Shown: positions 1 through 64,000 of the stretch, in pieces
Layout of the letters: every line of letters starts with the position of its first letter
How positions within the stretch are numbered: position 1 is the first letter of the stretch
NCBI GenBank assembly: GCA_020349965.1
Contig: CP070705.1
Span: 1,042,291-1,106,290 of the forward strand
Origin: Caldifarciminota bacterium
GTDB taxonomy: Bacteria; Hydrothermota; Tepidihabitantia; SM23-42
Reading direction: 5' to 3'
Length of the DNA: 64,000 bases
Notes under the pieces: generated by a model
The model's database searches: none
Seen by the model: the letters and a program-made list of their open reading frames with translations, nothing else
What the model was told of the DNA's origin: nothing
Program-made: the position numbers and the translations under genes

Positions 1-202
1 AATGGTGCATCAGAGGATCAGGAGATCAACAGGCGGAATGTCAAAATACCATAATATCAGGAAGAGAGAGGTGCTTGTCGGTGCTGATTTGCTGTTTTAC
101 TGCTTTACATCCTGCTGATTCTCTGATGATCTGGTCTACCTGTGGTCGTATCTCGAGCAAGATCGGATCGGTGGCAACACCGGCGACATTAAATCCGAGC
201 TG

Positions 203-1861
203 TTACGTTTTCAATCCTGTGACCTCATATATCTCAACGGGACGGCTTATGTTCTTCAGTTCGACCGGCGGCAGTTTTGTGGCTTCGATGAATTCTTTTG
301 TGCAGGCATATGTCGAACGACTGATGAGTATCTGTCCTGGCTTGGCGATACTTTCCAACCGTGACGCCAGGTTGACCGCGGTGCCGACCACGGTATATTC
401 CATACGTTTGATGTTTCCGACATTCCCGGCGATAACCTCACCGGTATGGATGCCTATTCCGATCTCGAATATCTCACGCATCGACACGTCGAGTTTGTCA
501 CGCCACTGTTCCCTGAGTTCGTGCACCCTTTTTTTCATCCCCACGGCTGCCTTTATGGCACGGAGGGCATCGTCCGGGTGCGTGACCGGTGCACCAAATA
601 TCGCCATGACGCAATCGCCGATGTACTTGTCGAGCGTCCCCTCTTGCGTGAATACCTCTTCGGACATTGCGCTCAGGAAATCGTTGAGGATCTCCACGGA
701 GGTCACCGTATGAATTCTTTCGGCCAGTGAAGTGAAGCCACGTATGTCACTGAAGAGGATGGTCGCCGTACGATTCTCGCCGCCAAGCGAGATGGTTCTC
801 TCGTCCGACATTATCTTGGCAACTACGCTGGGAGAAAAGAAACGCTGGAGTCGGTCGCGGATCTTCTCCTCCTCTTTGACCTTCGTATACAGCTGCGCAT
901 TCTCTATGGCAATGGCTGCCTGGTTGGCAAACGAGATCATGAAATCGACATCCTCGCGGTCGAATTTCCTCTGGGCAACGGGGTTATCGAGGTAGATGAC
1001 GCCCAGTTTTTCATTCTCTCTGGAAATAAGGGGCACGCAGATGACCGAGCCTATTGCATAACTGATAACGCTTTCTTGGGCCTTGAATCGATCGTCCTTT
1101 GTCGCGTCCCCGGTGTTCACCGGACTGCCGGTCTCGAAGGACTGCCAGGCGATACTCTGGCTTATGTCATGGGTTGAGGTGGGGTCGAGTACTCCACCCA
1201 TGTTCCTGGCCACTTTCACCTTCAGGGTGTTGGATCCGCGGTCAAGAAGCATTATGAAACCGCGCCGTGCCTGTAGGATCCTGATCGCAAGGTCCATCAA
1301 AAGATTGAGGAGCACATTGAGGTCGAATACGAAATTTATGATCTTTCCTACTTCACAGAGCGTCGATGCGATCTCCTTTATCTTTTCCATCTCAAGCAGG
1401 TCTTGCTGGTACTGCGAGAACTGGTCCTCGATCTCCTTGAGCGATTCGAGGATTGTTTCCCTACTCGAACCTTTATCGACAGCTTCCTTGAGTGATTGTA
1501 TCTCAGCAGGAAGGTCGATCTTCGTGCCGAGTAAACGTGTCGGTTTTCTCGGCGTGGCTATACTGTCGATTTTTTTCTCATCGACGAACGTGACCAGAGT
1601 GTTTCCCAGTTGAATTTCATCGCCGTAATTCAATCTTGTCTCGGTTACTCGGTTACCATTGACGAACGTACCGTACCGGCTCTGCTGGTCTCGGATGTAG
1701 TACACAGAACCTCTCTTTAGAACCGCCGCGTGTTTGCGCGAGACAAAGATGTCTTCAAGCACAATGTCATTGTCATTGCGACGTCCGAGTGTGATACATG
1801 GTTTGTCTACCTTCACCATCTGTGTGTCGTCTTCCGCTTTGTGCACGAAAAATGTAGCCAT
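203..1861 (-). CDS. FHA-GAF class III adenylate cyclase
   Basis: Predicted cytoplasmic enzyme making cAMP from ATP. Residues about 20-95 form an FHA domain (LGRRNDNDI near 25, SRKHA near 41, YGTFVNGN near 63), which binds phosphothreonine peptides. Residues about 170-325 form a GAF domain. The catalytic domain starts near 366 with metal-binding Asp372 and Asp416, the Lys412/Thr490 pair typical of adenylate-specific class IIIb enzymes, and transition-state Asn497 and Arg501. All key residues are present. It is the last gene of a minus-strand run headed by a Ser/Thr kinase, so the FHA domain may read that kinase's phosphorylation (inference). Guanylate specificity is unlikely given Lys412. Confidence 0.93.
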   Translation of the reverse strand: MATFFVHKAEDDTQMVKVDKPCITLGRRNDNDIVLEDIFVSRKHAAVLKRGSVYYIRDQQSRYGTFVNGNRVTETRLNYGDEIQLGNTLVTFVDEKKIDSIATPRKPTRLLGTKIDLPAEIQSLKEAVDKGSSRETILESLKEIEDQFSQYQQDLLEMEKIKEIASTLCEVGKIINFVFDLNVLLNLLMDLAIRILQARRGFIMLLDRGSNTLKVKVARNMGGVLDPTSTHDISQSIAWQSFETGSPVNTGDATKDDRFKAQESVISYAIGSVICVPLISRENEKLGVIYLDNPVAQRKFDREDVDFMISFANQAAIAIENAQLYTKVKEEEKIRDRLQRFFSPSVVAKIMSDERTISLGGENRTATILFSDIRGFTSLAERIHTVTSVEILNDFLSAMSEEVFTQEGTLDKYIGDCVMAIFGAPVTHPDDALRAIKAAVGMKKRVHELREQWRDKLDVSMREIFEIGIGIHTGEVIAGNVGNIKRMEYTVVGTAVNLASRLESIAKPGQILISRSTYACTKEFIEATKLPPVELKNISRPVEIYEVTGLKT

Positions 1862-1893
1862 AGGTGGTCGATCAGAATCCTATTGCCGGTGAT

Positions 1894-2280
1894 TCATGGT
1901 AAGACGTTGATGCTGCCCGAATAGACGGGTTGGAAATAGAGGTCGAAGGTATCGTTGTATGTGTAGGACTTAATCTCGACATTATCGTAAGTCTGGGTAA
2001 TGAACGATGCTGCTTCGGCGACGAGTGTATACAGCCCGGGATCGACTTCGGGGAATTCGTAATCGCCGTAGATATGGGTTTGGGTGCTGTATTTTTCTTC
2101 ATCGCCGATCTTCAGCGTTACGAGAGCTCCTGGCAGGGATTGGTTGTGGTTATCGTAAGCAGTACCAGCAAGATATCCTTTATCCGGGTTGTTGGGGTCG
2201 TACGGGTTGTTACGTTCAGGCTCGAGGCAGGCAGTTGTCACCAGCAGGATGACAATACATGATAAGGCAATTCCTCTCAT
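1894..2280 (-). CDS. small lipoprotein with carboxypeptidase-regulatory-like domain
   Basis: The 128-residue product starts with a hydrophobic signal and a lipobox ending in VTTAC, so it should be lipidated at about Cys18. Residues about 35-110 look like a CarboxypepD_reg/transthyretin-like beta sandwich (LAGTAYDNHNQSLPGALVTL, then YGDYEFPEVDPGLYTL). Such domains usually act as small adhesion or structural modules in extracytoplasmic proteins. It lies between the TPR protein gene (15 nt upstream) and the cyclase gene (32 nt downstream) on the same strand. It is probably the envelope component of this signalling operon. The exact role is unknown. Confidence 0.8.
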   Translation of the reverse strand: MRGIALSCIVILLVTTACLEPERNNPYDPNNPDKGYLAGTAYDNHNQSLPGALVTLKIGDEEKYSTQTHIYGDYEFPEVDPGLYTLVAEAASFITQTYDNVEIKSYTYNDTFDLYFQPVYSGSINVLP

Positions 2281-2294
2281 TGTAGTCCCCTTTC

Positions 2295-3122
2295 TTAGAA
2301 TTTGAAATTATAACCGACCTGCAGCACATCTCCGTTTGTTCTAAAGATCAATCCGCGGTCTGGCTCGCGTTGGGAAGTCCTGACAGGTGGTGTGCGGAAA
2401 ACGATGTCGTACAGGTTATAGAAATAGACCCCCAGATATGCAAGCGCGCTGATGGCCGTAATATTGTGCCAGAGTTTGTATTGGTCGTAAGCGTCGTCGA
2501 ATGCACTTGATGGTTCAGTGAACTCAAGGTCTTCGTATGCCTCTTTCTTGGCGCTTGTTATGATGAGTGAGCCGAGTGTGGTACCCAGGGTCACACCCCA
2601 GGCGATCATCAACTTCTTGCCTTTGCTCTTTTCGCCACGGTAACTCTGTCCCCATCCTGCGACACAGCACGAGCGGATCGTTGCATCGAGACGGGTGATC
2701 TTCTCTTTCGGAGCCGCCACCGCAGGGGCACCGGGTTGTGCTGCGGGCGCTGCGGTCGTCTCTGCTTTTGCTTCTTCGAACACTTTGATGATCTTCGGTG
2801 ACACCGTCGCGGGGTCCAGTTCCAGTGCCGGGTCGAGAGCGAGCGCCTTCTTGAATTGCTCTTTGGCTCTGACCCGATCACCGAAAGCAACGTAGCTGAA
2901 GGCAAGGTACTTGTATGCCTCTACCTGGTCGGGTTGCGTCAGTTGTTTCAGGTACAGTAGGGCATTTTCCAGTTCCTTTATTGCCGATTCGTATTCACCG
3001 GTGTAGTAGAATTCTTTTGCGCGATCGAGCATCATCTCCAGAGAATCAGTCGTTACCGTTTGAGAATATCCGGTTTGTACAGCGAAACTGCCAATGAGCA
3101 GGATCTTGATTAGTCTTACCAT
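2295..3122 (-). CDS. TPR protein with C-terminal two-helix membrane domain (DUF5683-like)
   Basis: The 275-residue protein has an N-terminal signal-like segment. TPR-type helices span about 30-110 (YYTGEYESAIKELENAL, YKYLAFSYVAFGDRVRAKEQ). An Ala/Pro-rich linker follows near 118-135. The C-terminal part resembles DUF5683 domains, with a GWGQSYRGEKSKGK turn and two hydrophobic segments near 170-190 and 220-240. It probably sits in the membrane and scaffolds protein contacts. Its stop is 15 nt before the lipoprotein start and its ATG is 9 nt after the kinase stop, so it belongs to the kinase operon. The DUF5683 assignment is from memory of the family pattern. Confidence 0.72.
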   Translation of the reverse strand: MVRLIKILLIGSFAVQTGYSQTVTTDSLEMMLDRAKEFYYTGEYESAIKELENALLYLKQLTQPDQVEAYKYLAFSYVAFGDRVRAKEQFKKALALDPALELDPATVSPKIIKVFEEAKAETTAAPAAQPGAPAVAAPKEKITRLDATIRSCCVAGWGQSYRGEKSKGKKLMIAWGVTLGTTLGSLIITSAKKEAYEDLEFTEPSSAFDDAYDQYKLWHNITAISALAYLGVYFYNLYDIVFRTPPVRTSQREPDRGLIFRTNGDVLQVGYNFKF

Positions 3123-3131
3123 ATCACCTCC

Positions 3132-5234
3132 TTATTTGCGGACCAGATCAACTGACTTCCTCAGTGTCTGGTTTGCGACAATTGTGATGGTCTCTTCATA
3201 TGGAACGTAAGAGGGATTTATCAACTTCAGCGTATGCCTGCCGGCCGACAACCGAATTGGCTCGGCGATTGGGGTCGTCTCGTGAAACTTTCCGTCGATG
3301 TATACATCTGCCCACGGTTTCGCGCTTATCCGGAGGTAGCCGGCAAAGGGTTGGAGACTGACATCCATTGATACGGTCTGCCCCGGTTTGAAGTTGATGC
3401 GCTTCTGCCAGATCTGAAAATTCGGATTTTCGAGCCTGACCGTTCGCGTACCAGCTTGAACCCGGAGAGGTCTGGCAATTGGTGTCGTTTCGTAGTACTT
3501 CCCATCAATATAAATCCTCGCCCATGGATCGACATTTATTCTGAAATATGATTCCTTGGCGGCTTGGCGAGCTTCTTTTGAGCGTACCTTGGAGAGGTTT
3601 ACGGAGGCATTCGTTGTCTCCCCGGGACGTACATCGCGTGTGAGTTCGGCAGTAACGTAGCCGTTCTTGGCAATTTGGATCTTGTGTCGGCCGGCAGAAA
3701 CCCGTTCTATCGTGCACGGGGTCTGCAGCCCCGTATCGATGCCGTCGATCGATACGCGGGCGCCGGCCGGCTTGGATTTGACGGTAATGCTGCCTCTGGT
3801 CGCATACCGGGTTTCCTTGAGGAGACGGGCGCTCACTCGGAGTGTGTCCCCTTTCTCGATCGTGATGTTTTCCGTGTGTGGCCGGTATCCGTTTTTCCGG
3901 ATTTCCAGCGCGTACTCACCTTCAGAAATGGTATCGATTAATGCGGGTGTCGTCAGTTGCAGGTCTCTATTGTTCAGGAAGACCGATGCTTGCGCCGGCT
4001 CAGAATCGACGTAGGCAGATCCAAAAGCCGGGTTCGGCCTGCGATCACTGGAGTTCTTGATCAGAATGGCCGCGATCGCGGTGACTGCGAGGGCAGCAGT
4101 GGCGAACATGGCTATTTTTCTGAACGGTCCCTTCTTCTTTCCTGCCGGTGTGGCTTCTGTCCTCTTCGGAGCAGGCGGACGAGATTTCCGTTGGCGATTC
4201 AGGTCTGCAAGGCGGACTTTGGCATTGCTGTCATCGGGATCGAGGTAACGCACCATCTCGAATTCCTTTATTGCTTCATCGATGTGCGGTTTGCCCATGG
4301 TCACGTAATAGAGGCCGCGTTTGAGATGTTTCTCCTTGGCTTCCCGTATCTTGTTCTGAGAAACATAATTCGGATCGGTGATGAATTCGCCGATCTTCTT
4401 GGCGCTGACTTCTACGCTGTTGTCTTTGAAATACCGATAAACTTCTTCGCTTACGACGGTAATGCTCGGCGACCGTTCATCGGCATCCTTCTTGAGCATT
4501 TTCTCGATGATTGCGCTGATTTGCTCATCGACGGTAGGATTTGCCTCAATGGGACGCGGTGGTGGGACCGTGAGGATTGCGTGGATGACCGCAGAATAAC
4601 TCTCGCCCTGGAATGGTTTCGTTCCCGTGACCATTTCGTAGGTCACGACCCCGAGGGAGAATATGTCCGACCGGATGTCAATCTTCTTCCCGGCGGCCTG
4701 TTCCGGGGACATATATGCGGGAGTGCCGACTATGGCCCCGGTTACAGTGATCGATGTCAGATCCTGGGCCTGCGCCAGGCCAAAATCAGTGATTTTAACT
4801 ATGCCTTCTCTGCTGATCAAAATGTTTGCCGGTTTGATGTCGCGGTGTACGACCCCTTTCTGGTGGGCATGCTCGATCCCTTGGCATATCTCATAGATGA
4901 TGGTCAGGGCGATGTCGTGGGGTACGTATTTGACTGAGTTTATCAGATCCTTAAGGCTCTTGCCGTCGATATATTCCATCGCAATATAGTACATACCAGC
5001 TGCTTCACCGTGGGCGAGTATGTCAATGATGTTCTCGTGTTTGAGACTGGCGGCTGCTCTTGCTTCCCGCTCAAACCGCGTGATGAAGTCTTTATCCTGA
5101 GCAAGGTGGCCGTGTAGTACTTTTATCGCCACGGTACGTCCGGTCGCGATTTCGGTCGCTTTATAGATGGCAGCCATGCCACCCGTCGCGATAAGTTCTT
5201 TTATTTCGTAATCTTTTATCGTACGGTTGATCAT
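3132..5234 (-). CDS. transmembrane Ser/Thr protein kinase with four PEGA domains
   Basis: The 700-residue protein has a complete Hanks-type kinase domain at about 9-270: glycine loop near 16-24, Lys38, Glu57, catalytic HRD at 130-132, DFG at 150-152 and a TPAYMSPEQ activation segment near 171. One transmembrane helix spans about 373-392. Four PEGA-type repeats of about 70 residues follow, each with a KPxAxVxIDG or PWAxIYIDG core and an AGRHxL(K) element. These should lie outside the cytoplasmic membrane and may sense the envelope. It heads the kinase-TPR-lipoprotein-cyclase operon. Its promoter ends only about 11 nt before the ATG, so the leader is very short. Confidence 0.95.
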
Positions 5235-5245
5235 TCTTTAATGCA

Positions 5246-5273
5246 ATTATACAAATATCGAGAATCACGTCAA
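5246..5273 (-). promoter_or_regulatory. promoter of the kinase operon
   Basis: On the minus strand, TTGACG (5273-5268) and TATAAT (5251-5246) are separated by 16 bp. The kinase ATG begins at 5234, giving a predicted leader of about 5 nt. Confidence 0.8.
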
Positions 5274-5299
5274 GGTTCGGGCTGAGAATGAAGGTTAAC

Positions 5300-5327
5300 T
5301 TGACAAAATTACTAATTTGTGTAAAAT
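5300..5327 (+). promoter_or_regulatory. promoter of the lemA-htpX operon
   Basis: TTGACA (5300-5305) and TAAAAT (5322-5327) are separated by 16 bp. The predicted transcript starts just before the GGAGG at 5336-5340. The promoter is back to back with the kinase promoter, with 26 bp between the two -35 boxes. Confidence 0.8.
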
Positions 5328-5344
5328 TTGACAGTGGAGGTAAG

Positions 5345-5887
5345 ATGATACTACTAATTATTATAATTGCGGCGATTGTGCTCGCGTTCGTTTTCATATA
5401 CAACAGTCTCGTCGTAAAAAGAACGAGGGTGGATAACGGCTGGGCGCAGATAGATGTTCAGCTGAAGCGGCGCTACGACTTGATACCAAATCTCGTTGAG
5501 ACCGTGAAGGGCTATGCCGCACATGAGAAGGAAGTCCTTACAAAAGTCACCGAATTGCGTTCAAGGGCAATGGGCGCAAGCACTCCGAAGGAGGCGGCCG
5601 AAACGAACAATATGCTGACGGCGACCCTCAAAACATTGTTTGCCGTGGCCGAGAATTACCCGCAGCTCAAGGCGAACGAGAATTTCATGAGATTACAGGA
5701 AGAATTGACCGCCACCGAGAACAAGATTGCCTTTGCCCGACAGTTCTACAACGATGTCGTCATGGATTATAACGCGACGATCCAGAAAGTCCCGCAGACG
5801 ATTATCGCCTCGATGTTTGGCTTTACCGCCCGTGAGTTCTTCGAGGCGCCGGCCGAGGAGAAAGAAGCGGTGCGTGTTAAGTTTTGA
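5345..5887 (+). CDS. lemA: LemA family membrane protein
   Basis: LemA proteins have one N-terminal transmembrane helix and a cytoplasm-facing or periplasmic helical bundle of unsettled function. Here the helix is residues 2-18 ([18 protein letters not shown]). The family signature [19 protein letters not shown] follows near 26, then [13 protein letters not shown]. The length of about 180 residues is normal. I chose the ATG at 5345 because GGAGG lies 4 nt upstream; an in-frame ATG at 5288 would lie upstream of the promoter. It overlaps htpX by one base, and lemA-htpX pairing is common, so a shared envelope-quality role is likely. Confidence 0.93.
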
Positions 5888-6792
5888 TGGGTAATACATT
5901 ATACGACCTCGTCGCTGCCAACAAGCGGAAGACGTTCCTTTTCATAGTCGTAACCAGTTTATTTCTCGGTGCGCTCGGCTACGCGGTCGTGCAGGTTCTC
6001 AATTGGGGTATCGGCGGGTACGTCTTCTTCGCACTGTTCATCATCATCTATAATATTGTATTGTATTACAATTCCGACAAGATTGCCTTAAGGGCAACCG
6101 GCTCGGTACCTGCCGATCCTGACGAATTCAGAGTATTGCATAATGTCGTAGAAGAGGTGGCTATCGCGGCCGGCGTCCCAAAACCCAAGGTCTATATCAT
6201 GCCTTCACCGGCGCCTAATGCCTTTGCCACCGGCAGGAATCCTGAGAATGCATCGATGGCGGTTACTACCGGTCTTCTCGAGATCATGAATCGCCAGGAG
6301 CTTCAAGGCGTAGTCGCGCATGAAATATCGCACATCAGAAACTATGATATCCTGCTCATGACCGTTGTCGCGGCGATTGGTGGCCTCATTGTGTTACTGC
6401 GGGATTTCTTTCTCCGTTCAATGTTCCTGGGGGGTCGCCGGAGGGACCGTCGCGGCGGCGGTCAGGCCGGTTTGGTCCTCTTGGTGATCGGTATTGTTCT
6501 GGCGGTCATCGCACCAATTTTCGTTGCTTTGATCAGGGCGGCGATTTCGCGGCAGCGTGAATATCTGGCAGATGCCTCGGGCGCGTTTGTGACGCGTTAT
6601 CCCCAGGGTCTTGCCCAGGCACTTGCCAAGCTGCGTGATGCGGGTCAGAAGATGCCGCGCGCGTCGGCTGCGAATGCCCATCTTTTCATCACGAGTCCGT
6701 TTGGCAAAGACCGCCTGGATGTCGCGAGCATGTTCGCGACGCATCCTCCGATCGATAAGCGGATCGAAAGGCTCAACAGCCTTGTAATATGA
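5887..6792 (+). CDS. htpX: HtpX-like M48 zinc metalloprotease
   Basis: Membrane-embedded protease that degrades misfolded membrane proteins in known homologues. Two N-terminal hydrophobic segments (about 17-38 and 44-60) precede the zinc motif HEISH at 145-149. A further membrane hairpin lies near 155-225, and the third ligand region EYLADASGA is present. The length of 301 residues is normal. The start is ATG at 5887 in a TGATG overlap with the lemA stop; an in-frame TTG one codon upstream is less likely. It is the second gene of the lemA operon. Confidence 0.94.
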
Positions 6793-7463
6793 TGGCCATT
6801 CTGTTCCTTCTTGGTTTGACAATCGGGGAGAGGCTTGAGTACGATGCGAAGTTTTCCTTCATGAATATCGGAACGATGACGCTACAGGTCAAGGATACTC
6901 TTCGTTACAACGACGTACTCTGCTACGACATCATGTCGATATTGAAATCAGCCAGCGGGTTGAGGTGGCTTTTTTCTATCGATGACACGCTTGAAGTCTA
7001 TACGAGCTGTGATGATTTTATCCCTTATTTCTACCGGGAGAGAATCAACGAGAGCGGATATCGGCGGATGAGTGATCTCTCCTTCAATCATGATTCCAAT
7101 TACGTAAGCTATGATGATTTGGAGCGAATGGTAATTGAAGATGGGACGAGGGATTTGCTGAGTTTTTGGTATTACCTGCGTAGCATTCCCATGGAGGAGG
7201 GTGACAAGATCATCATCGATGTCCATAGCTCGAAGGAGAATCACAAAATAGAGTGCTTTGTGCGGGAAAGGGAGCGGGTAAAGACGAAGGCTGGTGAATA
7301 CGAAACGATTCGCGTCGAACCGCAGACTGAAGGCAAAGGTATCTTCGGTGCTGGAGGCGGTATGGAAATATGGTATTCCGAGCCTGATCGTCTGCCTGTG
7401 CAGATCCGCGCGAGCATGAAGGTCGGCAGCGTTTTGTTCAGACTGAAGGGGGTGAATTATTAG
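6789..7463 (+). CDS. DUF3108 family protein
   Basis: The 224-residue protein resembles the DUF3108 family, which is thought to be extracytoplasmic and often lies near envelope genes. The opening region [20 protein letters not shown] is characteristic. A short hydrophobic N-terminus ([11 protein letters not shown]) may act as a signal peptide. The start overlaps the htpX stop by four bases; an ATG at 6792 is equally possible. Translation should be coupled to htpX, and the gene runs directly into the sugar-nucleotide gene. The biochemical role is unknown. Confidence 0.8.
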
Positions 7464-8466
7464 GAAATTTGCAGTCGTTCTCGCCGGCGGTCGGGGTGAG
7501 CGATTCTGGCCTTTGAGCCAGCCTCACTGTCCCAAGCAATTCCTCACGATATTTGATGACAAACCGTTGCTGACTCAGACCATTGAACGTCTTGGAGGTT
7601 ACTTCAAAAGATCCGAGCGCCTGCTGATAATCCCCAGGGAACTGCGAGCGCTGACCAGGAGATACGCGGGCAAGGAAAACGTGGTCGTCGAGCCGGTCCG
7701 GCGCAATACGGCGCCGGCGATCTGTTTGGCCGGTATGGTACTGCATAAGAAGTTCGGTGGGGGCATCATGCACGTGATGCCCGCGGATCATCTGATAAAA
7801 CCAAAGAACGCCTTCATCAGTGCGTTGAAGTACGGGCAAAAGTTGGCTGAGAATGGGTATGTTGTAACCTACGGCATAAGGCCTGGCCGGCCAGAGACCG
7901 GCTATGGATATGTGAAACTCGGCCACAGGTTGGGTGTATCGCGTAATAACAGAGCCTACCGCGGTGCAGGATTCACTGAAAAACCGAACGCAGTCCGTGC
8001 GAGACAATATATCAAGAGCGGACGCTACCTCTGGAACAGCGGGATCTTCACGTTTTGTATCAAGACGATACTCGAAGAGATGAAAAGTTTTGTACCGAAG
8101 GTGTACCGCGGTGTTGAGAGATATGCCGCCGGAGGTGTAGTGAGTAATTTCGGAAGGGTACCCGATATTTCGATCGACTATGGCGTGATGGAGAAGAGCC
8201 GACGTCTCTGCGTGGTCGAGGGTAATTTTAGCTGGGATGATGTAGGTTCGTGGCTTGCCCTCGATAGATACTTCACAAGGGATAAGAAGAAAAATGTTCT
8301 CATTGGGGACGCACGTGGTATCGATGTGAAAGATTCTATCATGTTCAGCCGGGACGTCCCGCTACGCGTCCATGGTGTGAAGGGTCTGATTGTGATCGCG
8401 AGTCCGGATGGCGTTTTGGTCTGCAGAAAAGATCGGGCTCAGGACTTAAAGAAATTACTTAAATAG
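7459..8466 (+). CDS. manC: mannose-1-phosphate guanylyltransferase
   Basis: Makes GDP-mannose from mannose-1-phosphate and GTP for glycan synthesis. The nucleotide-binding signature VVLAGGRGERFWPLS is followed by PKQFL, then ETGYGYVKLG, FTEKP, LWNSGIF and WDDVGSW, all typical of the family. The first ATG-like start in frame is TTG at 7513, but this would remove the first beta strand and the GGRGER loop. The frame is open upstream only to 7456, where the codons are ATT ATT AGG after a GGGGGTG stretch. A rare ATT start at 7456 or 7459 is therefore likely. There is no C-terminal isomerase domain. Confidence 0.92.
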   Translation: MRKFAVVLAGGRGERFWPLSQPHCPKQFLTIFDDKPLLTQTIERLGGYFKRSERLLIIPRELRALTRRYAGKENVVVEPVRRNTAPAICLAGMVLHKKFGGGIMHVMPADHLIKPKNAFISALKYGQKLAENGYVVTYGIRPGRPETGYGYVKLGHRLGVSRNNRAYRGAGFTEKPNAVRARQYIKSGRYLWNSGIFTFCIKTILEEMKSFVPKVYRGVERYAAGGVVSNFGRVPDISIDYGVMEKSRRLCVVEGNFSWDDVGSWLALDRYFTRDKKKNVLIGDARGIDVKDSIMFSRDVPLRVHGVKGLIVIASPDGVLVCRKDRAQDLKKLLK

Positions 8467-8490
8467 TTTGGACCTAAAAAGGAGGTAGCT

Positions 8491-9063
8491 ATGAAAAAGA
8501 TACTTTTCATTGGGTGCATTTTTCTCGTCGTCGTCTGTGCACCGAAGAAGACCGTGATCCAGACCGAGGGGCTGGAAGAGGTTGTTGTATTTGGCGAAGA
8601 AACAAAATCTCCGACCGTGAGTACAGAACCGGTCTTACCGGTGGAAGAGCCGATGCCGGCACCCCCGCCTGCGGTCGAACCAGCGGAAGAACCGATTGCG
8701 CCTGCCGAAGAAGAGTTGGTGCTGATCCCACCACCGATCACTGAGGAACCAATCGTTCAACCTCCGCCGCTTGAAGAGCCGTACGTTCCGGCTCAGCCCG
8801 AACCGCCCGTATCGACGCCGCAGACGATCTATGGTTTCAGGGTCCAGATATTTGCTTCTAACACAGAAGATAATGCGACGCGAGTTGCCGAGGATGCCCG
8901 CGGGGCTTTCAATGATCGGGTGTATATAGAATACGTTGCCCCGTACTACAAAGTACGGGTTGGTGATTATCTGACCCGCGAGGAGATCGAACCGGTGAAG
9001 AATAAGGCTTTGAGTTTGGGGTATCGTGGTGCCTTCATAGTCGAGACAATGGTTACACCCTAG
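8491..9063 (+). CDS. SPOR-domain lipoprotein
   Basis: The 190-residue protein has a signal peptide with a lipobox ending VVVC at about Cys16. A Pro/Glu-rich low-complexity linker spans about 45-110. A SPOR domain of about 70 residues follows (GFRVQIFAS, then YYKVRVGDY and a final beta strand). SPOR domains bind peptidoglycan stripped of stem peptides, mainly at the septum. The start has a clear AAAGGAGG ribosome site. It lies 24 nt after manC and before rdgB on the same strand. Confidence 0.9.
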   Translation: MKKILFIGCIFLVVVCAPKKTVIQTEGLEEVVVFGEETKSPTVSTEPVLPVEEPMPAPPPAVEPAEEPIAPAEEELVLIPPPITEEPIVQPPPLEEPYVPAQPEPPVSTPQTIYGFRVQIFASNTEDNATRVAEDARGAFNDRVYIEYVAPYYKVRVGDYLTREEIEPVKNKALSLGYRGAFIVETMVTP

Positions 9064-9097
9064 AGATACGTAAATCGAATCGATCTGTATAGGGTCA

Positions 9098-9691
9098 TTG
9101 AAAAAGAAAGACAAATCGCAGCACATAATTCTCGCAACGAGAAACAAGAATAAGGTCGTCGAAATAAAGAAGATCATCGGCGACCTTGTTTCATTCGCGA
9201 CGCCAGACCGTTCGCTCCAAATCGATATTCCAGAATGCGGTAGATCCCTCGTTGAAAACAGTTATGCAAAGGCGATATTTGTCTACCGGTTACACGGCTT
9301 ACCGACACTGGCAGACGATTCCGGTCTTTTCGTGGATGCACTTGAAGGCGAGCCTGGTATTTACTCTGCAAGATACGGGAGAAACGACGAGGAACGCATT
9401 GCCCGGTTATTGCATAATCTCGGAGATGCACACGATCGCCGGGCCGCGTTCCGCGTGGCATTCGTGTACTGCTACGAATACGGTAAGTATGAGGTGTTTG
9501 AAGGCGAGTGCACCGGGGAGATCGGACACGAGCCAAAAGGCGTGAGCGGTTTTGGGTATGATCCGATATTCATACCGAGAGGCTACAAGAAAACCTTTGC
9601 CCAATTAGGGCCAGCGACGAAAAACAGGATCAGTCACCGAGCCCGGGCTCTGCGGAAATTCCGCAAATATCTCCTGGAAGTAGCACGGTGA
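9098..9691 (+). CDS. rdgB: XTP/dITP diphosphatase
   Basis: Nucleotide-pool cleaning enzyme that hydrolyses ITP, dITP and XTP. Family motifs are all present: ATRNKNKVVEI near residue 12, LADDSGLFVDAL near 69, PGIYSARYG, GFGYDPIFIP near 151 and the SHR-containing C-terminus (NRISHRARAL). The length of 197 residues is normal. The start is a TTG. It is followed convergently by yggU, with only 24 nt between the stops. Confidence 0.95.
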   Translation: MKKKDKSQHIILATRNKNKVVEIKKIIGDLVSFATPDRSLQIDIPECGRSLVENSYAKAIFVYRLHGLPTLADDSGLFVDALEGEPGIYSARYGRNDEERIARLLHNLGDAHDRRAAFRVAFVYCYEYGKYEVFEGECTGEIGHEPKGVSGFGYDPIFIPRGYKKTFAQLGPATKNRISHRARALRKFRKYLLEVAR

Positions 9692-9715
9692 ATGAACGAT
9701 TCGTGTTACTGCACG

Positions 9716-9940
9716 TCACAAGTCTTTGATCTCGATGAGCTTCTCTCTTGATTTGGAGCCTTTCTTGATCGTGATCGAGGATTTGTTCGTCTTGTAATGA
9801 CGTGCAAGTATTTCCATTAGTTCACGGTTCGCCCGCCCTGCAGCAGGCGGCGATACAACTTTCACTCTGAAATTGCCGTTCCCGAGATCGATGATCTCGG
9901 CCTTTTTCGCATTAGCCGTTACCCGGATGCGTAAGTACAT
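9716..9940 (-). CDS. yggU: DUF167/YggU family protein
   Basis: The 74-residue protein shows the compact YggU fold pattern: RIRVTANAKKAEI, a central VSPPAAGRANREL motif and a C-terminal GxKSREKLIEI strand. The molecular role is unknown. Its start abuts the stop of the anti-sigma gene (9941), so it is translated as the third cistron of the sigma/anti-sigma operon. Confidence 0.9.
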   Translation of the reverse strand: MYLRIRVTANAKKAEIIDLGNGNFRVKVVSPPAAGRANRELMEILARHYKTNKSSITIKKGSKSREKLIEIKDL

Positions 9941-10702
9941 CTATTTTTCTTTCTCTTCTTCCGCCGTCGTCGCCATTTCAAAATAGACCTGTTTTTTCTT
10001 ACCTTCGATCGTGGGTGGCGACAATTGCTGGCCGGCGAGTTCCTTTTCGAGAATCGTATCTTCTTCCGGAACTAATGTATTACCCGTTGCTACTTTGACA
10101 ATGGTTCCGGTGGTGTCGATGATCGCCCGTACTATATTCGCCCGTACAGGTGCCGCAACTTCACGTTCATCGATGCCCATGATGGCTTGTTCCTCGACGA
10201 CGTCGGCGGCAGGCGCTTTTGCCTCAATACTCTCATCGTACGCCGCCTTTGCCATACGTTTTTCTGCCGTTGGCGCAGGTTTCGCGCTTATAACAGGCTC
10301 TGGTATGAAGAGCTGCACTTCCTGTCGCGGCACAACCTCCTGATAGCTAACGCGGTCGCTCAGGTCGACTATTCTCCTCGATGGACTGATCTCGACGAGG
10401 ACGATGAAAACAAGGATCGCTGCTGCTACCGGAGCGAATACGGGCGCAAATCGCAGAAGGCTTCTTCTTGGCGCAACCTTCACTTTGTCCATGACCCGGC
10501 GGTTCAGCGCGAAGAAGAAATCACGAGAGGGTTCCTCGAATACGTCATTTCTAACTCTGCTGTCGATTCCTTTCAAAACCCTCATTTCTTCTCTGCATGC
10601 AGAACATTCTTTCAGGTGCGATTCTACGGCTGCATTCTCCTGCTCACTGAGTTCACCGTCGAGGTAGGCGCTTAAAAACTCAATGGGCAAATCACAATTC
10701 AT
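9941..10702 (-). CDS. anti-sigma factor with zf-HC2 zinc finger
   Basis: The 253-residue protein starts with a ZAS-type zinc finger: the YLDGELSEQE motif, then HLKECSACR near residues 29-37, giving the HxxxCxxC signature. A single transmembrane helix lies near 86-105. The remaining C-terminal part is Ala/Glu-rich and should be periplasmic. It would hold the ECF sigma factor encoded 7 nt upstream at the membrane until an envelope signal arrives. The periplasmic part shows no domain I recognise. Confidence 0.88.
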   Translation of the reverse strand: MNCDLPIEFLSAYLDGELSEQENAAVESHLKECSACREEMRVLKGIDSRVRNDVFEEPSRDFFFALNRRVMDKVKVAPRRSLLRFAPVFAPVAAAILVFIVLVEISPSRRIVDLSDRVSYQEVVPRQEVQLFIPEPVISAKPAPTAEKRMAKAAYDESIEAKAPAADVVEEQAIMGIDEREVAAPVRANIVRAIIDTTGTIVKVATGNTLVPEEDTILEKELAGQQLSPPTIEGKKKQVYFEMATTAEEEKEK

Positions 10703-10709
10703 CTTTGTG

Positions 10710-11264
10710 TCACTCCATTTCTTTCAATAATTCTTTCAATTTCACTCGCGCGCGTGCCAGTCTTGACATCACGGTTCCCTTGGGAATACGCAGTACTTTG
10801 CTGATCTCATCGTATGAGAGGTCGTCCTCGACCTTGAGCGACAAGATCGTCCGGGCGTCATCAGGCAATCGCGCAAACGCGGCAGTTATTCGCTCGCGGA
10901 GCATCTTCTCCCTTGTCATTCGGACCGGATCAAAATGGCCGTTGGTGAGGGTCTTTTCCACATATTCCAGCGGCTCGGTGCCGATTTTGCGCTCGCGCTT
11001 CAGAAAATTTATCGCATTGTTCACGGCAATCCTCCTCAGCCATGCATAGAATGGTCGGCCACTTTCGAATTTCTTAATCGAACGATAAGCCTTGATAAAT
11101 GCTTCTTCAACGAGATCCTCTGCATCATCCCTGTTCATAACCATCCGGTACATCACTTTGTATAAGGCAAGTTTGTATCGTTCAACGATCGGGCTAAAGG
11201 CATCGCAATCGCCCCTTTTCACCGATTCTATGAGCGATTCGTCGCTCTCTATATGATTATACAC
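10710..11264 (-). CDS. ECF RNA polymerase sigma factor
   Basis: The 184-residue protein has sigma region 2 (AFSPIVERYK to RPFYAWLRRIAVNNAINFLKR, about 22-95) and region 4 (RLPDDARTILSLKVEDDLSYDEISKVLRIPKGTVMSRLARAR, about 125-175). These recruit RNA polymerase to stress promoters. The start is a GTG with no clear ribosome site. The downstream anti-sigma gene follows after 7 nt, the classic arrangement. Its target promoters cannot be read from this window. Confidence 0.93.
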   Translation of the reverse strand: MYNHIESDESLIESVKRGDCDAFSPIVERYKLALYKVMYRMVMNRDDAEDLVEEAFIKAYRSIKKFESGRPFYAWLRRIAVNNAINFLKRERKIGTEPLEYVEKTLTNGHFDPVRMTREKMLRERITAAFARLPDDARTILSLKVEDDLSYDEISKVLRIPKGTVMSRLARARVKLKELLKEME

Positions 11265-11325
11265 GATAGAGCGTTAAATATTCCCTGCTGCATGCAAGAA
11301 TCTATGAAAAGGATCAAAATGGGTT

Positions 11326-11362
11326 CATACGGACGAGGGGATGCAGCCAGTGGATCCGTATG
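11326..11362 (-). terminator. possible terminator hairpin after the DUF4412 gene
   Basis: Inverted repeat CATACGGA (11326-11333) and TCCGTATG (11355-11362) with a 21-nt loop just beyond the stop at 11369. There is no strong U-run, so termination is uncertain. Confidence 0.35.
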
Positions 11363-11368
11363 CATTTA

Positions 11369-12115
11369 TTATTCTTGTAAGGAATAGCCGGCAGGTATTT
11401 CGAAAACTCTGTCGTTTATTGGTTTTGTTTCGATCTTTGTCACTTCGCTATGGGTGGTCATTGTGAACGACATTCCTTCACCGCCCATGGTAATGTCCAT
11501 ATCGATTTCGAGCGGGAAACCGTCGATTTCGCTGATCTTCTTCTGAAACTCCTCGTAGTTTTTCTTGTTTGGGCCCATCATTGCCGATGATGAACCGAGG
11601 CCTGATTCTGCCATCTGTTTCTGAAACTCTTGGATCTCCTTGTAACCCGGGATTTCCTTAGTCACCCACATTGTCTGTTTGAACGTCATCTTGCCCTCTT
11701 CCCCTGCGCTTTCCATTGACACGATGACCTGCTCACAATCCTTCTTGAGAATTTGTTTCTTCTCGCCGGTTCTGAAGACTTTCAATTCAGGCATCTCCAT
11801 CTCGGTTTCTTCATATTCCTCGGTCGCACCGCTCATTGTTTCCAGACTGTGTTCCGAGTATTTCTCGTTTTCATGATCGATAGACCATATTACGCCTTTA
11901 TCGAGACGGATGATTTTTGTGTCAGACATGGGTCCCGTCATCGGATTCTCGGCGGTCATTTCGGTCAATGACCGGTCACCCTTGACGAATACACGCATCT
12001 GTGTTTCCGCTTTCATGCCCATCATACCGGACGTAGTGGAAGTCATTTCGTACATGACATCTGCACTCATCACCGATGCGACAAAGAGTAATGATACGAG
12101 AGAGATTATTCTCAT
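11369..12115 (-). CDS. secreted DUF4412-like protein
   Basis: The predicted exported protein of about 248 residues has a signal peptide (RIISLVSLLFVASVMSA). The body resembles DUF4412 proteins: VFVKGDRSLTEM, then KIIRLDKGVIWSID and a MTFKQTMWVTKEIPGYKE stretch. It is rich in Met and Glu (an EEYEETEMEMPE segment near 110). The family has no known activity. I chose the ATG at 12115 because a GGAGGC site lies 6 nt upstream; an in-frame ATG at 12145 falls within the promoter. It has its own promoter and appears monocistronic. A second DUF4412-like gene lies at 41389. Confidence 0.78.
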   Translation of the reverse strand: MRIISLVSLLFVASVMSADVMYEMTSTTSGMMGMKAETQMRVFVKGDRSLTEMTAENPMTGPMSDTKIIRLDKGVIWSIDHENEKYSEHSLETMSGATEEYEETEMEMPELKVFRTGEKKQILKKDCEQVIVSMESAGEEGKMTFKQTMWVTKEIPGYKEIQEFQKQMAESGLGSSSAMMGPNKKNYEEFQKKISEIDGFPLEIDMDITMGGEGMSFTMTTHSEVTKIETKPINDRVFEIPAGYSLQE

Positions 12116-12133
12116 CAGAAGCCTCCTTTGGAC

Positions 12134-12161
12134 ATTATACAGCAAACTGTATGTGTGTCAA
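12134..12161 (-). promoter_or_regulatory. promoter of the DUF4412 gene
   Basis: On the minus strand, TTGACA (12161-12156) and TATAAT (12139-12134) are both perfect consensus, with a 16-bp spacer. The predicted start falls next to the ribosome site of the gene starting at 12115. Confidence 0.85.
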
Positions 12162-12174
12162 TTAGGTCTGCTTT

Positions 12175-13329
12175 CTACAGAAGGCACCGTTCAATTAGTA
12201 TGGTAGCATATGTTCCTGGTGGTAGCTTGCATTTCACCGAACAGCGGTAGGCTCTCGGATAAAGTTCATCAGGCTGTGGATCGGATACGTCAAAGTCTTC
12301 CGGAAATATCACTGCCGAGCGCGAAAACGTCTTGAAGCGAACGCCGCGCAAGCGCATCTTCTGAAGGCCCATTCTTTTGAGCGTAATGCCTTCTTTTGCC
12401 AATACTTTTTTGATGCACATACCCACCATGCCGGAAAGGTTTGTCTTTTCGTTGACCATGGGAATGCTCAGGCTCCTCAGGTGATTGCGGGGCTGTAGTC
12501 TGCGGTAGAAAACGAATCTACCCATCGAGTATTTCACGGAGACATTCCCTGCGCCGTATTTGATTATGAGCCGGGCGAGAGTTTCGTTGAATATATAGGA
12601 TTGGTAGGCAAGTAAGTAGAGATTAAGGTATTCACGGTCGATTTGTTTGAGTGCGTTCTTGAAATCCTTCGGATGTGTGCAAAGGTAATACAGTACCGAT
12701 CTGTAGAAACGCGGCGCGATATTGAGGGCACCCTCCCAGTCACGCCAGTGGCTGTAACAGTAGGTCTTGAATCTTCTTTCGGCAGCGTTGTCATCCCGGT
12801 GCGCATGGCAGAGGAGAAGTTTCAGCGCGCCTCCATAGTGCTCGAGTATCATCTTTTTGGCGATGAACCCCTCACCATGGCGTGCCGAGCCAAAACGCTG
12901 TTCGCCGAAGTAGTTAGCGAAGCCGTGATTACTGATTTCTCTTGCGTTCTGGTGAATCCTCTCGATTTCTTCTAGATGGAGTTTTCTGAGTGTCATGCAA
13001 AAGCGGTTACCGCGTAGCATCGCAGGACTTACCGGCATGTTGCTTTTTCCCACCGGTCTGACTGTGAAGTTCTTCTCCACTACGGAATCTTTAAAGTCAC
13101 CTTTGAACGAAAGATATTGGGTGGATCGGGAATAGCGGTCTTTCAATCCAGCGCGCTCGAAACGATCAACAGGCACTTTCTTCTTACGCGCGACATAATC
13201 GATGACGTCGAGTGTGTTCCAATATTGCTTCTCGAGTTTCAGAATGGTGTAGGAGCCTCTGACCGCAAAAGGTATGTCAATAAGCTCTTCAACTATAAAG
13301 TCCTCGGGCCTGACCTTTATCTTGGCCAC
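12175..13329 (-). CDS. truD: tRNA pseudouridine synthase TruD
   Basis: TruD converts uridine 13 of certain tRNAs to pseudouridine. The catalytic region RAGLKDRYSRSTQYL near residues 58-73 contains the catalytic Asp of the GxKD motif. NYFGEQRFGS near 139 and the GNRFCMTLR strand are also characteristic. The length of 384 residues is normal for bacterial or archaeal TruD. The start is a GTG without an obvious ribosome site. It follows the M16 peptidase gene by 79 nt on the same strand, probably as a downstream cistron of the rpsO-pnp run. Confidence 0.93.
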   Translation of the reverse strand: MAKIKVRPEDFIVEELIDIPFAVRGSYTILKLEKQYWNTLDVIDYVARKKKVPVDRFERAGLKDRYSRSTQYLSFKGDFKDSVVEKNFTVRPVGKSNMPVSPAMLRGNRFCMTLRKLHLEEIERIHQNAREISNHGFANYFGEQRFGSARHGEGFIAKKMILEHYGGALKLLLCHAHRDDNAAERRFKTYCYSHWRDWEGALNIAPRFYRSVLYYLCTHPKDFKNALKQIDREYLNLYLLAYQSYIFNETLARLIIKYGAGNVSVKYSMGRFVFYRRLQPRNHLRSLSIPMVNEKTNLSGMVGMCIKKVLAKEGITLKRMGLQKMRLRGVRFKTFSRSAVIFPEDFDVSDPQPDELYPRAYRCSVKCKLPPGTYATILIERCLL

Positions 13330-13408
13330 TTTCTGAGAGGTTTTCTACGTGTGCTTCACCGCGCTTAGTTCGTTGGTGTGTGTTGCTTCTGGAATACCCT
13401 CTTGGCCA

Positions 13409-14707
13409 CTATGTCTTCAGGTCATCGAGAATACTGCTTATGTCTTTTTCTGTGATCGGCCCCACTGCTGCGACCGTATATCGTTGCGGGTCAAAGTAAT
13501 CTTTTATGATGCCGTTGATCTCTTTCTCGTTCACCGAATTGATGCGGGCGACGACATCGTCGACGGTCGCGATTTCCCGTGAATACACAGCTTCGCGGGC
13601 AAGGCGCAGCATGCGGCTCGTCGAACTTTCGAGGCTGAGCAGCAAATTACCCGAGAGATAGGTCTTGGCGAGGTCGATTTCTTCTTTACTGAATCCCCGC
13701 CCGTTGATGTCTTTGAAGATCGTTTTCAGTCGTCGCACGACTTTCGGAATATTCTTCTTGTCGCAAATGAAATAGAATCCAGACACCCCGCAGTCACAAT
13801 AGAAATCGATGAAGGACTGCACATGGTAGACCAGACCGTCCTTTTCGCGCAGACCTTGAAAGAGACGTGAAGACATGCCACCGCCCAGCGCGGTGTTCAT
13901 TATCGAAAGCTGGTAGTGCTGGGGCGCGGCATATTCGACACCCTTGGTGCCGAAAACAAAGTGGACCTGGGAAAACTCTTTGCGTGGTTGGACTTCGATT
14001 TTGCCGAGGCGATAGGAAGGCATCGTCCTCTTGATCTTGTCCACTTTTTCCATCGCAAATCTCTGATTTGCCAGGCTGACAATTTTGTCATAGTCGTAGT
14101 TACCGCTGAGGGCAATCACGATCTCTCTGTTCATGAGTTTTCGGTAGTGCCTCTTTGCGTGCATTGATTCAATCTGCTTGACCGATTCCATGGTTCCTGC
14201 AATGGGTCGACCAAGAGAATGATCGGGCATCAGTGTTCTGAAAAAAAGCTCAAATGCAGAATCGCCCGGGTCGTCGCTGCTCGATTTTATTTCTTCGAGG
14301 ACGACGGACTTTTCCTTATTAAGATCGCGGCTGTCGATCTTCGACTCGAGAAGTATTTCAGCGATGAGTTCGAAAACGAGAGTGATGTGTTCGGAGAGGA
14401 ATTTTGTTATAATGATGAGATTTTCCTTCGTCGTGTAGGCGTCGAATGCGCCGCCCAGGCTTTCCATCATTTTTACGATCTCCAGCGCCGATTTGCGCGA
14501 GGTGCCTTTGAATAACATGTGTTCGATCAAGTGTGTAATACCGCCGTCTTTGAGTGATTCATCCCGTGAGCCATTGTTGATGAAGACGCCCATCGAGAAT
14601 GAGTAGAATTTGGGGATTTTTTCTGCGATTATTCTTACGGCGGGATTGAGCGTAGCAAGGGTTATCTTATTCTTTTCGGATGAGATTAATCCTCCCCTGG
14701 TCGTCAA
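13409..14707 (-). CDS. M16 family zinc metallopeptidase (pitrilysin-like)
   Basis: Processing peptidase of the M16B type, 432 residues. The inverted zinc motif HLIEH lies near residues 64-68, and the distal Glu region KEKSVVLEEI near 130 is present. The C-terminal half shows the usual second, non-catalytic M16 fold (HFVFGTKGVEYA, LGGGMSSRLFQGLREKDGLVY). The gene overlaps pnp by 41 bases. In this frame the start is TTG at 14707, because no ATG or GTG exists nearby; a GGGGAGGA stretch lies just inside it. An M16 peptidase directly after pnp is a common arrangement in bacteria. Confidence 0.93.
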   Translation of the reverse strand: MTTRGGLISSEKNKITLATLNPAVRIIAEKIPKFYSFSMGVFINNGSRDESLKDGGITHLIEHMLFKGTSRKSALEIVKMMESLGGAFDAYTTKENLIIITKFLSEHITLVFELIAEILLESKIDSRDLNKEKSVVLEEIKSSSDDPGDSAFELFFRTLMPDHSLGRPIAGTMESVKQIESMHAKRHYRKLMNREIVIALSGNYDYDKIVSLANQRFAMEKVDKIKRTMPSYRLGKIEVQPRKEFSQVHFVFGTKGVEYAAPQHYQLSIMNTALGGGMSSRLFQGLREKDGLVYHVQSFIDFYCDCGVSGFYFICDKKNIPKVVRRLKTIFKDINGRGFSKEEIDLAKTYLSGNLLLSLESSTSRMLRLAREAVYSREIATVDDVVARINSVNEKEINGIIKDYFDPQRYTVAAVGPITEKDISSILDDLKT

Positions 14708-16730
14708 TATTCGCTACTTTTACGACGATTTCATCGCCGATCTTTACAACATCTTCAACCCGCTTGACGCGTTGCCGGGAGAGTTTGGATATATGGACGA
14801 GCCCTTCTTTGCCGGGCAGTATTTCAACGAACGCGCCGAAAGTCATTATGCGTTTTACTTTGCCAACGTATAGTTTACCGACCTCGGCTTCCTGGACAAT
14901 GCTCTGCACCGTCTCTTGAGCTTTTTCCACGTTGTGTCGGTCCTCACCGGCAATCGTTACCTTCCCGTCATCGTCAATGTCGATCTCCACGTCATTATCC
15001 GCGATGATCTTGCGGATGACCTTGCCGCCGGGTCCGATTACCTCGCCGATCTTCTCCTTTGCGATCGAAAAGACCACGATCTTCGGTGCATATTTGGACA
15101 ACTGGCTTCTTGGTGTACTGATGGTGCTGTTCATGACCTTCAGTATCTCCAGTCGGGCCGTGCGGGCCGTTTGCATTGCCTCGGCGAGAACATCAACGGG
15201 TAACCCCTGAATTTTCAGGTCAAGTTGGATGGCGGTTACGCCGTCCGCCGTGCCGGCAACCTTGAAATCCATATCTCCGTAGTGATCCTCTGTACCCAGA
15301 ATGTCGGTGAGAAGCACATACTGCCCATTTTCTGTGACGAGTCCGACGGAAATACCGGAAACCGGGGCCTTGATCGGCACGCCGGCGTCCATCAGGGCAA
15401 GGGATGATCCGCAGACGCTGGCCATTGATGATGAGCCGTTGGATTCAAGGATATTGGAGACGACCCTCACGGTGTAGGGAAATTCTGTTTCCTTGGGAAG
15501 CACCGGGGATATTGCCCGTTCGGCAAGAGCACCGTGTCCGATCTCACGCCTGCCCGGGCCGCGCATTGGGCGGACGTCACCGGTTGAGAATGGCGGGAAA
15601 TTATAGTGTAGCATGAAGGATTTCGATTCCTCTCCGTATATATCATCGATCCGCTGTTCGTCACTCGCCGTTCCCAGAGTCGTTACTGCAAGGCTCTGAG
15701 TCTGGCCTCTGGTGAATAGCGCCGAGCCGTGGGTTCTCGGCAACAGCCCGATTTCGCAAGAGACCGGTCGAATATCCTCTAAACCGCGGCCATCCAGACG
15801 TTTGTTCTCTCTGATCACTCGCTCGCGCATCTCGCTGCGCATCAAATCGTCGACGACGTATTTAACCTTGGGTTCGACGTCGTCATATTTGTCCATAAGT
15901 TTTTCAGCGACGGTCTTTATCAATTGATACGCTGAATCTTCACGAGCTTTCTTGTCTTTGAGCTGCAATATCTGGCTGATACTATCGCCAATTGCGTCCT
16001 TGATGTCGCCATAAAGTGCATCTACGACAAACGGGTTGGTCATGGTGATCTTCTCCCGTCCGGCGTTCTTCACCATCTCTTCCTCGATGTCGATAATGCG
16101 TGAGATCTCCGGTTGCGCCAATTGGATTGCTTTGATGATCTCTTCCTCGCTGGCCTCTTTGGCGCCGCCTTCTATCATGACGACCGAATCACGCGTGCCG
16201 GCAACGATGACATCGAGCTTACTGTCCGTTTGCTGGGCAAGCGTTGGGTTGATCACGTATTGCCCGTCGATCATGCCGACCTTTACCGCGGCGATCGCAG
16301 TGGCGAAGGGCAGTTCGGACATTAGCAACGCCGTTGCCGCACCGATGATACCGAACGCGTCAGGTTCGTGCTCAACGTCTGATGAGAGTAGGTTGGTAAT
16401 GATCTGCACCTCGTTGCGGAAACCTTTCGGAAAGAGCGGCCGCAGGGAGCGGTCGATGAGACGGGAGATGAGGATCTCACTCTCCGACGGTCTGCTTTCC
16501 CGTTTGAAGAAACCACCCGGTATCTTACCTGCGGCGAAAGACAGTTCACGGTAGTCAACGGTTAGAGGCAGGAAATCGATACCCTCTGAAGGGTCTGGCT
16601 TGTAGGAAACGGCTACAAGGAGTATCGTGTCGCCATAACTGACAGTACACTCGGCCGCCGCTTGCTTGGCCACGCGACCCGTCTCAAGGCTGAGCTGCTT
16701 TTCACCAACCCTCAGTGATACAGAGTGCAA
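14667..16730 (-). CDS. pnp: polyribonucleotide nucleotidyltransferase
   Basis: Phosphorolytic 3'-5' exoribonuclease of the RNA degradosome. Two RNase PH-like domains (about 1-220 and 310-540) are followed by a KH domain near 555-610 (KIGEVIGPGGKVIRKI) and an S1 domain near 620-687 (GKLYVGKVKRIMTFGAFVEILPGKEGLVHISK). The length of 687 residues is normal. It lies one base after rpsO, the conserved rpsO-pnp pairing, and overlaps the peptidase gene downstream. Confidence 0.97.
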   Translation of the reverse strand: MHSVSLRVGEKQLSLETGRVAKQAAAECTVSYGDTILLVAVSYKPDPSEGIDFLPLTVDYRELSFAAGKIPGGFFKRESRPSESEILISRLIDRSLRPLFPKGFRNEVQIITNLLSSDVEHEPDAFGIIGAATALLMSELPFATAIAAVKVGMIDGQYVINPTLAQQTDSKLDVIVAGTRDSVVMIEGGAKEASEEEIIKAIQLAQPEISRIIDIEEEMVKNAGREKITMTNPFVVDALYGDIKDAIGDSISQILQLKDKKAREDSAYQLIKTVAEKLMDKYDDVEPKVKYVVDDLMRSEMRERVIRENKRLDGRGLEDIRPVSCEIGLLPRTHGSALFTRGQTQSLAVTTLGTASDEQRIDDIYGEESKSFMLHYNFPPFSTGDVRPMRGPGRREIGHGALAERAISPVLPKETEFPYTVRVVSNILESNGSSSMASVCGSSLALMDAGVPIKAPVSGISVGLVTENGQYVLLTDILGTEDHYGDMDFKVAGTADGVTAIQLDLKIQGLPVDVLAEAMQTARTARLEILKVMNSTISTPRSQLSKYAPKIVVFSIAKEKIGEVIGPGGKVIRKIIADNDVEIDIDDDGKVTIAGEDRHNVEKAQETVQSIVQEAEVGKLYVGKVKRIMTFGAFVEILPGKEGLVHISKLSRQRVKRVEDVVKIGDEIVVKVANIDDQGRINLIRKE

Positions 16731-16731
16731 A

Positions 16732-17001
16732 CTAACCTCTTAGATCCAGCGTCTTTACAATTTCCAAGTACTTGTTGCGGTCCTTCTTCATCAGATAATT
16801 GAGGTGGCGGCGTCTGTCATTGACCATTTTAATCAAGCCGCGCCTCGAATGGCGGTCTTTGGGGAACTGTTTCAAGTGGTCGGACAGGTTCTTGATTCGT
16901 TCGGTCAATATGGCGATCTGCACTTCGGGCGATCCGGTGTCCTTGACGTGTCGCTTGTGGCTTTGGATTATTTCGCTCTTCTTGGTCCGATCTAATGTCA
17001 T
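16732..17001 (-). CDS. rpsO: 30S ribosomal protein S15
   Basis: The 89-residue primary 16S rRNA-binding protein shows the S15 signature: [34 protein letters not shown] and [12 protein letters not shown]. The ribosome site AAGGAGA precedes the ATG. It is first in the rpsO-pnp operon. The leader from the predicted start is only about 19 nt, leaving little room for an S15 autoregulatory leader structure. Confidence 0.98.
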
Positions 17002-17026
17002 AATCTGTTCTCCTTTTCTTTAGCTT

Positions 17027-17054
17027 ATTATCCACATATTCGGTTAAAAGTCAA
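17027..17054 (-). promoter_or_regulatory. promoter of rpsO-pnp
   Basis: On the minus strand, TTGACT (17054-17049) and GATAAT (17032-17027) have a 16-bp spacer. Confidence 0.75.
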
Positions 17055-17087
17055 GTAATATACGGATGTGGCGCTGGAGGGGTGCAG

Positions 17088-17115
17088 TTGACACCGGGGC
17101 GCATTTCATTATAAT
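17088..17115 (+). promoter_or_regulatory. promoter of the saccharopine-dehydrogenase-like gene
   Basis: TTGACA (17088-17093) and TATAAT (17110-17115), both consensus, have a 16-bp spacer. The leader to the ATG at 17222 is about 100 nt. It is divergent from the rpsO promoter. Confidence 0.8.
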
Positions 17116-17221
17116 AGTTGCCGATTGCCATTGTTATGAGCGGTCTGGCCGGACGGATCGCGCTATATTCTACTTACATTATTCAGTATCAGTACAGCAG
17201 TGTGGTTTGAGGAGGTAAAAT

Positions 17222-18457
17222 ATGAGGATCTTGGTTTTCGGAGGTTCAGGCAAAATAGGATCGGCGGTCGCCCGGGATCTCTCTTCGGACAAAGATGTCC
17301 AGAGGATCGGCATTGTCGGACGCCACAGGGAGACGCTCGAGCATGTCAAACAGTGGGTAGGGAGCGACAAGGTTATGCCCCACGTTCTCGATATCAACGA
17401 CAAAGAATCGACCATTACACTGATGAAACAGTACGATGTCGGGGTTCTTACCCTGCCTAACCGGCAGACGAGTTACAGGGTCGTTCATCTTGCGATCGAG
17501 GCCGGGTTGAACATTGTGGATACGATCGAGGAGTTTCATCGCACCCCCGACGCCTATGAGACAGAAGGGCTTGAAGTTCCCCAGGGGATGAAGCTCGCCG
17601 ATTATGGCGAGTGGCTACACAAGAGAGCCTGTGACAATGACGTTACATTTGTTGACGGAATGGGTTTTGCCCCGGGGTTGAGCAATATTACTTTGGGCGA
17701 TGGGATCAGGAAGATTGACATTGCAGAACGTGCTGTTGCCCGGGTCGGCGGTATCCCATCAAAGGAGGCTGCGGCAAAGCACCCTTTACGTTATATGATC
17801 ACTTGGGCTTTTGACCATGTGCTCAGAGAATATATGATAAAGTTGAATGTCATCAAGAACGGCAAGATCGTTGAGGTAAATGCGGCAACGGACCTCGAGA
17901 GATTCACGTTCGACAAGTTCGGGAAGAATGAACAGTTGGAATGCGCAGTCACTCCGGGGATGCCAAGTTTCTTGTTCACGCGGACGCAACTCAAGGAGTT
18001 TGCTGAGAAGACCGTACGCTGGCCAGGTCACTGGCAGGGCGTGCATACTCTCAAAGAATGCGGCATGCTCGATATCGAGCCGGTCGACTACATGGGTTCG
18101 AAGATCGTGCCGAGGGAATTACTTCTTTCGATCATTACACCGAAGTTGATTCCGAATGAGGGTGAGACGGACGTTTGCGTCATGTACAACACACTCGAGG
18201 GCAAGAAAGATGGAAAGGCCGTGAAGATCGAGTATTTCATGTGGGACGAGCCTGGTAGAGAAAGCGATATGTCTTCGATGATGAGGGTGACCGGTTTTCC
18301 TATGGCGATTACCGCACGCATGATAGGTAAGGGTGAGATAAAGGAAAAGGGTATTGTCGCTCCGGAGGATGCGATAGTCGGTGATCTCTATAAAAGATTC
18401 ATCGCCGAACTGAAGAAACGCGATATCGAAATACTTGAAGTGGCCGGCAACTCGTGA
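17222..18457 (+). CDS. saccharopine dehydrogenase-like NAD(P) oxidoreductase
   Basis: The 411-residue protein has an N-terminal Rossmann fold (ILVFGGSGKIGSAVARDL) and the LYS9/saccharopine reductase C-terminal domain (FVDGMGFAPGLSNI near 140, RVGGIPSKE near 180). Family members reduce or oxidise amino-acid adducts such as saccharopine or carboxynorspermidine. I see no lysine or polyamine pathway genes around it, so the substrate is open. A GGAGG site precedes the ATG. It is followed by a VOC-family gene 29 nt later. Confidence 0.88.
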   Translation: MRILVFGGSGKIGSAVARDLSSDKDVQRIGIVGRHRETLEHVKQWVGSDKVMPHVLDINDKESTITLMKQYDVGVLTLPNRQTSYRVVHLAIEAGLNIVDTIEEFHRTPDAYETEGLEVPQGMKLADYGEWLHKRACDNDVTFVDGMGFAPGLSNITLGDGIRKIDIAERAVARVGGIPSKEAAAKHPLRYMITWAFDHVLREYMIKLNVIKNGKIVEVNAATDLERFTFDKFGKNEQLECAVTPGMPSFLFTRTQLKEFAEKTVRWPGHWQGVHTLKECGMLDIEPVDYMGSKIVPRELLLSIITPKLIPNEGETDVCVMYNTLEGKKDGKAVKIEYFMWDEPGRESDMSSMMRVTGFPMAITARMIGKGEIKEKGIVAPEDAIVGDLYKRFIAELKKRDIEILEVAGNS

Positions 18458-18486
18458 TGGTTGAAGTAATGGCATTGACTTGAAAA

Positions 18487-18834
18487 ATGGCCGGAATTGT
18501 TTTCTTTAAGACATATCAGATCAACGATCTCGAACGGTTCTATACACAGGAACTCGGTATGGAAGTGTGGCTTAGACAGGCGGACTGCATTATTCTCAGA
18601 CACGAGAATCTACTCTTGGGATTCTGTACCCGTGCCGAGGTTGAACGATCGGGCATAATAACATTCGTATATCGAACAAGAAAGGAAGTTGACGCTCTGC
18701 ATGCGAGATTAGAAGATGTTGCATCCGGCCCGCCCGCCGTGAACGAAAAGTACAAAATATATCATTTTTTTGGTAGTGATCCAGAACACCGGCTCCTGGA
18801 ATTCCAGTGTTTCCTCCATCCGGTCGAGATCTGA
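18487..18834 (+). CDS. VOC superfamily protein (glyoxalase-like)
   Basis: The 115-residue protein has the beta-alpha-beta-beta-beta pattern of a vicinal-oxygen-chelate fold (IVFFKTYQINDLERFYTQELGMEV, then DPEHRLLEFQCF). A Glu in the final strand (LLEFQ) is a usual metal ligand, but other ligands are not clear. The function could be a lyase, a dioxygenase or a binding protein. It lies 29 nt after the saccharopine-dehydrogenase-like gene and is probably co-transcribed. Confidence 0.8.
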   Translation: MAGIVFFKTYQINDLERFYTQELGMEVWLRQADCIILRHENLLLGFCTRAEVERSGIITFVYRTRKEVDALHARLEDVASGPPAVNEKYKIYHFFGSDPEHRLLEFQCFLHPVEI

Positions 18835-18861
18835 CGGTGACTTACATAGACACGAAGGCAC

Positions 18862-20631
18862 ATGATTCTGACGGGAGTCTCACAGACTGATTTCTATATG
18901 ACGCAGCGGAATAGGGTATTATATGGGCTCAGCATACTATTCGGAGCGGTCTCTGGATGCCTCCTTCTAAGATTGGCTCTCGGGATGCCGTACAACTCGC
19001 CGGGCGTTTACACGCATGTCGCCTGGTATGTCCTGTATCCTGTGCAATTGCTGAGGCAGATGGACGATCAGAGTATCTTCATTCTGTTCTATGTATTGTT
19101 GTGGTCCTACGTTTTAATTGTTAGAGTCATGGTCTATGAGGCGCCATTGGGCAGAACCCTCCTCAGAATGCTCGTATGGATGGCAGTCGTGGCGCTACCG
19201 TTTCTGCCTCTTGGCATCGAGTATCTGTCTCTGGCGCGTTACTCAGCGGCGATCACTAATTATTTGTTGCGCCTCTTGCCTTTTGGCGGATTGCTAGTTT
19301 CGCTTTTTCTGTGCAATCACATCTACTTCAAACAAAGCTATAGGGTTGCAGGAGCATGGGCAATTGTGAATTTTGTGCTGATAATCATGGTCATAACTCT
19401 GGCTGATCTGCTTCCGATGTTAAAATCGAGAATATTCCTACACTCTCTGGACTATCGCGTATCACTGATCAATACATTTCTAAGCACGATGCCTGTACTA
19501 TCACTGCTGCTGGCCATTCTTCTTTCGGTCTTTTACATTGTCATGTTCGAACGGCGTTTCCTCCGCGCAAGGGACAAGAAGAGCAGACTATTGAGTGTTT
19601 TGATCCCGGTCGGTGTTTCGATCGCCCTCTTCCTTGTTCTGTTGATACTGCGGGACGATTTTCGCCGATACAGGTTCTATGATTACCGGGGTGGAATTGC
19701 CACAACGTATTTTGCCGCGTATGATGACCGCATTCTCGTCTCCTTCGACAGGAATGAAGTAAGGATCGCTCGGGGCCGGCAGAGTGTTTTCTACCCGTTC
19801 GGTAAATTCAGTGGAGAGGAAGTTCTGAAAAGGGACGCGGCGGAGATCATCCGAATGAAATTGATCGAAGGATTGGATTACTATCGGTTGGCAAGAATCT
19901 TAGCGATAATCGCCTACGGACCGCGCGATACGCTCCTATACCGAGGGCTGCGGCCGATGATTTTGGGCATCAGCCATCGAATACCGAACGAGCTGAAACC
20001 CTGGACAGACTACCTCGATCAGAGGTATGAGATGCCGTCGGGCGACATAACCGTCACTGGCTGGATAAAGGTTAACGGTGTAGATCTGGCGCTGACTGAG
20101 TTCTTCGTGAACAAGGTAATGCTCTCGGAGACACGGGCCGTCGAACCAGTGTGGCAGGGCCGGACCGATACGGAAGGAAAATTTCACTTTTCTTGTTACA
20201 GGGACGCCCGATTTGGTGATGGTTATTTTCAGGTGAGTTTCCTGGTGCCCGATACGGTGATCGGCATCGATATGCGGTCAGTGAAAGTCAGTGCCCCGCT
20301 ACCGGTCTTATTCAATCCCGGTGATTATGTGTTCGATACGGTCAGCATAAGCGTAGGCGGAGGAGGGGTCATATCGCAGTTGAAAAGGCTTTCGATTCTC
20401 GCGTCCGCAGAACTAGATTCATTCGAGCTCATTCTTACGGACATGGCATCTTCGACTCCGTACAGAATGTCGGGTTCGGTCACCGCTTCCGGCGAATTGC
20501 GAGACATCGCGCTGGAGTTGACCTCCACAGATGCCGATACCTCTAGCCAGGATGCAACTATCGAAGAGATGAGCGCTTCGAGGTTCCACCTCGGTGAGCG
20601 AGAAGGTACGGTCGTTGTAAGAAGGTACTGA
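18862..20631 (+). CDS. unknown polytopic membrane protein with C-terminal beta domain
   Basis: I do not recognise this 589-residue protein. Its N-terminal half has about six or seven hydrophobic segments between residues 18 and 265. A soluble part follows with an EVRIARGRQSVFYPFGKFSGEE stretch. From about 385 it has a beta-rich region that reads like a carboxypeptidase-regulatory or Ig-like fold (SGDITVTGWIKVNGVDLAL, then TDTEGKFHFSCYRDA). The start at 18862 is 27 nt after the VOC gene; an ATG 12 codons later is an alternative. It may be an envelope assembly or sensor protein, but no function can be assigned. Confidence 0.75.
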   Translation: MILTGVSQTDFYMTQRNRVLYGLSILFGAVSGCLLLRLALGMPYNSPGVYTHVAWYVLYPVQLLRQMDDQSIFILFYVLLWSYVLIVRVMVYEAPLGRTLLRMLVWMAVVALPFLPLGIEYLSLARYSAAITNYLLRLLPFGGLLVSLFLCNHIYFKQSYRVAGAWAIVNFVLIIMVITLADLLPMLKSRIFLHSLDYRVSLINTFLSTMPVLSLLLAILLSVFYIVMFERRFLRARDKKSRLLSVLIPVGVSIALFLVLLILRDDFRRYRFYDYRGGIATTYFAAYDDRILVSFDRNEVRIARGRQSVFYPFGKFSGEEVLKRDAAEIIRMKLIEGLDYYRLARILAIIAYGPRDTLLYRGLRPMILGISHRIPNELKPWTDYLDQRYEMPSGDITVTGWIKVNGVDLALTEFFVNKVMLSETRAVEPVWQGRTDTEGKFHFSCYRDARFGDGYFQVSFLVPDTVIGIDMRSVKVSAPLPVLFNPGDYVFDTVSISVGGGGVISQLKRLSILASAELDSFELILTDMASSTPYRMSGSVTASGELRDIALELTSTDADTSSQDATIEEMSASRFHLGEREGTVVVRRY

Positions 20632-20647
20632 ACCTGGTCCAGAATCC

Positions 20648-20663
20648 GGTATTGAGCAATACC
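20648..20663. terminator. short hairpin between convergent genes
   Basis: GGTATT (20648-20653) and AATACC (20658-20663) around a GAGC loop, between the stops at 20631 and 20669. The absence of a U-run makes this a weak terminator candidate. Confidence 0.35.
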
Positions 20664-20668
20664 TGGAG

Positions 20669-21223
20669 CTACTTTTGCCGCAGGATTTTCACAAGATGAT
20701 CGTATTCGACGTTCACCCGAGCGCCAGGTCGAAGTCTGCCGAGCGTGGTGTTCTCCAGAGTATAGGGTATCAAAGAAACCGATAGGATATGTCCTGTGAT
20801 CGAAGAGATTGTGAGGCTTGCACCGTCGATACCGACCGAACCCCGAGGAATGATGTACCGTGAAAAGTCCGGGTCAATTTCGAAAAAGTATTCGTTCGAC
20901 TTTATCTTTCTGAGTCTCGCCACATCATCGACATGCCCGAGCATGATGTGACCGCCGAGGCGGGAATCGACGCGGAGCGCCCGCTCCAGGTTAAGATAAT
21001 CACCTGCACGCCAGGTAGTTAAAGTTGTCCTACATAGCGTTTGCTTCATTACCTCGATGACAAAACCGGTCTTTGTAGTATCTGTGACCGTAAGACAGAT
21101 GCCCTGGATCGCGATGCTGTCGCCGGTACTCACCTCCAATTTTGACTCGATGGTGATTCGCTGAACCCTGGACCTCGATACCGAGTGTATTCTTCCGATT
21201 TCTTCAATTATACCTGTGAACAT
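20669..21223 (-). CDS. ribE: riboflavin synthase alpha subunit
   Basis: Converts two 6,7-dimethyl-8-ribityllumazine molecules to riboflavin and a pyrimidine. It has the duplicated lumazine-binding barrel: MFTGIIEEIG at the start, GDSIAIQGICLTV near 33, and the second repeat GGHIMLGHVD near 93 with GVSIDGASLT-like GSVGIDGASLTI. The ATG at 21223 gives the canonical MFTGI start and overlaps the 3' end of ribD by 20 bases. No ribBA or ribH gene lies in the window. Confidence 0.95.
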   Translation of the reverse strand: MFTGIIEEIGRIHSVSRSRVQRITIESKLEVSTGDSIAIQGICLTVTDTTKTGFVIEVMKQTLCRTTLTTWRAGDYLNLERALRVDSRLGGHIMLGHVDDVARLRKIKSNEYFFEIDPDFSRYIIPRGSVGIDGASLTISSITGHILSVSLIPYTLENTTLGRLRPGARVNVEYDHLVKILRQK

Positions 21224-22256
21224 AATATAAGGTGTCCTCCCCAATTTTTTCCGGTTTCTCTCCGTCGAAGAACTTCTCGACGAGAGTCAGCTCGATGCCA
21301 TTGTCTACTGATACAGGTGCAACGAATGCATACAGATCGTCATATGTTTCTTCGGCGAGAAATCGCTTGAAGGTTTGTCCCCCACCCTCAATGAGGATCG
21401 AACCGAATTTCAGCTTCCCGATTCGCCGAAGCAGATCATTTGTGGCGTAATCTTCTCCTTCCATCAGTATAGATTCCACGCCTAATTCATTCAATTCGTC
21501 GATCCTCTTACGGTCGCCATCTGAACTGGTCATGACTATTCGACGGGCGCCTGGAATTAGAACATGCGCGTTGGAGGGTATTCGGAGATGGGGATCGATG
21601 ATGATTCTCGCGGGATTGCGACGGCCCACCAACCGGTCGGTAAGATAAGGATCATCGGTCAGCACAGTGTTTATTCCGATCAACACAGCACCGGCCTGAC
21701 TGCGCAGCGCGTGGACATACCGTCTCGATGGCTCTGACGTGACGTACCTGCCTTTGAACCCGGATATTCTCATGTTCTCGGTCAGGGCGATCTTGAGGGT
21801 GACGTAAGGTATCCCCGTCGTAATGTATTTGCGGTACCACAGATTGACATTCGTCTCCGGGACCGGCAGCCGTCTGACATCGATTTTGTGATTGCGCAGT
21901 GCTCTTACGCTCTTGCCATTGACTGCTGGATTAGGGTCATTCTCAACGACGAAGACCCGCCTTATGCCGGCAGCGACTATGGCATCAACGCATGGCGGTG
22001 TATGGCCATGAGTACAGCACGGCTCCAGATTCACATACAAGTCAGCATCGCGGGCCTGTTGGCCGGCTTCGGCCAGAGCAACGATTTCAGCGTGAGCTTC
22101 TCCGATCTTCCGATGAAATCCCTGCCCCACTACGCGTCCTTCTTTTACTACCAACGCACCGACGAGGGGGTTGATTCCGGTTAGCCCGTTGCTCTTCGTC
22201 GCTAGAGCAAGCGTTTGTTGCAGGTACATTCTATGGTATGCATCTGAGGTCGGCAT
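21204..22256 (-). CDS. ribD: bifunctional riboflavin deaminase/reductase
   Basis: The N-terminal domain (about 1-145) is a zinc cytidine-deaminase fold with the HAE motif (GEAHAEIVALAEA) and PCCTHGHTPPC. It deaminates the pyrimidine intermediate of riboflavin synthesis. The C-terminal domain (about 150-350) is the HTP reductase (YVTLKIALTENMRISG, RSQAGAVLIGINTVLTDDPYLT, LIEGGGQTFKRFL). The length of 350 residues is normal. I saw no FMN-riboswitch-like leader, because the predicted transcript starts only about 4 nt before the ATG. Confidence 0.96.
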   Translation of the reverse strand: MPTSDAYHRMYLQQTLALATKSNGLTGINPLVGALVVKEGRVVGQGFHRKIGEAHAEIVALAEAGQQARDADLYVNLEPCCTHGHTPPCVDAIVAAGIRRVFVVENDPNPAVNGKSVRALRNHKIDVRRLPVPETNVNLWYRKYITTGIPYVTLKIALTENMRISGFKGRYVTSEPSRRYVHALRSQAGAVLIGINTVLTDDPYLTDRLVGRRNPARIIIDPHLRIPSNAHVLIPGARRIVMTSSDGDRKRIDELNELGVESILMEGEDYATNDLLRRIGKLKFGSILIEGGGQTFKRFLAEETYDDLYAFVAPVSVDNGIELTLVEKFFDGEKPEKIGEDTLYYVHRYN

Positions 22257-22266
22257 ATTTTAACGA

Positions 22267-22294
22267 ATTATAACTCCGCACATGCCAAAGTCAA
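22267..22294 (-). promoter_or_regulatory. promoter of ribD-ribE
   Basis: On the minus strand, TTGACT (22294-22289) and TATAAT (22272-22267) have a 16-bp spacer. The ATG begins 10 nt after the -10 box. Confidence 0.8.
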
Positions 22295-22425
22295 TAACAC
22301 AGCCCGCACTGAACACATACGCCACTCAACATGCGGAGCAGACATGGGCTTTCCCCGATTTGGGTATCCGCTCAATTGTGACTAACAGTACGTCCTGCGT
22401 TTGTGAAGTTTGGTGTATTCGGCGT

Positions 22426-23427
22426 TCAGCAGATGCGTGGAAGTCCTTCGGCTTCCATCCTCATGAGAGGATGGGTACCACCGATGCCTGTTCTCATCCA
22501 GACGCCGACTGGTTTCCCAACGACTTCGCCGATCATCGCGGCACGCCTCCCGAGTGGGTGGGCGCGCATGATGCGGAGAACCTCGTCGGCCTTCTTCTCC
22601 TCGACGAAAGCAACGATCTTACCTTCATTGGCAATATAGAGGGGGTCGAGGCCGAGAATCTCGCTAGCGCCCCTGACCTGTTTTTTGATCGGTAGCGCCG
22701 TTTCAGAAATTATTATGCCGTTCCGCATACCTTCGATTGCTTCATTAAGGACAGAAACGACTCCGCCGCGTGTGGGGTCGCGCATGAAGTGTACTGCAGA
22801 TCCCGTCCTGAGGATATTGCGGATAAGACCGTGCAAGGAAGCAACGTCGCTCCGGACCTTAAACTGCAGCCCCAGTTTAAGGCGTTCATTCATGATAGCT
22901 ATGCCGTGATCTCCGATCGTGCCGCTGACGATGATGCGGTCACCGTGCCGGATCCTCGTCGTGCACAGATTGTGCTCTATCACACCGATGCCGCTGGTGG
23001 TGATGAATATCTTGTCGGCCTTACCCCTGTCTACGACCTTCGTGTCTCCGCATACCACACTCACACGGGCAGCATGTGCCGTGCGTGTAGCCGATCTCAA
23101 AATTCTTTCCAGATCTACAATTGGAAATCCTTCCTCGATTATCAAAGCAAAGGACAGGAATTTTGGTGTCGCTCCTTTTACGGCAAGGTCGTTTATTGTA
23201 CCGCATATGGCAAGTTTCCCGATGTCGCCACCAGGGAAAAAGATCGGGTCGACGACATAGGAATCGGTAGTAAAGGCAAGATTCTTTTTCTCGGCTGGGA
23301 GTTCGGCAGCGTCCTCAAGACGACCGAGGATTTTGCTGTCGAAATATCTAAGCACTACGTCGCGGATGAGCTTCGAAGTCAGCAGCCCGCCCGAGCCGTG
23401 GCCAAGGCGGATTCTTTCTTCTTTCAT
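22426..23427 (-). CDS. hypE: hydrogenase maturation protein HypE
   Basis: HypE carries the carbamoyl group on its C-terminal cysteine and dehydrates it to a cyanide ligand for [NiFe]-hydrogenases. The AIR-synthase fold is clear: GHGSGGLLTSKL near residue 9, FTTDSYVVDPIFFPGGDIGKLA, DLAVKGATP and VVCGDTKV. The protein ends in LPRIC, the conserved tail with the modified Cys. The length of 333 residues is normal. No other hyp gene or hydrogenase subunit is in the window. It lies 37 nt after the FemAB-like gene and is probably co-transcribed with it. Confidence 0.92.
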   Translation of the reverse strand: MKEERIRLGHGSGGLLTSKLIRDVVLRYFDSKILGRLEDAAELPAEKKNLAFTTDSYVVDPIFFPGGDIGKLAICGTINDLAVKGATPKFLSFALIIEEGFPIVDLERILRSATRTAHAARVSVVCGDTKVVDRGKADKIFITTSGIGVIEHNLCTTRIRHGDRIIVSGTIGDHGIAIMNERLKLGLQFKVRSDVASLHGLIRNILRTGSAVHFMRDPTRGGVVSVLNEAIEGMRNGIIISETALPIKKQVRGASEILGLDPLYIANEGKIVAFVEEKKADEVLRIMRAHPLGRRAAMIGEVVGKPVGVWMRTGIGGTHPLMRMEAEGLPRIC

Positions 23428-23464
23428 CCCGACACCGGGTTTCGGGTTTCGTAACCGCGCAACA

Positions 23465-24409
23465 TTAGACGATCAGTTGATATGTGTCGCGTAGGAAGCC
23501 ACGTGCCGCGAAGTTTTCCTTGAAGCGACCAAGTCCCCAATTCGGAGCCATATTGAGGGTAAAGGTGCCCAAATCGAGGTACTTAAATCCTTGTGTTCGC
23601 CCCCACCTGATGACCTCATAGAAGAGCAGGTTGACCGGTCGGTATTTCTGGTATGAGTCATCGTGGCTGATATAGAAGGCGAGGATGACTCTGGGATTGG
23701 TGACGAATATGACCATTCCGCCGACCATCTTCTCCTTTATGTAGGCACCAAACAGTATTATTCGTTCTGGGAAAATCTTCTTCAGTTTTGTCAATTCGTC
23801 GAGCGAATGAGTGGGTATTACATTATGTCGCATTCCGAGATTATGCCTGAGGATTTCGTAGAACCTCGAAAAGTCACTCGAAATTCTGACACGTACTCCT
23901 TCCCGTATGGCCTTCTTCGTGGAGCGTCGCGCATCGCTGTGAAATGTGGCAAGCGGTTCCGCGGAATCGAGCGCGATTACCGCGGTCACGTCGCGCTTCA
24001 AGTATTCGAAGTTGTTTTTCATCAGGGCGAACTCGATGTACTGGTTTGGATTCCGGTAGTAAATTAACGGCGGCTGGGTGAGCACAATTCTGTTGAAGCC
24101 GTGACTCTTAAGATACTGTATCACGTGCTCAACGATAAGGTAGATCGTATGAATGCCAAGACCTTCGCGCAACACGAAGCCACCGTAGGATGATCCTTTA
24201 TGTGATACAATAGTATCTCCTTCGATCACCGCAGGGAAGAGCGCGGCTATGTTGTTCCTGTCTTTGATTATAAGATGATGGTCGATGAAGCGGTCCGGTG
24301 GATGGTATTGGAGAAATTGGAGACTGTGGAAGATAGTACCGTTGTCTGCACTCGCCACGAACTCTTCCCAGTGCTTGTGGTCTTTTTCAGCCAATTTGAC
24401 AATATCCAT
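23465..24409 (-). CDS. FemAB/GNAT-like aminoacyl- or acyltransferase
   Basis: The protein of about 314 residues resembles FemAB-like members of the GNAT superfamily, which transfer amino acids or acyl groups to cell-wall or small-molecule acceptors. Supporting stretches are GTIFHSLQFLQYHP near residue 25, FHSDARRSTKKAIREGVRVR near 160, GGMVIF near 225 and the C-terminal YLDLGTFTLNMAPNWGLGRFKENFAAR. The gene starts at the ATG at 24409, next to a GGAG, not at the in-frame upstream ATG. The substrate is unknown; a role in lipid-linked or peptidoglycan modification is possible. Confidence 0.8.
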   Translation of the reverse strand: MDIVKLAEKDHKHWEEFVASADNGTIFHSLQFLQYHPPDRFIDHHLIIKDRNNIAALFPAVIEGDTIVSHKGSSYGGFVLREGLGIHTIYLIVEHVIQYLKSHGFNRIVLTQPPLIYYRNPNQYIEFALMKNNFEYLKRDVTAVIALDSAEPLATFHSDARRSTKKAIREGVRVRISSDFSRFYEILRHNLGMRHNVIPTHSLDELTKLKKIFPERIILFGAYIKEKMVGGMVIFVTNPRVILAFYISHDDSYQKYRPVNLLFYEVIRWGRTQGFKYLDLGTFTLNMAPNWGLGRFKENFAARGFLRDTYQLIV

Positions 24410-24418
24410 GTAATCTCC

Positions 24419-24446
24419 AGTATACGGAAACAATGCAAAATGTCAA
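24419..24446 (-). promoter_or_regulatory. promoter of the FemAB-like gene
   Basis: On the minus strand, TTGACA (24446-24441) and TATACT (24424-24419) have a 16-bp spacer. The ATG begins 9 nt after the -10 box. Confidence 0.8.
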
Positions 24447-24478
24447 TCTCTGTGAAGAGGTGCAGAAGATTGGCGTCC

Positions 24479-24506
24479 TTGATTCTTTGAATACTTTCTG
24501 TATAAT
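24479..24506 (+). promoter_or_regulatory. promoter of the membrane acyltransferase-like gene
   Basis: TTGATT (24479-24484) and TATAAT (24501-24506) have a 16-bp spacer. It is divergent from the FemAB-like promoter. Confidence 0.7.
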
Positions 24507-24607
24507 GTAGCAACGTTTATGATCTCACATGGCAGGGAAGTGACGATCCGTTGCGGTGACCTCCACAAACTGCAGTACCCCTATGCTGCCGACCGGGACA
24601 TAGGCAA

Positions 24608-25690
24608 ATGAAAAAACGTTATCTCTTCCTCGATATGCTTCGCGCTTTGGCCGTAGCCGAGATGATACACGGTCACAGTCTGGACGGCCTTCTGGACAAT
24701 GCTCTGCGCAGCACCCCATTCTTTATCAACTGGGTGCACGTGAGGGGATATACTGCTCCGGTATTTCTCTTTGCGGCGGGATTCGCGTTTGCGCTCGCCA
24801 CGTTGCCGAGAATAAACGCCTACTCATATTTCTCAAGGACTCTGGTCGCGCGATTCCGGCGGCTTCTTTTCTTAGTATTGCTTGGATACCTGATGTATCT
24901 GCCTTATTTCTCGTTGCGCATGACGATCTTGTCAATCGGAACACCTGCTTGGGAAGATCTTCTGCGGGTCGATATTCTACGGTGTATTGGGGTTTCGGCC
25001 ATGTTCCTTCAGTTTTGGTTCCTGCTGAAGCCGAGGCGACTTCTCACGTTGGTGGCGATCAGCTCGGTGACGATTGCCCTGCCGGTCTTAACGCCCGTCA
25101 TAGAGCGGAGCATCTTTGTGGGGAGCCTGCCGGCGTTGATCAGGTATTACTTCGTCGACTCAAGATTTCCGCTATTTTTCTATGCATCGTTTCTTTTCCT
25201 CGGTTTCTTAATGGGATCACTTTTCACTTCGCGGCAGAACTCCTGGTTCAGATATTCAATAGTTGTTGGAGTGCTACTGGTCATACTCGGGGAGATTATG
25301 GCGCGTGGACGAATTGAATCCGGATTGAGTGGTTTCGCCACCAAAGGGGGTGCGATAATATTGCTTGCGGTGCTGCTCGAAAGGGGAGAAGTCCTCTGGA
25401 AGCGGATGCCTGCAGCAGTCAAGTATTTTGGCAAAGAATCACTGATCGTCTATGTTGTGCACCTCGCTGTCATCTATGGTTCGGTATTGAACAAAGGTCT
25501 CGTATTCTACTGGGGACCGACGTTGTCTTACACAGAAGTCTATTTGTTCATCCTGTGGTTGTTTGCCGCGATGGTCATTCTCGCTTATGTCTGGCACAAA
25601 CTGAAAAGAGAGCACAGTACGGTTGCGCAATGGGTGAAGAATACCGTGTATTGGTCTTTCTCTGTACTGTTCCTCATCAGGCTGTATTGA
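24608..25690 (+). CDS. polytopic membrane acyltransferase-like protein (DUF1624/HGSNAT type)
   Basis: The 360-residue protein has about ten hydrophobic segments. It opens with RYLFLDMLRALAVAEMIHGHSLD, the pattern seen in DUF1624 and YeiB-like or HGSNAT-type membrane acyltransferases, including the conserved His in the first loop. The next conserved segment is APVFLFAAGFAFAL. Such proteins move acyl groups across or within the membrane. The acceptor is unknown. It ends about 140 nt before the marR gene and has its own promoter, so it is probably a separate unit. Confidence 0.8.
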   Translation: MKKRYLFLDMLRALAVAEMIHGHSLDGLLDNALRSTPFFINWVHVRGYTAPVFLFAAGFAFALATLPRINAYSYFSRTLVARFRRLLFLVLLGYLMYLPYFSLRMTILSIGTPAWEDLLRVDILRCIGVSAMFLQFWFLLKPRRLLTLVAISSVTIALPVLTPVIERSIFVGSLPALIRYYFVDSRFPLFFYASFLFLGFLMGSLFTSRQNSWFRYSIVVGVLLVILGEIMARGRIESGLSGFATKGGAIILLAVLLERGEVLWKRMPAAVKYFGKESLIVYVVHLAVIYGSVLNKGLVFYWGPTLSYTEVYLFILWLFAAMVILAYVWHKLKREHSTVAQWVKNTVYWSFSVLFLIRLY

Positions 25691-25757
25691 AAAAGACTCG
25701 AAATAACGTTAGGTTCTTACTGCGGCACAATGATTGTCACGCTGTGTATCTTATCCC

Positions 25758-25785
25758 TTGACAAATTAAATTTCTTCAATATAAT
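25758..25785 (+). promoter_or_regulatory. promoter of the marR-hdr-flx operon
   Basis: Perfect TTGACA (25758-25763) and TATAAT (25780-25785) with a 16-bp spacer. It is one of the strongest promoters in the window. Confidence 0.9.
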
Positions 25786-25796
25786 GTAGTTGTTAA

Positions 25797-25811
25797 TAGC
25801 AATTATTGTTA
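25797..25811 (+). promoter_or_regulatory. probable MarR operator
   Basis: The 15-bp near-palindrome TAGCAATTATTGTTA (TAnCAAT-n-ATTGnTA) lies 11 nt after the -10 box, at about +5 to +19 of the predicted transcript. A looser symmetry (GTTG to CAAC) extends outward. The position and size suit a MarR dimer blocking its own promoter. Confidence 0.6.
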
Positions 25812-25832
25812 GCAGCAACTAATGGAAGTGAT

Positions 25833-26243
25833 ATGAGAAGAAGACTATTTGAACTCATCATAATGCTGGTGAAAAAATGCCAGCATACCGAGGCAAAGAT
25901 AAGGGATGAGTTTGGCCTAACGACGGCAGAGTACAATGCGCTCCTGACTATGGGAGAAGATGAGCGAATGCTATGCCACGTCTTCTCGAAGAAGATGGGG
26001 CTGTCTCCCTCCAGAGGAAGCAGGGTCATCGACCGGCTGACGAAAAAAGGATTTGTCAGAGGCGAAGCGGTGCCGAGTGACCGTAGGATCCTAAGAGTCT
26101 CGATGACGGAAAAGGGTGTTCAACTTAAGGAACTCATCAGGAAGAGAATGGATGAATGCGAAAATGACATATTGGGAAGCTTGTCAGCAGAGCAACGCGA
26201 GACCGTGCGTGACACGCTCGCAATGCTTTCGGAGATAATGTAG
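25833..26243 (+). CDS. MarR family transcriptional regulator
   Basis: The winged-helix regulator of about 136 residues has the MarR pattern: FGLTTAEYNALLTMGEDE, then KKMGLSPSRGSRVIDRLTKKGFVRGEAVPSDRRILRVSMTEKG, covering recognition helix and wing. The ATG at 25833 follows GGAAGTG; an in-frame TTG at 25806 lies within the operator and is unlikely. It is the first gene of the hdr-flx operon and probably represses it in response to a small molecule or redox signal (inference). MCHVF contains the single nearby Cys that could sense redox. Confidence 0.9.
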   Translation: MRRRLFELIIMLVKKCQHTEAKIRDEFGLTTAEYNALLTMGEDERMLCHVFSKKMGLSPSRGSRVIDRLTKKGFVRGEAVPSDRRILRVSMTEKGVQLKELIRKRMDECENDILGSLSAEQRETVRDTLAMLSEIM

Positions 26244-26251
26244 TTGAAAGG

Positions 26252-26737
26252 ATGGATATGAAGGGACGAGAAATAGCCGAGGCGACTGTGGTCAATTATG
26301 CGCAAATGTTTGACCTTTCACTCAGTAAGCATAAGATGATGGACATGATGCCCGGGCTCCTGCTCTTCCTTGCCCGGCGGCCTGAAATGGTCACGCCGGC
26401 GTTAGAGAGAATGCTTCCGATGATGGAACAAATGAACATCGAGGTCAATCATGATCTCTTGATCGAAATGATGCCCTCTGTGGTGAAGGCCGTGAATATG
26501 GAACCGGGAATGGGCGGAGATATCTTCAAGAGAATGGTGCCAATGATGGATGCTTTCAAACTGAAGATGAACTTTTATGTAATGAAAAATGTCATGGGGA
26601 TGATGATGTTGATGATGGTACGCCATCCGACTACTATTCCCGGTATGATGAAAGTCATGCCGAAGATGATGGACTTCAGTTTCTACACGAATTTCATCAA
26701 TAGGATAAAAGGAGTATTTCATGCACGAGACAAATAA
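26252..26737 (+). CDS. methionine-rich protein of unknown function
   Basis: I do not recognise this 161-residue protein. Thirty-two residues (20 percent) are methionine, clustered as MM pairs in helical repeats: MLPMMEQM near 51, MMPSVV near 73, MVPMMDAF near 97, MGMMMLMM near 122 and MMKVMPKMM near 137. It has no Cys and no signal peptide. It lies 8 nt after marR and overlaps hdrC by 17 bases, so it is translated with the Hdr/Flx complex. Possible roles are a soft-metal binder, a membrane-associated adaptor or an oxidant buffer, all inference. Confidence 0.8.
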   Translation: MDMKGREIAEATVVNYAQMFDLSLSKHKMMDMMPGLLLFLARRPEMVTPALERMLPMMEQMNIEVNHDLLIEMMPSVVKAVNMEPGMGGDIFKRMVPMMDAFKLKMNFYVMKNVMGMMMLMMVRHPTTIPGMMKVMPKMMDFSFYTNFINRIKGVFHARDK

Positions 26738-27419
26738 AGAATGGCTGCCCGGTTTCGACAAGAAATTTGCCGAACTGACCCATCAGATGGTAAAGGATCT
26801 CGAAAAATGCCTGCAGTGCGGTAAGTGTACGGGGCAGTGTCCGGCAGCAAAGTTGTCATCATACAACCCGAGAGAGATCATACGCGATCTCCGAATGGGC
26901 AACGTCGATAAGGTGATCAGCAGTCATGAATTGTGGTTATGCTTCTTCTGTAGCGGGTGTTACGCCGTGTGCCCGCGCGACATAAACTTCCCGTTCGCGG
27001 TTTCCATGCTGCGTTATGCCGCGCTTGCGCAGGGATATGGTTGGGAAGAGGTCAAGGAGATCAAAGATCCTTATGCACAGGATTATTACAACACAGGACT
27101 CTCGGTCAATGTCAACGAGAGGAACCTCGGTGTCAAGAAAGAGATTGCGAAAAATTCGGGCACCGACGGGCGGATCGAGACGGTACGCAGGAAGATGGGT
27201 CTGCCTCCTAAGAGAAAGATATCACAACGTGCGATGAGTGAGATCAGGTTCATCGCCGATGCTACGGGCATGACCGATTTGTTCAAAGAGATTGACAAGA
27301 AAGTGGCGAAGGAAAAAAGCTGGAATTACGGCAGCCCGGCCGATCTTGTTAAAGTAAAGAAAGGACCGAACCAGAAATTCATCGACATCGAAGATGAGGA
27401 GAAAGAGAGGATATCATGA
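26721..27419 (+). CDS. hdrC: HdrC-like iron-sulfur subunit
   Basis: Heterodisulfide reductase C-type electron carrier, 232 residues, with two [4Fe-4S] motifs: CLQCGKCTGQCP near residue 32 and CFFCSGCYAVCP near 74. These pass electrons between HdrA and the catalytic HdrB. AAGGAG precedes the ATG. The C-terminal 100 residues are longer than in minimal HdrC and end in a charged tail. It is the third gene in the operon, preceding hdrB by 13 nt. Confidence 0.93.
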   Translation: MHETNKEWLPGFDKKFAELTHQMVKDLEKCLQCGKCTGQCPAAKLSSYNPREIIRDLRMGNVDKVISSHELWLCFFCSGCYAVCPRDINFPFAVSMLRYAALAQGYGWEEVKEIKDPYAQDYYNTGLSVNVNERNLGVKKEIAKNSGTDGRIETVRRKMGLPPKRKISQRAMSEIRFIADATGMTDLFKEIDKKVAKEKSWNYGSPADLVKVKKGPNQKFIDIEDEEKERIS

Positions 27420-27432
27420 GGAGGATACTCAG

Positions 27433-28386
27433 ATGGCACGCCAGCAAGTTCTAGAGAAGACAAAGGTGTCGGACAGGATATTTCTATTCCAGCCGTGCGT
27501 CGGGAGTAACAAGTATCCGGGGTTGATTACTTCGGCAACAGAATTTTTCAGGAAATTGGGTATCGAACTCGTAACGAGTGATGATCAGACCTGCTGCGGC
27601 GGTTTTCTGACATTCACGAATGTTGCACAGCCGACGAGCACAATGCCCGCAGTCGCGCGCAATATTGCGGTGGCTGAAGAAATGGGGCTGGATATTCTCA
27701 CTCTGTGTAATGGGTGTCACACGTTCCTGACCGAATTTTCGCATTTCATGAACGACCGCCCTCCGGTGAAGAACGTCGTCAATGTGATCTTGTCCATGAT
27801 CGGACGCGAGTATAAAGGCAGCCAGGACATTTACCATTCCCTGGAAATTATCTATAAATTGAAGGAGAAGATCAGAAAAAACGTAACGAGATCGCTGAGC
27901 GGGATGAGGTTCGCGACCCACTACGGGTGCCACTACCTGAATGGTTTCAAGAAAACGGCGCTCGATGATCCGCACATGCCGACGATCATGGAAGAACTGA
28001 TCGAAGCAATGGGAGGCGAGATTGCCGAGTATGGCGAAAACAGAACTTGTTGTGGTACTGGTCTGACACAGATCATCATCAACAAAGAAACATTGTCGCT
28101 GCCGCACACCAAGATGAAGTTGGATAATTTGAACGCTGCAGAACCGGATGCGGTGGTGGTCGTCTGCCCTTACTGTCTTGCCCAGATCGATCGCATGCAG
28201 CAGAAACTGAACTATCGTGGCTCAGGTGATTACAAAGTGCCGGTTATCCATCTCGTCCAACTCGTTGGACTGGCACTCGGTGTTGATGTGGTAAAACTCG
28301 GCTTTGATGCGCACGCGATCAGCTTCAAGAATTTCCTGAGAAAGTTCGAATCGGTTCAGGCAAAAGCAGAGGTGGTCAATGGCTAA
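27433..28386 (+). CDS. hdrB: HdrB-like catalytic subunit with two CCG domains
   Basis: Subunit that reduces disulfides at noncubane [4Fe-4S] clusters in heterodisulfide reductases. Both CCG motifs are complete: PCVGS, TCCGGF and CNGCH in the first half; GCHYL, TCCGTGL and CPYC in the second. The start is the ATG at 27433 with GAGGAGGA 6 nt upstream; an in-frame ATG at 27394 has no such site. The length of about 317 residues is normal. The physiological disulfide in a bacterium without coenzyme M/B is unknown, possibly DsrC-like (inference). Confidence 0.93.
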   Translation: MARQQVLEKTKVSDRIFLFQPCVGSNKYPGLITSATEFFRKLGIELVTSDDQTCCGGFLTFTNVAQPTSTMPAVARNIAVAEEMGLDILTLCNGCHTFLTEFSHFMNDRPPVKNVVNVILSMIGREYKGSQDIYHSLEIIYKLKEKIRKNVTRSLSGMRFATHYGCHYLNGFKKTALDDPHMPTIMEELIEAMGGEIAEYGENRTCCGTGLTQIIINKETLSLPHTKMKLDNLNAAEPDAVVVVCPYCLAQIDRMQQKLNYRGSGDYKVPVIHLVQLVGLALGVDVVKLGFDAHAISFKNFLRKFESVQAKAEVVNG

Positions 28387-30337
28387 TGTCGGCGTATTCA
28401 TCTGTCACTGTGGGGTGAACATTGCGTCGAAAGTGGATGTGAAGAGGGTCGTCGATACGCTTAAAGTAATGCCCGAAGTAGGGTTTGCCCATGAATACAA
28501 ATTCATGTGCTCGTCCCCCGGTCAGGAACTGATCAGAAAGGCTATCAGGGAGAACAAAATAAATCGAGTCGTAGTTGCAGCTTGCTCACCGCGCATGCAT
28601 CTTCCTACGTTCCAGACGGCTCTGGCGACCGAAGGATTGAATCCCTATCTCGTTTCGATGGCTAACATCCGCGAGCAATGTAGCTGGGTAACGGATGATC
28701 CAGAAAAGGCGACGCAGAAGGCAATCGACCTCGTAGCGCGTCAGATAAAGCGTGTTGTGCACCAGGACCCGCTCGATGATATCAATGTACCTATGACCAA
28801 GGCTGCTTTGGTGATCGGCGGCGGCATCGCCGGCATTCAGGCAGCTCTCGACATCGCCGACGGTAACCGCAAAGTCATTCTTGTGGAGAAGAGCCCGAGC
28901 ATCGGCGGCCGTATGGCGCAACTCGACGAAACGTTTCCGACCCTCGATTGCAGTCAGTGTATTCTGACCCCGAAAATGGTCGAAGCAGCCCAGCATCCCA
29001 ACGTCGAGATACGGGTCAATTCTGAGGTCAAGAAGGTTGACGGTTATGTCGGTAACTTTGAGGTGACTGTTGAAAGGAAGGCCACGTATGTCGACGCGCA
29101 GAAGTGTATCGGGTGCAGTATCTGTCAGGAAAAATGTCCGGTTAAGATAGTGCCTGATGCATTCAATGCCGGTTTGAGCACGCGTGCAGCCATTGCCATT
29201 CCATTTCCTCAAGCGGTTCCTGCGATCCCTGTCATCGATCCGGATTATTGCCGAAAACTGACCGAAGACAAGTGCGGTGTCTGTGCAAAGGTCTGTCCTG
29301 CCGAAGCGGTGGTTTTTGATGATACGCCGAAACAGGACACTATCAACGTCGGCGCCATTGTTGTCGCGACCGGTTACAGGGAGATGGATCCAGGAATCTA
29401 CACCGAGTACGGCGGCAATAAATTTCCAGATGTTGTCACAGGTTTGCAGTTCGAGCGTCTCGTTTCATCGACGGGTCCGACTGGCGGAGATTTGAAACGG
29501 CCGAGTGACGGGAAAGTGCCAAAGACGGTCGTCTTTGTGCAGTGTGTTGGTAGCCGTGATGAATCAAAGGCGCATGCATATTGCAGTGGGATATGCTGCA
29601 TGTATACGGCAAAGCACACCATGCTGTACAAACACCACGTGCCTGACGGCCAGGCATATGTAAGTTACATCGATGTCCGCGCGCCGGGAAAGACTTATGA
29701 GGAATTTGTAAGAAGAGCGATCGAGGAAGAAGATGCGAGATACTTGCGAGGTCGCGTGGCGAAGATTCGGCGTCTACAGAACGGCCTGTATCGTGTTTAC
29801 ACCGAAGATACACTGGTCGGCAGAGCCGTGCACATCGACGCGGACATGGTCGTTCTCGCCAGCGCAGTCGAACCGCAAAGAGATGCGGTCCGATTGGCCC
29901 AGATGCTTGGCATAGCCTACGATGCTGATGGTTTCTATACAGAGGCGCACCCCAAGCTGAAACCCGTGGAGACCGCGAGCGCTGGTGTCTTTCTTGCCGG
30001 CGCATGCCAGGGGCCGAAGGATATTCCTGCGAGCGTTCAACAAGGAAGTGCGGCGGCATCCAAGGTGCTTTCACTCTTTGCTAAAGATACGCTCATAATA
30101 TCGCCGCAAATTGCCGTCGTTGATCCGACGGCTTGCACCGGATGCCTCACGTGTTCATATGTCTGTCACTATACAGCGATCGAGGAGAAGGAATTCGGCC
30201 AGCGACGGGTGGCCGAGATCATTTCCGGCAAATGTCAGGGATGCGGTGCATGTGTGGCAACATGTAAAGGAAAGGCTATTACGCTGGCTGGATTCAGCGA
30301 CGACGAAATCTATGAGGAGATCGTATCATGCAAATAG
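28379..30337 (+). CDS. hdrA: HdrA-like FAD iron-sulfur subunit
   Basis: The 652-residue flavoprotein is thought to carry out electron bifurcation. It has an N-terminal domain with a Cys-rich start (VFICHCGVNIASK), a Rossmann FAD site near 140 (VIGGGIAGIQAALD), a Cys motif LDCSQCILTP near 185 and a [4Fe-4S] insertion CIGCSICQEKCP. At the C-terminus two further clusters are CTGCLTCSYVC and CQGCGACVATC. The start overlaps hdrB by 8 bases and the end overlaps flxD. The size matches classical HdrA. Confidence 0.95.
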   Translation: MANVGVFICHCGVNIASKVDVKRVVDTLKVMPEVGFAHEYKFMCSSPGQELIRKAIRENKINRVVVAACSPRMHLPTFQTALATEGLNPYLVSMANIREQCSWVTDDPEKATQKAIDLVARQIKRVVHQDPLDDINVPMTKAALVIGGGIAGIQAALDIADGNRKVILVEKSPSIGGRMAQLDETFPTLDCSQCILTPKMVEAAQHPNVEIRVNSEVKKVDGYVGNFEVTVERKATYVDAQKCIGCSICQEKCPVKIVPDAFNAGLSTRAAIAIPFPQAVPAIPVIDPDYCRKLTEDKCGVCAKVCPAEAVVFDDTPKQDTINVGAIVVATGYREMDPGIYTEYGGNKFPDVVTGLQFERLVSSTGPTGGDLKRPSDGKVPKTVVFVQCVGSRDESKAHAYCSGICCMYTAKHTMLYKHHVPDGQAYVSYIDVRAPGKTYEEFVRRAIEEEDARYLRGRVAKIRRLQNGLYRVYTEDTLVGRAVHIDADMVVLASAVEPQRDAVRLAQMLGIAYDADGFYTEAHPKLKPVETASAGVFLAGACQGPKDIPASVQQGSAAASKVLSLFAKDTLIISPQIAVVDPTACTGCLTCSYVCHYTAIEEKEFGQRRVAEIISGKCQGCGACVATCKGKAITLAGFSDDEIYEEIVSCK

Positions 30338-30762
30338 ACAAAGAGCCAAAAATCCTGGCGATTCTGTGCAAGTGGTGCAGCTATGCCGGAGCTGACCTCG
30401 CGGGCACAAGCCGATTCGCGTATCCTGCGAATGTGAGGATCATACAGGTTCCATGCTCGGGCAGGGTCGATCCGGTCATGATATTCAAGGCTTTTGTTGA
30501 AGGGTATGACGGCGTAATGGTGAGCGGCTGCCACCCCGGTGACTGCCACTACGGTACAGGTAATTATCATGCAAGACGGAGGATGGCTGTTGCCCGACGT
30601 TTGCTGCAGTTCGTAGGGGTGCATCCTGAACGTATGCATTTCACCTGGATTTCAGCGGCAGAAGGCAAGAAATTTGCCGAGGTTTGTGGACAGTTCACGG
30701 ACAGACTGAAGATGCTTTCAGGAACCGAAAGGACACTTGCCCGAAAGGAGCTCGCGACATGA
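30328..30762 (+). CDS. flxD: MvhD/FlxD-like [2Fe-2S] adaptor subunit
   Basis: The 144-residue MvhD-type protein links an electron-donor module to HdrA. Conserved features are CKWCSYAGADLAG near residue 12, VPCSGRVDP near 41 and SGCHPGDCHYGTGN near 65, which supply the [2Fe-2S] ligands. It overlaps hdrA by 10 bases and flxC by 4 (ATGA). No MvhAG hydrogenase genes follow; instead an Flx-type NAD(P)H module follows, so the name FlxD fits better. Confidence 0.93.
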   Translation: MQIDKEPKILAILCKWCSYAGADLAGTSRFAYPANVRIIQVPCSGRVDPVMIFKAFVEGYDGVMVSGCHPGDCHYGTGNYHARRRMAVARRLLQFVGVHPERMHFTWISAAEGKKFAEVCGQFTDRLKMLSGTERTLARKELAT

Positions 30763-31604
30763 AGGAATTGAGAAAAAAGATTAAGGAACTGTTCGAGAAT
30801 GGCGAGGTGGATGCTGTACTCGGTTATCGCGAGGATCCGGCAACCGGCGGAGTCAAGGCGGCTGTTTTCAAGAAGGACGAAACACTCGATGATATGGTTT
30901 TCGACGGAAGATGTATTCAGAATTTGGTGAATTATCTGCCCACCTTGGTGGCGCGTTACAGAAAAGTAGGTGTTGTCTTGAAGGGATGCGACGGACGTTC
31001 GCTGGTCACGCAGTTGGTCGAGCACCGCATAAGCAAAAGTCAGATAATCGCGCTCGGTATTGGTTGTGAAGGTGTGGAAATCGACGGGAGGGAAGCAGAA
31101 AAGTGTGGTGATTGTGCGACGCACATGTCACCGGTCGCCGATTATGAATTCGGCGAAAAAGAAGAAAAGAAAGAACCGACATTTGCCAGGGTCGAGGAAA
31201 TAGAGAAGATGTCGCCGGTCGAACGCTGGAAATTCTTCGCCGATTACTTCGCAAAATGTGAACGTTGCTATGCATGCCGGCAGATTTGTCCTTCGTGCTA
31301 CTGTGAGATTTGCATTGCAGACCAGCAGGAACCGAAATGGATCGAACCTTCGGCAAAACTCTCCGCCAACACAATGTGGCATTTGATCAGAGCATATCAT
31401 CTCGCCGGACGCTGTGCTGATTGCGGGGAATGTGAACGTGTATGCCCACAGGATATTCCGCTGAGACTTCTAAACAACGCATTGGAAAAAGCGGTTCATG
31501 AAATGTTCGGCGTTCGTCCCGGCACTGTTCCCGAGGAAGTACCGCCCCTTGTTGTTTTGAATAAGGATGACCCGGATCGGATCCTGGAGGGTAAGAATGA
31601 ATAA
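30759..31604 (+). CDS. flxC: FlxC-like iron-sulfur protein
   Basis: The protein of about 281 residues has an N-terminal domain like the F420-dehydrogenase beta N-terminus (KAAVFKKDETLDDMVFDGRC, VVLKGCDGRSLVTQL) and two C-terminal ferredoxin-type clusters: CERCYACRQICPSCYCEIC and CADCGECERVCP. It should relay electrons from FlxA/FlxB to FlxD/HdrA. It starts in an ATGA overlap with flxD and overlaps flxB by 8 bases. The Flx naming follows the FlxABCD-HdrABC complex of Desulfovibrio, in which the four subunits have these domain types. Confidence 0.88.
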   Translation: MKELRKKIKELFENGEVDAVLGYREDPATGGVKAAVFKKDETLDDMVFDGRCIQNLVNYLPTLVARYRKVGVVLKGCDGRSLVTQLVEHRISKSQIIALGIGCEGVEIDGREAEKCGDCATHMSPVADYEFGEKEEKKEPTFARVEEIEKMSPVERWKFFADYFAKCERCYACRQICPSCYCEICIADQQEPKWIEPSAKLSANTMWHLIRAYHLAGRCADCGECERVCPQDIPLRLLNNALEKAVHEMFGVRPGTVPEEVPPLVVLNKDDPDRILEGKNE

Positions 31605-32640
31605 ATGGCATAAGATAAAGAAAACTGACCTGCAGAAATATGTGTCTCGGCTTGCAGAAAAATGGGAGGTGTGGATCCCCCGTCTCGTTGACGGAAAATG
31701 GGAGTTCGGTATTTATGATGGCGCCAGAGATCTGGATCTGCCAGAGAGTATCATAGACGTTTCGTTGAAGAACCTTTTCTTCCCCAAGCGGCGTGCGATC
31801 GCAACTTTTGATGAGAACAGCAAATGGTCCCTACAGCCAGTCAGTCCAGAACGAAGGCCGCGTATCATTTTGGGCCTACATCCTTGCGATGCGGCCGGCA
31901 TCGAGTACATGGACAAAGTTTTTCTGCAATCCGAATACAAAGATGTAATGTATAAGAACGAAAGGGAACGAACGATTCTCGTAGGGATGCTTTGTAACAA
32001 GATGGGTGACGATTGCCACTGTACGGATCGTGGACTGACGCCTGATTCAACCAGCAGTATGGATGTGGCGTTCGTGAATGAAGGGGAATGGTATTTCTTC
32101 AGGAGCCTGACCGACAAAGGAAAACGAATAATGGAATCGAAATATCTTAAAGAGACCGATGAAGGCCCGACGAAGAATGAATGGCCGGCCGGGAAATATT
32201 CCATCGCATCACCCGAAGAATTCATGGAAATGTATGATGACAGCATCTGGCACGAACTGTCGGATATATGCCTGACTTGCGGCATATGCACTTATGCCTG
32301 CCCAACCTGCGTGTGTTTTTTGGTCGCCGATGAGAAATTCAAGGGTAAGGGTGAGCGGGTGACGGTCTGGGACAGCTGCCAGCTGCAGTCCTATTCAAGG
32401 ATGGCGGGAGGTCAGAATACCAGGAAGACACCTGCCAGCCGGGTGCGTAATCGGACCCTTGATAAGTTCGCTTACAGCCATCTCAGATACGGTCGGATCT
32501 CTTGTACGGGCTGTGGCCGTTGCATCATGGTGTGTCCTCTGAAAAGAAGTTTCCCCCAGCTCGGTGCACGTCTTTCAGAAAGAATAAGGGAAAAGGAGAA
32601 GGAGAGAACCAAAGTGCCGGCGGAGTCAAAGGAGGAGTGA
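31597..32640 (+). CDS. flxB: FlxB-like [4Fe-4S] dicluster protein (HydB type)
   Basis: The protein of about 347 residues resembles sulfhydrogenase beta subunits. It has an N-terminal region with RIILGLHPCDAAGIEYMDKVF and CHCTDRGLTP, and then two cluster motifs CLTCGICTYACPTC near 225 and CTGCGRCIMVCP near 300. It is expected to pass electrons from the FAD subunit FlxA. The start is the ATG at 31597 with GGAGG 6 nt upstream. It ends one base before flxA. Confidence 0.9.
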   Translation: MNKWHKIKKTDLQKYVSRLAEKWEVWIPRLVDGKWEFGIYDGARDLDLPESIIDVSLKNLFFPKRRAIATFDENSKWSLQPVSPERRPRIILGLHPCDAAGIEYMDKVFLQSEYKDVMYKNERERTILVGMLCNKMGDDCHCTDRGLTPDSTSSMDVAFVNEGEWYFFRSLTDKGKRIMESKYLKETDEGPTKNEWPAGKYSIASPEEFMEMYDDSIWHELSDICLTCGICTYACPTCVCFLVADEKFKGKGERVTVWDSCQLQSYSRMAGGQNTRKTPASRVRNRTLDKFAYSHLRYGRISCTGCGRCIMVCPLKRSFPQLGARLSERIREKEKERTKVPAESKEE

Positions 32641-32641
32641 A

Positions 32642-33457
32642 ATGACGACAATCGAACTTGTTCCAAAGCCGGCAACGATCAAGAGAATGATCGATGAGTC
32701 CAGGGATGTTAAGAGTTATGTGCTGGAGATGAATGAATCCCTGACGATGCCTGCTCTGCCCGGCCAGTTCGTGGAAGTCTCAGTACAAGGCTATGGTGAG
32801 GCCACGTTTGCTGTTACACGGAAATCAAAGGGCGATCGAGAATTCACGATTTCAGTCAAACGAATCGGCCATCTTACGAAGATGTTGCATCGCGCCGCTA
32901 CGGGTGATATCGTCGGGGTGCGCGGTCCCTATGGGAATAGCTTCCCGGTTGATGACTGGAAAGGGAAAGACATTTTGGTGATCGGTGGCGGTATCGGCCT
33001 CGCGCCGCTGCGCCCGGTCATCGATCATATTCTCCTGAACCGGAAGGATTACGGTTCAATGGAGATAATCTTCGGTGCACGTACGCCGGATGATATTCTC
33101 TACAAAGAAGATCTTAAGATGTGGGAGAGCGATAAGAGCATTTTGCTTCATAAAACGATAGACGTACCGTTCGAAGGCTGGAATGGCAGGGTCGGTGTCG
33201 TGCCGGCCGTTATCAGGGATCTCGGTGTGAAGCCCGACAGAAGGGTCTCTATCGTTTGCGGCCCACCGATAATGATAAAATTCACCGCAGCTGCCCTGAG
33301 AGAATTGAGGTGGCCCGATGATAGAATATTCACGACGCTCGAGATGAAAATGCAGTGCGGTATCGGTCAGTGCGGGCGATGTAACATCGGCGAAAAATTC
33401 ATCTGCAAGGATGGACCGGTCTTCAGTCTTGATCAGATCCCCGAACACGCCCTTTAG
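32642..33457 (+). CDS. flxA: FlxA-like NAD(P)H-oxidising FAD/[2Fe-2S] subunit (HydG type)
   Basis: The 271-residue ferredoxin-NADP reductase-like protein has a flavin-binding barrel (PGQFVEVSV near 40, RGPYGNSFP near 96), a nucleotide-binding domain (VIGGGIGLAPLRPVI near 113) and a C-terminal [2Fe-2S] site (MQCGIGQCGRCNIGEKFICKDGP near 238). It is the likely entry or exit point for NAD(P)H in the Hdr/Flx complex. It is the last gene of the nine-gene operon; no strong terminator follows. Confidence 0.92.
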   Translation: MTTIELVPKPATIKRMIDESRDVKSYVLEMNESLTMPALPGQFVEVSVQGYGEATFAVTRKSKGDREFTISVKRIGHLTKMLHRAATGDIVGVRGPYGNSFPVDDWKGKDILVIGGGIGLAPLRPVIDHILLNRKDYGSMEIIFGARTPDDILYKEDLKMWESDKSILLHKTIDVPFEGWNGRVGVVPAVIRDLGVKPDRRVSIVCGPPIMIKFTAAALRELRWPDDRIFTTLEMKMQCGIGQCGRCNIGEKFICKDGPVFSLDQIPEHAL

Positions 33458-33638
33458 CCGGTTCCTCTAGCCAATTCACTTCCAACTTCAAATATGCCTC
33501 CATTATGCCGGGGGCATTTCGCACGTAGATTTAATGACCCACATTCTCCAGTTTCATGAAACTTTTTGGCCCGGTACAGCGTATAGTATAGTGATGACTA
33601 ACAAGAAAAGAATCTTCAGCAGAAAGGAAGGAGGAAGC

Positions 33639-33935
33639 ATGAAAATTTGCATGGCTATTTTGCTCTTATTGGGTATGTCGGTCGGGGAGTCTCTATACGG
33701 CAGCAATGCAGATGCATATGACGGCCTGATGCCGGCGGTTGAGGTCATTGCCAGTAGATACGGTTATGATGTTCCAGCGTATGTTGGGTCTCTGCCGGCG
33801 GTGGACGTTACGGCTCCGCGATACGAATTCGAAGATGACGCATGGAGTGGTCTGATGCCTGAGACGGTCGTTACCGCAGTACAAAGCATGCCCGTCGATA
33901 TTGCTTTTCTGGGTAGCCCTGGTTTTGCCCGCTAA
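33639..33935 (+). CDS. small secreted protein with three 21-residue VVVTA-type repeats
   Basis: The 98-residue protein has a signal peptide (MKICMAILLLLGMSVGESLYG) and then three 21-residue repeats at residues 25-45, 46-66 and 67-87. Each runs D/P-A-W/Y, G-S/L-M-P, then a V-V-V-T-A-P-R-Y-like strand. I do not recognise a family, though the VTAPRY tail faintly resembles TonB-box or plug-edge segments. The ATG at 33639 follows GGAGGAAGC; upstream in-frame ATGs lack a ribosome site. A relative lies at 45149. Function unknown. Confidence 0.75.
   Translation: MKICMAILLLLGMSVGESLYGSNADAYDGLMPAVEVIASRYGYDVPAYVGSLPAVDVTAPRYEFEDDAWSGLMPETVVTAVQSMPVDIAFLGSPGFAR
33711..33899 (+). repeat. three 63-bp coding repeats
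   Basis: Three in-frame 63-bp units encode the 21-residue repeats of the protein starting at 33639. The third (GACGCATGGAGTGGTCTGAT opening) is nearly the same as the units at 45287-45412. Confidence 0.75.
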
Positions 33936-33947
33936 CTGGTCATATTT

Positions 33948-35489
33948 ATGAAACAACGGGTATTCAGCGGTTCGATGGTGATCTTCTTGATCGTCCTCAC
34001 CGGATGCTCTCATTATGCCGCACGTGAGATGAGCAGCGAGCGATATCTTAGGCGATTTCTGGATGCAAAAGAGAATGTATACGAAGATATTTGTGTGCAA
34101 ATGGGTTCTGCATACTGGGACTACTATTCTCAGGAGGGTAAAGCCGATCTGGCCACGCCGCGAGAGCGCTTCAAGGAGTTATTGATGAATGACACGCTCA
34201 ACCGGGTGGTAGACACTTGGTATTCCAGGACGGCGTTAATAAGGGATTCCATACTGAGGAGGAGGATTACAGTCTGGCATAATATGCTCACCGCAGCAAA
34301 AGTCGAGATGGATCCTGAAATATTCGATTTGAGGAACAGGTTAGAATTATGGCTTGCGGAGACAGACGATACCTTATCCATTCCATCCCGGAATGAGATG
34401 GACAGTATTATGTTGAGGCTGATGGAGCTTCGTAACGCCAGATCGAAGAGTCTCGGCTTCGAGAATTTCGCCGAAATGGTACTGGAGGTGAGTGGTATCG
34501 GGGCAGAATGGTTTTATGAATTCGTCCAGACAATAGATAGAGCCACAGCAGAGCCTTATGCAGAGTTGTTGGAGGAACTCAAAAGGGAACGAGGTAAGTC
34601 TGAGATCGAAGCCAGGGACATAGGAAAATTGTTTGGTCTGTACTATTCGGCAAATCAAGGTGCCGCGATTTCCGTGGATAAGATGGACTCCATGATGAAG
34701 GAGACGATCGAAGGTATCGGCCTTGAATATAGTGAATTGAACGTCGAGATCGTGGAACAAGATCTGCCGGGTGGTATTGCCGGTCAGTCACTTGCCATTC
34801 GTATTCCTGAAGATTTCAAAGTCGTCGTAGTGGATGATCTCTCATTGTATGACCGACTGCATGAGGTCGGACACGGTGCGCAGTATACGTTCACCACAGT
34901 AGGGTATCCGGTATTGGAAGGCTATGAGTGGTGTTTGGGAAGCGACTGCGGTGCGTATTCTGAAGGCATGGCAGAGACCCTGGCAAGGTTTGCTCGTAAT
35001 GACGAATGGCAGAAGAGACGTGCTGGAATTAGTGATGAAGATCTCATCGCCCAGAAGGAAATGCTCAAGAAGTACATGCCATTATACCTCCGCTATTTGC
35101 TGGTCAACTCTATGTACGAGGTCCTACTGTACAATGATCTGGCAAGAGATCATCTCGAAATCTGGCAAACACTCGACAAGAAGTATCTGTCGCTCGAAGG
35201 TTCGACGTCAAGACCCATCCCGTTTACCAATATCATCTATGTTTCTTATCCGGTATATGTCCAAAATTACTTGATTGCCGAGGTAATGTCCTGGCAGATA
35301 CACGGAACGCTAAAAGAGAAATTCGGCAGTGGCTACGCTTTCGACGCTCGTGTTGGTGGTTTTTTAAAAGAATACCTCTATAGTGGAGGCGGATTGTTAC
35401 CATGGCAAGCGCGGTTGAAAAAGTCGACCGGCAGAGAACTCGATATTAAAGGTTACCTGAGCGCCGGTGGTTTACAGGTAAAAGAATAA
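33948..35489 (+). CDS. M2/M3-like zinc metallopeptidase lipoprotein
   Basis: The 513-residue gluzincin-type peptidase has a signal peptide and lipobox (VLTGC, Cys20). The zinc motif HEVGH is at 305-309. The downstream YSEGMAETLARFA (near 338) supplies the third ligand Glu. The mostly helical body and the C-terminal region resemble M2 (ACE) and M3 (oligopeptidase) families. It should cut peptides in the periplasm. It follows the repeat protein by 12 nt and is probably co-transcribed, but no direct link is visible. Confidence 0.85.
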   Translation: MKQRVFSGSMVIFLIVLTGCSHYAAREMSSERYLRRFLDAKENVYEDICVQMGSAYWDYYSQEGKADLATPRERFKELLMNDTLNRVVDTWYSRTALIRDSILRRRITVWHNMLTAAKVEMDPEIFDLRNRLELWLAETDDTLSIPSRNEMDSIMLRLMELRNARSKSLGFENFAEMVLEVSGIGAEWFYEFVQTIDRATAEPYAELLEELKRERGKSEIEARDIGKLFGLYYSANQGAAISVDKMDSMMKETIEGIGLEYSELNVEIVEQDLPGGIAGQSLAIRIPEDFKVVVVDDLSLYDRLHEVGHGAQYTFTTVGYPVLEGYEWCLGSDCGAYSEGMAETLARFARNDEWQKRRAGISDEDLIAQKEMLKKYMPLYLRYLLVNSMYEVLLYNDLARDHLEIWQTLDKKYLSLEGSTSRPIPFTNIIYVSYPVYVQNYLIAEVMSWQIHGTLKEKFGSGYAFDARVGGFLKEYLYSGGGLLPWQARLKKSTGRELDIKGYLSAGGLQVKE

Positions 35490-35511
35490 CTGGTTGGTCA
35501 TAAAGCACCCC

Positions 35512-35550
35512 GCGGCTCCGTTCTCACGCGCAAGAGCGGAGCCGCATCTT
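35512..35550 (+). terminator. rho-independent terminator after the metallopeptidase gene
   Basis: Stem GCGGCTCCG (35512-35520) with CGGAGCCGC (35537-35545), extended inward by TTCT/AAGA, followed by ATCTTT. The U-run is short. Confidence 0.7.
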
Positions 35551-35643
35551 TAGCACAGTAGATCCGAAGCACGATCAACGAGCGAAACGGAGTCGGTATC
35601 TTCCGTGTCGAATCTGGGACGACAGATTCACCTTTTGTGTACA

Positions 35644-35671
35644 TTGACAACCTTTCTATACGCGTTATACT
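35644..35671 (+). promoter_or_regulatory. promoter of the phosphohexomutase gene
   Basis: TTGACA (35644-35649) and TATACT (35666-35671) with a 16-bp spacer. The ATG starts 7 nt after the -10 box, at the expected +1. Confidence 0.8.
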
Positions 35672-35677
35672 ATCGAA

Positions 35678-37000
35678 ATGGCTCTGAAATTCAGCATATC
35701 AGGCATGCGCGGACTGGTGGACAAAGACCTGAACCCTGATGTGGTATTCAAGTATGCTTATTCTTTTGGCAGGTTTGTCAAGCCCGGCAGCATCGTGATT
35801 GGCAGGGACACGCGTCAATCCGGAAAGATCTACTGTAAGACCGTTGTGAGAGCGCTGAGCGCAGCAGGGCATCCGGTCGTTGACCTGGGTATTGTGCCGA
35901 CACCGACCGTTCTCTTCATGGTCCGCAGACTCAAAGCCAAAGGCGGCATGGTGATAACGGCGAGTCATAACCCTGTTCAGTGGAATGCGCTGAAATTCGT
36001 GTCCTCTAAAGGCGTCTTTCTAAATGAAACCGAGTTCACGCGATTCAGTGGCAGAATCATTGAGACGGAGGACGCAAAGGGCAGGAAAAAGGAGAATGTC
36101 AATTCTTATAAATCTGCTCTAAAAGAACACATTGATGCCATTGTAGAGGCGGTTGAGCCACTGGGTGCGCCTTTCCGCGTCGGCGTCGATGCTGTGAACG
36201 GCGCCGGATCCATCGGGCTTCCGCTGTTGCTCGAAGAAATAGGATGCAGGGTATTTAGACTGAACTGTAGGTTCGCGCCGGTCTTTCCCCGGAAGCCCGA
36301 ACCGACGAAAGAGAACATAGTATCTCTCTCCCGGTTCGTCAGGAATCGTGGATTGGACGTCGGTTTTGCCTGCGACCCTGACTGTGACCGTTTGGCAGTA
36401 GTCGATGAAAGGGGGAGGCCTATCGGCGAGGAAAATACCCTGGTGCTGGCGGCAGACTACATCCTGACTCATAAACGGGGCAGCGTTGTCACGAATCTCT
36501 CGACAACCCGGCTCATGGAAGATATTGCCGGCAAACATGGCGTGTCGCTGTATCGGACCAGGGTCGGTGAAGCGAACGTAGTATCGGAAATGAAAGAGCG
36601 GGCTGCAGTGATCGGCGGAGAAGGGAATGGTGGTGTTATATACCCGAAGATCAATTACACGCGCGACGCCATGGTCGGCGCGGCATTGATCATAAGAATG
36701 CTCTCGGAGCGCGGTGTGAGAATGTCGCAGATCATGGATTCGTATCCGAAATACCACATGCTAAAGAAGAAGGTGAAGATCGGGATGGGGGATTTTGAAG
36801 AAAGGAAAGAGGCGGTCATCGATGCCTTCGACGGCCGATTGGATTTAAGCGATGGATTGAAGATCATTGGTGACAGATACTGGATCCACATAAGGCCGTC
36901 CCAGACCGAAGATGTAGTACGCATAATCGGCGAGTCACGGGACAGGCAACAAATAGAAGATTTCATCGCAAGAGTAAGAGGCATACTGTGTCCCGAATAG
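35678..37000 (+). CDS. phosphomannomutase/phosphoglucosamine mutase family enzyme
   Basis: Alpha-D-phosphohexomutase, 440 residues, in four domains. The catalytic phosphoserine loop is GMVITASHNP near residue 90-99. The metal loop is DPDCDRL near 232. The sugar-binding loop GGEGNGGVIYP is near 310, and the phosphate-binding RPSQTEDVVRII near 408. Whether it acts on mannose, glucose or glucosamine phosphate cannot be decided here; the window also has manC, so mannose is plausible. The ATG has no ribosome site and coincides with the predicted transcription start, so the mRNA is probably leaderless. Confidence 0.92.
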   Translation: MALKFSISGMRGLVDKDLNPDVVFKYAYSFGRFVKPGSIVIGRDTRQSGKIYCKTVVRALSAAGHPVVDLGIVPTPTVLFMVRRLKAKGGMVITASHNPVQWNALKFVSSKGVFLNETEFTRFSGRIIETEDAKGRKKENVNSYKSALKEHIDAIVEAVEPLGAPFRVGVDAVNGAGSIGLPLLLEEIGCRVFRLNCRFAPVFPRKPEPTKENIVSLSRFVRNRGLDVGFACDPDCDRLAVVDERGRPIGEENTLVLAADYILTHKRGSVVTNLSTTRLMEDIAGKHGVSLYRTRVGEANVVSEMKERAAVIGGEGNGGVIYPKINYTRDAMVGAALIIRMLSERGVRMSQIMDSYPKYHMLKKKVKIGMGDFEERKEAVIDAFDGRLDLSDGLKIIGDRYWIHIRPSQTEDVVRIIGESRDRQQIEDFIARVRGILCPE

Positions 37001-37027
37001 ATCTACTCCGCTACTGAAAAGACTGAA

Positions 37028-37052
37028 GGGGCGGATGATTCCGCCCCTTTTT
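37028..37052. terminator. bidirectional rho-independent terminator
   Basis: Stem GGGGCGGA (37028-37035), loop TGAT, TCCGCCCC (37040-37047), then TTTTT. On the minus strand no equally clean U-run exists, but it sits between convergent stops at 37000 and 37076. Confidence 0.88.
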
Positions 37053-37075
37053 GTCTGTTGAGGAACAATATCTGA

Positions 37076-38893
37076 TCAGCGGACTATGATCAGTTTTCGA
37101 GTAAGGTTATCTTCCTCACCCTTTAGTCTGTAGAAATAGACGCCGCTGGCGACATTTTTCCCGTTGTTATCGCGACCGTCCCAGGTGACGCTGTGCCTCC
37201 CGGCTTCGATCCGCTGGTCAACCAGTGTTCTGACCAGCTGGCCCGTGACGTCGTAGACCATTAGCGAGACGCTCTGTGCCACCGGTACGACGTACGATAT
37301 TATACCCGTCGTTCTCATTGGGCTCGGTACGATCTGAGCCAGACTGAATGTCGACAGGACACTGCCTGCATTTTCTTCTATGCCGGGTTCGTCGAGCGGA
37401 ATGACCTTGAGCCGCATTATGAAATCACCGCCGGTTGAGGGTGACCATGTTGTGCCGGTGATATTCCACATTATTTCGGGGTAATTCATGATCTGGTCGC
37501 GGAGGATACCTACTTCTGGCGGGGGAATCTTGTAGTAGCCGACGACTATTCCATAGGGATTGGCCGTCTGAATATTGAGGGGGTCGAGGTCGACCGTATA
37601 CCAATCATAACCGGGAGAGATGATGCCGGCGATCGAATCAAGGAACGGGCCGGGCGTTGTGGCCGTGGCTTGGTATACGCGGACATCGACTTCTCCTGGC
37701 CCCTCGAACATAACCTTGAGCTGGTGTATCTGGCCGCTGTCAATTCCCACATCAGTGAACCGGAAGCGTGTGAAGTATCCATCAGCGAGGGTGTCCGGTG
37801 CAAACCATGGTTGGCCGTCGTCATAGCTGATCGTCCTCGCATTGGTCACTTCGAAGTTGTAGAGCGGCGTCTCGCCCCAGTTGCCGGCTGAGTCAGCTGC
37901 GAGTATTTGATACCAGATATCTGTATGGAAGGTCTGTACCGGAATATCTGCCTCATATGTGTTACCGCCAAGGTTGGTCATGGTCACATCGAGTATCGGT
38001 CCGCTCTCGATTTCATAGTGGAGCAATACAGAATCAGGGTCTACGCCGGCGCCTTCGTCGGTGACGGTGGCGGTGATCGTATAGTTGTTGAGTGTATCGG
38101 TCGTATCTGTCAGCGGCGTGTGTGTGATGATAGGAGCTTGCAGGTCTGGCGGCGATGTGTCGGCGATCCTTACATCGTCTATAAACCAACCTTGACCCGA
38201 AGACTGATCGTCCGAGTCAAAGACGAACCGGATCTTCATTTGGTTGCCAGACGAAACATAACCCAGACCCATGAGATCCATCGAACTCACTGCGACCCAA
38301 TAGTGTCTGTCATGGCAATAAGCCCACGGAGTTCCGATTTGGCCAGTGCCGCATAATGTATCGTCATAAGTGGGGTTGAGATGCCCTTGGGCGAGTGAAT
38401 CGATCTGGACCCAGGTAGCTCCGTTGTTTGAGGAGATCTGTATTATCCCGCCGTCGAAGTTTGTTGCATTACTTTCGAAATCTGCCCAGTAGCTGAAAGA
38501 GAAGAACAGAGAATCCCATCCGGTCAGATCAATGGTCGGCGTGATCAAACTATCGGTCTCATTACCCGGATAGAGCGCGATGTCAGTGCCCGGAATGCCC
38601 GCATACTGGTAGCCAGATGCAGCAACGGTATTCGGTCCGTAGGTATCCATCGTGTCCCTTATTCCCCATGGCGAAGTCCCCAGGGTGGTCCATGGCGAAA
38701 GAGAGGTCCGTTCAAAACTGTCGACGAATTCGGCTCGAAACAGTTGCAGGACCGGTGCAGATTCGGGTGTCAATTCCAGAAGGATTGTATGTTTTTGAGG
38801 CTGCGGCGTTTCGCTTTCCAAGCCGCTTCCAAATGAAGCCAGCACGACGATGGCAAGGAAGACGGCCGCATACTTGAACTTTCTATCCGTCAT
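37076..38893 (-). CDS. secreted multi-domain protein with Por/T9SS-type C-terminal sorting domain
   Basis: The protein of about 605 residues has a signal peptide (KYAAVFLAIVVLASFGSG). Residues about 75-260 resemble a MAM/lectin-like jelly roll (TIDLTGWDSLFFSFSYWADF, GWFIDDVRI). A fibronectin or Ig-like region follows (TDTTDTLNNYTITATVTDEGAGVD). The final 75 residues form a FlgD/Por-type sorting domain (VSLMVYDVTGQLVRTLVDQR, then NVASGVYFYRLK). No protease domain is visible. The ATG at 38893 has GAGGAGG upstream. It may be an adhesin or carbohydrate-binding cell-surface protein. Confidence 0.85.
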   Translation of the reverse strand: MTDRKFKYAAVFLAIVVLASFGSGLESETPQPQKHTILLELTPESAPVLQLFRAEFVDSFERTSLSPWTTLGTSPWGIRDTMDTYGPNTVAASGYQYAGIPGTDIALYPGNETDSLITPTIDLTGWDSLFFSFSYWADFESNATNFDGGIIQISSNNGATWVQIDSLAQGHLNPTYDDTLCGTGQIGTPWAYCHDRHYWVAVSSMDLMGLGYVSSGNQMKIRFVFDSDDQSSGQGWFIDDVRIADTSPPDLQAPIITHTPLTDTTDTLNNYTITATVTDEGAGVDPDSVLLHYEIESGPILDVTMTNLGGNTYEADIPVQTFHTDIWYQILAADSAGNWGETPLYNFEVTNARTISYDDGQPWFAPDTLADGYFTRFRFTDVGIDSGQIHQLKVMFEGPGEVDVRVYQATATTPGPFLDSIAGIISPGYDWYTVDLDPLNIQTANPYGIVVGYYKIPPPEVGILRDQIMNYPEIMWNITGTTWSPSTGGDFIMRLKVIPLDEPGIEENAGSVLSTFSLAQIVPSPMRTTGIISYVVPVAQSVSLMVYDVTGQLVRTLVDQRIEAGRHSVTWDGRDNNGKNVASGVYFYRLKGEEDNLTRKLIIVR

Positions 38894-38936
38894 TGATACC
38901 TCCTCTTGTTTGTGCAACATCATAGGCTACTTCCAT
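38883..38936 (-). other. possible 17-codon upstream ORF
   Basis: ATG at 38936-38934 follows GGAGGG by 4 nt and reads 17 codons to a TAG at 38883, overlapping the sorted-protein start (38893) in another frame. It could couple or tune translation. It could equally be chance. Confidence 0.25.
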
Positions 38937-39060
38937 TATGCCCTCCATATTTTCATCTTTTGCCGGGAATCTCTTATTCGAACGTTCTGCGGTCTATCAC
39001 CTCCTTTCCGTTCATGAAGGAGCATCGGGTCATATTAGAATATTGAACACTTTTCATGTT

Positions 39061-39089
39061 ATTCTATTGACTTTTACGTGCTGTGTCAA
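39061..39089 (-). promoter_or_regulatory. promoter of the sorted secreted protein gene
   Basis: On the minus strand, TTGACA (39089-39084) and TAGAAT (39066-39061) have a 17-bp spacer, the one recognised exception to the 16-bp rule in this window. The leader is about 160 nt. Confidence 0.55.
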
Positions 39090-39107
39090 CTGTTCTCGCG
39101 ACGTACG

Positions 39108-39136
39108 AAAAAAAAGGCCGGCGCAAGCCGGCCTTT
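39108..39136 (-). terminator. rho-independent terminator of the hsp20 gene
   Basis: On the minus strand, GGCCGGC, a tetraloop and GCCGGCC are followed by eight Us (39115-39108). It is 15 nt beyond the hsp20 stop. Confidence 0.92.
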
Positions 39137-39150
39137 AGCGTGTGGGATCC

Positions 39151-39597
39151 TTACTTTATCTCGACGTCGATCTGTTTTGGCTTCATGGATTCTGGTTTGG
39201 GCAGTGTGACATGAAGTACGCCGTCTTTGTATGTAGCTTTGACTTTGTCAGCATCGACCTCGGTAGGCAATCTAATCATTCGCTGGAATTGTCCATAGCA
39301 GCGCTCGACGCGGTAGTATGTTTTATCCTTGCTCTCATTTTCTCTTTTTCGTTCGCCCGAAATGGTAAGCATGTTATCCTTGACCGCTACCTTGATATCC
39401 TCTTTCGACATTCCCGGTATCTCCGCCCGTACCATCAGATTCCCGTTATTCTCTTCGATATCTATCGCAGGCCTCCAGTAATTCTCGTAGCTCTCGTTTT
39501 CGCGGCCGAAAAACGTGTCGAACAGACGATCAACGTCGTTCCTCATCGTAACTAACTCTGAGAAAGGTTCCCATAATTTCATTTTCCTGTCATTCAT
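39151..39597 (-). CDS. Hsp20/alpha-crystallin small heat-shock protein
   Basis: The 148-residue ATP-independent chaperone holds unfolded proteins. The alpha-crystallin domain spans about 40-135: PAIDIEENNGNLMVRAEIPGM, DIKVAVKDNMLTISGERK, then VDADKVKATYKDGVLHVTLPK with the terminal GVLxVxLPK signature. The start has a GGAGG site partly within a hairpin (39610-39630), which may matter for heat control. It is downstream of the cysteine desulfurase gene by 68 nt and has a strong terminator. Confidence 0.96.
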   Translation of the reverse strand: MNDRKMKLWEPFSELVTMRNDVDRLFDTFFGRENESYENYWRPAIDIEENNGNLMVRAEIPGMSKEDIKVAVKDNMLTISGERKRENESKDKTYYRVERCYGQFQRMIRLPTEVDADKVKATYKDGVLHVTLPKPESMKPKQIDVEIK

Positions 39598-39603
39598 CTT
39601 GCT

Positions 39604-39630
39604 ATCCTCCTTCTGTCATTTAGACAGAAG
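39604..39630 (-). promoter_or_regulatory. hairpin touching the hsp20 ribosome site (possible RNA thermometer)
   Basis: On the minus strand, CTTCTGTC, the loop TAAAT and GACAGAAG form an 8-bp stem (39630-39610) whose 3' arm runs into AAGGAGG (39612-39606). Melting would expose the site. No CIRCE element is present. Confidence 0.4.
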
Positions 39631-39665
39631 AAAATGGGTGGCGTTTAGTCGCTTCTGTGGGGGCT

Positions 39666-41081
39666 TTAGAAGGTGAAAAACTTCGAAAAATCCACCTGAA
39701 AGCCTTCAGGGTAATACTCGCCGCGTTCTTTGTCGAGCAGATATTTGCCGATATATTCCTTTTTGATGATCTTACGCAGTACTTTACAGAACTCGTCGAT
39801 TTCTTGCTTGGTGTTGTAAAGACCGAAACTTATCCGGAAGGTACCGGGTATTGTAGAACGGTCGCGGGCGAGAATATGTTTCTCGACTTCTTTTGCCTGT
39901 TCAGGTGTTACGCCGAGCAGACACTTAACGTATGGATGGGCACAGAAGCATCCATTGCGTACTCCGATACCTCCCTCATAACTCAAGATAGCCGACACCA
40001 GCGCGTGATCCATATCTCTTACGTTCAAACTGATGACACCCAGCCGGTTGCGTGCGGTTTTTGGATCTTTGTCGCCATAGATCACAATTTCGGGAATGGC
40101 GTTGAGTTTTTCTAATGCGTAGGCTGTGAGTTTGGCTTCGTGTTCAATTATGCTGTCGAACCCGACTTGTTCGATCAACATGATAACCTTAGCCAGCGCG
40201 ACGACCCCAACGATATCCGGCGTGCCGGCTTCTTCTCTTTCGGGTAGATCTTTCCAGTAGGCGTTCTCAAGGTCGACGATGTCGACCGTACCGCCACCTA
40301 CATAATCAGGATCACCGTGTTCGAAGACTGAGCGGTCAGCGACGAGTACGCCGATACCGTACGGCGCATAGATCTTGTGTGCGGAGAAAGCAAGGTAATC
40401 AATATGTTCGGGGTGCTTCTTTGGTCTTATGTTGATCGGCCGGTGCGGTGCAAGCTGCGCCGCATCGATCGCGATTTGTGCTCCGGCTTCATGTGCTTTC
40501 CGTGCATACTCGTGTATTGGGTTGATATAGCCGGTCACGTTCGAGGCACCACTGATAGCTACCAGACATATTTTTCCTTTGTGCTGATCTATCTTCTTGT
40601 AGAAATCAGATGAATTCACGGTGCCGTCGGCATTGATCGCTACGTGGACTACCTTACCCACTTTTCGCCAGGGTAATTCATTGGAGTGATGTTCCATTAC
40701 CGACGTTAGAATGACGGGTTTTTCCGCTTCCTTACCGACTGCCTTGATCATCGGGCACTGAAAGCGCCAGGCAAGCTTGTTTATTGCTTCGGTGGTATTC
40801 TTGCAGAATATGACGGCCGAAGACGCATCGGCGCCGACAAACCGGCCGATTATATTGCGTGCTTCTTCAAAGACCCAGGACGAGAGTTGTGACTTAAAAC
40901 CGGTGCCGCGGTGTACGTTCGAATACCACTTGCAGAACTCGTTGACCTTATCCATGACCGGCATGAGTGTCGGGGTGCTGGCTGCGTTATCAAAATTGAT
41001 GTATTTCGTGCGTGAGCCGTCAAGGAGGGTGACTTTCTCATTCAATCCTACAACGTGTTTCTGCAATTCCTCTAAAGTCAT
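39666..41081 (-). CDS. sufS: cysteine desulfurase/class V aminotransferase
   Basis: PLP enzyme of about 471 residues, resembling SufS/CsdA. It transfers sulfur from cysteine for Fe-S cluster assembly. The PLP Lys is in FSAHKIYAPYGIGVL near 240. The catalytic Cys region is IGVRNGCFCAHPYV near 375. A TPEQAKEVEKHI stretch follows. It is longer than typical SufS (about 410), with an extended C-terminus. No other suf or isc genes adjoin it, so the symbol is tentative. The ATG at 41081 lies 9 nt after a GAGG. Confidence 0.85.
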   Translation of the reverse strand: MTLEELQKHVVGLNEKVTLLDGSRTKYINFDNAASTPTLMPVMDKVNEFCKWYSNVHRGTGFKSQLSSWVFEEARNIIGRFVGADASSAVIFCKNTTEAINKLAWRFQCPMIKAVGKEAEKPVILTSVMEHHSNELPWRKVGKVVHVAINADGTVNSSDFYKKIDQHKGKICLVAISGASNVTGYINPIHEYARKAHEAGAQIAIDAAQLAPHRPINIRPKKHPEHIDYLAFSAHKIYAPYGIGVLVADRSVFEHGDPDYVGGGTVDIVDLENAYWKDLPEREEAGTPDIVGVVALAKVIMLIEQVGFDSIIEHEAKLTAYALEKLNAIPEIVIYGDKDPKTARNRLGVISLNVRDMDHALVSAILSYEGGIGVRNGCFCAHPYVKCLLGVTPEQAKEVEKHILARDRSTIPGTFRISFGLYNTKQEIDEFCKVLRKIIKKEYIGKYLLDKERGEYYPEGFQVDFSKFFTF

Positions 41082-41121
41082 ATAGCAACCTCGCTTTCTT
41101 GATGTCTCCAATCAGCGGCTA

Positions 41122-41149
41122 ATTATATAGCCATTGTATCCTCAGTCAA
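41122..41149 (-). promoter_or_regulatory. promoter of the cysteine desulfurase gene
   Basis: On the minus strand, TTGACT (41149-41144) and TATAAT (41127-41122) have a 16-bp spacer. This and the promoter at 41310 are all I see in the 307-base gap from 41082 to 41388. Confidence 0.8.
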
Positions 41150-41309
41150 GAATGGGGTGAGCATCTCATAGCGCTTTGGCCAGGAATGCAGATACAGTAT
41201 CGCTGATCGATAATACGAATGACCCTAACGCTTCGAGCTAGGCAGTGGCAAGGGCTTCTGAATCCAGCTAACTTGTACGAGACGTGATCATGCGGGAGAA
41301 CGATGCTTG

Positions 41310-41337
41310 TTGACATCTCTAGCCTGCTGAATATGAT
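41310..41337 (+). promoter_or_regulatory. promoter of the DUF4412-like gene at 41389
   Basis: TTGACA (41310-41315) and TATGAT (41332-41337) have a 16-bp spacer. An AAGGAGG follows at 41377-41383. Confidence 0.75.
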
Positions 41338-41388
41338 TAGCTATTCACAATGAAACACAATTCATCTTTTCGAGAAAAGGAGGAATAG

Positions 41389-42324
41389 GTGCTTAATTCA
41401 GGCGTGCATAGATGGGTTAATCCAGCGATTCTGCTCCTGGTACTGTCTAGTGTTTCTTATGCCGTGCAGTTCACGGCGGATATGGGGGTGAAACTCCATT
41501 ATGAAGATGCGGCGACAACCCAGAAGCTTTATGTAGGCGAAGGGAAGTACCGTCTGGACCAGGAAGAAGATGGCCAGCAAGTAGTAGTCTTGGTTGATCA
41601 GGAAGCAGGAATGACCCGTGTCTTATTGCCCAAAGAGAAGATATATATGGAGATGCCGAGCGATGACATGCAGAGTCTAATGAATGACCCTTTCCAGGCT
41701 GCCAAATTCACTGAGGAAGTAGGCAAGAAATCGAAGGTAGGAAACGAGAAGGTGAGCGGGTATGCATGTGATGTATTTGTTATCAAGCGTGACGGAGAAG
41801 TTATCATGCGGCTGTGGTTGTCTGATCAGCTTGGCTTCCCGCTGAAGATTGTCATTCCTGGCGAGGGTGGTAGGACCATGGAGTTGAAGAACATCAAAGA
41901 GGGTGAGGTTGGGGAGGAAATCTTCATGATAGCGGCTGGCTTTGCGAAAGTAAGAGATCCTGGGCAGAGGGCAGTGGAAGTACCTGATTGGGCAGAGGGC
42001 CTTGAATCCGTCGAGATTGTGAAGATACCATTTGAAAGACTGATGTCTGCCGAGGAAATAGTGAGGGTCAAGTTGGAGGCTGGAAAAGGTATAAAAGTGG
42101 ATGGAATGAACAATATCGAAGGTAATTCCGCTTTTACGGCGGTTCCTTTCAAAGACGGCAGACCGATAAAAGAACCGTCGATGTTCACATATAACCTGAC
42201 ATGGAAAGGAGCGAATTGGTCTACGCCCTTCAAGTATACACCGGCCGATGCAGACGAGATTGTGGTTCGCGTCCGAGAGGGAAGTATACTGGTGAAAATT
42301 GAGTCCATTGGTCTTGAAGACTGA
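41389..42324 (+). CDS. secreted DUF4412-like protein
   Basis: The 311-residue protein has a signal peptide (NPAILLLVLSSVSYA). The N-terminal 190 residues match the DUF4412 pattern (KLYVGEGKYRLDQ, MTRVLLPKEKIYMEMP, GYACDVFVIKRDGEVIMRLWLS), similar to the gene at 11369. The C-terminal 110 residues are an extra beta-rich region. The start is GTG with AAGGAGG 5 nt upstream. It has its own promoter. The function is unknown; an envelope lipid or metal-binding role is possible. Confidence 0.78.
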   Translation: MLNSGVHRWVNPAILLLVLSSVSYAVQFTADMGVKLHYEDAATTQKLYVGEGKYRLDQEEDGQQVVVLVDQEAGMTRVLLPKEKIYMEMPSDDMQSLMNDPFQAAKFTEEVGKKSKVGNEKVSGYACDVFVIKRDGEVIMRLWLSDQLGFPLKIVIPGEGGRTMELKNIKEGEVGEEIFMIAAGFAKVRDPGQRAVEVPDWAEGLESVEIVKIPFERLMSAEEIVRVKLEAGKGIKVDGMNNIEGNSAFTAVPFKDGRPIKEPSMFTYNLTWKGANWSTPFKYTPADADEIVVRVREGSILVKIESIGLED

Positions 42325-42390
42325 TGGTTCGCAATTGTTGGGGAATTCTGAGTCCCCAGCATAAGATGACACCGCAGGTTCCGTCCCTCC

Positions 42391-42430
42391 TGTCATTGCG
42401 AGGCCGCCGTAGGCGGGCGTGGCAATCTCA
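42391..42430. repeat. REP-like palindromic repeat
   Basis: The 40-bp unit with TGTCATTGCGAG at one end and TGGCAATCTCA at the other folds on itself (ATTGC/GCAAT, CCGCC/GGCGG around GTA). Its core resembles a dispersed repeat found in many bacterial genomes. Confidence 0.65.
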
Positions 42431-42489
42431 CTTAGTTTGCAGTTAAGAAAAAGATTAGCGAAGTCCTTTAAATGGAGGACCAAATTAAA

Positions 42490-43083
42490 ATGGATCGTAG
42501 CAGAAGAATGAAATCGAGACGATGCGCATGGACGCGAGGTAGTTCATCACTCATGCTTAGATATCATGACCGAGAGTGGGGTGTGCCTGTCCACAGTGAC
42601 CGCAAGCTGTTCGAGTTTCTCATTCTGGAGGGTGCTCAGGCAGGTTTGAGTTGGAAAACAATTCTTGAAAGGCGGCAAAACTACAGGCGGGCGTTCGCGA
42701 ATTTCGATGCGCGCAGGATAGCAAAATATACGAAGAGAAACACAGCCATTTTGCTGAAAGACGGAGGTATCATTCGCAATCGCCTGAAGATTGAAGCGAC
42801 AATAGAAAATGCGAAAAGCTTCATTAAAGTGCAGGAGGATTTCGGTTCTTTTGATAAGTATATTTGGCGATTCACCGGCGGCAAACCTATCAAAAATAGA
42901 TTCAAGAAAATATCCGAGTTGCCGGCACAAACGGAAGAATCACAGACCATGAGCCGTGACCTTAAGAAACGTGGCTTCCGATTCGTTGGTCCGACCATAT
43001 GCTACGCATTCATGCAGGCGGTGGGTATGGTCAATGACCATACTGTCGATTGTTTTCGTTACCGAGAGATAAACAGGCTATGA
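42490..43083 (+). CDS. tag: DNA-3-methyladenine glycosylase I
   Basis: Removes 3-methyladenine from alkylated DNA. TAG motifs are evident: CAWTRGSSSLMLRYHDREWGVP near the N-terminus, LFEFLILEGAQAGLSWKTIL, and RGFRFVGPTICYAFMQAVGMVNDH near the end. The zinc-binding Cys/His set (Cys near the start, HDREW, VNDHTVDCF) is present. The ATG at 42490 lies 11 nt after GGAGG; an ATG at 42472 is possible. The stop overlaps the next gene by four bases. Confidence 0.93.
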   Translation: MDRSRRMKSRRCAWTRGSSSLMLRYHDREWGVPVHSDRKLFEFLILEGAQAGLSWKTILERRQNYRRAFANFDARRIAKYTKRNTAILLKDGGIIRNRLKIEATIENAKSFIKVQEDFGSFDKYIWRFTGGKPIKNRFKKISELPAQTEESQTMSRDLKKRGFRFVGPTICYAFMQAVGMVNDHTVDCFRYREINRL

Positions 43084-43400
43084 GATATAATATTGAAAAG
43101 GGCTTCTATGACCGTGTGGTAAAATCCATCCGGAGCATACCTTTGGGCAAGGTTGCAACCTACGGACAGATCGCCAATTACGCCGGGAACCCGAGGGCAG
43201 CTCGAGAAGTCGCCTATATACTGCATTCCTCGTCGGATAAGGAGAATCTTCCGTGGCAGCGCGTGATAAACAGCAAAGGGCAAATCTCGATGAAGCCCGG
43301 ACACGGATATGAACTGCAAAAGAAGATGCTGGAGGACGAAGGGATCGTATTCGATGAAGGGGATCGTGTCGACTTCAAGCGTTTTCTCTGGCAGCCTTAG
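43080..43400 (+). CDS. alkyltransferase-like (ATL) DNA-binding protein, Cys replaced by Trp
   Basis: The 106-residue protein has the O6-alkylguanine transferase fold: FYDRVVKSIRSIPLGKVATYGQIA, GNPRAAREVAYIL, then PWQRVINSKGQI. In active transferases the motif is PCHRV. Here Trp59 replaces the acceptor Cys, as in ATL proteins that bind alkyl lesions and flag them for nucleotide excision repair. It begins in an ATGA overlap with tag, so both DNA-repair proteins are made together, and is followed by lepB after 6 nt. Confidence 0.92.
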   Translation: MRYNIEKGFYDRVVKSIRSIPLGKVATYGQIANYAGNPRAAREVAYILHSSSDKENLPWQRVINSKGQISMKPGHGYELQKKMLEDEGIVFDEGDRVDFKRFLWQP

Positions 43401-43406
43401 TCCATC

Positions 43407-44120
43407 ATGGGTAGGAAGATAAGGCAGTACATCCTGTCCTGGGCTGTAGTCATCGGGATCGTCCTCGTTCTACGATCGACATTTGTCGAAGCGATGGTCA
43501 TACCCAGCGGTTCGATGGAACGAACCTTACTCGTTGGTGACGCAGTTCTGGTCAATAGGTTCATCTATGGTGTGAAAATCCCGGTGCCATTTTCGAATAA
43601 GCAAATTCCGATCATTCCGGGACGGACTCCAATGAGAGGAGAGATCATTGCATTCGCTTCGCCATTCGAGAACAAGACTATCGTGAAGCGCTGTGTAGCG
43701 GTTGAAGGTGATACTGTAGAGATTATCAAAAAAGTACTCTATGTCAATGCAGAACCCATCCGTGAACCTTATGTGAAACACAGCGACCGGCGGATTTTTC
43801 GTGGTGTTGAGATTGAACGGGAATTATTCCAAAAAGAATGGGAGAGAGCGTCCCTTGCCGATCTGTTCGGCATGCAGGTACGTGATAACTTCGGCCCGGT
43901 CGTTGTTCCAGAAGGCTGCATTTTTGCGATGGGGGATAACCGGGATACATCGTTCGATTCAAGGTTCTGGGGGCCACTGCACACGAAATATCTAAAAGGA
44001 CTTCCGCTGTTCATATTCTTCTCTTTCGATCCGGGACAGGAGGGAGAGAACATACTCGATTTGATAAAGATCTGGCAATGGAAGGCTATCCGCCTGCCCA
44101 GGATCGGAAGGGTAATGTAA
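43407..44120 (+). CDS. lepB: signal peptidase I
   Basis: Membrane protease cutting signal peptides off exported proteins. One N-terminal transmembrane helix (about 7-22) precedes the catalytic loop PSGSMERTLLVGD with Ser36 and the Lys94 region NKTIVKRCVAVEGD. The GDNRDTSFDSRFWGPL motif follows. The length of 237 residues is normal. It is the third gene of the tag-ATL-lepB run. A small inverted-repeat element begins right after the stop. Confidence 0.95.
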   Translation: MGRKIRQYILSWAVVIGIVLVLRSTFVEAMVIPSGSMERTLLVGDAVLVNRFIYGVKIPVPFSNKQIPIIPGRTPMRGEIIAFASPFENKTIVKRCVAVEGDTVEIIKKVLYVNAEPIREPYVKHSDRRIFRGVEIERELFQKEWERASLADLFGMQVRDNFGPVVVPEGCIFAMGDNRDTSFDSRFWGPLHTKYLKGLPLFIFFSFDPGQEGENILDLIKIWQWKAIRLPRIGRVM

Positions 44121-44248
44121 AAGGGGACAGGCTACTTTTTTAAAGTCCAACAACTCAGTCATTTAGAAACCGCAATCAAACAAACACACGTTTAAGGTAT
44201 TTTGAAAGAGATTACGCTAGCACCCGAGGAAAAGTAGCCTGTCCCCTT
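44121..44248. mobile_element. 128-bp inverted-repeat element (MITE-like, REP type)
   Basis: Perfect 19-bp terminal inverted repeats AAGGGGACAGGCTACTTTT (44121-44139) and its complement (44230-44248) enclose 90 non-coding bases. The GGGGACAGGC tip is shared with the transposase-bearing element at 58744-59790, so a related Y1 enzyme may have moved it. It starts one base after the lepB stop and may also act as a terminator. Confidence 0.75.
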
Positions 44249-44258
44249 AAATGATCCC

Positions 44259-44286
44259 TTGACAAATCGGGTTTTTTTGTTATAAT
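44259..44286 (+). promoter_or_regulatory. promoter of the tetR gene
   Basis: Perfect TTGACA (44259-44264) and TATAAT (44281-44286) with a 16-bp spacer. Confidence 0.85.
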
Positions 44287-44294
44287 TAAACAGA

Positions 44295-44334
44295 TGATTA
44301 AAATAAATGATTAATTAAGTCATACGATTAATCA
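44295..44334 (+). promoter_or_regulatory. probable TetR operator
   Basis: Outer arms TGATTAA (44295-44301) and TTAATCA (44328-44334) are symmetric about TTAATTAA (44311-44318); an inner ATGA/TCAT pair also exists, offset by one base. It covers the expected transcription start and suits autorepression. Confidence 0.6.
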
Positions 44335-44343
44335 GGGGGTTCA

Positions 44344-45009
44344 ATGAAGAAAATTGATGAAAATCCGAAGAAAAGGATATTTGATGCCGCCGTGGTACTC
44401 TTTGCACACAAGGGATTTGCGGCTGTTCGCACGAGAGAAATTGCCGAAAAGGCAGGTGTGAATATCGCTATGCTCAATTATTACTTTGGTGGCAAACTTG
44501 GTGTGCTGCGTGCGATCATTAATGAGAGTTATGCAAAGTTTTATCAGGCGATTACCGATGTCGCAAATAAGGATGCACCTCGGGAAGAGCGTGTCAAGTG
44601 TTTGGTTAAAAACCTGATCGATTTCTACCGGTCGAACAGAGAATTGGCAATGGTTGGTTTTAACACACTTCCGATCGATATCCCTGAAATGTTGGATCTG
44701 AAGATGACATGGATTACTGAATACCGTGCCCGCTTGAACAAATTCTTCAACCAACTCGGCTTGGACACACGTGATACTGTAAAAATGAGTTTCATGCGTG
44801 GAATACTGTGTGCTATTCTATCGTCACACTTCAACATGAGGTTTATGTACGAACACATCGCGCAGGTTGCCGATCAATCAAGAAGACAACCTACAAAAAT
44901 GACTCCAGAGGTACATCTGAAATACGATGACGTATACTACAAACGTTTCGGTGAATTGCTCTCAGCGTTCTATCTGAATGGCTTGAACAGTGTCATCGAC
45001 AAGGGTTAG
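44344..45009 (+). CDS. TetR family transcriptional regulator
   Basis: The 221-residue protein has an N-terminal TetR helix-turn-helix (KRIFDAAVVLFAHKGFAAVRTREIAEKAGVNIAMLNYYFGGK, about 10-52). The larger helical ligand-binding domain has no family I can name. A strong promoter and a 40-bp palindrome precede it, so it is probably self-repressed. The ATG follows a GGGGG stretch by 5 nt. Nearby targets could include the repeat protein gene at 45149, but no second operator copy was seen. Confidence 0.92.
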   Translation: MKKIDENPKKRIFDAAVVLFAHKGFAAVRTREIAEKAGVNIAMLNYYFGGKLGVLRAIINESYAKFYQAITDVANKDAPREERVKCLVKNLIDFYRSNRELAMVGFNTLPIDIPEMLDLKMTWITEYRARLNKFFNQLGLDTRDTVKMSFMRGILCAILSSHFNMRFMYEHIAQVADQSRRQPTKMTPEVHLKYDDVYYKRFGELLSAFYLNGLNSVIDKG

Positions 45010-45148
45010 AATTGAGCTGCTTTGATAAAAGGTGCTCTTGCGATCCACTGCCTTTGTGTGATATGTTTGTTGGTATTTGTTACAGTACAGTCATATCGCT
45101 GGACTGCCTATAGCGGCAGTCTGGTCGAGTTGATATAAGGAGGTAGTT

Positions 45149-45610
45149 GTGTTTAGGTATCTGCTTATCGTAGTATGTATCGTTGGGTTGTATGGTTTTG
45201 TAGCCTCTGAATCATCTGAGAAGGTAAAAATTGATGGTACAGGTTTCATGCCAGGTGCGATGATTATGGAATGCCACTACCAAGACGAAGCGTGGAGCGG
45301 TCTAATGCCTGAGGTGGTGGTTACTGCTCCCCGGTTTGAAAACGAAGATGACGCCTGGAGCGGCCTCATGTCCGAAGTCACTGTGACGGCTTCAGGATAT
45401 GCTTCAGAAGACGTCGATTCTTCTTTTGCGATGTCAGAGTCTCGGCCGCAAGACAGCAGCGTCCACCAGCAGCCATTCAACATTGATGATAACGTCATTA
45501 TCATTCTAAGCATCTTGGGCTTAATTATCCTTTTCATCGGGTTGTATATGCTTCCTCGCCGTCTGCGTAAGGCTAAAGTACCTGCAAATTGTGTCTGTTG
45601 TTCGAAGTAG
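45149..45610 (+). CDS. secreted or membrane protein with two VVVTAPR repeats
   Basis: The 153-residue protein has a signal peptide (about 1-20), two 21-residue repeats at 47-67 and 68-88 (EAWSGLMPEVVVTAPRF...), a linker and a transmembrane helix near 112-132 (VIIILSILGLIILFIGLYM). A basic tail with a CVCCSK end follows. The GTG start follows AAGGAGGT. The repeats match those of the protein at 33639, so the two are relatives. I do not recognise a function. The tail's CxCC could bind metal or be modified. Confidence 0.75.
   Translation: MFRYLLIVVCIVGLYGFVASESSEKVKIDGTGFMPGAMIMECHYQDEAWSGLMPEVVVTAPRFENEDDAWSGLMSEVTVTASGYASEDVDSSFAMSESRPQDSSVHQQPFNIDDNVIIILSILGLIILFIGLYMLPRRLRKAKVPANCVCCSK
45287..45412 (+). 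repeat. two 63-bp coding repeats
   Basis: Two in-frame 63-bp units encode the 21-residue repeats of the protein starting at 45149; related to 33711-33899. Confidence 0.75.
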
Positions 45611-45789
45611 CAGGTTAGCTGGGGATAGCGTAAAATGATGAAATGTTTGGAAGCCATGATGTTGCTTAGGTAACCAGGTTCACTCCCTAGTACCTTATAA
45701 TAGCCAATGATGAATGTTCGCTTTTGGACTGTATGATGTCCCGCAAATTCCGCACTAAACCATTTTGCTGAATAGTTGTCTAATTCTTA

Positions 45790-45838
45790 TGAATCAGAAT
45801 AATCCAAGTAAACTGATAATATTAATAAATATGATTCA
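45790..45838 (+). promoter_or_regulatory. inverted repeat upstream of the AbrB-like gene
   Basis: TGAATCA (45790-45796) and TGATTCA (45832-45838) are exact inverted copies flanking an AT-rich stretch with TGATAAT (45814-45820). It may be an operator. It is the only signal I see between 45611 and 45853. Confidence 0.35.
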
Positions 45839-45853
45839 GCTGAGGGCTTCAAG

Positions 45854-46138
45854 ATGAAGGCTCAGAGGTTCGATGGGCGGTCGAAAAGTCCGAAAAAGCG
45901 GAAGAAATGTTGCAGGGTCGAATCAGTGGTCACGATCGATGACCGAGGGCAGTTAGTGCTGCCCAAAGATATCAGGGACAGCGCCAATATCCATGCCGGT
46001 GATAAATTCGTCGTGATATCGTGGGAAAAGGATGGTCACGTGCTCGGTATCACGCTGATGCGAGTGGAGCAGCTGACTGATTCTGTGAACACAGCCCTCA
46101 TGCCGCTTCTCGATGATCAAGATGAAGATTCTGTTTAG
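45854..46138 (+). CDS. AbrB/SpoVT-like DNA-binding protein (resembles HgcAB-associated type)
   Basis: The 94-residue swapped-hairpin protein has the sequence CCRVESVVTIDDRGQLVLPKDIRDSANIHAGDKFVVISW (about 21-60), the SpoVT/AbrB pattern. The CCxVES start recalls the small AbrB-like proteins found near hgcAB and arsM genes in anaerobes. No hgcAB lies in this window. It precedes arsM by 13 nt and is probably its regulator or partner. The Cys pair may sense metal(loid)s (inference). Confidence 0.8.
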   Translation: MKAQRFDGRSKSPKKRKKCCRVESVVTIDDRGQLVLPKDIRDSANIHAGDKFVVISWEKDGHVLGITLMRVEQLTDSVNTALMPLLDDQDEDSV

Positions 46139-46151
46139 AAAGGGGGACAAA

Positions 46152-46970
46152 ATGAAAGACAATGAAATAAGGCGGATCGTGCGCAAGAGCTATGCGCAGA
46201 CAGCAAAACGCAATTCGTGCTGCGGACCGCAGCCAGAACAAAAGAGTGCATGCTGCACAGGTTCTGCAGATGCAAAGAGCAAGAGCATGGGATATAGCGA
46301 AAAAGAGCTCGATATGGTCCCTGAAGGCTCGAATTTGGGTCTTGGTTGCGGTAATCCAGTAGCAATCGCCAGTTTGAAACCGGGCAATACCGTGCTCGAT
46401 CTCGGTGCCGGTGCTGGGTTTGATTGTTTCCTGGCCGCGAAGAAGGTTGGCTCCAGCGGGAGGGTCATTGGTGTGGATATGACGCCCGAAATGATCGACA
46501 AGGCAAGGAGAAATGCAGAGAAGGCGAATTTCTCTAATGTCGAATTCAGACTCGGCGAAATCGAGCATCTTCCGGTGGCTGACAATACGGTCGATGTTGT
46601 GATATCGAACTGTGTGATTAACCTGGCGCCTAATAAATCCGATGTAATGAAGGAAGCCTATCGCGTACTCAAGCCCGGTGGCAGGATCGCGATATCCGAT
46701 CTCGCGCTGCGTGGTGAGTTACCAAAGAAGATAAAGGAGAACATGGCTGCCTATGTGAGTTGTGTTGCTGGGGCGATACATATCGATGATTATAAGAAAG
46801 CTGTGCAAGCTGCTGGATTCAATAATGTTGAGTTCACGATGAACGAGGCAGCAGGTTGTAGCGAACCGGAAGATGATAAGAAGGCCATGGAGGCGCTCAA
46901 ATTGAATACCGATGAATTCAAAACCCTATCGGATGTTGTCGTTAGTGTTTACATTGAGGCCTACAAATGA
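46152..46970 (+). CDS. arsM: arsenite S-adenosylmethionine methyltransferase
   Basis: Methylates As(III) using SAM. The 272-residue protein has the class I methyltransferase core (TVLDLGAGAGFDCFLAA near 75, VIGVDMTPEMIDKARRNA). Conserved Cys sites are LGCGNP near 59, SNCVINLAP near 153 and YVSCVAGAI near 203, the arsenite-binding set. An N-terminal CCGPQPEQKSACC segment adds extra Cys pairs. The ATG follows AAAGGGGG. It follows the AbrB-like gene by 13 nt. It could act on other metalloids, but the pattern fits ArsM well. Confidence 0.92.
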   Translation: MKDNEIRRIVRKSYAQTAKRNSCCGPQPEQKSACCTGSADAKSKSMGYSEKELDMVPEGSNLGLGCGNPVAIASLKPGNTVLDLGAGAGFDCFLAAKKVGSSGRVIGVDMTPEMIDKARRNAEKANFSNVEFRLGEIEHLPVADNTVDVVISNCVINLAPNKSDVMKEAYRVLKPGGRIAISDLALRGELPKKIKENMAAYVSCVAGAIHIDDYKKAVQAAGFNNVEFTMNEAAGCSEPEDDKKAMEALKLNTDEFKTLSDVVVSVYIEAYK

Positions 46971-47026
46971 AGCCGGTGAGAACTGGAGCAAAACAAAATC
47001 AATTGTATAGAAAGGAGTAGAATCAC

Positions 47027-47575
47027 ATGCTTAAGAAAATCGTAAAGAGAATCCCATGCACCGAGAGTTTCCTTAAATGGATGCTCCCACGCGGCATGGT
47101 TATGGCCGTGGTGCTGATCGCAAGTGTTTTTTTCATTGGTTATGCGCCAAGGATAGAGACCGGACTCGTTGACTGCAAAATGGTGACCGGCTGCAAGGAA
47201 CAGTGCTCGCATATTTTGATGCTCAAAACAACGAGCAAAGCCGTATTACTTGCGGAGGAAATCAAGATAGATATGCTTCGCGACACCGGTTTCTTTGTCA
47301 TTGATGAGGAACTGGAGGGCAAGATCTCCAGTTCCTATACGAATGTCGGTTACTGTATTTCGGTAAGAAAGCCTGGGTCCAGTAGCACAGCCTTTTTCTC
47401 TGTCCCGCGGGAGATCTTCAATAGTGTCCGAACGAATTCGTTCGTCAAATTGGAGATTCAAGGACCTCGGAGTAATAAGGTAAGAAGGGTCGTAAATCAG
47501 ATGGCAGACATCAGTCTACGTAACGATGGACATTTTCCTGAGTACAATGGGTTGAGACATTTTATGAGCCAATGA
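47027..47575 (+). CDS. unknown membrane-anchored protein
   Basis: I do not recognise this 182-residue protein. One transmembrane segment (about 24-40, MVMAVVLIASVFFIGYA) is preceded by a basic stretch. The exported part has several Cys (CKMVTGCKEQC near 50-60) and a mixed alpha/beta composition. An AAAGGAG site precedes the ATG. It overlaps the DUF5916 gene by four bases (ATGA), so the two are translationally coupled and may act together at the envelope. It lies 56 nt after arsM. Confidence 0.7.
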   Translation: MLKKIVKRIPCTESFLKWMLPRGMVMAVVLIASVFFIGYAPRIETGLVDCKMVTGCKEQCSHILMLKTTSKAVLLAEEIKIDMLRDTGFFVIDEELEGKISSSYTNVGYCISVRKPGSSSTAFFSVPREIFNSVRTNSFVKLEIQGPRSNKVRRVVNQMADISLRNDGHFPEYNGLRHFMSQ

Positions 47576-49737
47576 AGCGCCGACCGGACCAGGCGCAAAG
47601 CAAGGGAGGAAGCGTGGCTTTTGCATTCTTGATGCTGATAACCTCACTGATGGCAAATGAAGGCAAGTCAATCACGGTGAGGTACACTGATAATCCACCG
47701 AAGATCGATGGAATCATAGAAGATGTGTGGTTGCAGGCAGATTCGGCGTATGAATTCGTCCAATATACTCCATATGAGAAGGCAGCACCGACGGAAAAAA
47801 CCGTAGTATATGTTCTGCAGGACGAGGCTAACATATATTTCGCTTTCAGGTGTTATACGGGGGATCGGAAACCTGTATCAAGCCCCTTGGGTGAAGAGGA
47901 CGACATCACCGTGAAGATCGACCCCTTCGGGAGCAAGACAACCGGATACTACTTCTGGGTTTTCGCGAGCGACCAGATCTGGGATGGCTGGTTATTTGAC
48001 GACGGCAGGTCAAATGATGATTCGTGGGAAGGAGTGTGGTTTCGTGGCGTCAGGCTCTACGAGGACCGGTATGAGGTCGAAATCAAAGTGCCTTTCAAAT
48101 CGATAAGATACAAAAGTGGTCTGACTGAATGGGGAGTGCAATTCAAACGCAGAATTCCGTTCACAGGCGAAGCGGATTTCTGGACCGAGGTTCTACAGGC
48201 TGAGGGAGATTTGATTTCTAAATGGGGAACGCTCACAGGAGTCAACCCCCGCGTGACCGGTTTTCATTGTGAACTCTATCCTGAGGGTTATCTGCGCTAC
48301 GATAATGATTTTGTGAGCGATTCTACTCATATCAAGCCTAGTGTAAGTATGAACCTGAAGTGGGATGTGACCTCTCAGACTACGCTGAACGGGACGCTTT
48401 ATCCTGATTTCGCACACATTGAATCGGATCCTTATACTCTTAATCTCGATCAGTATCCTGTTTACTTGCAGGAACGCAGACCTTTCTTCCTCGAGGGCGC
48501 GGATATCTTCAGGATGTCTGACTTTGGTCCGCATACAGGTTTCTTTCAGCCGCTGAACATATTCTACTCAAGAAGGATCGGTAGATCCGTTGATGGTGAC
48601 GCGGTGCCTATTATGGGTGGATTGAAGCTGACCAATAAATCTACGGACTGGAATGCAGGCGCTATGGTAGTGAAGACCGACGATTACGTGTCTGATGATT
48701 CAGTCATCGAACCGGATAAGTGGTTCGGCACACTGCGGGCAAAGCGGCGCGTGTTAAACAACTCAGACATCGGCATACTGTTTAGCGGTTCATTTATTGA
48801 CAAAGAAGAGTACAGCTACACTGCAGGTATTGATGGCGTATACCGTTCCGATCGTAATCAGATTATCCTCCAGGGTGCGGGAAGTAATCAGAGCGGAAAA
48901 TCAGGCTGGGCGGTTTCTTCAGGTTATTTTGGCGACATCGGCATTTTTAGAACGTTGGCCGCGGCTGAGGTAGTGCATGATTCTTTTGATGTTGGAGATA
49001 TCGGATTCGTTCCCTGGGTGGGAAGGCGAAAGCTATCGTTGTACACAGGGCCGTTCATGCAGTACGCAACGGGTATTGTCAGGACTCTTCATATTGCGGG
49101 CGGGATAAAGGCACTCAGGGAAGCGGGACAAGATGATTGGTCAAAGCTGGGTGTGTTACTCATTGGCCCGACATTCCGTAATAACATGTCGGTTACTCTG
49201 CAATTGCTTGCGGGCCCGTATTACGAGGCGAACGTGGATTATTTCCGCAAGGAATTACTGCTTTCATTATCCGGTAACTTCCTTGGTTATTGGCTGCAGG
49301 TGAGTAACAATTTCGGATACATGTACAATTACTATCAGAATTATGTCGCCTACCGTAACTCCACCGCCTTCGCATACAACTATGCTATCAGCCCTTTGAT
49401 CAACCCAGGTATCCGGGCGAACATATGGGTTGAATGGGATACTCTGAATAACGTTACGTCGATCACCCCCCGGTTGCGACCCTTCATTACATTTTTTATC
49501 AACGGTGATACCCAAATAGACGTGTTCAGTGAAATGGTATTGAACGCGCCTGAGGGTGACTTCGGCAAGACTGAACTGTACTCAAACCGTTTCGGCTTCC
49601 TTTTTTCTTGGCGTTTCTTACCGAAATCATGGCTCTATGTTGCCTTGAACGATTACCGTGAACAAGATGAATTTGGTTCACTGGAACGACAGTATCAAAT
49701 CGGAGCCATCAAGGTCAAATATCTATTCTACTTTTAG
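47572..49737 (+). CDS. DUF5916-type outer-membrane-like protein with N-terminal CBM9-like domain
   Basis: The 721-residue protein has a signal-like segment at about 13-28. Residues about 34-210 resemble a carbohydrate-binding family 9/DOMON-like domain (PPKIDGIIEDVWLQAD, IYFAFRCYTGD, VEIKVPFKSIRY). The remainder is rich in alternating aromatic beta strands, ending in KVKYLFYF, as in DUF5916 proteins predicted to form a barrel. The final Phe suits outer-membrane insertion. No enzymatic role is known. Confidence 0.82.
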   Translation: MKRRPDQAQSKGGSVAFAFLMLITSLMANEGKSITVRYTDNPPKIDGIIEDVWLQADSAYEFVQYTPYEKAAPTEKTVVYVLQDEANIYFAFRCYTGDRKPVSSPLGEEDDITVKIDPFGSKTTGYYFWVFASDQIWDGWLFDDGRSNDDSWEGVWFRGVRLYEDRYEVEIKVPFKSIRYKSGLTEWGVQFKRRIPFTGEADFWTEVLQAEGDLISKWGTLTGVNPRVTGFHCELYPEGYLRYDNDFVSDSTHIKPSVSMNLKWDVTSQTTLNGTLYPDFAHIESDPYTLNLDQYPVYLQERRPFFLEGADIFRMSDFGPHTGFFQPLNIFYSRRIGRSVDGDAVPIMGGLKLTNKSTDWNAGAMVVKTDDYVSDDSVIEPDKWFGTLRAKRRVLNNSDIGILFSGSFIDKEEYSYTAGIDGVYRSDRNQIILQGAGSNQSGKSGWAVSSGYFGDIGIFRTLAAAEVVHDSFDVGDIGFVPWVGRRKLSLYTGPFMQYATGIVRTLHIAGGIKALREAGQDDWSKLGVLLIGPTFRNNMSVTLQLLAGPYYEANVDYFRKELLLSLSGNFLGYWLQVSNNFGYMYNYYQNYVAYRNSTAFAYNYAISPLINPGIRANIWVEWDTLNNVTSITPRLRPFITFFINGDTQIDVFSEMVLNAPEGDFGKTELYSNRFGFLFSWRFLPKSWLYVALNDYREQDEFGSLERQYQIGAIKVKYLFYF

Positions 49738-49794
49738 ATCAATTATAGGTACGATTTCAGGATACTGACCTGTGGTAAAATTGAGGAGGTCCTA

Positions 49795-50172
49795 ATGAAT
49801 GAACAGGACAAAGAGAAGATCAAAAAGATCATCAGAGATAGAAAACATGCTGATGATTATCTGAAGGAAAGAAACTCCAGGACATACAGGGCTTTTATCG
49901 ATATGGAAAAGGCGGCATTTGAGTCCGGAACGCTCGACAAGAAATTCAAAGAAATGATCGCCATAGGCATATCGATAGCGGTAAATTGCGAGTCGTGTAT
50001 GCAGTGGCACATAAGGGAAGCCTTGAATGCAGGTGCAACAGAAGAACAGGTCCTGGAAGCGATTGAGGTTGGTATGGAAATGGGTGGCGGTCCGGCAACA
50101 GTATCAAGCCGTTTTGCCATCAGCGTTCTAGAATATTACACAGGGAAGACCAGCCTTAGCTCGTCATCTTAG
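49795..50172 (+). CDS. AhpD-like carboxymuconolactone decarboxylase family protein
   Basis: The 125-residue protein has the CMD fold with the redox motif CESCMQWHIREALNAGAT (CxxCxxxH near 64-71) and the C-terminal EAIEVGMEMGGGP. Members act as alkylhydroperoxidase-type thiol enzymes. A GAGGAGG site precedes the ATG. It is the first of several small redox genes (GNAT-cupin, flavin reductase) on this strand. The substrate is unknown. Confidence 0.88.
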   Translation: MNEQDKEKIKKIIRDRKHADDYLKERNSRTYRAFIDMEKAAFESGTLDKKFKEMIAIGISIAVNCESCMQWHIREALNAGATEEQVLEAIEVGMEMGGGPATVSSRFAISVLEYYTGKTSLSSSS

Positions 50173-50191
50173 TAAGTAAGGAGTGTATAAC

Positions 50192-50968
50192 ATGAATGAT
50201 GTTCGAATCCGCTATGCGGTTACGGAAGACAAGGTACGGATTGAGAGGTTGCTTGAAGAGGCTCAATTGCCGTTCGTTGACATAAAAGAGCACCTCGACG
50301 ATTTTCTCGTGGCCGAATGTAAGAATGTAATCGTAGGTGCGGTAGGAATTGAGATCTATGGTGAAGTGGCGCTTCTTCGATCACTCGTTGTCGCTCCGTC
50401 ATTCAAGAATTGCGGCGTCGGACGGACATTGTATGAAGGAATAGTCGCCTATGCGCATCTCAACGGTGTTAGAGAACTCTTCTTGCTGACGACAACGGCA
50501 AGCCAACTCTTCAAGAAGCTGGGTTTTCACAAGGTCGTCAGAAGTGAATTGCCGAAGCTAATTCAGGAAACGAACGAATTCAAAAGTCTATGTCCGGCCA
50601 GTGCGGTGTGTATGGTGAAGAGAATAGATGGTGAGGCATTCCATGTGCCCAGGGAAGTCCTCAGGCTCCAAAAGAGTGTGCCGGGTGCGACCATGTGGGC
50701 AGTGGCACTTGAAACAGCAATGTTCACATACTTCGATATAGCACCCAACTCTAGATTCAAGATGCACAAGCATGAGAGTGAACAGATAACCTATGTGATC
50801 GAGGGACGGCTCGATTTTGAGATCGGTGACAAGAGTGTGAGTGTTGGCCCCGGTGATATCATCGCCATTCCGTCTAACGTGCCGCATGCGGCATCCGCGG
50901 GGAACGAACATGTTCGTGCAGTCGATGCATGGTCTCCGGTGCGAAAGGATTTCATTCATAAGAAATGA
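50192..50968 (+). CDS. ArsN2-like N-acetyltransferase fused to a cupin
   Basis: The protein of about 258 residues has an N-terminal GNAT domain (about 1-140: LLRSLVVAPSFKNCGVGRTLYEGIVAYA, LFLLTTTASQLFKKLGFHKV), the pattern of ArsN2-type acetyltransferases linked to arsenic resistance. Residues about 155-255 form a cupin (HKHESEQITYVIEGRLDFEIGD, GDIIAIPSNVPHAASA), with metal-ligand His/Glu residues. The ATG at 50192 follows AAGGAGTG. A GNAT-cupin fusion near arsM suggests an arsenic or organoarsenical role, though the substrate is inference. Confidence 0.82.
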   Translation: MNDVRIRYAVTEDKVRIERLLEEAQLPFVDIKEHLDDFLVAECKNVIVGAVGIEIYGEVALLRSLVVAPSFKNCGVGRTLYEGIVAYAHLNGVRELFLLTTTASQLFKKLGFHKVVRSELPKLIQETNEFKSLCPASAVCMVKRIDGEAFHVPREVLRLQKSVPGATMWAVALETAMFTYFDIAPNSRFKMHKHESEQITYVIEGRLDFEIGDKSVSVGPGDIIAIPSNVPHAASAGNEHVRAVDAWSPVRKDFIHKK

Positions 50969-50983
50969 GAGAGTAGGTGTACA

Positions 50984-51529
50984 ATGAAGAAAATATTTGA
51001 AGGAAACGTAGTAAATCCGTTGCCCGTGGTACTCGTAGGTACCATGATTAAGGGAAGGCCTAATTATTGTGTAATCGGATACATGTCGCCATTCGATTTC
51101 GGAAAGCATGTATTTTTCAGTCTGTATAAGAAACGTTATACATGGACCGGCATTCAGGAGAACAAGACATTCAGCGTGAACATACCATCGGAAGATATGA
51201 TCAAGGAAGTGCTCATTTGTGGGAGTAAGTCAGGTCGGGATGTCGACAAATCAGAACTTTTTCATAACTTCTATGGCGATCTCGAGACTGCACCGATGAT
51301 AAGGGAATGCCCGCTCAACATGGAATGCAGCGTTACTGATATTCTTGATTACGATCCAAGTAAAGGTATAGTCGGCAAGGTGGTGAAGTCATTCGTTGAT
51401 CCTTCGTTGGTGAAGGATGGTTCGGTCGATATGCGGAGATCCAGAATAATGACCTGGACGACTGGCGGTGATTTCGCCTACTACAGTCTCGGGGAGAAGA
51501 TACCGGTGCCTGAGGATATCGGCGAGTAG
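50984..51529 (+). CDS. flavin reductase family protein
   Basis: The 181-residue FMN-binding split-barrel protein resembles flavin reductase/flavoredoxin-like enzymes (VVLVGTMIKGRPNYCVIGYMSP, FSVNIPSEDMIKEVLICGSKSGRDVDK). It should bind FMN and pass electrons to a partner. Its ATG follows the GNAT-cupin stop by 15 nt. It probably belongs to the same operon. The partner is unknown. Confidence 0.88.
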   Translation: MKKIFEGNVVNPLPVVLVGTMIKGRPNYCVIGYMSPFDFGKHVFFSLYKKRYTWTGIQENKTFSVNIPSEDMIKEVLICGSKSGRDVDKSELFHNFYGDLETAPMIRECPLNMECSVTDILDYDPSKGIVGKVVKSFVDPSLVKDGSVDMRRSRIMTWTTGGDFAYYSLGEKIPVPEDIGE

Positions 51530-51601
51530 GGCTTATTGACAGGCATTTTGATGCGAATAGAATAGATCGATAGCAGATTACCGAATAACAGGAGGTGGAC
51601 A

Positions 51602-51871
51602 GTGGAAACGAATGCCGTCATATGCCAGAGCTGCGGAATGCCGATGAATAAGGATGAAGATTACGGAACGAATGCCGACGGTACCGCCAGCGACAAATAC
51701 TGTCACTTCTGTTATCAGGATGGCAGATTCACGGATGAGGGCATTTCCATGGAAAAGAAGATTGATAAGCTGGTGGAAATCGCCGTTTCGCAAATGCAGA
51801 TTCCTGAGAAGAAAGCTCGTGCAATTGCTGAAGACCTGATTCCCCGGTTGGGGAGATGGCGCAAGCCTTGA
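51602..51871 (+). CDS. small zinc-ribbon protein
   Basis: The 89-residue protein has an N-terminal zinc ribbon: CQSCGMPM near residue 8 and CHFCYQDG near 34, the pattern of the putative zinc ribbon family PF12674. The helical C-terminus (KIDKLVEIAVSQMQIPEKKARAIAEDLIPRL) is typical. The start is GTG after GGAGGTG. The role is unknown. It lies between the flavin reductase and DUF3788 genes. Confidence 0.85.
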   Translation: METNAVICQSCGMPMNKDEDYGTNADGTASDKYCHFCYQDGRFTDEGISMEKKIDKLVEIAVSQMQIPEKKARAIAEDLIPRLGRWRKP

Positions 51872-51887
51872 GATAATTGGGGATTTG

Positions 51888-52337
51888 ATGTCCGCAGATA
51901 AGTATAGAAGACTGCTCGACGCAAAGCACAAACCCACGGAAAGGTACATCTTGAGCACACTGGGCCCGAGGCGAAGTCGGTTGTGGCGAGAGCTGAGGGC
52001 ATTCCTTAACAAGAATTACGATGAAGAATCTGAATTACTCTTCGGCGGTCGAAAGTACGGGTGGTACTTCAAATATAGCAGAAATAACAAGACGCTGTGT
52101 GCGTTGTTCCCTGAGAAGATGGCGTTCAGCGTTCTTGTGATCTTAGGTAAGCAGCAAGTTATTCTCTTTGAGGAAAATATTGCCTGCTTCAACGAGAATA
52201 CGCGGAAATTATACAACTCCACGCGTCAATATCACGATGGGAGGTGGTTATTTAAAAGGGTCCTTAGCAAAAGTGATCTTTGCGATGTCATATCCTTAAT
52301 TCGCACTAAGAAAAGTCCAAAAAGAAAGGGTGTTTGA
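51888..52337 (+). CDS. DUF3788 family protein
   Basis: The protein of about 149 residues resembles DUF3788 (LGPRRSRLWRELRAFL, GGRKYGWYFKYSRNNKTLCALFPEK, FSVLVILG). The function is unknown; members often lie near small accessory genes. The ATG at 51888 follows GGGGAT. It ends 3 nt before the enoyl-CoA hydratase ATG. Confidence 0.8.
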   Translation: MSADKYRRLLDAKHKPTERYILSTLGPRRSRLWRELRAFLNKNYDEESELLFGGRKYGWYFKYSRNNKTLCALFPEKMAFSVLVILGKQQVILFEENIACFNENTRKLYNSTRQYHDGRWLFKRVLSKSDLCDVISLIRTKKSPKRKGV

Positions 52338-52339
52338 CC

Positions 52340-53095
52340 ATGAAATGTGTAGATGCGGTAGTACAAGAGAAAGTAGCCGTAGTAAAGTTATCAAGAAACG
52401 TCACTAATGCTATAAATCTCGATTTAATCCGCGAGATTGCCGATTACCTGCAGTCAATAAAGAACGATAAGGAGATAGCAGGCGTTGTATTGACCAGTGG
52501 AAACGATAAATTCTTCTCGATCGGTTTCGACATACCAGCGCTTATCAAGCTAGGAAGGAAGGATTTCAAGGAATTCTACGAGGCATTCAATGGATTCTGC
52601 ATAGATTTGTATTCATACCCAAAGCCTGTCGTCGCGGCGATTATTGGGCACGCCGTTGCCGGCGGCTGTATCCTAACCGTCTGCTGCGATTACCGCTTCA
52701 TCGCAGAAGGTAAGAAGTTCATGGGGCTTAACGAGATCAAATTGGGCGTGCCTCTACCGTATCCTGCTGATTGTATACTGCGTCAACTCGTCCATGACCG
52801 GTTCGCACGTACGATACTCGATACAGGTGATTTTTTCCTACCTGAAGCAACGTTTAAAATGGGTCTCGTGGACGAGATCATGCCTTTGGCGCAAGTGATT
52901 CCGGCTTCGGTTGAAAAGATAAGAGCAATCGATTCATTGTCATTGGATGCGTTTCGCACCATCAAACGCAACCGCACCGAGGGCGTAGTCGCTCAGATAC
53001 AGACCACTCTGACCGATAAAGAGAAGATGTTCATTGAATTATGGTACACGGATGCTACTCGTAAGAAATTGGAGGCGGCACTCGAAAAATTCTAA
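52340..53095 (+). CDS. enoyl-CoA hydratase/isomerase family protein
   Basis: Crotonase-fold enzyme, about 251 residues, acting on CoA thioesters. The oxyanion-hole segment SIGFDIPALIKL near 60 and the second loop AVAGGCILTVCCDYRFIA near 103 are present. The catalytic Glu positions lie in FMGLNEIKLGVPLPYPAD near 127. The C-terminal trimerisation helix is normal. The substrate cannot be given; no other fatty-acid genes are adjacent. The ATG at 52340 is preceded by AAAGGG. Confidence 0.88.
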   Translation: MKCVDAVVQEKVAVVKLSRNVTNAINLDLIREIADYLQSIKNDKEIAGVVLTSGNDKFFSIGFDIPALIKLGRKDFKEFYEAFNGFCIDLYSYPKPVVAAIIGHAVAGGCILTVCCDYRFIAEGKKFMGLNEIKLGVPLPYPADCILRQLVHDRFARTILDTGDFFLPEATFKMGLVDEIMPLAQVIPASVEKIRAIDSLSLDAFRTIKRNRTEGVVAQIQTTLTDKEKMFIELWYTDATRKKLEAALEKF

Positions 53096-53106
53096 GATTT
53101 TGTAGA

Positions 53107-53134
53107 TTGACGCTGTAGTATAATTCCGTATAAT
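53107..53134 (+). promoter_or_regulatory. promoter of the DUF4097-like gene
   Basis: TTGACG (53107-53112) and TATAAT (53129-53134) have a 16-bp spacer. A second TATAAT-like AT stretch lies inside the spacer. Confidence 0.75.
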
Positions 53135-53163
53135 ATCAACGGCACACGAAAAAGGAGGATAAT

Positions 53164-53943
53164 ATGAAAAAGGGGTTCATGGTCTTTGTATGTGCTGTCT
53201 TGCTCGTTCTGACGTGCACATCAGAAGATGACACCGGTGACTACGAATTGCAGCACGTCGAAACGCGGATGTGGCCGTCGTCCGGGATCAGTGTCATCAA
53301 TGCAATAACCGTGAATGGTGAGATCGCCGTTTCGGCAACGCCTGACACGTTGATTACCGCGGTTATAACGCGTTCTTGTACAGGATCCGATTCGCTCGAT
53401 GCTGAAGAGCACATAGATGATATTGCAATAACTGAAAGCATAGCAGGCGGAGAGCTGACGCTGGAAGCGGACATGCCTGATACGAACGATCGGGATTACC
53501 GCGCAGATTTCGATTTCACGGCGCCTGCTGACAGATATCTCGACATAACGACCTTGAATGGTGATGTGTCGCTATATGATATGACCGCTGGAGCCACTGT
53601 ATTGGTCACGAACGGCGGCATTACGACAGATAATATGCAGGGTAGCGTTGCAGCGACAATAGTCAATGGTGCGATTTACTGTGATATGGAGGAATTTGGA
53701 GCAAATGAAACAATTCTCCTTACGACAACAAACGGGATGGTTACCCTCCTCCTGCCCGCAGACGTACGGGCCGAGTTCGATGCATCCACGACCAATGGTG
53801 AAATCACGATAAGCGGCTTCAATACCATAACCTATACGATAAACGAAGTGAATCACAAGGTCGGTACCTTGGGTGTCGGGAGCAGCAATGCTTTGATTAA
53901 TATCACGGTTGTGAATGGAAATATAACGATACAGGCACGGTAG
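53164..53943 (+). CDS. DUF4097-like beta-solenoid lipoprotein
   Basis: The 259-residue protein has a signal peptide and a lipobox (LLVLTC, near Cys19). The body is made of repeated short strands with TTxNGxITxxG turns (TLNGDVSLYDMTAG, VTNGGITTDNMQGS, TTNGEITISGFN, VVNGNITIQA), typical of DUF4097/adhesin-like right-handed beta solenoids. It is likely an envelope-surface protein. It has its own promoter and GGAGG site. An inverted-repeat element follows the stop. Confidence 0.85.
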   Translation: MKKGFMVFVCAVLLVLTCTSEDDTGDYELQHVETRMWPSSGISVINAITVNGEIAVSATPDTLITAVITRSCTGSDSLDAEEHIDDIAITESIAGGELTLEADMPDTNDRDYRADFDFTAPADRYLDITTLNGDVSLYDMTAGATVLVTNGGITTDNMQGSVAATIVNGAIYCDMEEFGANETILLTTTNGMVTLLLPADVRAEFDASTTNGEITISGFNTITYTINEVNHKVGTLGVGSSNALINITVVNGNITIQAR

Positions 53944-53948
53944 TCATA

Positions 53949-54016
53949 CGGCTGGGGTCAAATCCCAGCATCGATCGTTGCAACGATACGAGGTAGCGTG
54001 GATTTAATCCCGGCCG
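53949..54016. repeat. 68-bp imperfect inverted-repeat element
   Basis: Arms CGGCTGGGGTCAAATCC (53949-53965) and its near-complement (54000-54016) match at 14 of 17 positions. Between them lies the perfect palindrome ATCGTTGCAACGAT. It may be a third REP-type element or a transcription stop after the lipoprotein gene. Confidence 0.5.
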
Positions 54017-54137
54017 TTCTTTCTGATTAAACTCCAGAGACATTCCACAAGTCAAAACATATGGAAAGAAACCGAAAACGCAGGTATGGGGGAGTATTGC
54101 CTGTCATAATAAACAGAAAGATCTTTCCGCTAGAAAT

Positions 54138-54704
54138 ATGATGATTGAAGAAGATAGTAAGAAAGCGTCCGATGCGGAGTTGCTCAGGCTAGTCGCCGGA
54201 GGTGATGAGCATGCCTTTGAGTTGCTAGTCGGTCGGTACCAGCAAGCTGTTTTCAACACAGTATACCGTTACACTGGTAATAGCGATGATGTTCAGGATT
54301 TGGCTCAGGAAATATTCACTAAGGTTTGGCGCAATGCCGGAAAATTCAAGGGTAAGTCGAAATTTTCTACGTGGCTATATAGTATCACTGCAAATCACTG
54401 TATAAACTACCGTCGGAAGAACAGGCGCGGGCATATCTCTTTAGACCAATTGGCGTTGAGCGGCAAGGTGCCCGATTCGCTCAAAGTGAAACCTGATTGG
54501 GAGCAGCAGAGGCGCGTCCGGTTGGTACGAAAAGCATTGGATGAATTACCGAACCGGCAGCGGATGGCTCTGATACTGGCTCAGTTCGAGGGGAGATCGT
54601 ATAAGGAAATCGCTGAAATCATGAAGGTTTCCGTATCTTCGGTTGAATCGCTCATCTTCAGGGCGCGACGTGCTATTAAACAAAAGCTGGCAAAGGCGAT
54701 ATGA
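54138..54704 (+). CDS. ECF RNA polymerase sigma factor
   Basis: The 188-residue protein has sigma region 2 (AFELLVGRYQQAVFNTVYRYTGNSDDVQDLAQEIFTKVWRN, about 23-65) and region 4 (LPNRQRMALILAQFEGRSYKEIAEIMKVSVSSVESLIFRARRAIK, about 137-182). It should direct RNA polymerase to envelope-stress genes. It is followed by an anti-sigma gene and two Spy/CpxP-like genes. ATGs at 54138 and 54141 are both possible. I saw no promoter of the main 16-bp type upstream, so it may be self-driven. Confidence 0.94.
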   Translation: MMIEEDSKKASDAELLRLVAGGDEHAFELLVGRYQQAVFNTVYRYTGNSDDVQDLAQEIFTKVWRNAGKFKGKSKFSTWLYSITANHCINYRRKNRRGHISLDQLALSGKVPDSLKVKPDWEQQRRVRLVRKALDELPNRQRMALILAQFEGRSYKEIAEIMKVSVSSVESLIFRARRAIKQKLAKAI

Positions 54705-54765
54705 GAAGGGAATTAATACGCAAGAAAGAGGCGAACAGGAGTGTCATAATCAATAGGAGCAAACG

Positions 54766-55239
54766 ATGAAGTGTCATTGGGTGCAGAAAAAAATCTCCGC
54801 ATATCTCGACAGTGAATTGCCCGAAGAAGAAATGAAGTGTGTGTGGGAACATTTGGAACACTGTGGAGAATGCAAGGCGGAACTGGCCGCATTGTATGGA
54901 GTTGTAGATATCCTCAGGACACTCGAAGGGATGGATGTGCCACCGTATTTCATTGTCCGTCTCAAAGGGCAGATCAGGGACTCTGTAAGACCATTGCCAT
55001 TGCTCCAGAGAATCAGAGGCATTGTGGTATCTACTGCAACAGCAGTTGCCGTAGTTGCATCGCTCTTTATGGGTAATCAAATCGGCAGGGCGCTGTTCCG
55101 TTCGATCGCACAGACTGGTGAGTCGACCGTATCTGAGACGAGCAGTGTCCTGGGGTTGGATACCTTCGAAGAGTTCCCCGACAATTCGCTCTCTGACATA
55201 TATGATGAATTAGTATCTGGAGGGAATAATAATGGATAA
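54766..55239 (+). CDS. zf-HC2 anti-sigma factor
   Basis: The 157-residue protein has the N-terminal zinc finger (ISAYLDSELPEEEMKCVWEHLEHCGECKAE) with HxxxCxxC, a linker and one transmembrane helix near 85-105. It should sequester the ECF sigma factor encoded 61 nt upstream. The periplasmic tail is short. It overlaps the next gene by eight bases. Confidence 0.9.
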   Translation: MKCHWVQKKISAYLDSELPEEEMKCVWEHLEHCGECKAELAALYGVVDILRTLEGMDVPPYFIVRLKGQIRDSVRPLPLLQRIRGIVVSTATAVAVVASLFMGNQIGRALFRSIAQTGESTVSETSSVLGLDTFEEFPDNSLSDIYDELVSGGNNNG

Positions 55240-55774
55240 GAAAATATTGGTAATCATCCTGGCAATTTCTGTCGCGATCAATGCAGCGACGCTATTTACT
55301 TTTGGGTACTTTTGGTGGATGAGACATAATGATCCACGTCGGCGGGAGTTGATTCACCGCCCCCATATGATGCACGATTGGCAGCACACGCGACTTGCTG
55401 TGGATCTTCATCTTGAAGAAGGTCAGCTTGAAGAAATAGTGAAGATCAATGAAGACATGCGAAGCGCAACGTGGCCTATACGTGAAGAGCTTTTTAAGAA
55501 GCGTCAAGAACTGATGTCGTTGTTCAAAGAAGGCGAACCGGATCGTGTGCACGCTGATTCACTCCTGAAGGAGATAGCTGCTCTGCAAGCAATGCACGAT
55601 GGACAGATATTTGAACGGCTGGTCAGAATAAGAAGCATTCTGACGCCTGAGCAACAGGAACATTTAGGTGGATTATTACATAAATTCGTCGAAGAAGGAA
55701 GGCCGGTTGCACCCCACTTGCCCATCCGGCCACACGGGCCATTCAGGTTGCCTGGAGGCAAGAGTGGGAAATAG
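55232..55774 (+). CDS. membrane-anchored Spy/CpxP-like periplasmic protein
   Basis: The 180-residue protein has an N-terminal transmembrane anchor (KILVIILAISVAINAATLFTFGYF). A mostly helical periplasmic part carries an LTPEQQ motif near 130, the LTxxQ pattern of Spy/CpxP and ZraP. The tail is Pro/His-rich (PVAPHLPIRPHGPF). It could sense or buffer metals or chaperone proteins and may signal to the adjacent anti-sigma factor. It overlaps the anti-sigma stop, so translation is coupled. Confidence 0.85.
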   Translation: MDKKILVIILAISVAINAATLFTFGYFWWMRHNDPRRRELIHRPHMMHDWQHTRLAVDLHLEEGQLEEIVKINEDMRSATWPIREELFKKRQELMSLFKEGEPDRVHADSLLKEIAALQAMHDGQIFERLVRIRSILTPEQQEHLGGLLHKFVEEGRPVAPHLPIRPHGPFRLPGGKSGK

Positions 55775-55802
55775 ATCGTCAAAGAAAAGAAAGGAGAAAG
55801 TC

Positions 55803-56279
55803 ATGCTTAGAGCAAAATCGAGGCAAACGATGCTGCTCGCTGCAGCAGTGATGGTATTGGCTGGGAGCGCCTATGCGCAGAAGCCAGATATGGAAATGGA
55901 ACATGGTGGAAGGCGATGCATGGTTGAAGGTCGGGGTGAACATATGATGATGATCCCTGATATTACGGAACAACAAAAGGAACAGATAAAATCATTGAGG
56001 GTCGAGCACATGAAGGAGATGAAACCTTTACGCAACCAACTTGCAGAGAAGAAGGCACGTTTGAATACTCTGACCACGGCCGATAAGGTTGACATGTCCG
56101 AAGTCAATAAGATCATCGACGAAATCGGTAAGATGAAGACAGGGATCATGAAATTGAAAGAGCAGCACCGTCAAGATGTTCGCAAGTTGCTCACCGACGA
56201 CCAGCGTCTCTTCTTCGATTCACACCAACCCATGCACCACGAAGGACCGCAACACAAAGCAATGCCTCATATGAGATAA
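55803..56279 (+). CDS. Spy/CpxP-like periplasmic protein, His- and Met-rich
   Basis: The protein of about 158 residues has a cleavable signal peptide (MLLAAAVMVLAGSAYAQ). The helical body has the two LTxxQ-type motifs of the Spy family (DITEQQ near 53, LLTDDQR near 130). Met/His-rich ends (MEMEHGG, MHHEGPQHKAMPHMR) could bind metal. The ATG at 55803 follows AAGGAG. It is the fourth gene of the sigma/anti-sigma set and is followed by a terminator. Confidence 0.87.
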   Translation: MLRAKSRQTMLLAAAVMVLAGSAYAQKPDMEMEHGGRRCMVEGRGEHMMMIPDITEQQKEQIKSLRVEHMKEMKPLRNQLAEKKARLNTLTTADKVDMSEVNKIIDEIGKMKTGIMKLKEQHRQDVRKLLTDDQRLFFDSHQPMHHEGPQHKAMPHMR

Positions 56280-56301
56280 GAGGTTTGGATTAAGACGAGT
56301 G

Positions 56302-56329
56302 GGGGTTTACGGCCGCGGCCGCAAACCCC
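56302..56329 (+). terminator. terminator of the sigma/anti-sigma operon
   Basis: Stem GGGGTTT with AAACCCC around the palindromic GGCCGCGGCC, followed by TTATT. It lies 22 nt after the stop at 56279. Confidence 0.75.
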
Positions 56330-56421
56330 TTATTCATTTTATCTGAAATAGAGAAAGCAGATACTCTCCGTTATTTTCATAGACGGGAACTCTCGACGTG
56401 AAAAGACTTTTGGGGTTTGTC

Positions 56422-56449
56422 TTGACTTAACAAAGGGTTGCCTTATAAT
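56422..56449 (+). promoter_or_regulatory. promoter of the M1-like protein gene
   Basis: TTGACT (56422-56427) and TATAAT (56444-56449) have a 16-bp spacer. Confidence 0.75.
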
Positions 56450-56555
56450 ACCACACGTGGGTCACCAGAGAAAAAACCATAGTCCTTGCTGTGCAGCAGC
56501 AGTATGCGTGACCATGCATCCTGCTCTACCGGATGTGCTCGCCGAATAGGGAGAT

Positions 56556-58739
56556 ATGTCTTTTTTCTTCTGTTTCTTCATTGCACAATGGTCGCAGTGT
56601 GTTTCATTTGATATGGATGCGCATAGTTATGATTCAACGGTTATGGAGGAACCATTATTCCCTGGTAGCCGGGGCAGGGTCCGCTACGTTGCGGAGAACG
56701 TCTCGGATTCTGTCTGGGCATGCGACAGCACTTTTATTCTAAGCGAACACAACGTTGAACGCACTGTCATTAGAGTCTTCACGAAACGCGGCAACGAAAA
56801 AGGCTTCGGGAATGCCGGCACCTATGCCAAAGATGTGCTGGAGTGTTATTGTAAGTGGTTTGGCGGCTACTTCTTTGATCACCTGAACATCGTTGATGGT
56901 CACCCCCTGGGAGGCGCCAATATCCCTCAATTGATAATCATGAATTCATCGGAAGATCCTTTTACGAGATTGTTCGAAGCTGCAATTGCAGGTGCTATCG
57001 GAGAGCAGTATTTCAACATGCCTCCCGGTGCGGAAAGTGTTGAGGGATCATGGTTGGGTGAAGGTCTCGCTACGTACGCGGCAATACGTTACATGGAAGA
57101 TAAGTACGGCGCGGAGAACTCGCTCATCAAGACATCGCTGCTTCCTGCCCTCTCTTTGAGATATTTTCACCGGTTCCATTACTATGTGGCGCAGACCAAT
57201 CAATTAGAGATACCCGTTACCATGGCAGTATTGGATCTGGAGGATATATCGGCTTCCTACTTTCCGCGCACCGCTTCGAAATCAGCACTCTTTCTATTTA
57301 CTATTAAGAATATCCTGGGCAGAGATGTATTTGACCGGATTCTTGGTCGGTACTATAAGATGCGTGCGTCAAACAATGCGGATGTCTCTGATTTCATGGC
57401 GATGTGTGACGAGGCAAGTGACTACGATCTTGGTCCGGTTTTCGATACGTTCCTAAATACTGCGGCGTTCTGTGATTGGTCGGTCAATCGGATTGCGATG
57501 AATACTATTGAGGTGGAGAACAGGGGAGATCTTGACATCCCTGTGCGCATGTACGTTCGGACCCGGTCTGACGCTTTCATGTTTTTGCTCGATGCAAAGA
57601 AGAAAGAGTATCAAATTAAAATCCCCTTTGATGCCGGCGAGGTTATAAGTGTAGCAATCGACTCTTCTGAGTACACACTGGATCCGGATTACTGGAACAA
57701 CTACTGTCCGCGTAAGGTTTCGATCAAGCCTGTATTCGATTTCGATTGGCCGTCGTTCTCGACATATCAAATTTTGTGGCTGCCTTACCTGTGGTACGAT
57801 AGATATGATGGTTTCAAAGCAGGGCTCTACCTCTTTGGCGATAAATTCGCGGATTTTGATTTTGTCAAAGGCGGTTATCAGTTTACCTTGGGGTATGTCC
57901 GTGGTTTCGGCAGTGGAAGAGACTATCCGAATTTCACCTATCAAACTCCAGTGCTTTTCAGGGAAGGCGTCAGGGTACGGGTCAGATTCAGCGGTTTTCG
58001 TTCGAGAGGCGGAGACAATATCAAATTAGGTTTGATAAGCAATTTGGGTCGTCCGCTTTCGGGTAAGCCACCGGTTGAAATAAGCAATATGTTGAACTAT
58101 GCCGGGCTTTTTACCTATTCGGGATTGGATTCAATTGACTGGGATCTGGGTAAGAATTTGTACATCGACAATAATTTAAGATACCGCTACGAAGATATGG
58201 ATATCAGGGTCCGATTGTCTATTGCGCATCGTGTGCTCGGCAGTGAATGGGAATACTTCAAAACAACATTCGATGTCAATCGCGTGTTTGAGTTCGGCAT
58301 TCCCATCCGTGCCCGCCTTTTTATCGGCAAGATATTCGGCACTGCGCCAGTGCATGAAAGGCTATTCCTGAGCGGTTGTCTTAGAACCACCTGGCTTGCC
58401 GAAACGTTATTCGGTCAATCCGGACCATACTCGCCCCAGGAGCGGGTTCACGTTCCTGGTGACGGTAATATGCGTGGCTATCAGATGATGCATATCAAAT
58501 CAGATCAGATGTATGCGTTGAATCTTGAATTTCCGGCACGGTCATTGCTCAGAGTCTTCACTGACATCGGCTATTACGATCATTTCGCCTTCGACATCGG
58601 CGTGCGTTTGGTTATTGGAACGGAGACATTCTTGGCAGCGCCGACCAATGGATTGAGTGTCTCACTCAATCTACCCTTGTACAGCTACATTGAGGGTGAA
58701 CCCTGGAAACTCCGCTGGTCGCTTGGTCTATCCATCTAA
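56556..58739 (+). CDS. degenerate M1-peptidase-like protein with C-terminal barrel-like domain
   Basis: The 727-residue protein starts with a short signal-like segment. Residues about 90-320 resemble M1 (gluzincin) peptidases, but the HExxHQ motif reads GAIGEQYF at 146-153: His to Gly146, Glu to Ala147 and His to Glu150. The distal Glu motif WLGEGLATY (Glu169) is kept. The enzyme should lack zinc and be inactive. The C-terminal half has alternating aromatic strands (NLYIDNNLRYRYEDMDIRVRLSI, LNLEFPARSLLRVFTD), like a BamA/Omp85-type barrel. A GGGAG precedes the ATG. Its role is unknown. Confidence 0.8.
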   Translation: MSFFFCFFIAQWSQCVSFDMDAHSYDSTVMEEPLFPGSRGRVRYVAENVSDSVWACDSTFILSEHNVERTVIRVFTKRGNEKGFGNAGTYAKDVLECYCKWFGGYFFDHLNIVDGHPLGGANIPQLIIMNSSEDPFTRLFEAAIAGAIGEQYFNMPPGAESVEGSWLGEGLATYAAIRYMEDKYGAENSLIKTSLLPALSLRYFHRFHYYVAQTNQLEIPVTMAVLDLEDISASYFPRTASKSALFLFTIKNILGRDVFDRILGRYYKMRASNNADVSDFMAMCDEASDYDLGPVFDTFLNTAAFCDWSVNRIAMNTIEVENRGDLDIPVRMYVRTRSDAFMFLLDAKKKEYQIKIPFDAGEVISVAIDSSEYTLDPDYWNNYCPRKVSIKPVFDFDWPSFSTYQILWLPYLWYDRYDGFKAGLYLFGDKFADFDFVKGGYQFTLGYVRGFGSGRDYPNFTYQTPVLFREGVRVRVRFSGFRSRGGDNIKLGLISNLGRPLSGKPPVEISNMLNYAGLFTYSGLDSIDWDLGKNLYIDNNLRYRYEDMDIRVRLSIAHRVLGSEWEYFKTTFDVNRVFEFGIPIRARLFIGKIFGTAPVHERLFLSGCLRTTWLAETLFGQSGPYSPQERVHVPGDGNMRGYQMMHIKSDQMYALNLEFPARSLLRVFTDIGYYDHFAFDIGVRLVIGTETFLAAPTNGLSVSLNLPLYSYIEGEPWKLRWSLGLSI

Positions 58740-58743
58740 CACA

Positions 58744-59790
58744 CCGGGGGCAGGCATAACATTTTAACTTTCTAGCCACTTCCTAATTCACATTTCCTGT
58801 TGTTTTCCTCCGCGCCAAACTTGTATATATTGTAGGGGCAGGCATAACATTTTGCACTTTTTGTTGTCCACTGAGGCTAGCATAATGACAATACCTGCCC
58901 TCCAAAACTGTTATTATGGCACGGCGTCCGAGGAAGTGTGGGGAAGAAATATACCATCATATATATGCCTGGGGTAACAACCGGCAGGTGATTTTCATTA
59001 CTGACGAGCACTATGAAAGGTACATCAGCTTCCTTGAAAAATACAGTAGTGATAATCGGATCAGAGTCATCGCTTACGCACTTATGCAAACACACGTACA
59101 TCTATATGTATATGACCTCCTTGGTAAGTTGTCGCAATTCATGAATAGTCTCCATGGTGAGTATGCACAATACTTCAATCATGTTACAGGAAGAGTAGGG
59201 CATGTCTTTGGTGAAAGGTTCAACAATAAGATTGTTCAGGCAAACGAATATGGTCTGTGGCTGTCACGCTATATCCATCGTCAGGCCGTCGAGGCAGGAC
59301 TTGTTACTGATCCGGTATATTATCGGTGGACCAGCTACCATACATATCTCGGAGTGAAAACATCAGGTTTTGTGCAACCCGATGTTATTCTGGAACAATT
59401 TGGAAATGTGAAGGAACGTGTGGGTAAATACGAGGCATTTGTAAAGGGTCATAAGAAAGGACCTATAGATTGGAAATTAGAATCGACAGAAGTTATCGGT
59501 AACGAAACTTTCCGGCGGGGAATACTGCAGCGACTTAGACCCGAGCCAAAGAAGTATATTACTGACGAGCAAATATGTGAACTTATAATTGAACGTTTCA
59601 AAGTGGATCCCGGGTCGTTGTCCGCCCTGCGTGGTTTGAAAAAGAAACGCTTGAGACGGAGAATCATGGCGTACTTGGTCGGTGAACTTGGATTGAAGCC
59701 GGCACGACTTGCACAATTGTTCAAAATCTCGCATATGACGGTGCGCCGAGCCTTAGTTGCAAAAAGTTAAAATGTTATGCCTGTCCCCGG
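58744..59790. mobile_element. REP-type element carrying a Y1 transposase (RAYT)
   Basis: The left arm at 58744-58771 (CCGGGGGCAGGCATAACATT...) and its complement at 59763-59790 match at 27 of 28 positions. A second copy of the left tip lies at 58835-58853. The element fills the space between two genes, only 4 nt from one stop and 3 nt from the other. No target-site duplication is evident, as expected for HUH enzymes. The TAA of the transposase lies inside the right arm. Confidence 0.85.
58916..59770 (+). CDS. REP-associated Y1 (HUH) transposase
   Basis: The 284-residue protein has the Y1_Tnp pattern: YHHIYAWGNNRQVIF near 13, the HUH motif THVHLYV with His60 and His62, GEYAQYFNHVTGRVGHVFGERF near 81-102 with candidate catalytic Tyr83/86. 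A C-terminal helix-turn-helix region (GLKPARLAQLFKISHMTVRRAL) could bind DNA. Such enzymes cut single-stranded DNA at REP hairpins. All catalytic features are intact. It lies inside an element with matching inverted ends, so it is probably functional or recently so. Confidence 0.93.
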   Translation: MARRPRKCGEEIYHHIYAWGNNRQVIFITDEHYERYISFLEKYSSDNRIRVIAYALMQTHVHLYVYDLLGKLSQFMNSLHGEYAQYFNHVTGRVGHVFGERFNNKIVQANEYGLWLSRYIHRQAVEAGLVTDPVYYRWTSYHTYLGVKTSGFVQPDVILEQFGNVKERVGKYEAFVKGHKKGPIDWKLESTEVIGNETFRRGILQRLRPEPKKYITDEQICELIIERFKVDPGSLSALRGLKKKRLRRRIMAYLVGELGLKPARLAQLFKISHMTVRRALVAKS

Positions 59791-59793
59791 GGT

Positions 59794-60537
59794 TTAGAGG
59801 TCGAAGAGGCACCACCGGGTGGCATTGTGCATCATAGGCCAGTCTGATTCAACGTCGTCAAAGTTATCATAGGCGGAGACACCATCACGGTCATCGTCCT
59901 CTTCCCACTCGGGATGGGGTCCGGTTAGGAAAACACGGCCGGTTCCATACTGACATGCAACGAGGGCTGGATAACCAGATACATTGTAGAAACCGATCGT
60001 GTCTACGACAGCTGTCGAGTCAGGCAGAAAATACGGGCTGTTGACGTACATTATCCATAATGTCGCTGGTTGGTCGTCAGTGATCGGGTGCGGTTTCCTG
60101 AGATATACCTCACACATCTCTATCTCCAAACCTGGGACGGGTCCGGTCACCATACCCGGAAAGATGTCGAGCGATGCGGCAAAGTAGGCACCACCACAAG
60201 TGCCCATATATCCCCGTCCCGAGGATACAGCATCTTTGAGGATCTGCCTGCCCGTTTCATCGATTTCACTACCGTAAGAACCTCCAGGGAAATAGAATAT
60301 GTCGATATGATCTATGTTCCCTTCGTTGAGGGTCGAAGCGTATATCCGTCGAGTTTCAAAACCCATCCACTTGAACATATTCTCCGCGGCGATGTAACAG
60401 ATTCCGGATGCTTGTTCGTCGACATAGATGCCTATTGTCACAATTCCATCACCTGTTAATTCATTTGTCTGCTCGGTACAGCCGCTGAAGAATAATATCG
60501 TCAAAATTGATGCCACTGAGATAAGAATCTTTTGCAT
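59794..60537 (-). CDS. lipoprotein with BPL_N/glutamine-amidotransferase-like domain
   Basis: The 247-residue protein has a signal peptide and lipobox (LFFSGC, near Cys20). The body resembles the BPL_N/type 1 glutamine amidotransferase-like fold: DIFYFPGGSYGSEI near 78, then RGYMGTCGGAYFAA near 108 with the nucleophile-elbow Cys, and a GTGRVFLTGPHPEWEED strand near 203. The catalytic His/Glu may lie in GPHPEWE. Substrate unknown. It is monocistronic with its own promoter and ends 4 nt from the transposase element. Confidence 0.8.
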   Translation of the reverse strand: MQKILISVASILTILFFSGCTEQTNELTGDGIVTIGIYVDEQASGICYIAAENMFKWMGFETRRIYASTLNEGNIDHIDIFYFPGGSYGSEIDETGRQILKDAVSSGRGYMGTCGGAYFAASLDIFPGMVTGPVPGLEIEMCEVYLRKPHPITDDQPATLWIMYVNSPYFLPDSTAVVDTIGFYNVSGYPALVACQYGTGRVFLTGPHPEWEEDDDRDGVSAYDNFDDVESDWPMMHNATRWCLFDL

Positions 60538-60567
60538 GTTTTTCTCCTTTTCAGACCAATTTTCGTA

Positions 60568-60595
60568 AGTATACGATGCAGAATGCAGAAGTCAA
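60568..60595 (-). promoter_or_regulatory. promoter of the BPL_N lipoprotein gene
   Basis: On the minus strand, TTGACT (60595-60590) and TATACT (60573-60568) have a 16-bp spacer. An AAGGAG lies before the ATG at 60537. Confidence 0.8.
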
Positions 60596-60656
60596 CCGTG
60601 GCGACCCCAGAAGCTGCTTGACTTAGAGGGCGATTTATGTTAATCTTATGTCCGCT

Positions 60657-62144
60657 ATGTCAAAGAATGCTATTATCCTGCTTCTCGGGGTCGGTTTGTA
60701 CTGTGCGCAAGCAAGTGCCAATAGTCTGAGCACAGAATACTCGAACGTTGATGTCCGTAGCGAGCATTATGACCAGGGCATTTCTTTTGTGCGAAGCGAT
60801 TCAGCCAGTCTTGATTCATTGATCCATTACAGAATGCTGCAAAATCACATCCCCGGAATTGCAACGATAGCGATCAAGGATGGGCAGATCGTCTGGAATC
60901 GGTCATACGGCTATGCCGTGCTCGAAGACAGCCTTCCGGTAGCCGATTCGACCCTCTTCTATCTCGCATCGATTTCCAAGACGAGTGTCGCTATCGTGCT
61001 GATGCAACTGTGGGAGCAACATCTACTCGATCTCGACGATGACGTCGGCATGCATCTGGGTTTTCCCGTACGTAATCCATACTATCAAGATTCGGTGATC
61101 AGCATTAGAATGTGCATGACGCATATGTCGAGCATCAATGATAATTGGAACATTCTCAATCCGCTTAACATACAAGGCGATTCACCCATTCCCCTCGGTG
61201 AGTTCCTTGAGGATTACCTCGTTCCCGGCGGCATATACTACAGTACCGACAACTACAACCCTTGGCCGCCGGCAACAGAGGATGATTACTGCAACATCGG
61301 CGCTGCCATTTGTGGATACATCATCGAGCAACTCGCTGACAGTTTTCCGGTGAGGTGCCGGGGTTCGTTGTTTGACCCATTGGATATGAACGAGACGGCG
61401 TGGTTCATTGCCGATTTGGATACGAACAATATCGCGATGCCCTACCATTGGGATGGAGCAGCGTATACACCATATGGGCATATCGGCAAACCTTATTATC
61501 CATGTGGTACGCTCAGGACGAGTTCATTGCAGCTGTCACGATTACTCATCGCTTTCATGCAGCACGGCGTGATTGACGATACGGTACGCATTTTGGACAG
61601 CGCAACCGTTGATTCCATGACCACGTCCCAGTATCCAGTGCTCAATCCCGAACAAGGTATTTTTTGGTACAAGAAATTCCTCGACGGGCGATGGATCTGG
61701 GGTCATCAGGGATGGTCTTCGGGTATCCGCGCGAGAATCGCTTTTGACTGGAATAACAATACCGGTGCGGTCGTTTTGACCAATGGCGAGGACATAACGA
61801 GCGTCACCGATATCACGATGGCCTTGTTGAATTATGCAGGACAGTATGGCGTCGCTGAATCGAAAGAATCTCTACTGCCGGCAAGCGTGATCCTTAGTCA
61901 GAATGTTCCGAATCCTTTCCGAAGATCTACGAAGATTTCTTTTGTGCTGCAAAATAAAGAGAACGTTACACTGAAGATCTATAATGCCCTCGGACAGGAA
62001 TTGACCACATTGGTCGATGGTGAACTGGAACAAGGTGCACATAATATCGTCTGGACCGTGTCCGAGCTCCCGAACGGCGTATATTACTACCGACTCAGTA
62101 TAGGAATTCATGACCAAGTACGTAGGTGTGTTTTGCTGAAATAA
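60657..62144 (+). CDS. secreted serine beta-lactamase-fold hydrolase with sorting domain
   Basis: The protein of about 495 residues has a signal peptide (KNAIILLLGVGLYCAQASA). Residues about 50-380 form a class C beta-lactamase/penicillin-binding-fold domain, with SISK at 105-108 (Ser-x-x-Lys), a YCN (YxN) near 209 and an HQGWSSGIR stretch near 352. The last 80 residues form a Por/T9SS-type sorting domain (NVPNPFRRSTKISFVL, LKIYNALGQELTTL, NGVYYYRLS). It probably acts at the cell surface as an esterase or D,D-peptidase. ATGs at 60648 and 60657 are both possible. Confidence 0.88.
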   Translation: MSKNAIILLLGVGLYCAQASANSLSTEYSNVDVRSEHYDQGISFVRSDSASLDSLIHYRMLQNHIPGIATIAIKDGQIVWNRSYGYAVLEDSLPVADSTLFYLASISKTSVAIVLMQLWEQHLLDLDDDVGMHLGFPVRNPYYQDSVISIRMCMTHMSSINDNWNILNPLNIQGDSPIPLGEFLEDYLVPGGIYYSTDNYNPWPPATEDDYCNIGAAICGYIIEQLADSFPVRCRGSLFDPLDMNETAWFIADLDTNNIAMPYHWDGAAYTPYGHIGKPYYPCGTLRTSSLQLSRLLIAFMQHGVIDDTVRILDSATVDSMTTSQYPVLNPEQGIFWYKKFLDGRWIWGHQGWSSGIRARIAFDWNNNTGAVVLTNGEDITSVTDITMALLNYAGQYGVAESKESLLPASVILSQNVPNPFRRSTKISFVLQNKENVTLKIYNALGQELTTLVDGELEQGAHNIVWTVSELPNGVYYYRLSIGIHDQVRRCVLLK

Positions 62145-62174
62145 CGTCTCGCGCGGACATCGGTTTTTTTTATC

Positions 62175-62960
62175 ATGAAAAATCTGAGAAAGTATGGTAA
62201 TGCACCCTTTGGAATAGCAGTAATTCATGGTGGACCGGGTGCTCCTGGAGAAATGGCACCGGTTGCGCGCGCGATCGCCACGTATTACGGGGTGCTTGAA
62301 CCTTTACAGACCACTGGCACACTTGAGGCACAGGTCGAGGAATTGCGAAGCGTTCTGCTCGCACATGGCGAGCTTCCGGTCGTACTCATCGGTCATTCGT
62401 GGGGTGCATGGTTGAGTTTCATTGTTGCGGCCCGCTCGCCGAACATCGTGCGAAAGTTGATACTCGTGAGCAGTGGTCCCTTCGAAGATAAATACGCGAA
62501 GGGCATCATGAAGACCCGGCTCGAAAGACTTGGTGACCGAGAAAGAACTGAGCTCCTCTCTGTCATTGATTCGCTGGGTGAAGAACATGGCAAACGTGGA
62601 GATCGTCAGCTGGCACGCCTTGGCCAATTGATCTCCATTGCAGATTCTTACGATCCACTGCCTCACGATGATGATGTATTGAAAACAGAGTATCAAATCT
62701 TCCATAGAGTATGGAAGGATGCTGAAGGATTGCGAGAGAGTGGCGAACTACTGCAGCTGGCGAGGGAGATCAAATGCCCAGTGGTCGCAGTACATGGTTC
62801 ATACGACCCCCATCCGGCTGAGGGTATTCAGAAGCCCCTATCTACGGTGCTCGAGGATTTCCGATTCATACTGCTCAACAGATGCGGGCACACACCCTGG
62901 ATCGAACGCCATGCGCGGGATGCGTTCCTCAAGGTTCTCATTGAAGAGCTGGGGACATGA
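62175..62960 (+). CDS. alpha/beta hydrolase
   Basis: The 261-residue soluble hydrolase has the oxyanion motif HGGPGAPGE near 17, the nucleophile elbow GHSWGAWLSF near 73 (Ser), the acid in GSYDPHPAEG near 204 and the catalytic His in NRCGHTPWIE near 237. It resembles proline iminopeptidase or esterase-type members. The substrate is unknown. It follows the beta-lactamase-fold gene by 30 nt and may be co-transcribed. The ATG has no clear ribosome site. Confidence 0.85.
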   Translation: MKNLRKYGNAPFGIAVIHGGPGAPGEMAPVARAIATYYGVLEPLQTTGTLEAQVEELRSVLLAHGELPVVLIGHSWGAWLSFIVAARSPNIVRKLILVSSGPFEDKYAKGIMKTRLERLGDRERTELLSVIDSLGEEHGKRGDRQLARLGQLISIADSYDPLPHDDDVLKTEYQIFHRVWKDAEGLRESGELLQLAREIKCPVVAVHGSYDPHPAEGIQKPLSTVLEDFRFILLNRCGHTPWIERHARDAFLKVLIEELGT

Positions 62961-62967
62961 CTTAGTA

Positions 62968-62995
62968 TTGACAGGGGGCTGTTTTGCCATATCAT
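62968..62995 (+). promoter_or_regulatory. promoter of the BNR-repeat protein gene
   Basis: TTGACA (62968-62973) and TATCAT (62990-62995) have a 16-bp spacer. The leader to 63088 is about 85 nt. Confidence 0.7.
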
Positions 62996-63087
62996 ATTTT
63001 GTTTGATGGGGTGCTAATGAGCTTTCTTGTATTATCGCCTACGTTGTTGCGTCGATGAGCATTAAGTCCACCAATTAGGAGGAAATT

Positions 63088-64000
63088 ATGAGAACCAAGT
63101 TGGTCATCATTCTTATATTACTATTAGCAGTTGTCGTCACCGTGTGGAGACCGTGGTCAACCAGTACGGAGGAGAAATTCGCCGAATACGAAGAGGAAGA
63201 CAGAGGCGAGAAGCCACACGACTGGTTCTACATGCAGCGCGCGTACCCGCAGCGCCTAATAAACGAAGAGGTGCATAAAACAGCCTACCGCCAGGCACTC
63301 TTCATGGCGCAAGAATACGCAGCGCGCAGCGAGGGTGTGTGGATACCGAAGGGTCCCACAAACATCGGCGGTCGCATTACCGGCATTGCACTGGATCCGA
63401 CAAACGGGAATGTTATATATGCCGGCGCCGCCGACGGCGGCGTCCTTAAATCAACTGACGGTGGAGTGAACTGGACAATGCTCACCGATCATTTCATCAC
63501 GCTTTCTGTAGGTGATGTCACGATCGACCCGAGCAATCCGAATACGGTCTATGTGGGGCTGGGTGAGGCGAATCTTGCTGGCGATAACTACGACGGTGAT
63601 GGAGTTTACAGAACGACCGACGGCGGTGCTACATGGACCAACATCGGACTGGCGCAGACAAGGCGGATCGGTCGCGTCGCCGTGCATCCTAGCAACTCCG
63701 ACATAATTTTCGTTGCCGGGGCCGGCGCTCAATTCAGTGCAGACAGCGCGCGCGGCGTCTACCGCACGACCGACGGAGGCGTGACCTGGGAAAAAGTACT
63801 TTATGTTTCAGACACAACATCGGCGATCGACCTGCGAATAAATCCGAGTCATCCGGACACGGTCTATGCCGCGATGTGGGAGCGACTGCGTTCGCCGACA
63901 CGCAGAAAAGCCGGTGGGATAACATCCGGTATCTATCGTAGCACGGATATGGGAACGACCTGGAGCGAATTGACAAACGGGTTACCGTCCGGCGTCAATG
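63088..64000 (+). CDS. large exported BNR/Asp-box repeat protein (partial, runs off the window)
   Basis: 304 codons are visible and the frame stays open to the window end. An N-terminal membrane segment or signal (LVIILILLLAVVVTVW) is followed by a charged linker. From about 95 it has the sortilin/VPS10-like BNR pattern: GRITGIALDPTNGNVIYAG, then Asp boxes STDGGVNW near 124, TTDGGATW near 177, TTDGGVTW near 228 and STDMGTTW near 288. These form a multi-bladed beta propeller, as in glycosyl-hydrolase-like or xyloglucanase-like proteins. AGGAGGA precedes the ATG. Without the rest, the function and a C-terminal sorting domain cannot be judged. Confidence 0.88.
   Translation, partial: MRTKLVIILILLLAVVVTVWRPWSTSTEEKFAEYEEEDRGEKPHDWFYMQRAYPQRLINEEVHKTAYRQALFMAQEYAARSEGVWIPKGPTNIGGRITGIALDPTNGNVIYAGAADGGVLKSTDGGVNWTMLTDHFITLSVGDVTIDPSNPNTVYVGLGEANLAGDNYDGDGVYRTTDGGATWTNIGLAQTRRIGRVAVHPSNSDIIFVAGAGAQFSADSARGVYRTTDGGVTWEKVLYVSDTTSAIDLRINPSHPDTVYAAMWERLRSPTRRKAGGITSGIYRSTDMGTTWSELTNGLPSGVN

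Follow-up and report, generated by a model that had tools for sequence, protein, structure and literature searches.

Organization of the hdr–flx locus

The window, by which we mean the whole 64-kb stretch of DNA analysed here, belongs to a 2.3-Mb, single-contig genome whose close relatives are WOR-3 metagenome-assembled genomes, and contains a forward-strand operon with the order marR–METR–hdrCBA–flpD–flxCBA. A gene for a MarR-type regulator (25833–26243) is followed by METR (26258–26737), which encodes a methionine-rich three-repeat protein, and by a divergent hdrC (26721–27419), whose solved relatives are methanogen HdrC proteins. METR is the next gene downstream of the marR stop codon at 26243 and overlaps hdrC, which begins with the ATG at 26721, by 17 bp, confirming the placement given in the preliminary description. 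Family searches identified the remaining subunits in the expected order: a methanogen-type hdrB with two CCG domains (27433–28386, also found by a PDB sequence search), an HdrA2-like hdrA (28379–30337), a flpD/mvhD-like gene (30328–30762), an flxB-like gene (AsrA/HydB-like, 31597–32640) and an flxA-like gene for an FAD/NAD(P)-binding subunit (AsrB-like, 32642–33457). The frame at 30759–31604 encodes an iron–sulfur protein with no Pfam match, which we take to be flxC-like from its operon position and from knowledge of the family.

A perfect sigma-70-type promoter (TTGACA-16-TATAAT, 25758–25785, forward strand) lies upstream of marR; across five genomes its TTGACA is invariant and its TATAAT largely kept. 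Just past the −10 box lies a 17-bp imperfect inverted repeat (25787–25821) that is largely conserved in the five genomes, with a conserved core, and is a candidate MarR operator. A single MarR-controlled transcript would be the natural reading of this arrangement.

The operon shares the order hdrCBA–flpD–flxCBA and the subunit types with the FlxABCD–HdrABC systems of sulfate reducers and other anaerobes, but differs from them in containing METR and methanogen-like HdrBC, in a genome without DsrC. In a PDB sequence search, HdrB matched methanogen HdrB (E 4e-59) and HdrC matched methanogen HdrC (E 1e-18), with the solved chains reaching query residue 142. Compared with the HdrC proteins of syntenic operons from other phyla, the METR-linked HdrC has a different N terminus and a longer C-terminal part, and its second cluster motif is followed by about 30 extra residues that other Hdr–Flx HdrC proteins lack. 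DsrC was not found in any of the ten genomes tested, including the source genome, and positions 26721–28386 of the window thus hold methanogen-type HdrB and HdrC genes in a bacterium without DsrC.

METR is a constrained, methionine-rich coding gene

The open reading frame at 26252–26737 on the forward strand comprises 161 codons, 32 of which specify methionine (19.9%) and none cysteine. The ATG at 26258 is the more likely start, because the AAAGGA ribosome-binding site touches the ATG at 26252 and lies 6 nt from that at 26258, and because most family members begin at the equivalent of the latter; METR then has 159 residues, with 31 methionines and no cysteine, as against 161 residues from the upstream start. 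Among the 65 non-overlapping frames of at least 100 residues in the 64-kb window, the mean methionine content is 3.4% and the second highest 10.8%, and within this scope the earlier claim that about 20% methionine without cysteine is exceptional holds.

Relative to four homologues of its genus, METR has a dN/dS of 0.03–0.06, indicating strong purifying selection, and the differences among homologues fall mainly at third codon positions; we therefore regard it as a real coding gene. A histidine-rich antisense frame (26402–26761, reverse strand) is the mirror, by reverse complementation, of the ATG-rich sequence, and selection acts on the forward frame. The N terminus of METR (MKGREIAEATVVNY) has no hydrophobic signal stretch in its sequence, and the protein is by appearance cytoplasmic.

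Methionine is conserved preferentially: 27 of the 31 methionine positions are invariant, compared with 24 of the 41 positions occupied by Val, Leu, Ile or Phe (Fisher p = 0.0096); Leu and Pro reach roughly the same level of conservation as Met. As the methionine positions are more invariant than these hydrophobic positions, even though methionine has a single codon, we argue for a methionine-specific need.

Two other methionine-rich proteins are encoded in the window. One (55803–56279, forward strand; 10.8% Met) has an N-terminal signal-like segment, matches Metal_resist (PF13801) and LTXXQ (Spy/CpxP-like), and belongs to a family other than METR; the other (11369–12115, reverse strand) has 248 residues, 9.7% Met and a match to DUF4412. 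In genome G067, an exported-looking, methionine-rich Metal_resist protein unrelated to METR is encoded between flpD and flxC of an Hdr–Flx-type cluster (L140:4050-4679).

Three 41-residue repeats and predicted helical hairpins

Residues 18–140 of METR consist of three gapless 41-residue repeats: repeat 1 (residues 18–58, FDLSLSKHKMMDMMPGLLLFLARRPEMVTPALERMLPMMEQ; 26309–26431), repeat 2 (residues 59–99, MNIEVNHDLLIEMMPSVVKAVNMEPGMGGDIFKRMVPMMDA; 26432–26554) and repeat 3 (residues 100–140, FKLKMNFYVMKNVMGMMMLMMVRHPTTIPGMMKVMPKMMDF; 26555–26677), all on the forward strand. The lag-41 self-score is far above those of all other lags and was reached by none of 2000 shuffles. In pairwise comparisons with 5000 shuffles, the score of repeats 1 and 2 was reached by none, that of repeats 1 and 3 by one and that of repeats 2 and 3 by five. 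In a stricter test, in which an HMM trained on two repeats was used to find the one left out, repeats 1 and 2 were recovered and repeat 3 was not, and we therefore judge repeat 3 to be the most diverged.

Structure prediction, suggested in the preliminary description, was carried out with AlphaFold2 in two runs with different first sequences. Both runs gave the same six helices, forming one α-hairpin per repeat (residues 24–40 and 42–58, 65–81 and 83–99, and 106–122 and 124–137), in models of medium confidence (pLDDT 77.7 and 76.5) built from a shallow seven-member alignment. The helices are amphipathic, with the methionine direction opposite the polar direction in all six. Among the 31 thioethers of METR, M-x(2-3)-M spacings are frequent. 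Of the earlier observation that MM pairs recur in amphipathic helical repeats, the repeats stand, as three copies with a 41-residue period; the pairing is only mildly in excess, with 10 MM pairs against 5.8 expected from composition (10 or more in 176 of 5000 shuffles).

Relationship to known families

Searches of Pfam, NCBIfam and PHROGs with METR returned only sub-threshold noise (PhageMin_Tail 0.12, YqjK 0.22), the PDB sequence search gave no match, and Foldseek searches of PDB and BFVD with the METR models retrieved only generic helical repeats (E > 0.4). None of the libraries searched describes this sequence family, but lineage-specific accessory proteins of established enzyme complexes are in themselves familiar. 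In the literature, we found no work joining methionine-rich proteins with Hdr and nothing relevant for electron bifurcation.

Methionine-rich amphipathic helical domains that grip hydrophobic helices are known from Sgt2-C, STI1 domains and the SRP54 M domain (PMC8010706). METR resembles these domains, including SGTA, in its methionine-rich, amphipathic, proline-broken helices and a possible flexible apolar groove (PMC8010706). It differs from them in its three regular 41-residue repeats and in lacking a TPR, NG or RNA-binding partner domain, and it had no Pfam or PDB sequence match to binders of the STI1, Sgt2-C or SRP M-domain type and no Foldseek match below E 0.4. With the periplasmic CpxP/Spy/Metal_resist proteins (PF13801), METR shares a high methionine content and helicity; those proteins are exported and match PF13801, whereas METR gave no Pfam match to it over the cut-off.

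DUF1641 (PF07849), the family of ForE, likewise comprises small soluble partners encoded beside iron–sulfur redox enzymes and has a repeat-sized domain (39 positions). Neither METR nor any homologue matched the DUF1641 profile at E ≤ 1, and hhalign against eight DUF1641 proteins gave a probability of 0.2% (E 0.39, 16 columns), so that membership was rejected, with no similarity seen in either comparison; DUF1641 proteins are also less methionine-rich and occur in other clades of the phylum, and the source genome contained no DUF1641 match over the cut-off. DUF1641 genes of further WOR-3 families, and of one additional genome (L076, L080, L084, L086 and L088), adjoin genes resembling sulfide:quinone oxidoreductases, which may represent a quinone pairing of the ForE kind.

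METR is restricted to one HdrC lineage

Protein and profile searches detected METR in 7 of 390 genomes, 147 of which are from its phylum. All seven are WOR-3: five in one genus, one in another genus of the family and one in another family of the class. The METR-associated HdrC type (E ≤ 1e-25) occurs in exactly the same seven of the 390, and three genomes of the same genus lack both. In each of the seven, METR immediately precedes hdrC on its 5′ side, and the frames overlap where the METR C terminus is intact. Moreover, a scan of 84,980 species with short patterns found METR only in four close relatives, and none was found on plasmids or viral contigs.

Two copies depart from the standard arrangement. 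In G064, a genome with 7% estimated contamination, METR lies on a 12.8-kb contig and is truncated at its 3′ end by a TGA after MPKML; the last ~19 residues are lost, the sequence past the TGA is not similar to the METR C terminus, and we read the product as a shorter protein. No marR was detected beside this copy, which leaves METR and hdrC as the unit that stays constant. The operon of G012 is interrupted: hdrA runs into a masked N stretch followed by an opposite-strand tRNA-synthetase-like frame (L005:10113-11226), and flxCBA remnants are located elsewhere (G012:C1:883 kb). This break may be an assembly problem in a single-contig chromosome.

No homologues were found away from hdr/flx genes, where a wide occurrence would have told against the preliminary reading; all seven adjoin hdrC. 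Absence from related operons, which the preliminary description had regarded as telling against its reading, is nevertheless what we found in the wider Hdr–Flx class. No METR or methionine-rich frame was present within 1.5 kb 5′ of hdrC in seven syntenic hdrCBA–flpD–flxCBA operons from other phyla (L138, L142, L143, L144, L146, L148 and L151) or in the other WOR-3 Hdr–Flx clusters. METR is therefore an accessory of one HdrC lineage rather than a general or obligate Hdr–Flx subunit. The earlier idea of a new subunit survives in its tie to its own hdr/flx operon and fails in its general form, and any subunit role must be confined to the variant HdrC found in the METR lineage. Because most of the seven genomes are closely related, the co-occurrence of METR and this HdrC represents few independent events; a tight link within an operon may also come from nothing more than shared regulation.

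A proposed role as dedicated partner of the variant HdrC

To account for the invariable METR–hdrC pairing and the fixation of the methionines, we propose, tentatively and with somewhat less than an even chance of being right, that METR is a dedicated partner of the adjoining variant HdrC, either an assembly factor or a docking scaffold, with a methionine-lined apolar surface that would hold a hydrophobic segment. The proposal builds on the METR gene and its constraint, the repeats, the helix prediction, the preferential methionine conservation and the exclusive linkage to hdrC. METR would be a cytoplasmic α-hairpin repeat protein in which the methionines on the apolar faces of proline-kinked amphipathic helices form a flexible surface, presumably a groove. 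This surface may bind a hydrophobic segment, most likely on HdrC or HdrB, much as the methionine-rich helical hands of Sgt2-C or the SRP54 M domain would do. METR could then either hold HdrC/HdrB during iron–sulfur assembly, or stay bound and serve as the dock between the Hdr half and the redox partner of that half. Against this proposal, sequence and Foldseek searches gave no homology to any hydrophobic-client chaperone and no fold match, and the Hdr subunits are soluble, with no hydrophobic client known to us.

The same linkage could be explained if METR were a stable extra structural subunit of the Hdr–Flx complex of this lineage, a scaffold bridging HdrBC and the Flx module in which the methionines merely pack the core. 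The overlapping METR and hdrC frames, the exclusive linkage to HdrC, the common use of α-hairpin repeats as scaffolds, and the ~30-residue segment and C-terminal part that other Hdr–Flx HdrC proteins lack all point this way. We nonetheless consider a structural subunit rather unlikely, given that the seven syntenic operons from other phyla do without METR, that packing alone leaves the greater conservation of Met than of Ile and Val unexplained, and that the extra HdrC segment, matched by solved chains as far as residue 142, may be common to methanogen HdrC. Another soluble-partner role is suggested by ForE, a DUF1641 protein that serves the menaquinone-linked formate dehydrogenase ForC (PMC8808070): METR might bind a lipophilic redox carrier or a membrane surface and link the soluble complex to the quinone pool. 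ForE-type proteins are small soluble partners needed for menaquinone reduction (PMC8808070), and we read the neighbours of WOR-3 DUF1641 genes as sulfide:quinone reductase-like. A quinone link is, however, improbable for METR, in view of the 0.2% profile probability against DUF1641 proteins, the absence of DUF1641 from the source genome and a WOR-3 genome study that, as cited in PMC12542636, observed no expression of quinone-dependent respiratory enzymes.

The position of the methionines on apolar helix faces bears on two further roles raised by the preliminary description, neither of which was borne out. Binding of Cu(I), Ag(I) or another soft metal would suit the thioethers and their spacings, but METR appears cytoplasmic and is linked to a redox enzyme, not to metal-resistance genes. 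Most known Met-type Cu(I) sites lie in the periplasm or outside the cell, and the metal-resistance-type methionine-rich protein of the window is the separate, exported-looking one at 55803–56279; we regard metal binding as very improbable. Shielding of the iron–sulfur complex by a sacrificial oxidant sink, with methionine oxidation repaired by MsrA, is slightly less probable still. All seven METR genomes encode MsrA and a MarR-type regulator heads the operon, but the three METR-less genomes of the same genus that were tested encode MsrA just as well, and its presence therefore does not discriminate; surface exposure is not expected of methionines on apolar faces, and an invariance of 87% of the methionine positions is more than a sink would require.

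The dedicated-partner proposal makes a simple prediction, which follows from the strict pairing of METR with one HdrC type: METR should physically associate with HdrC. A methionine content of 20%, with nearly every methionine position fixed by selection, is rare except in hydrophobic-binding and copper proteins. In its most far-reaching form, which we consider doubtful, METR would found a new family of 41-residue methionine-rich α-hairpin repeats, would serve bacterial methanogen-type HdrBC in a dedicated role, either as a thioether-lined chaperone or as an electron-relay docking subunit, and would be the first methionine-rich partner known for an electron-bifurcating complex. If the proposal is true, Hdr-based flavin electron bifurcation would gain, in METR of uncultured anaerobes, an assembly or docking factor that had gone unrecognized, and methionine would be the basis of a new repeat family.
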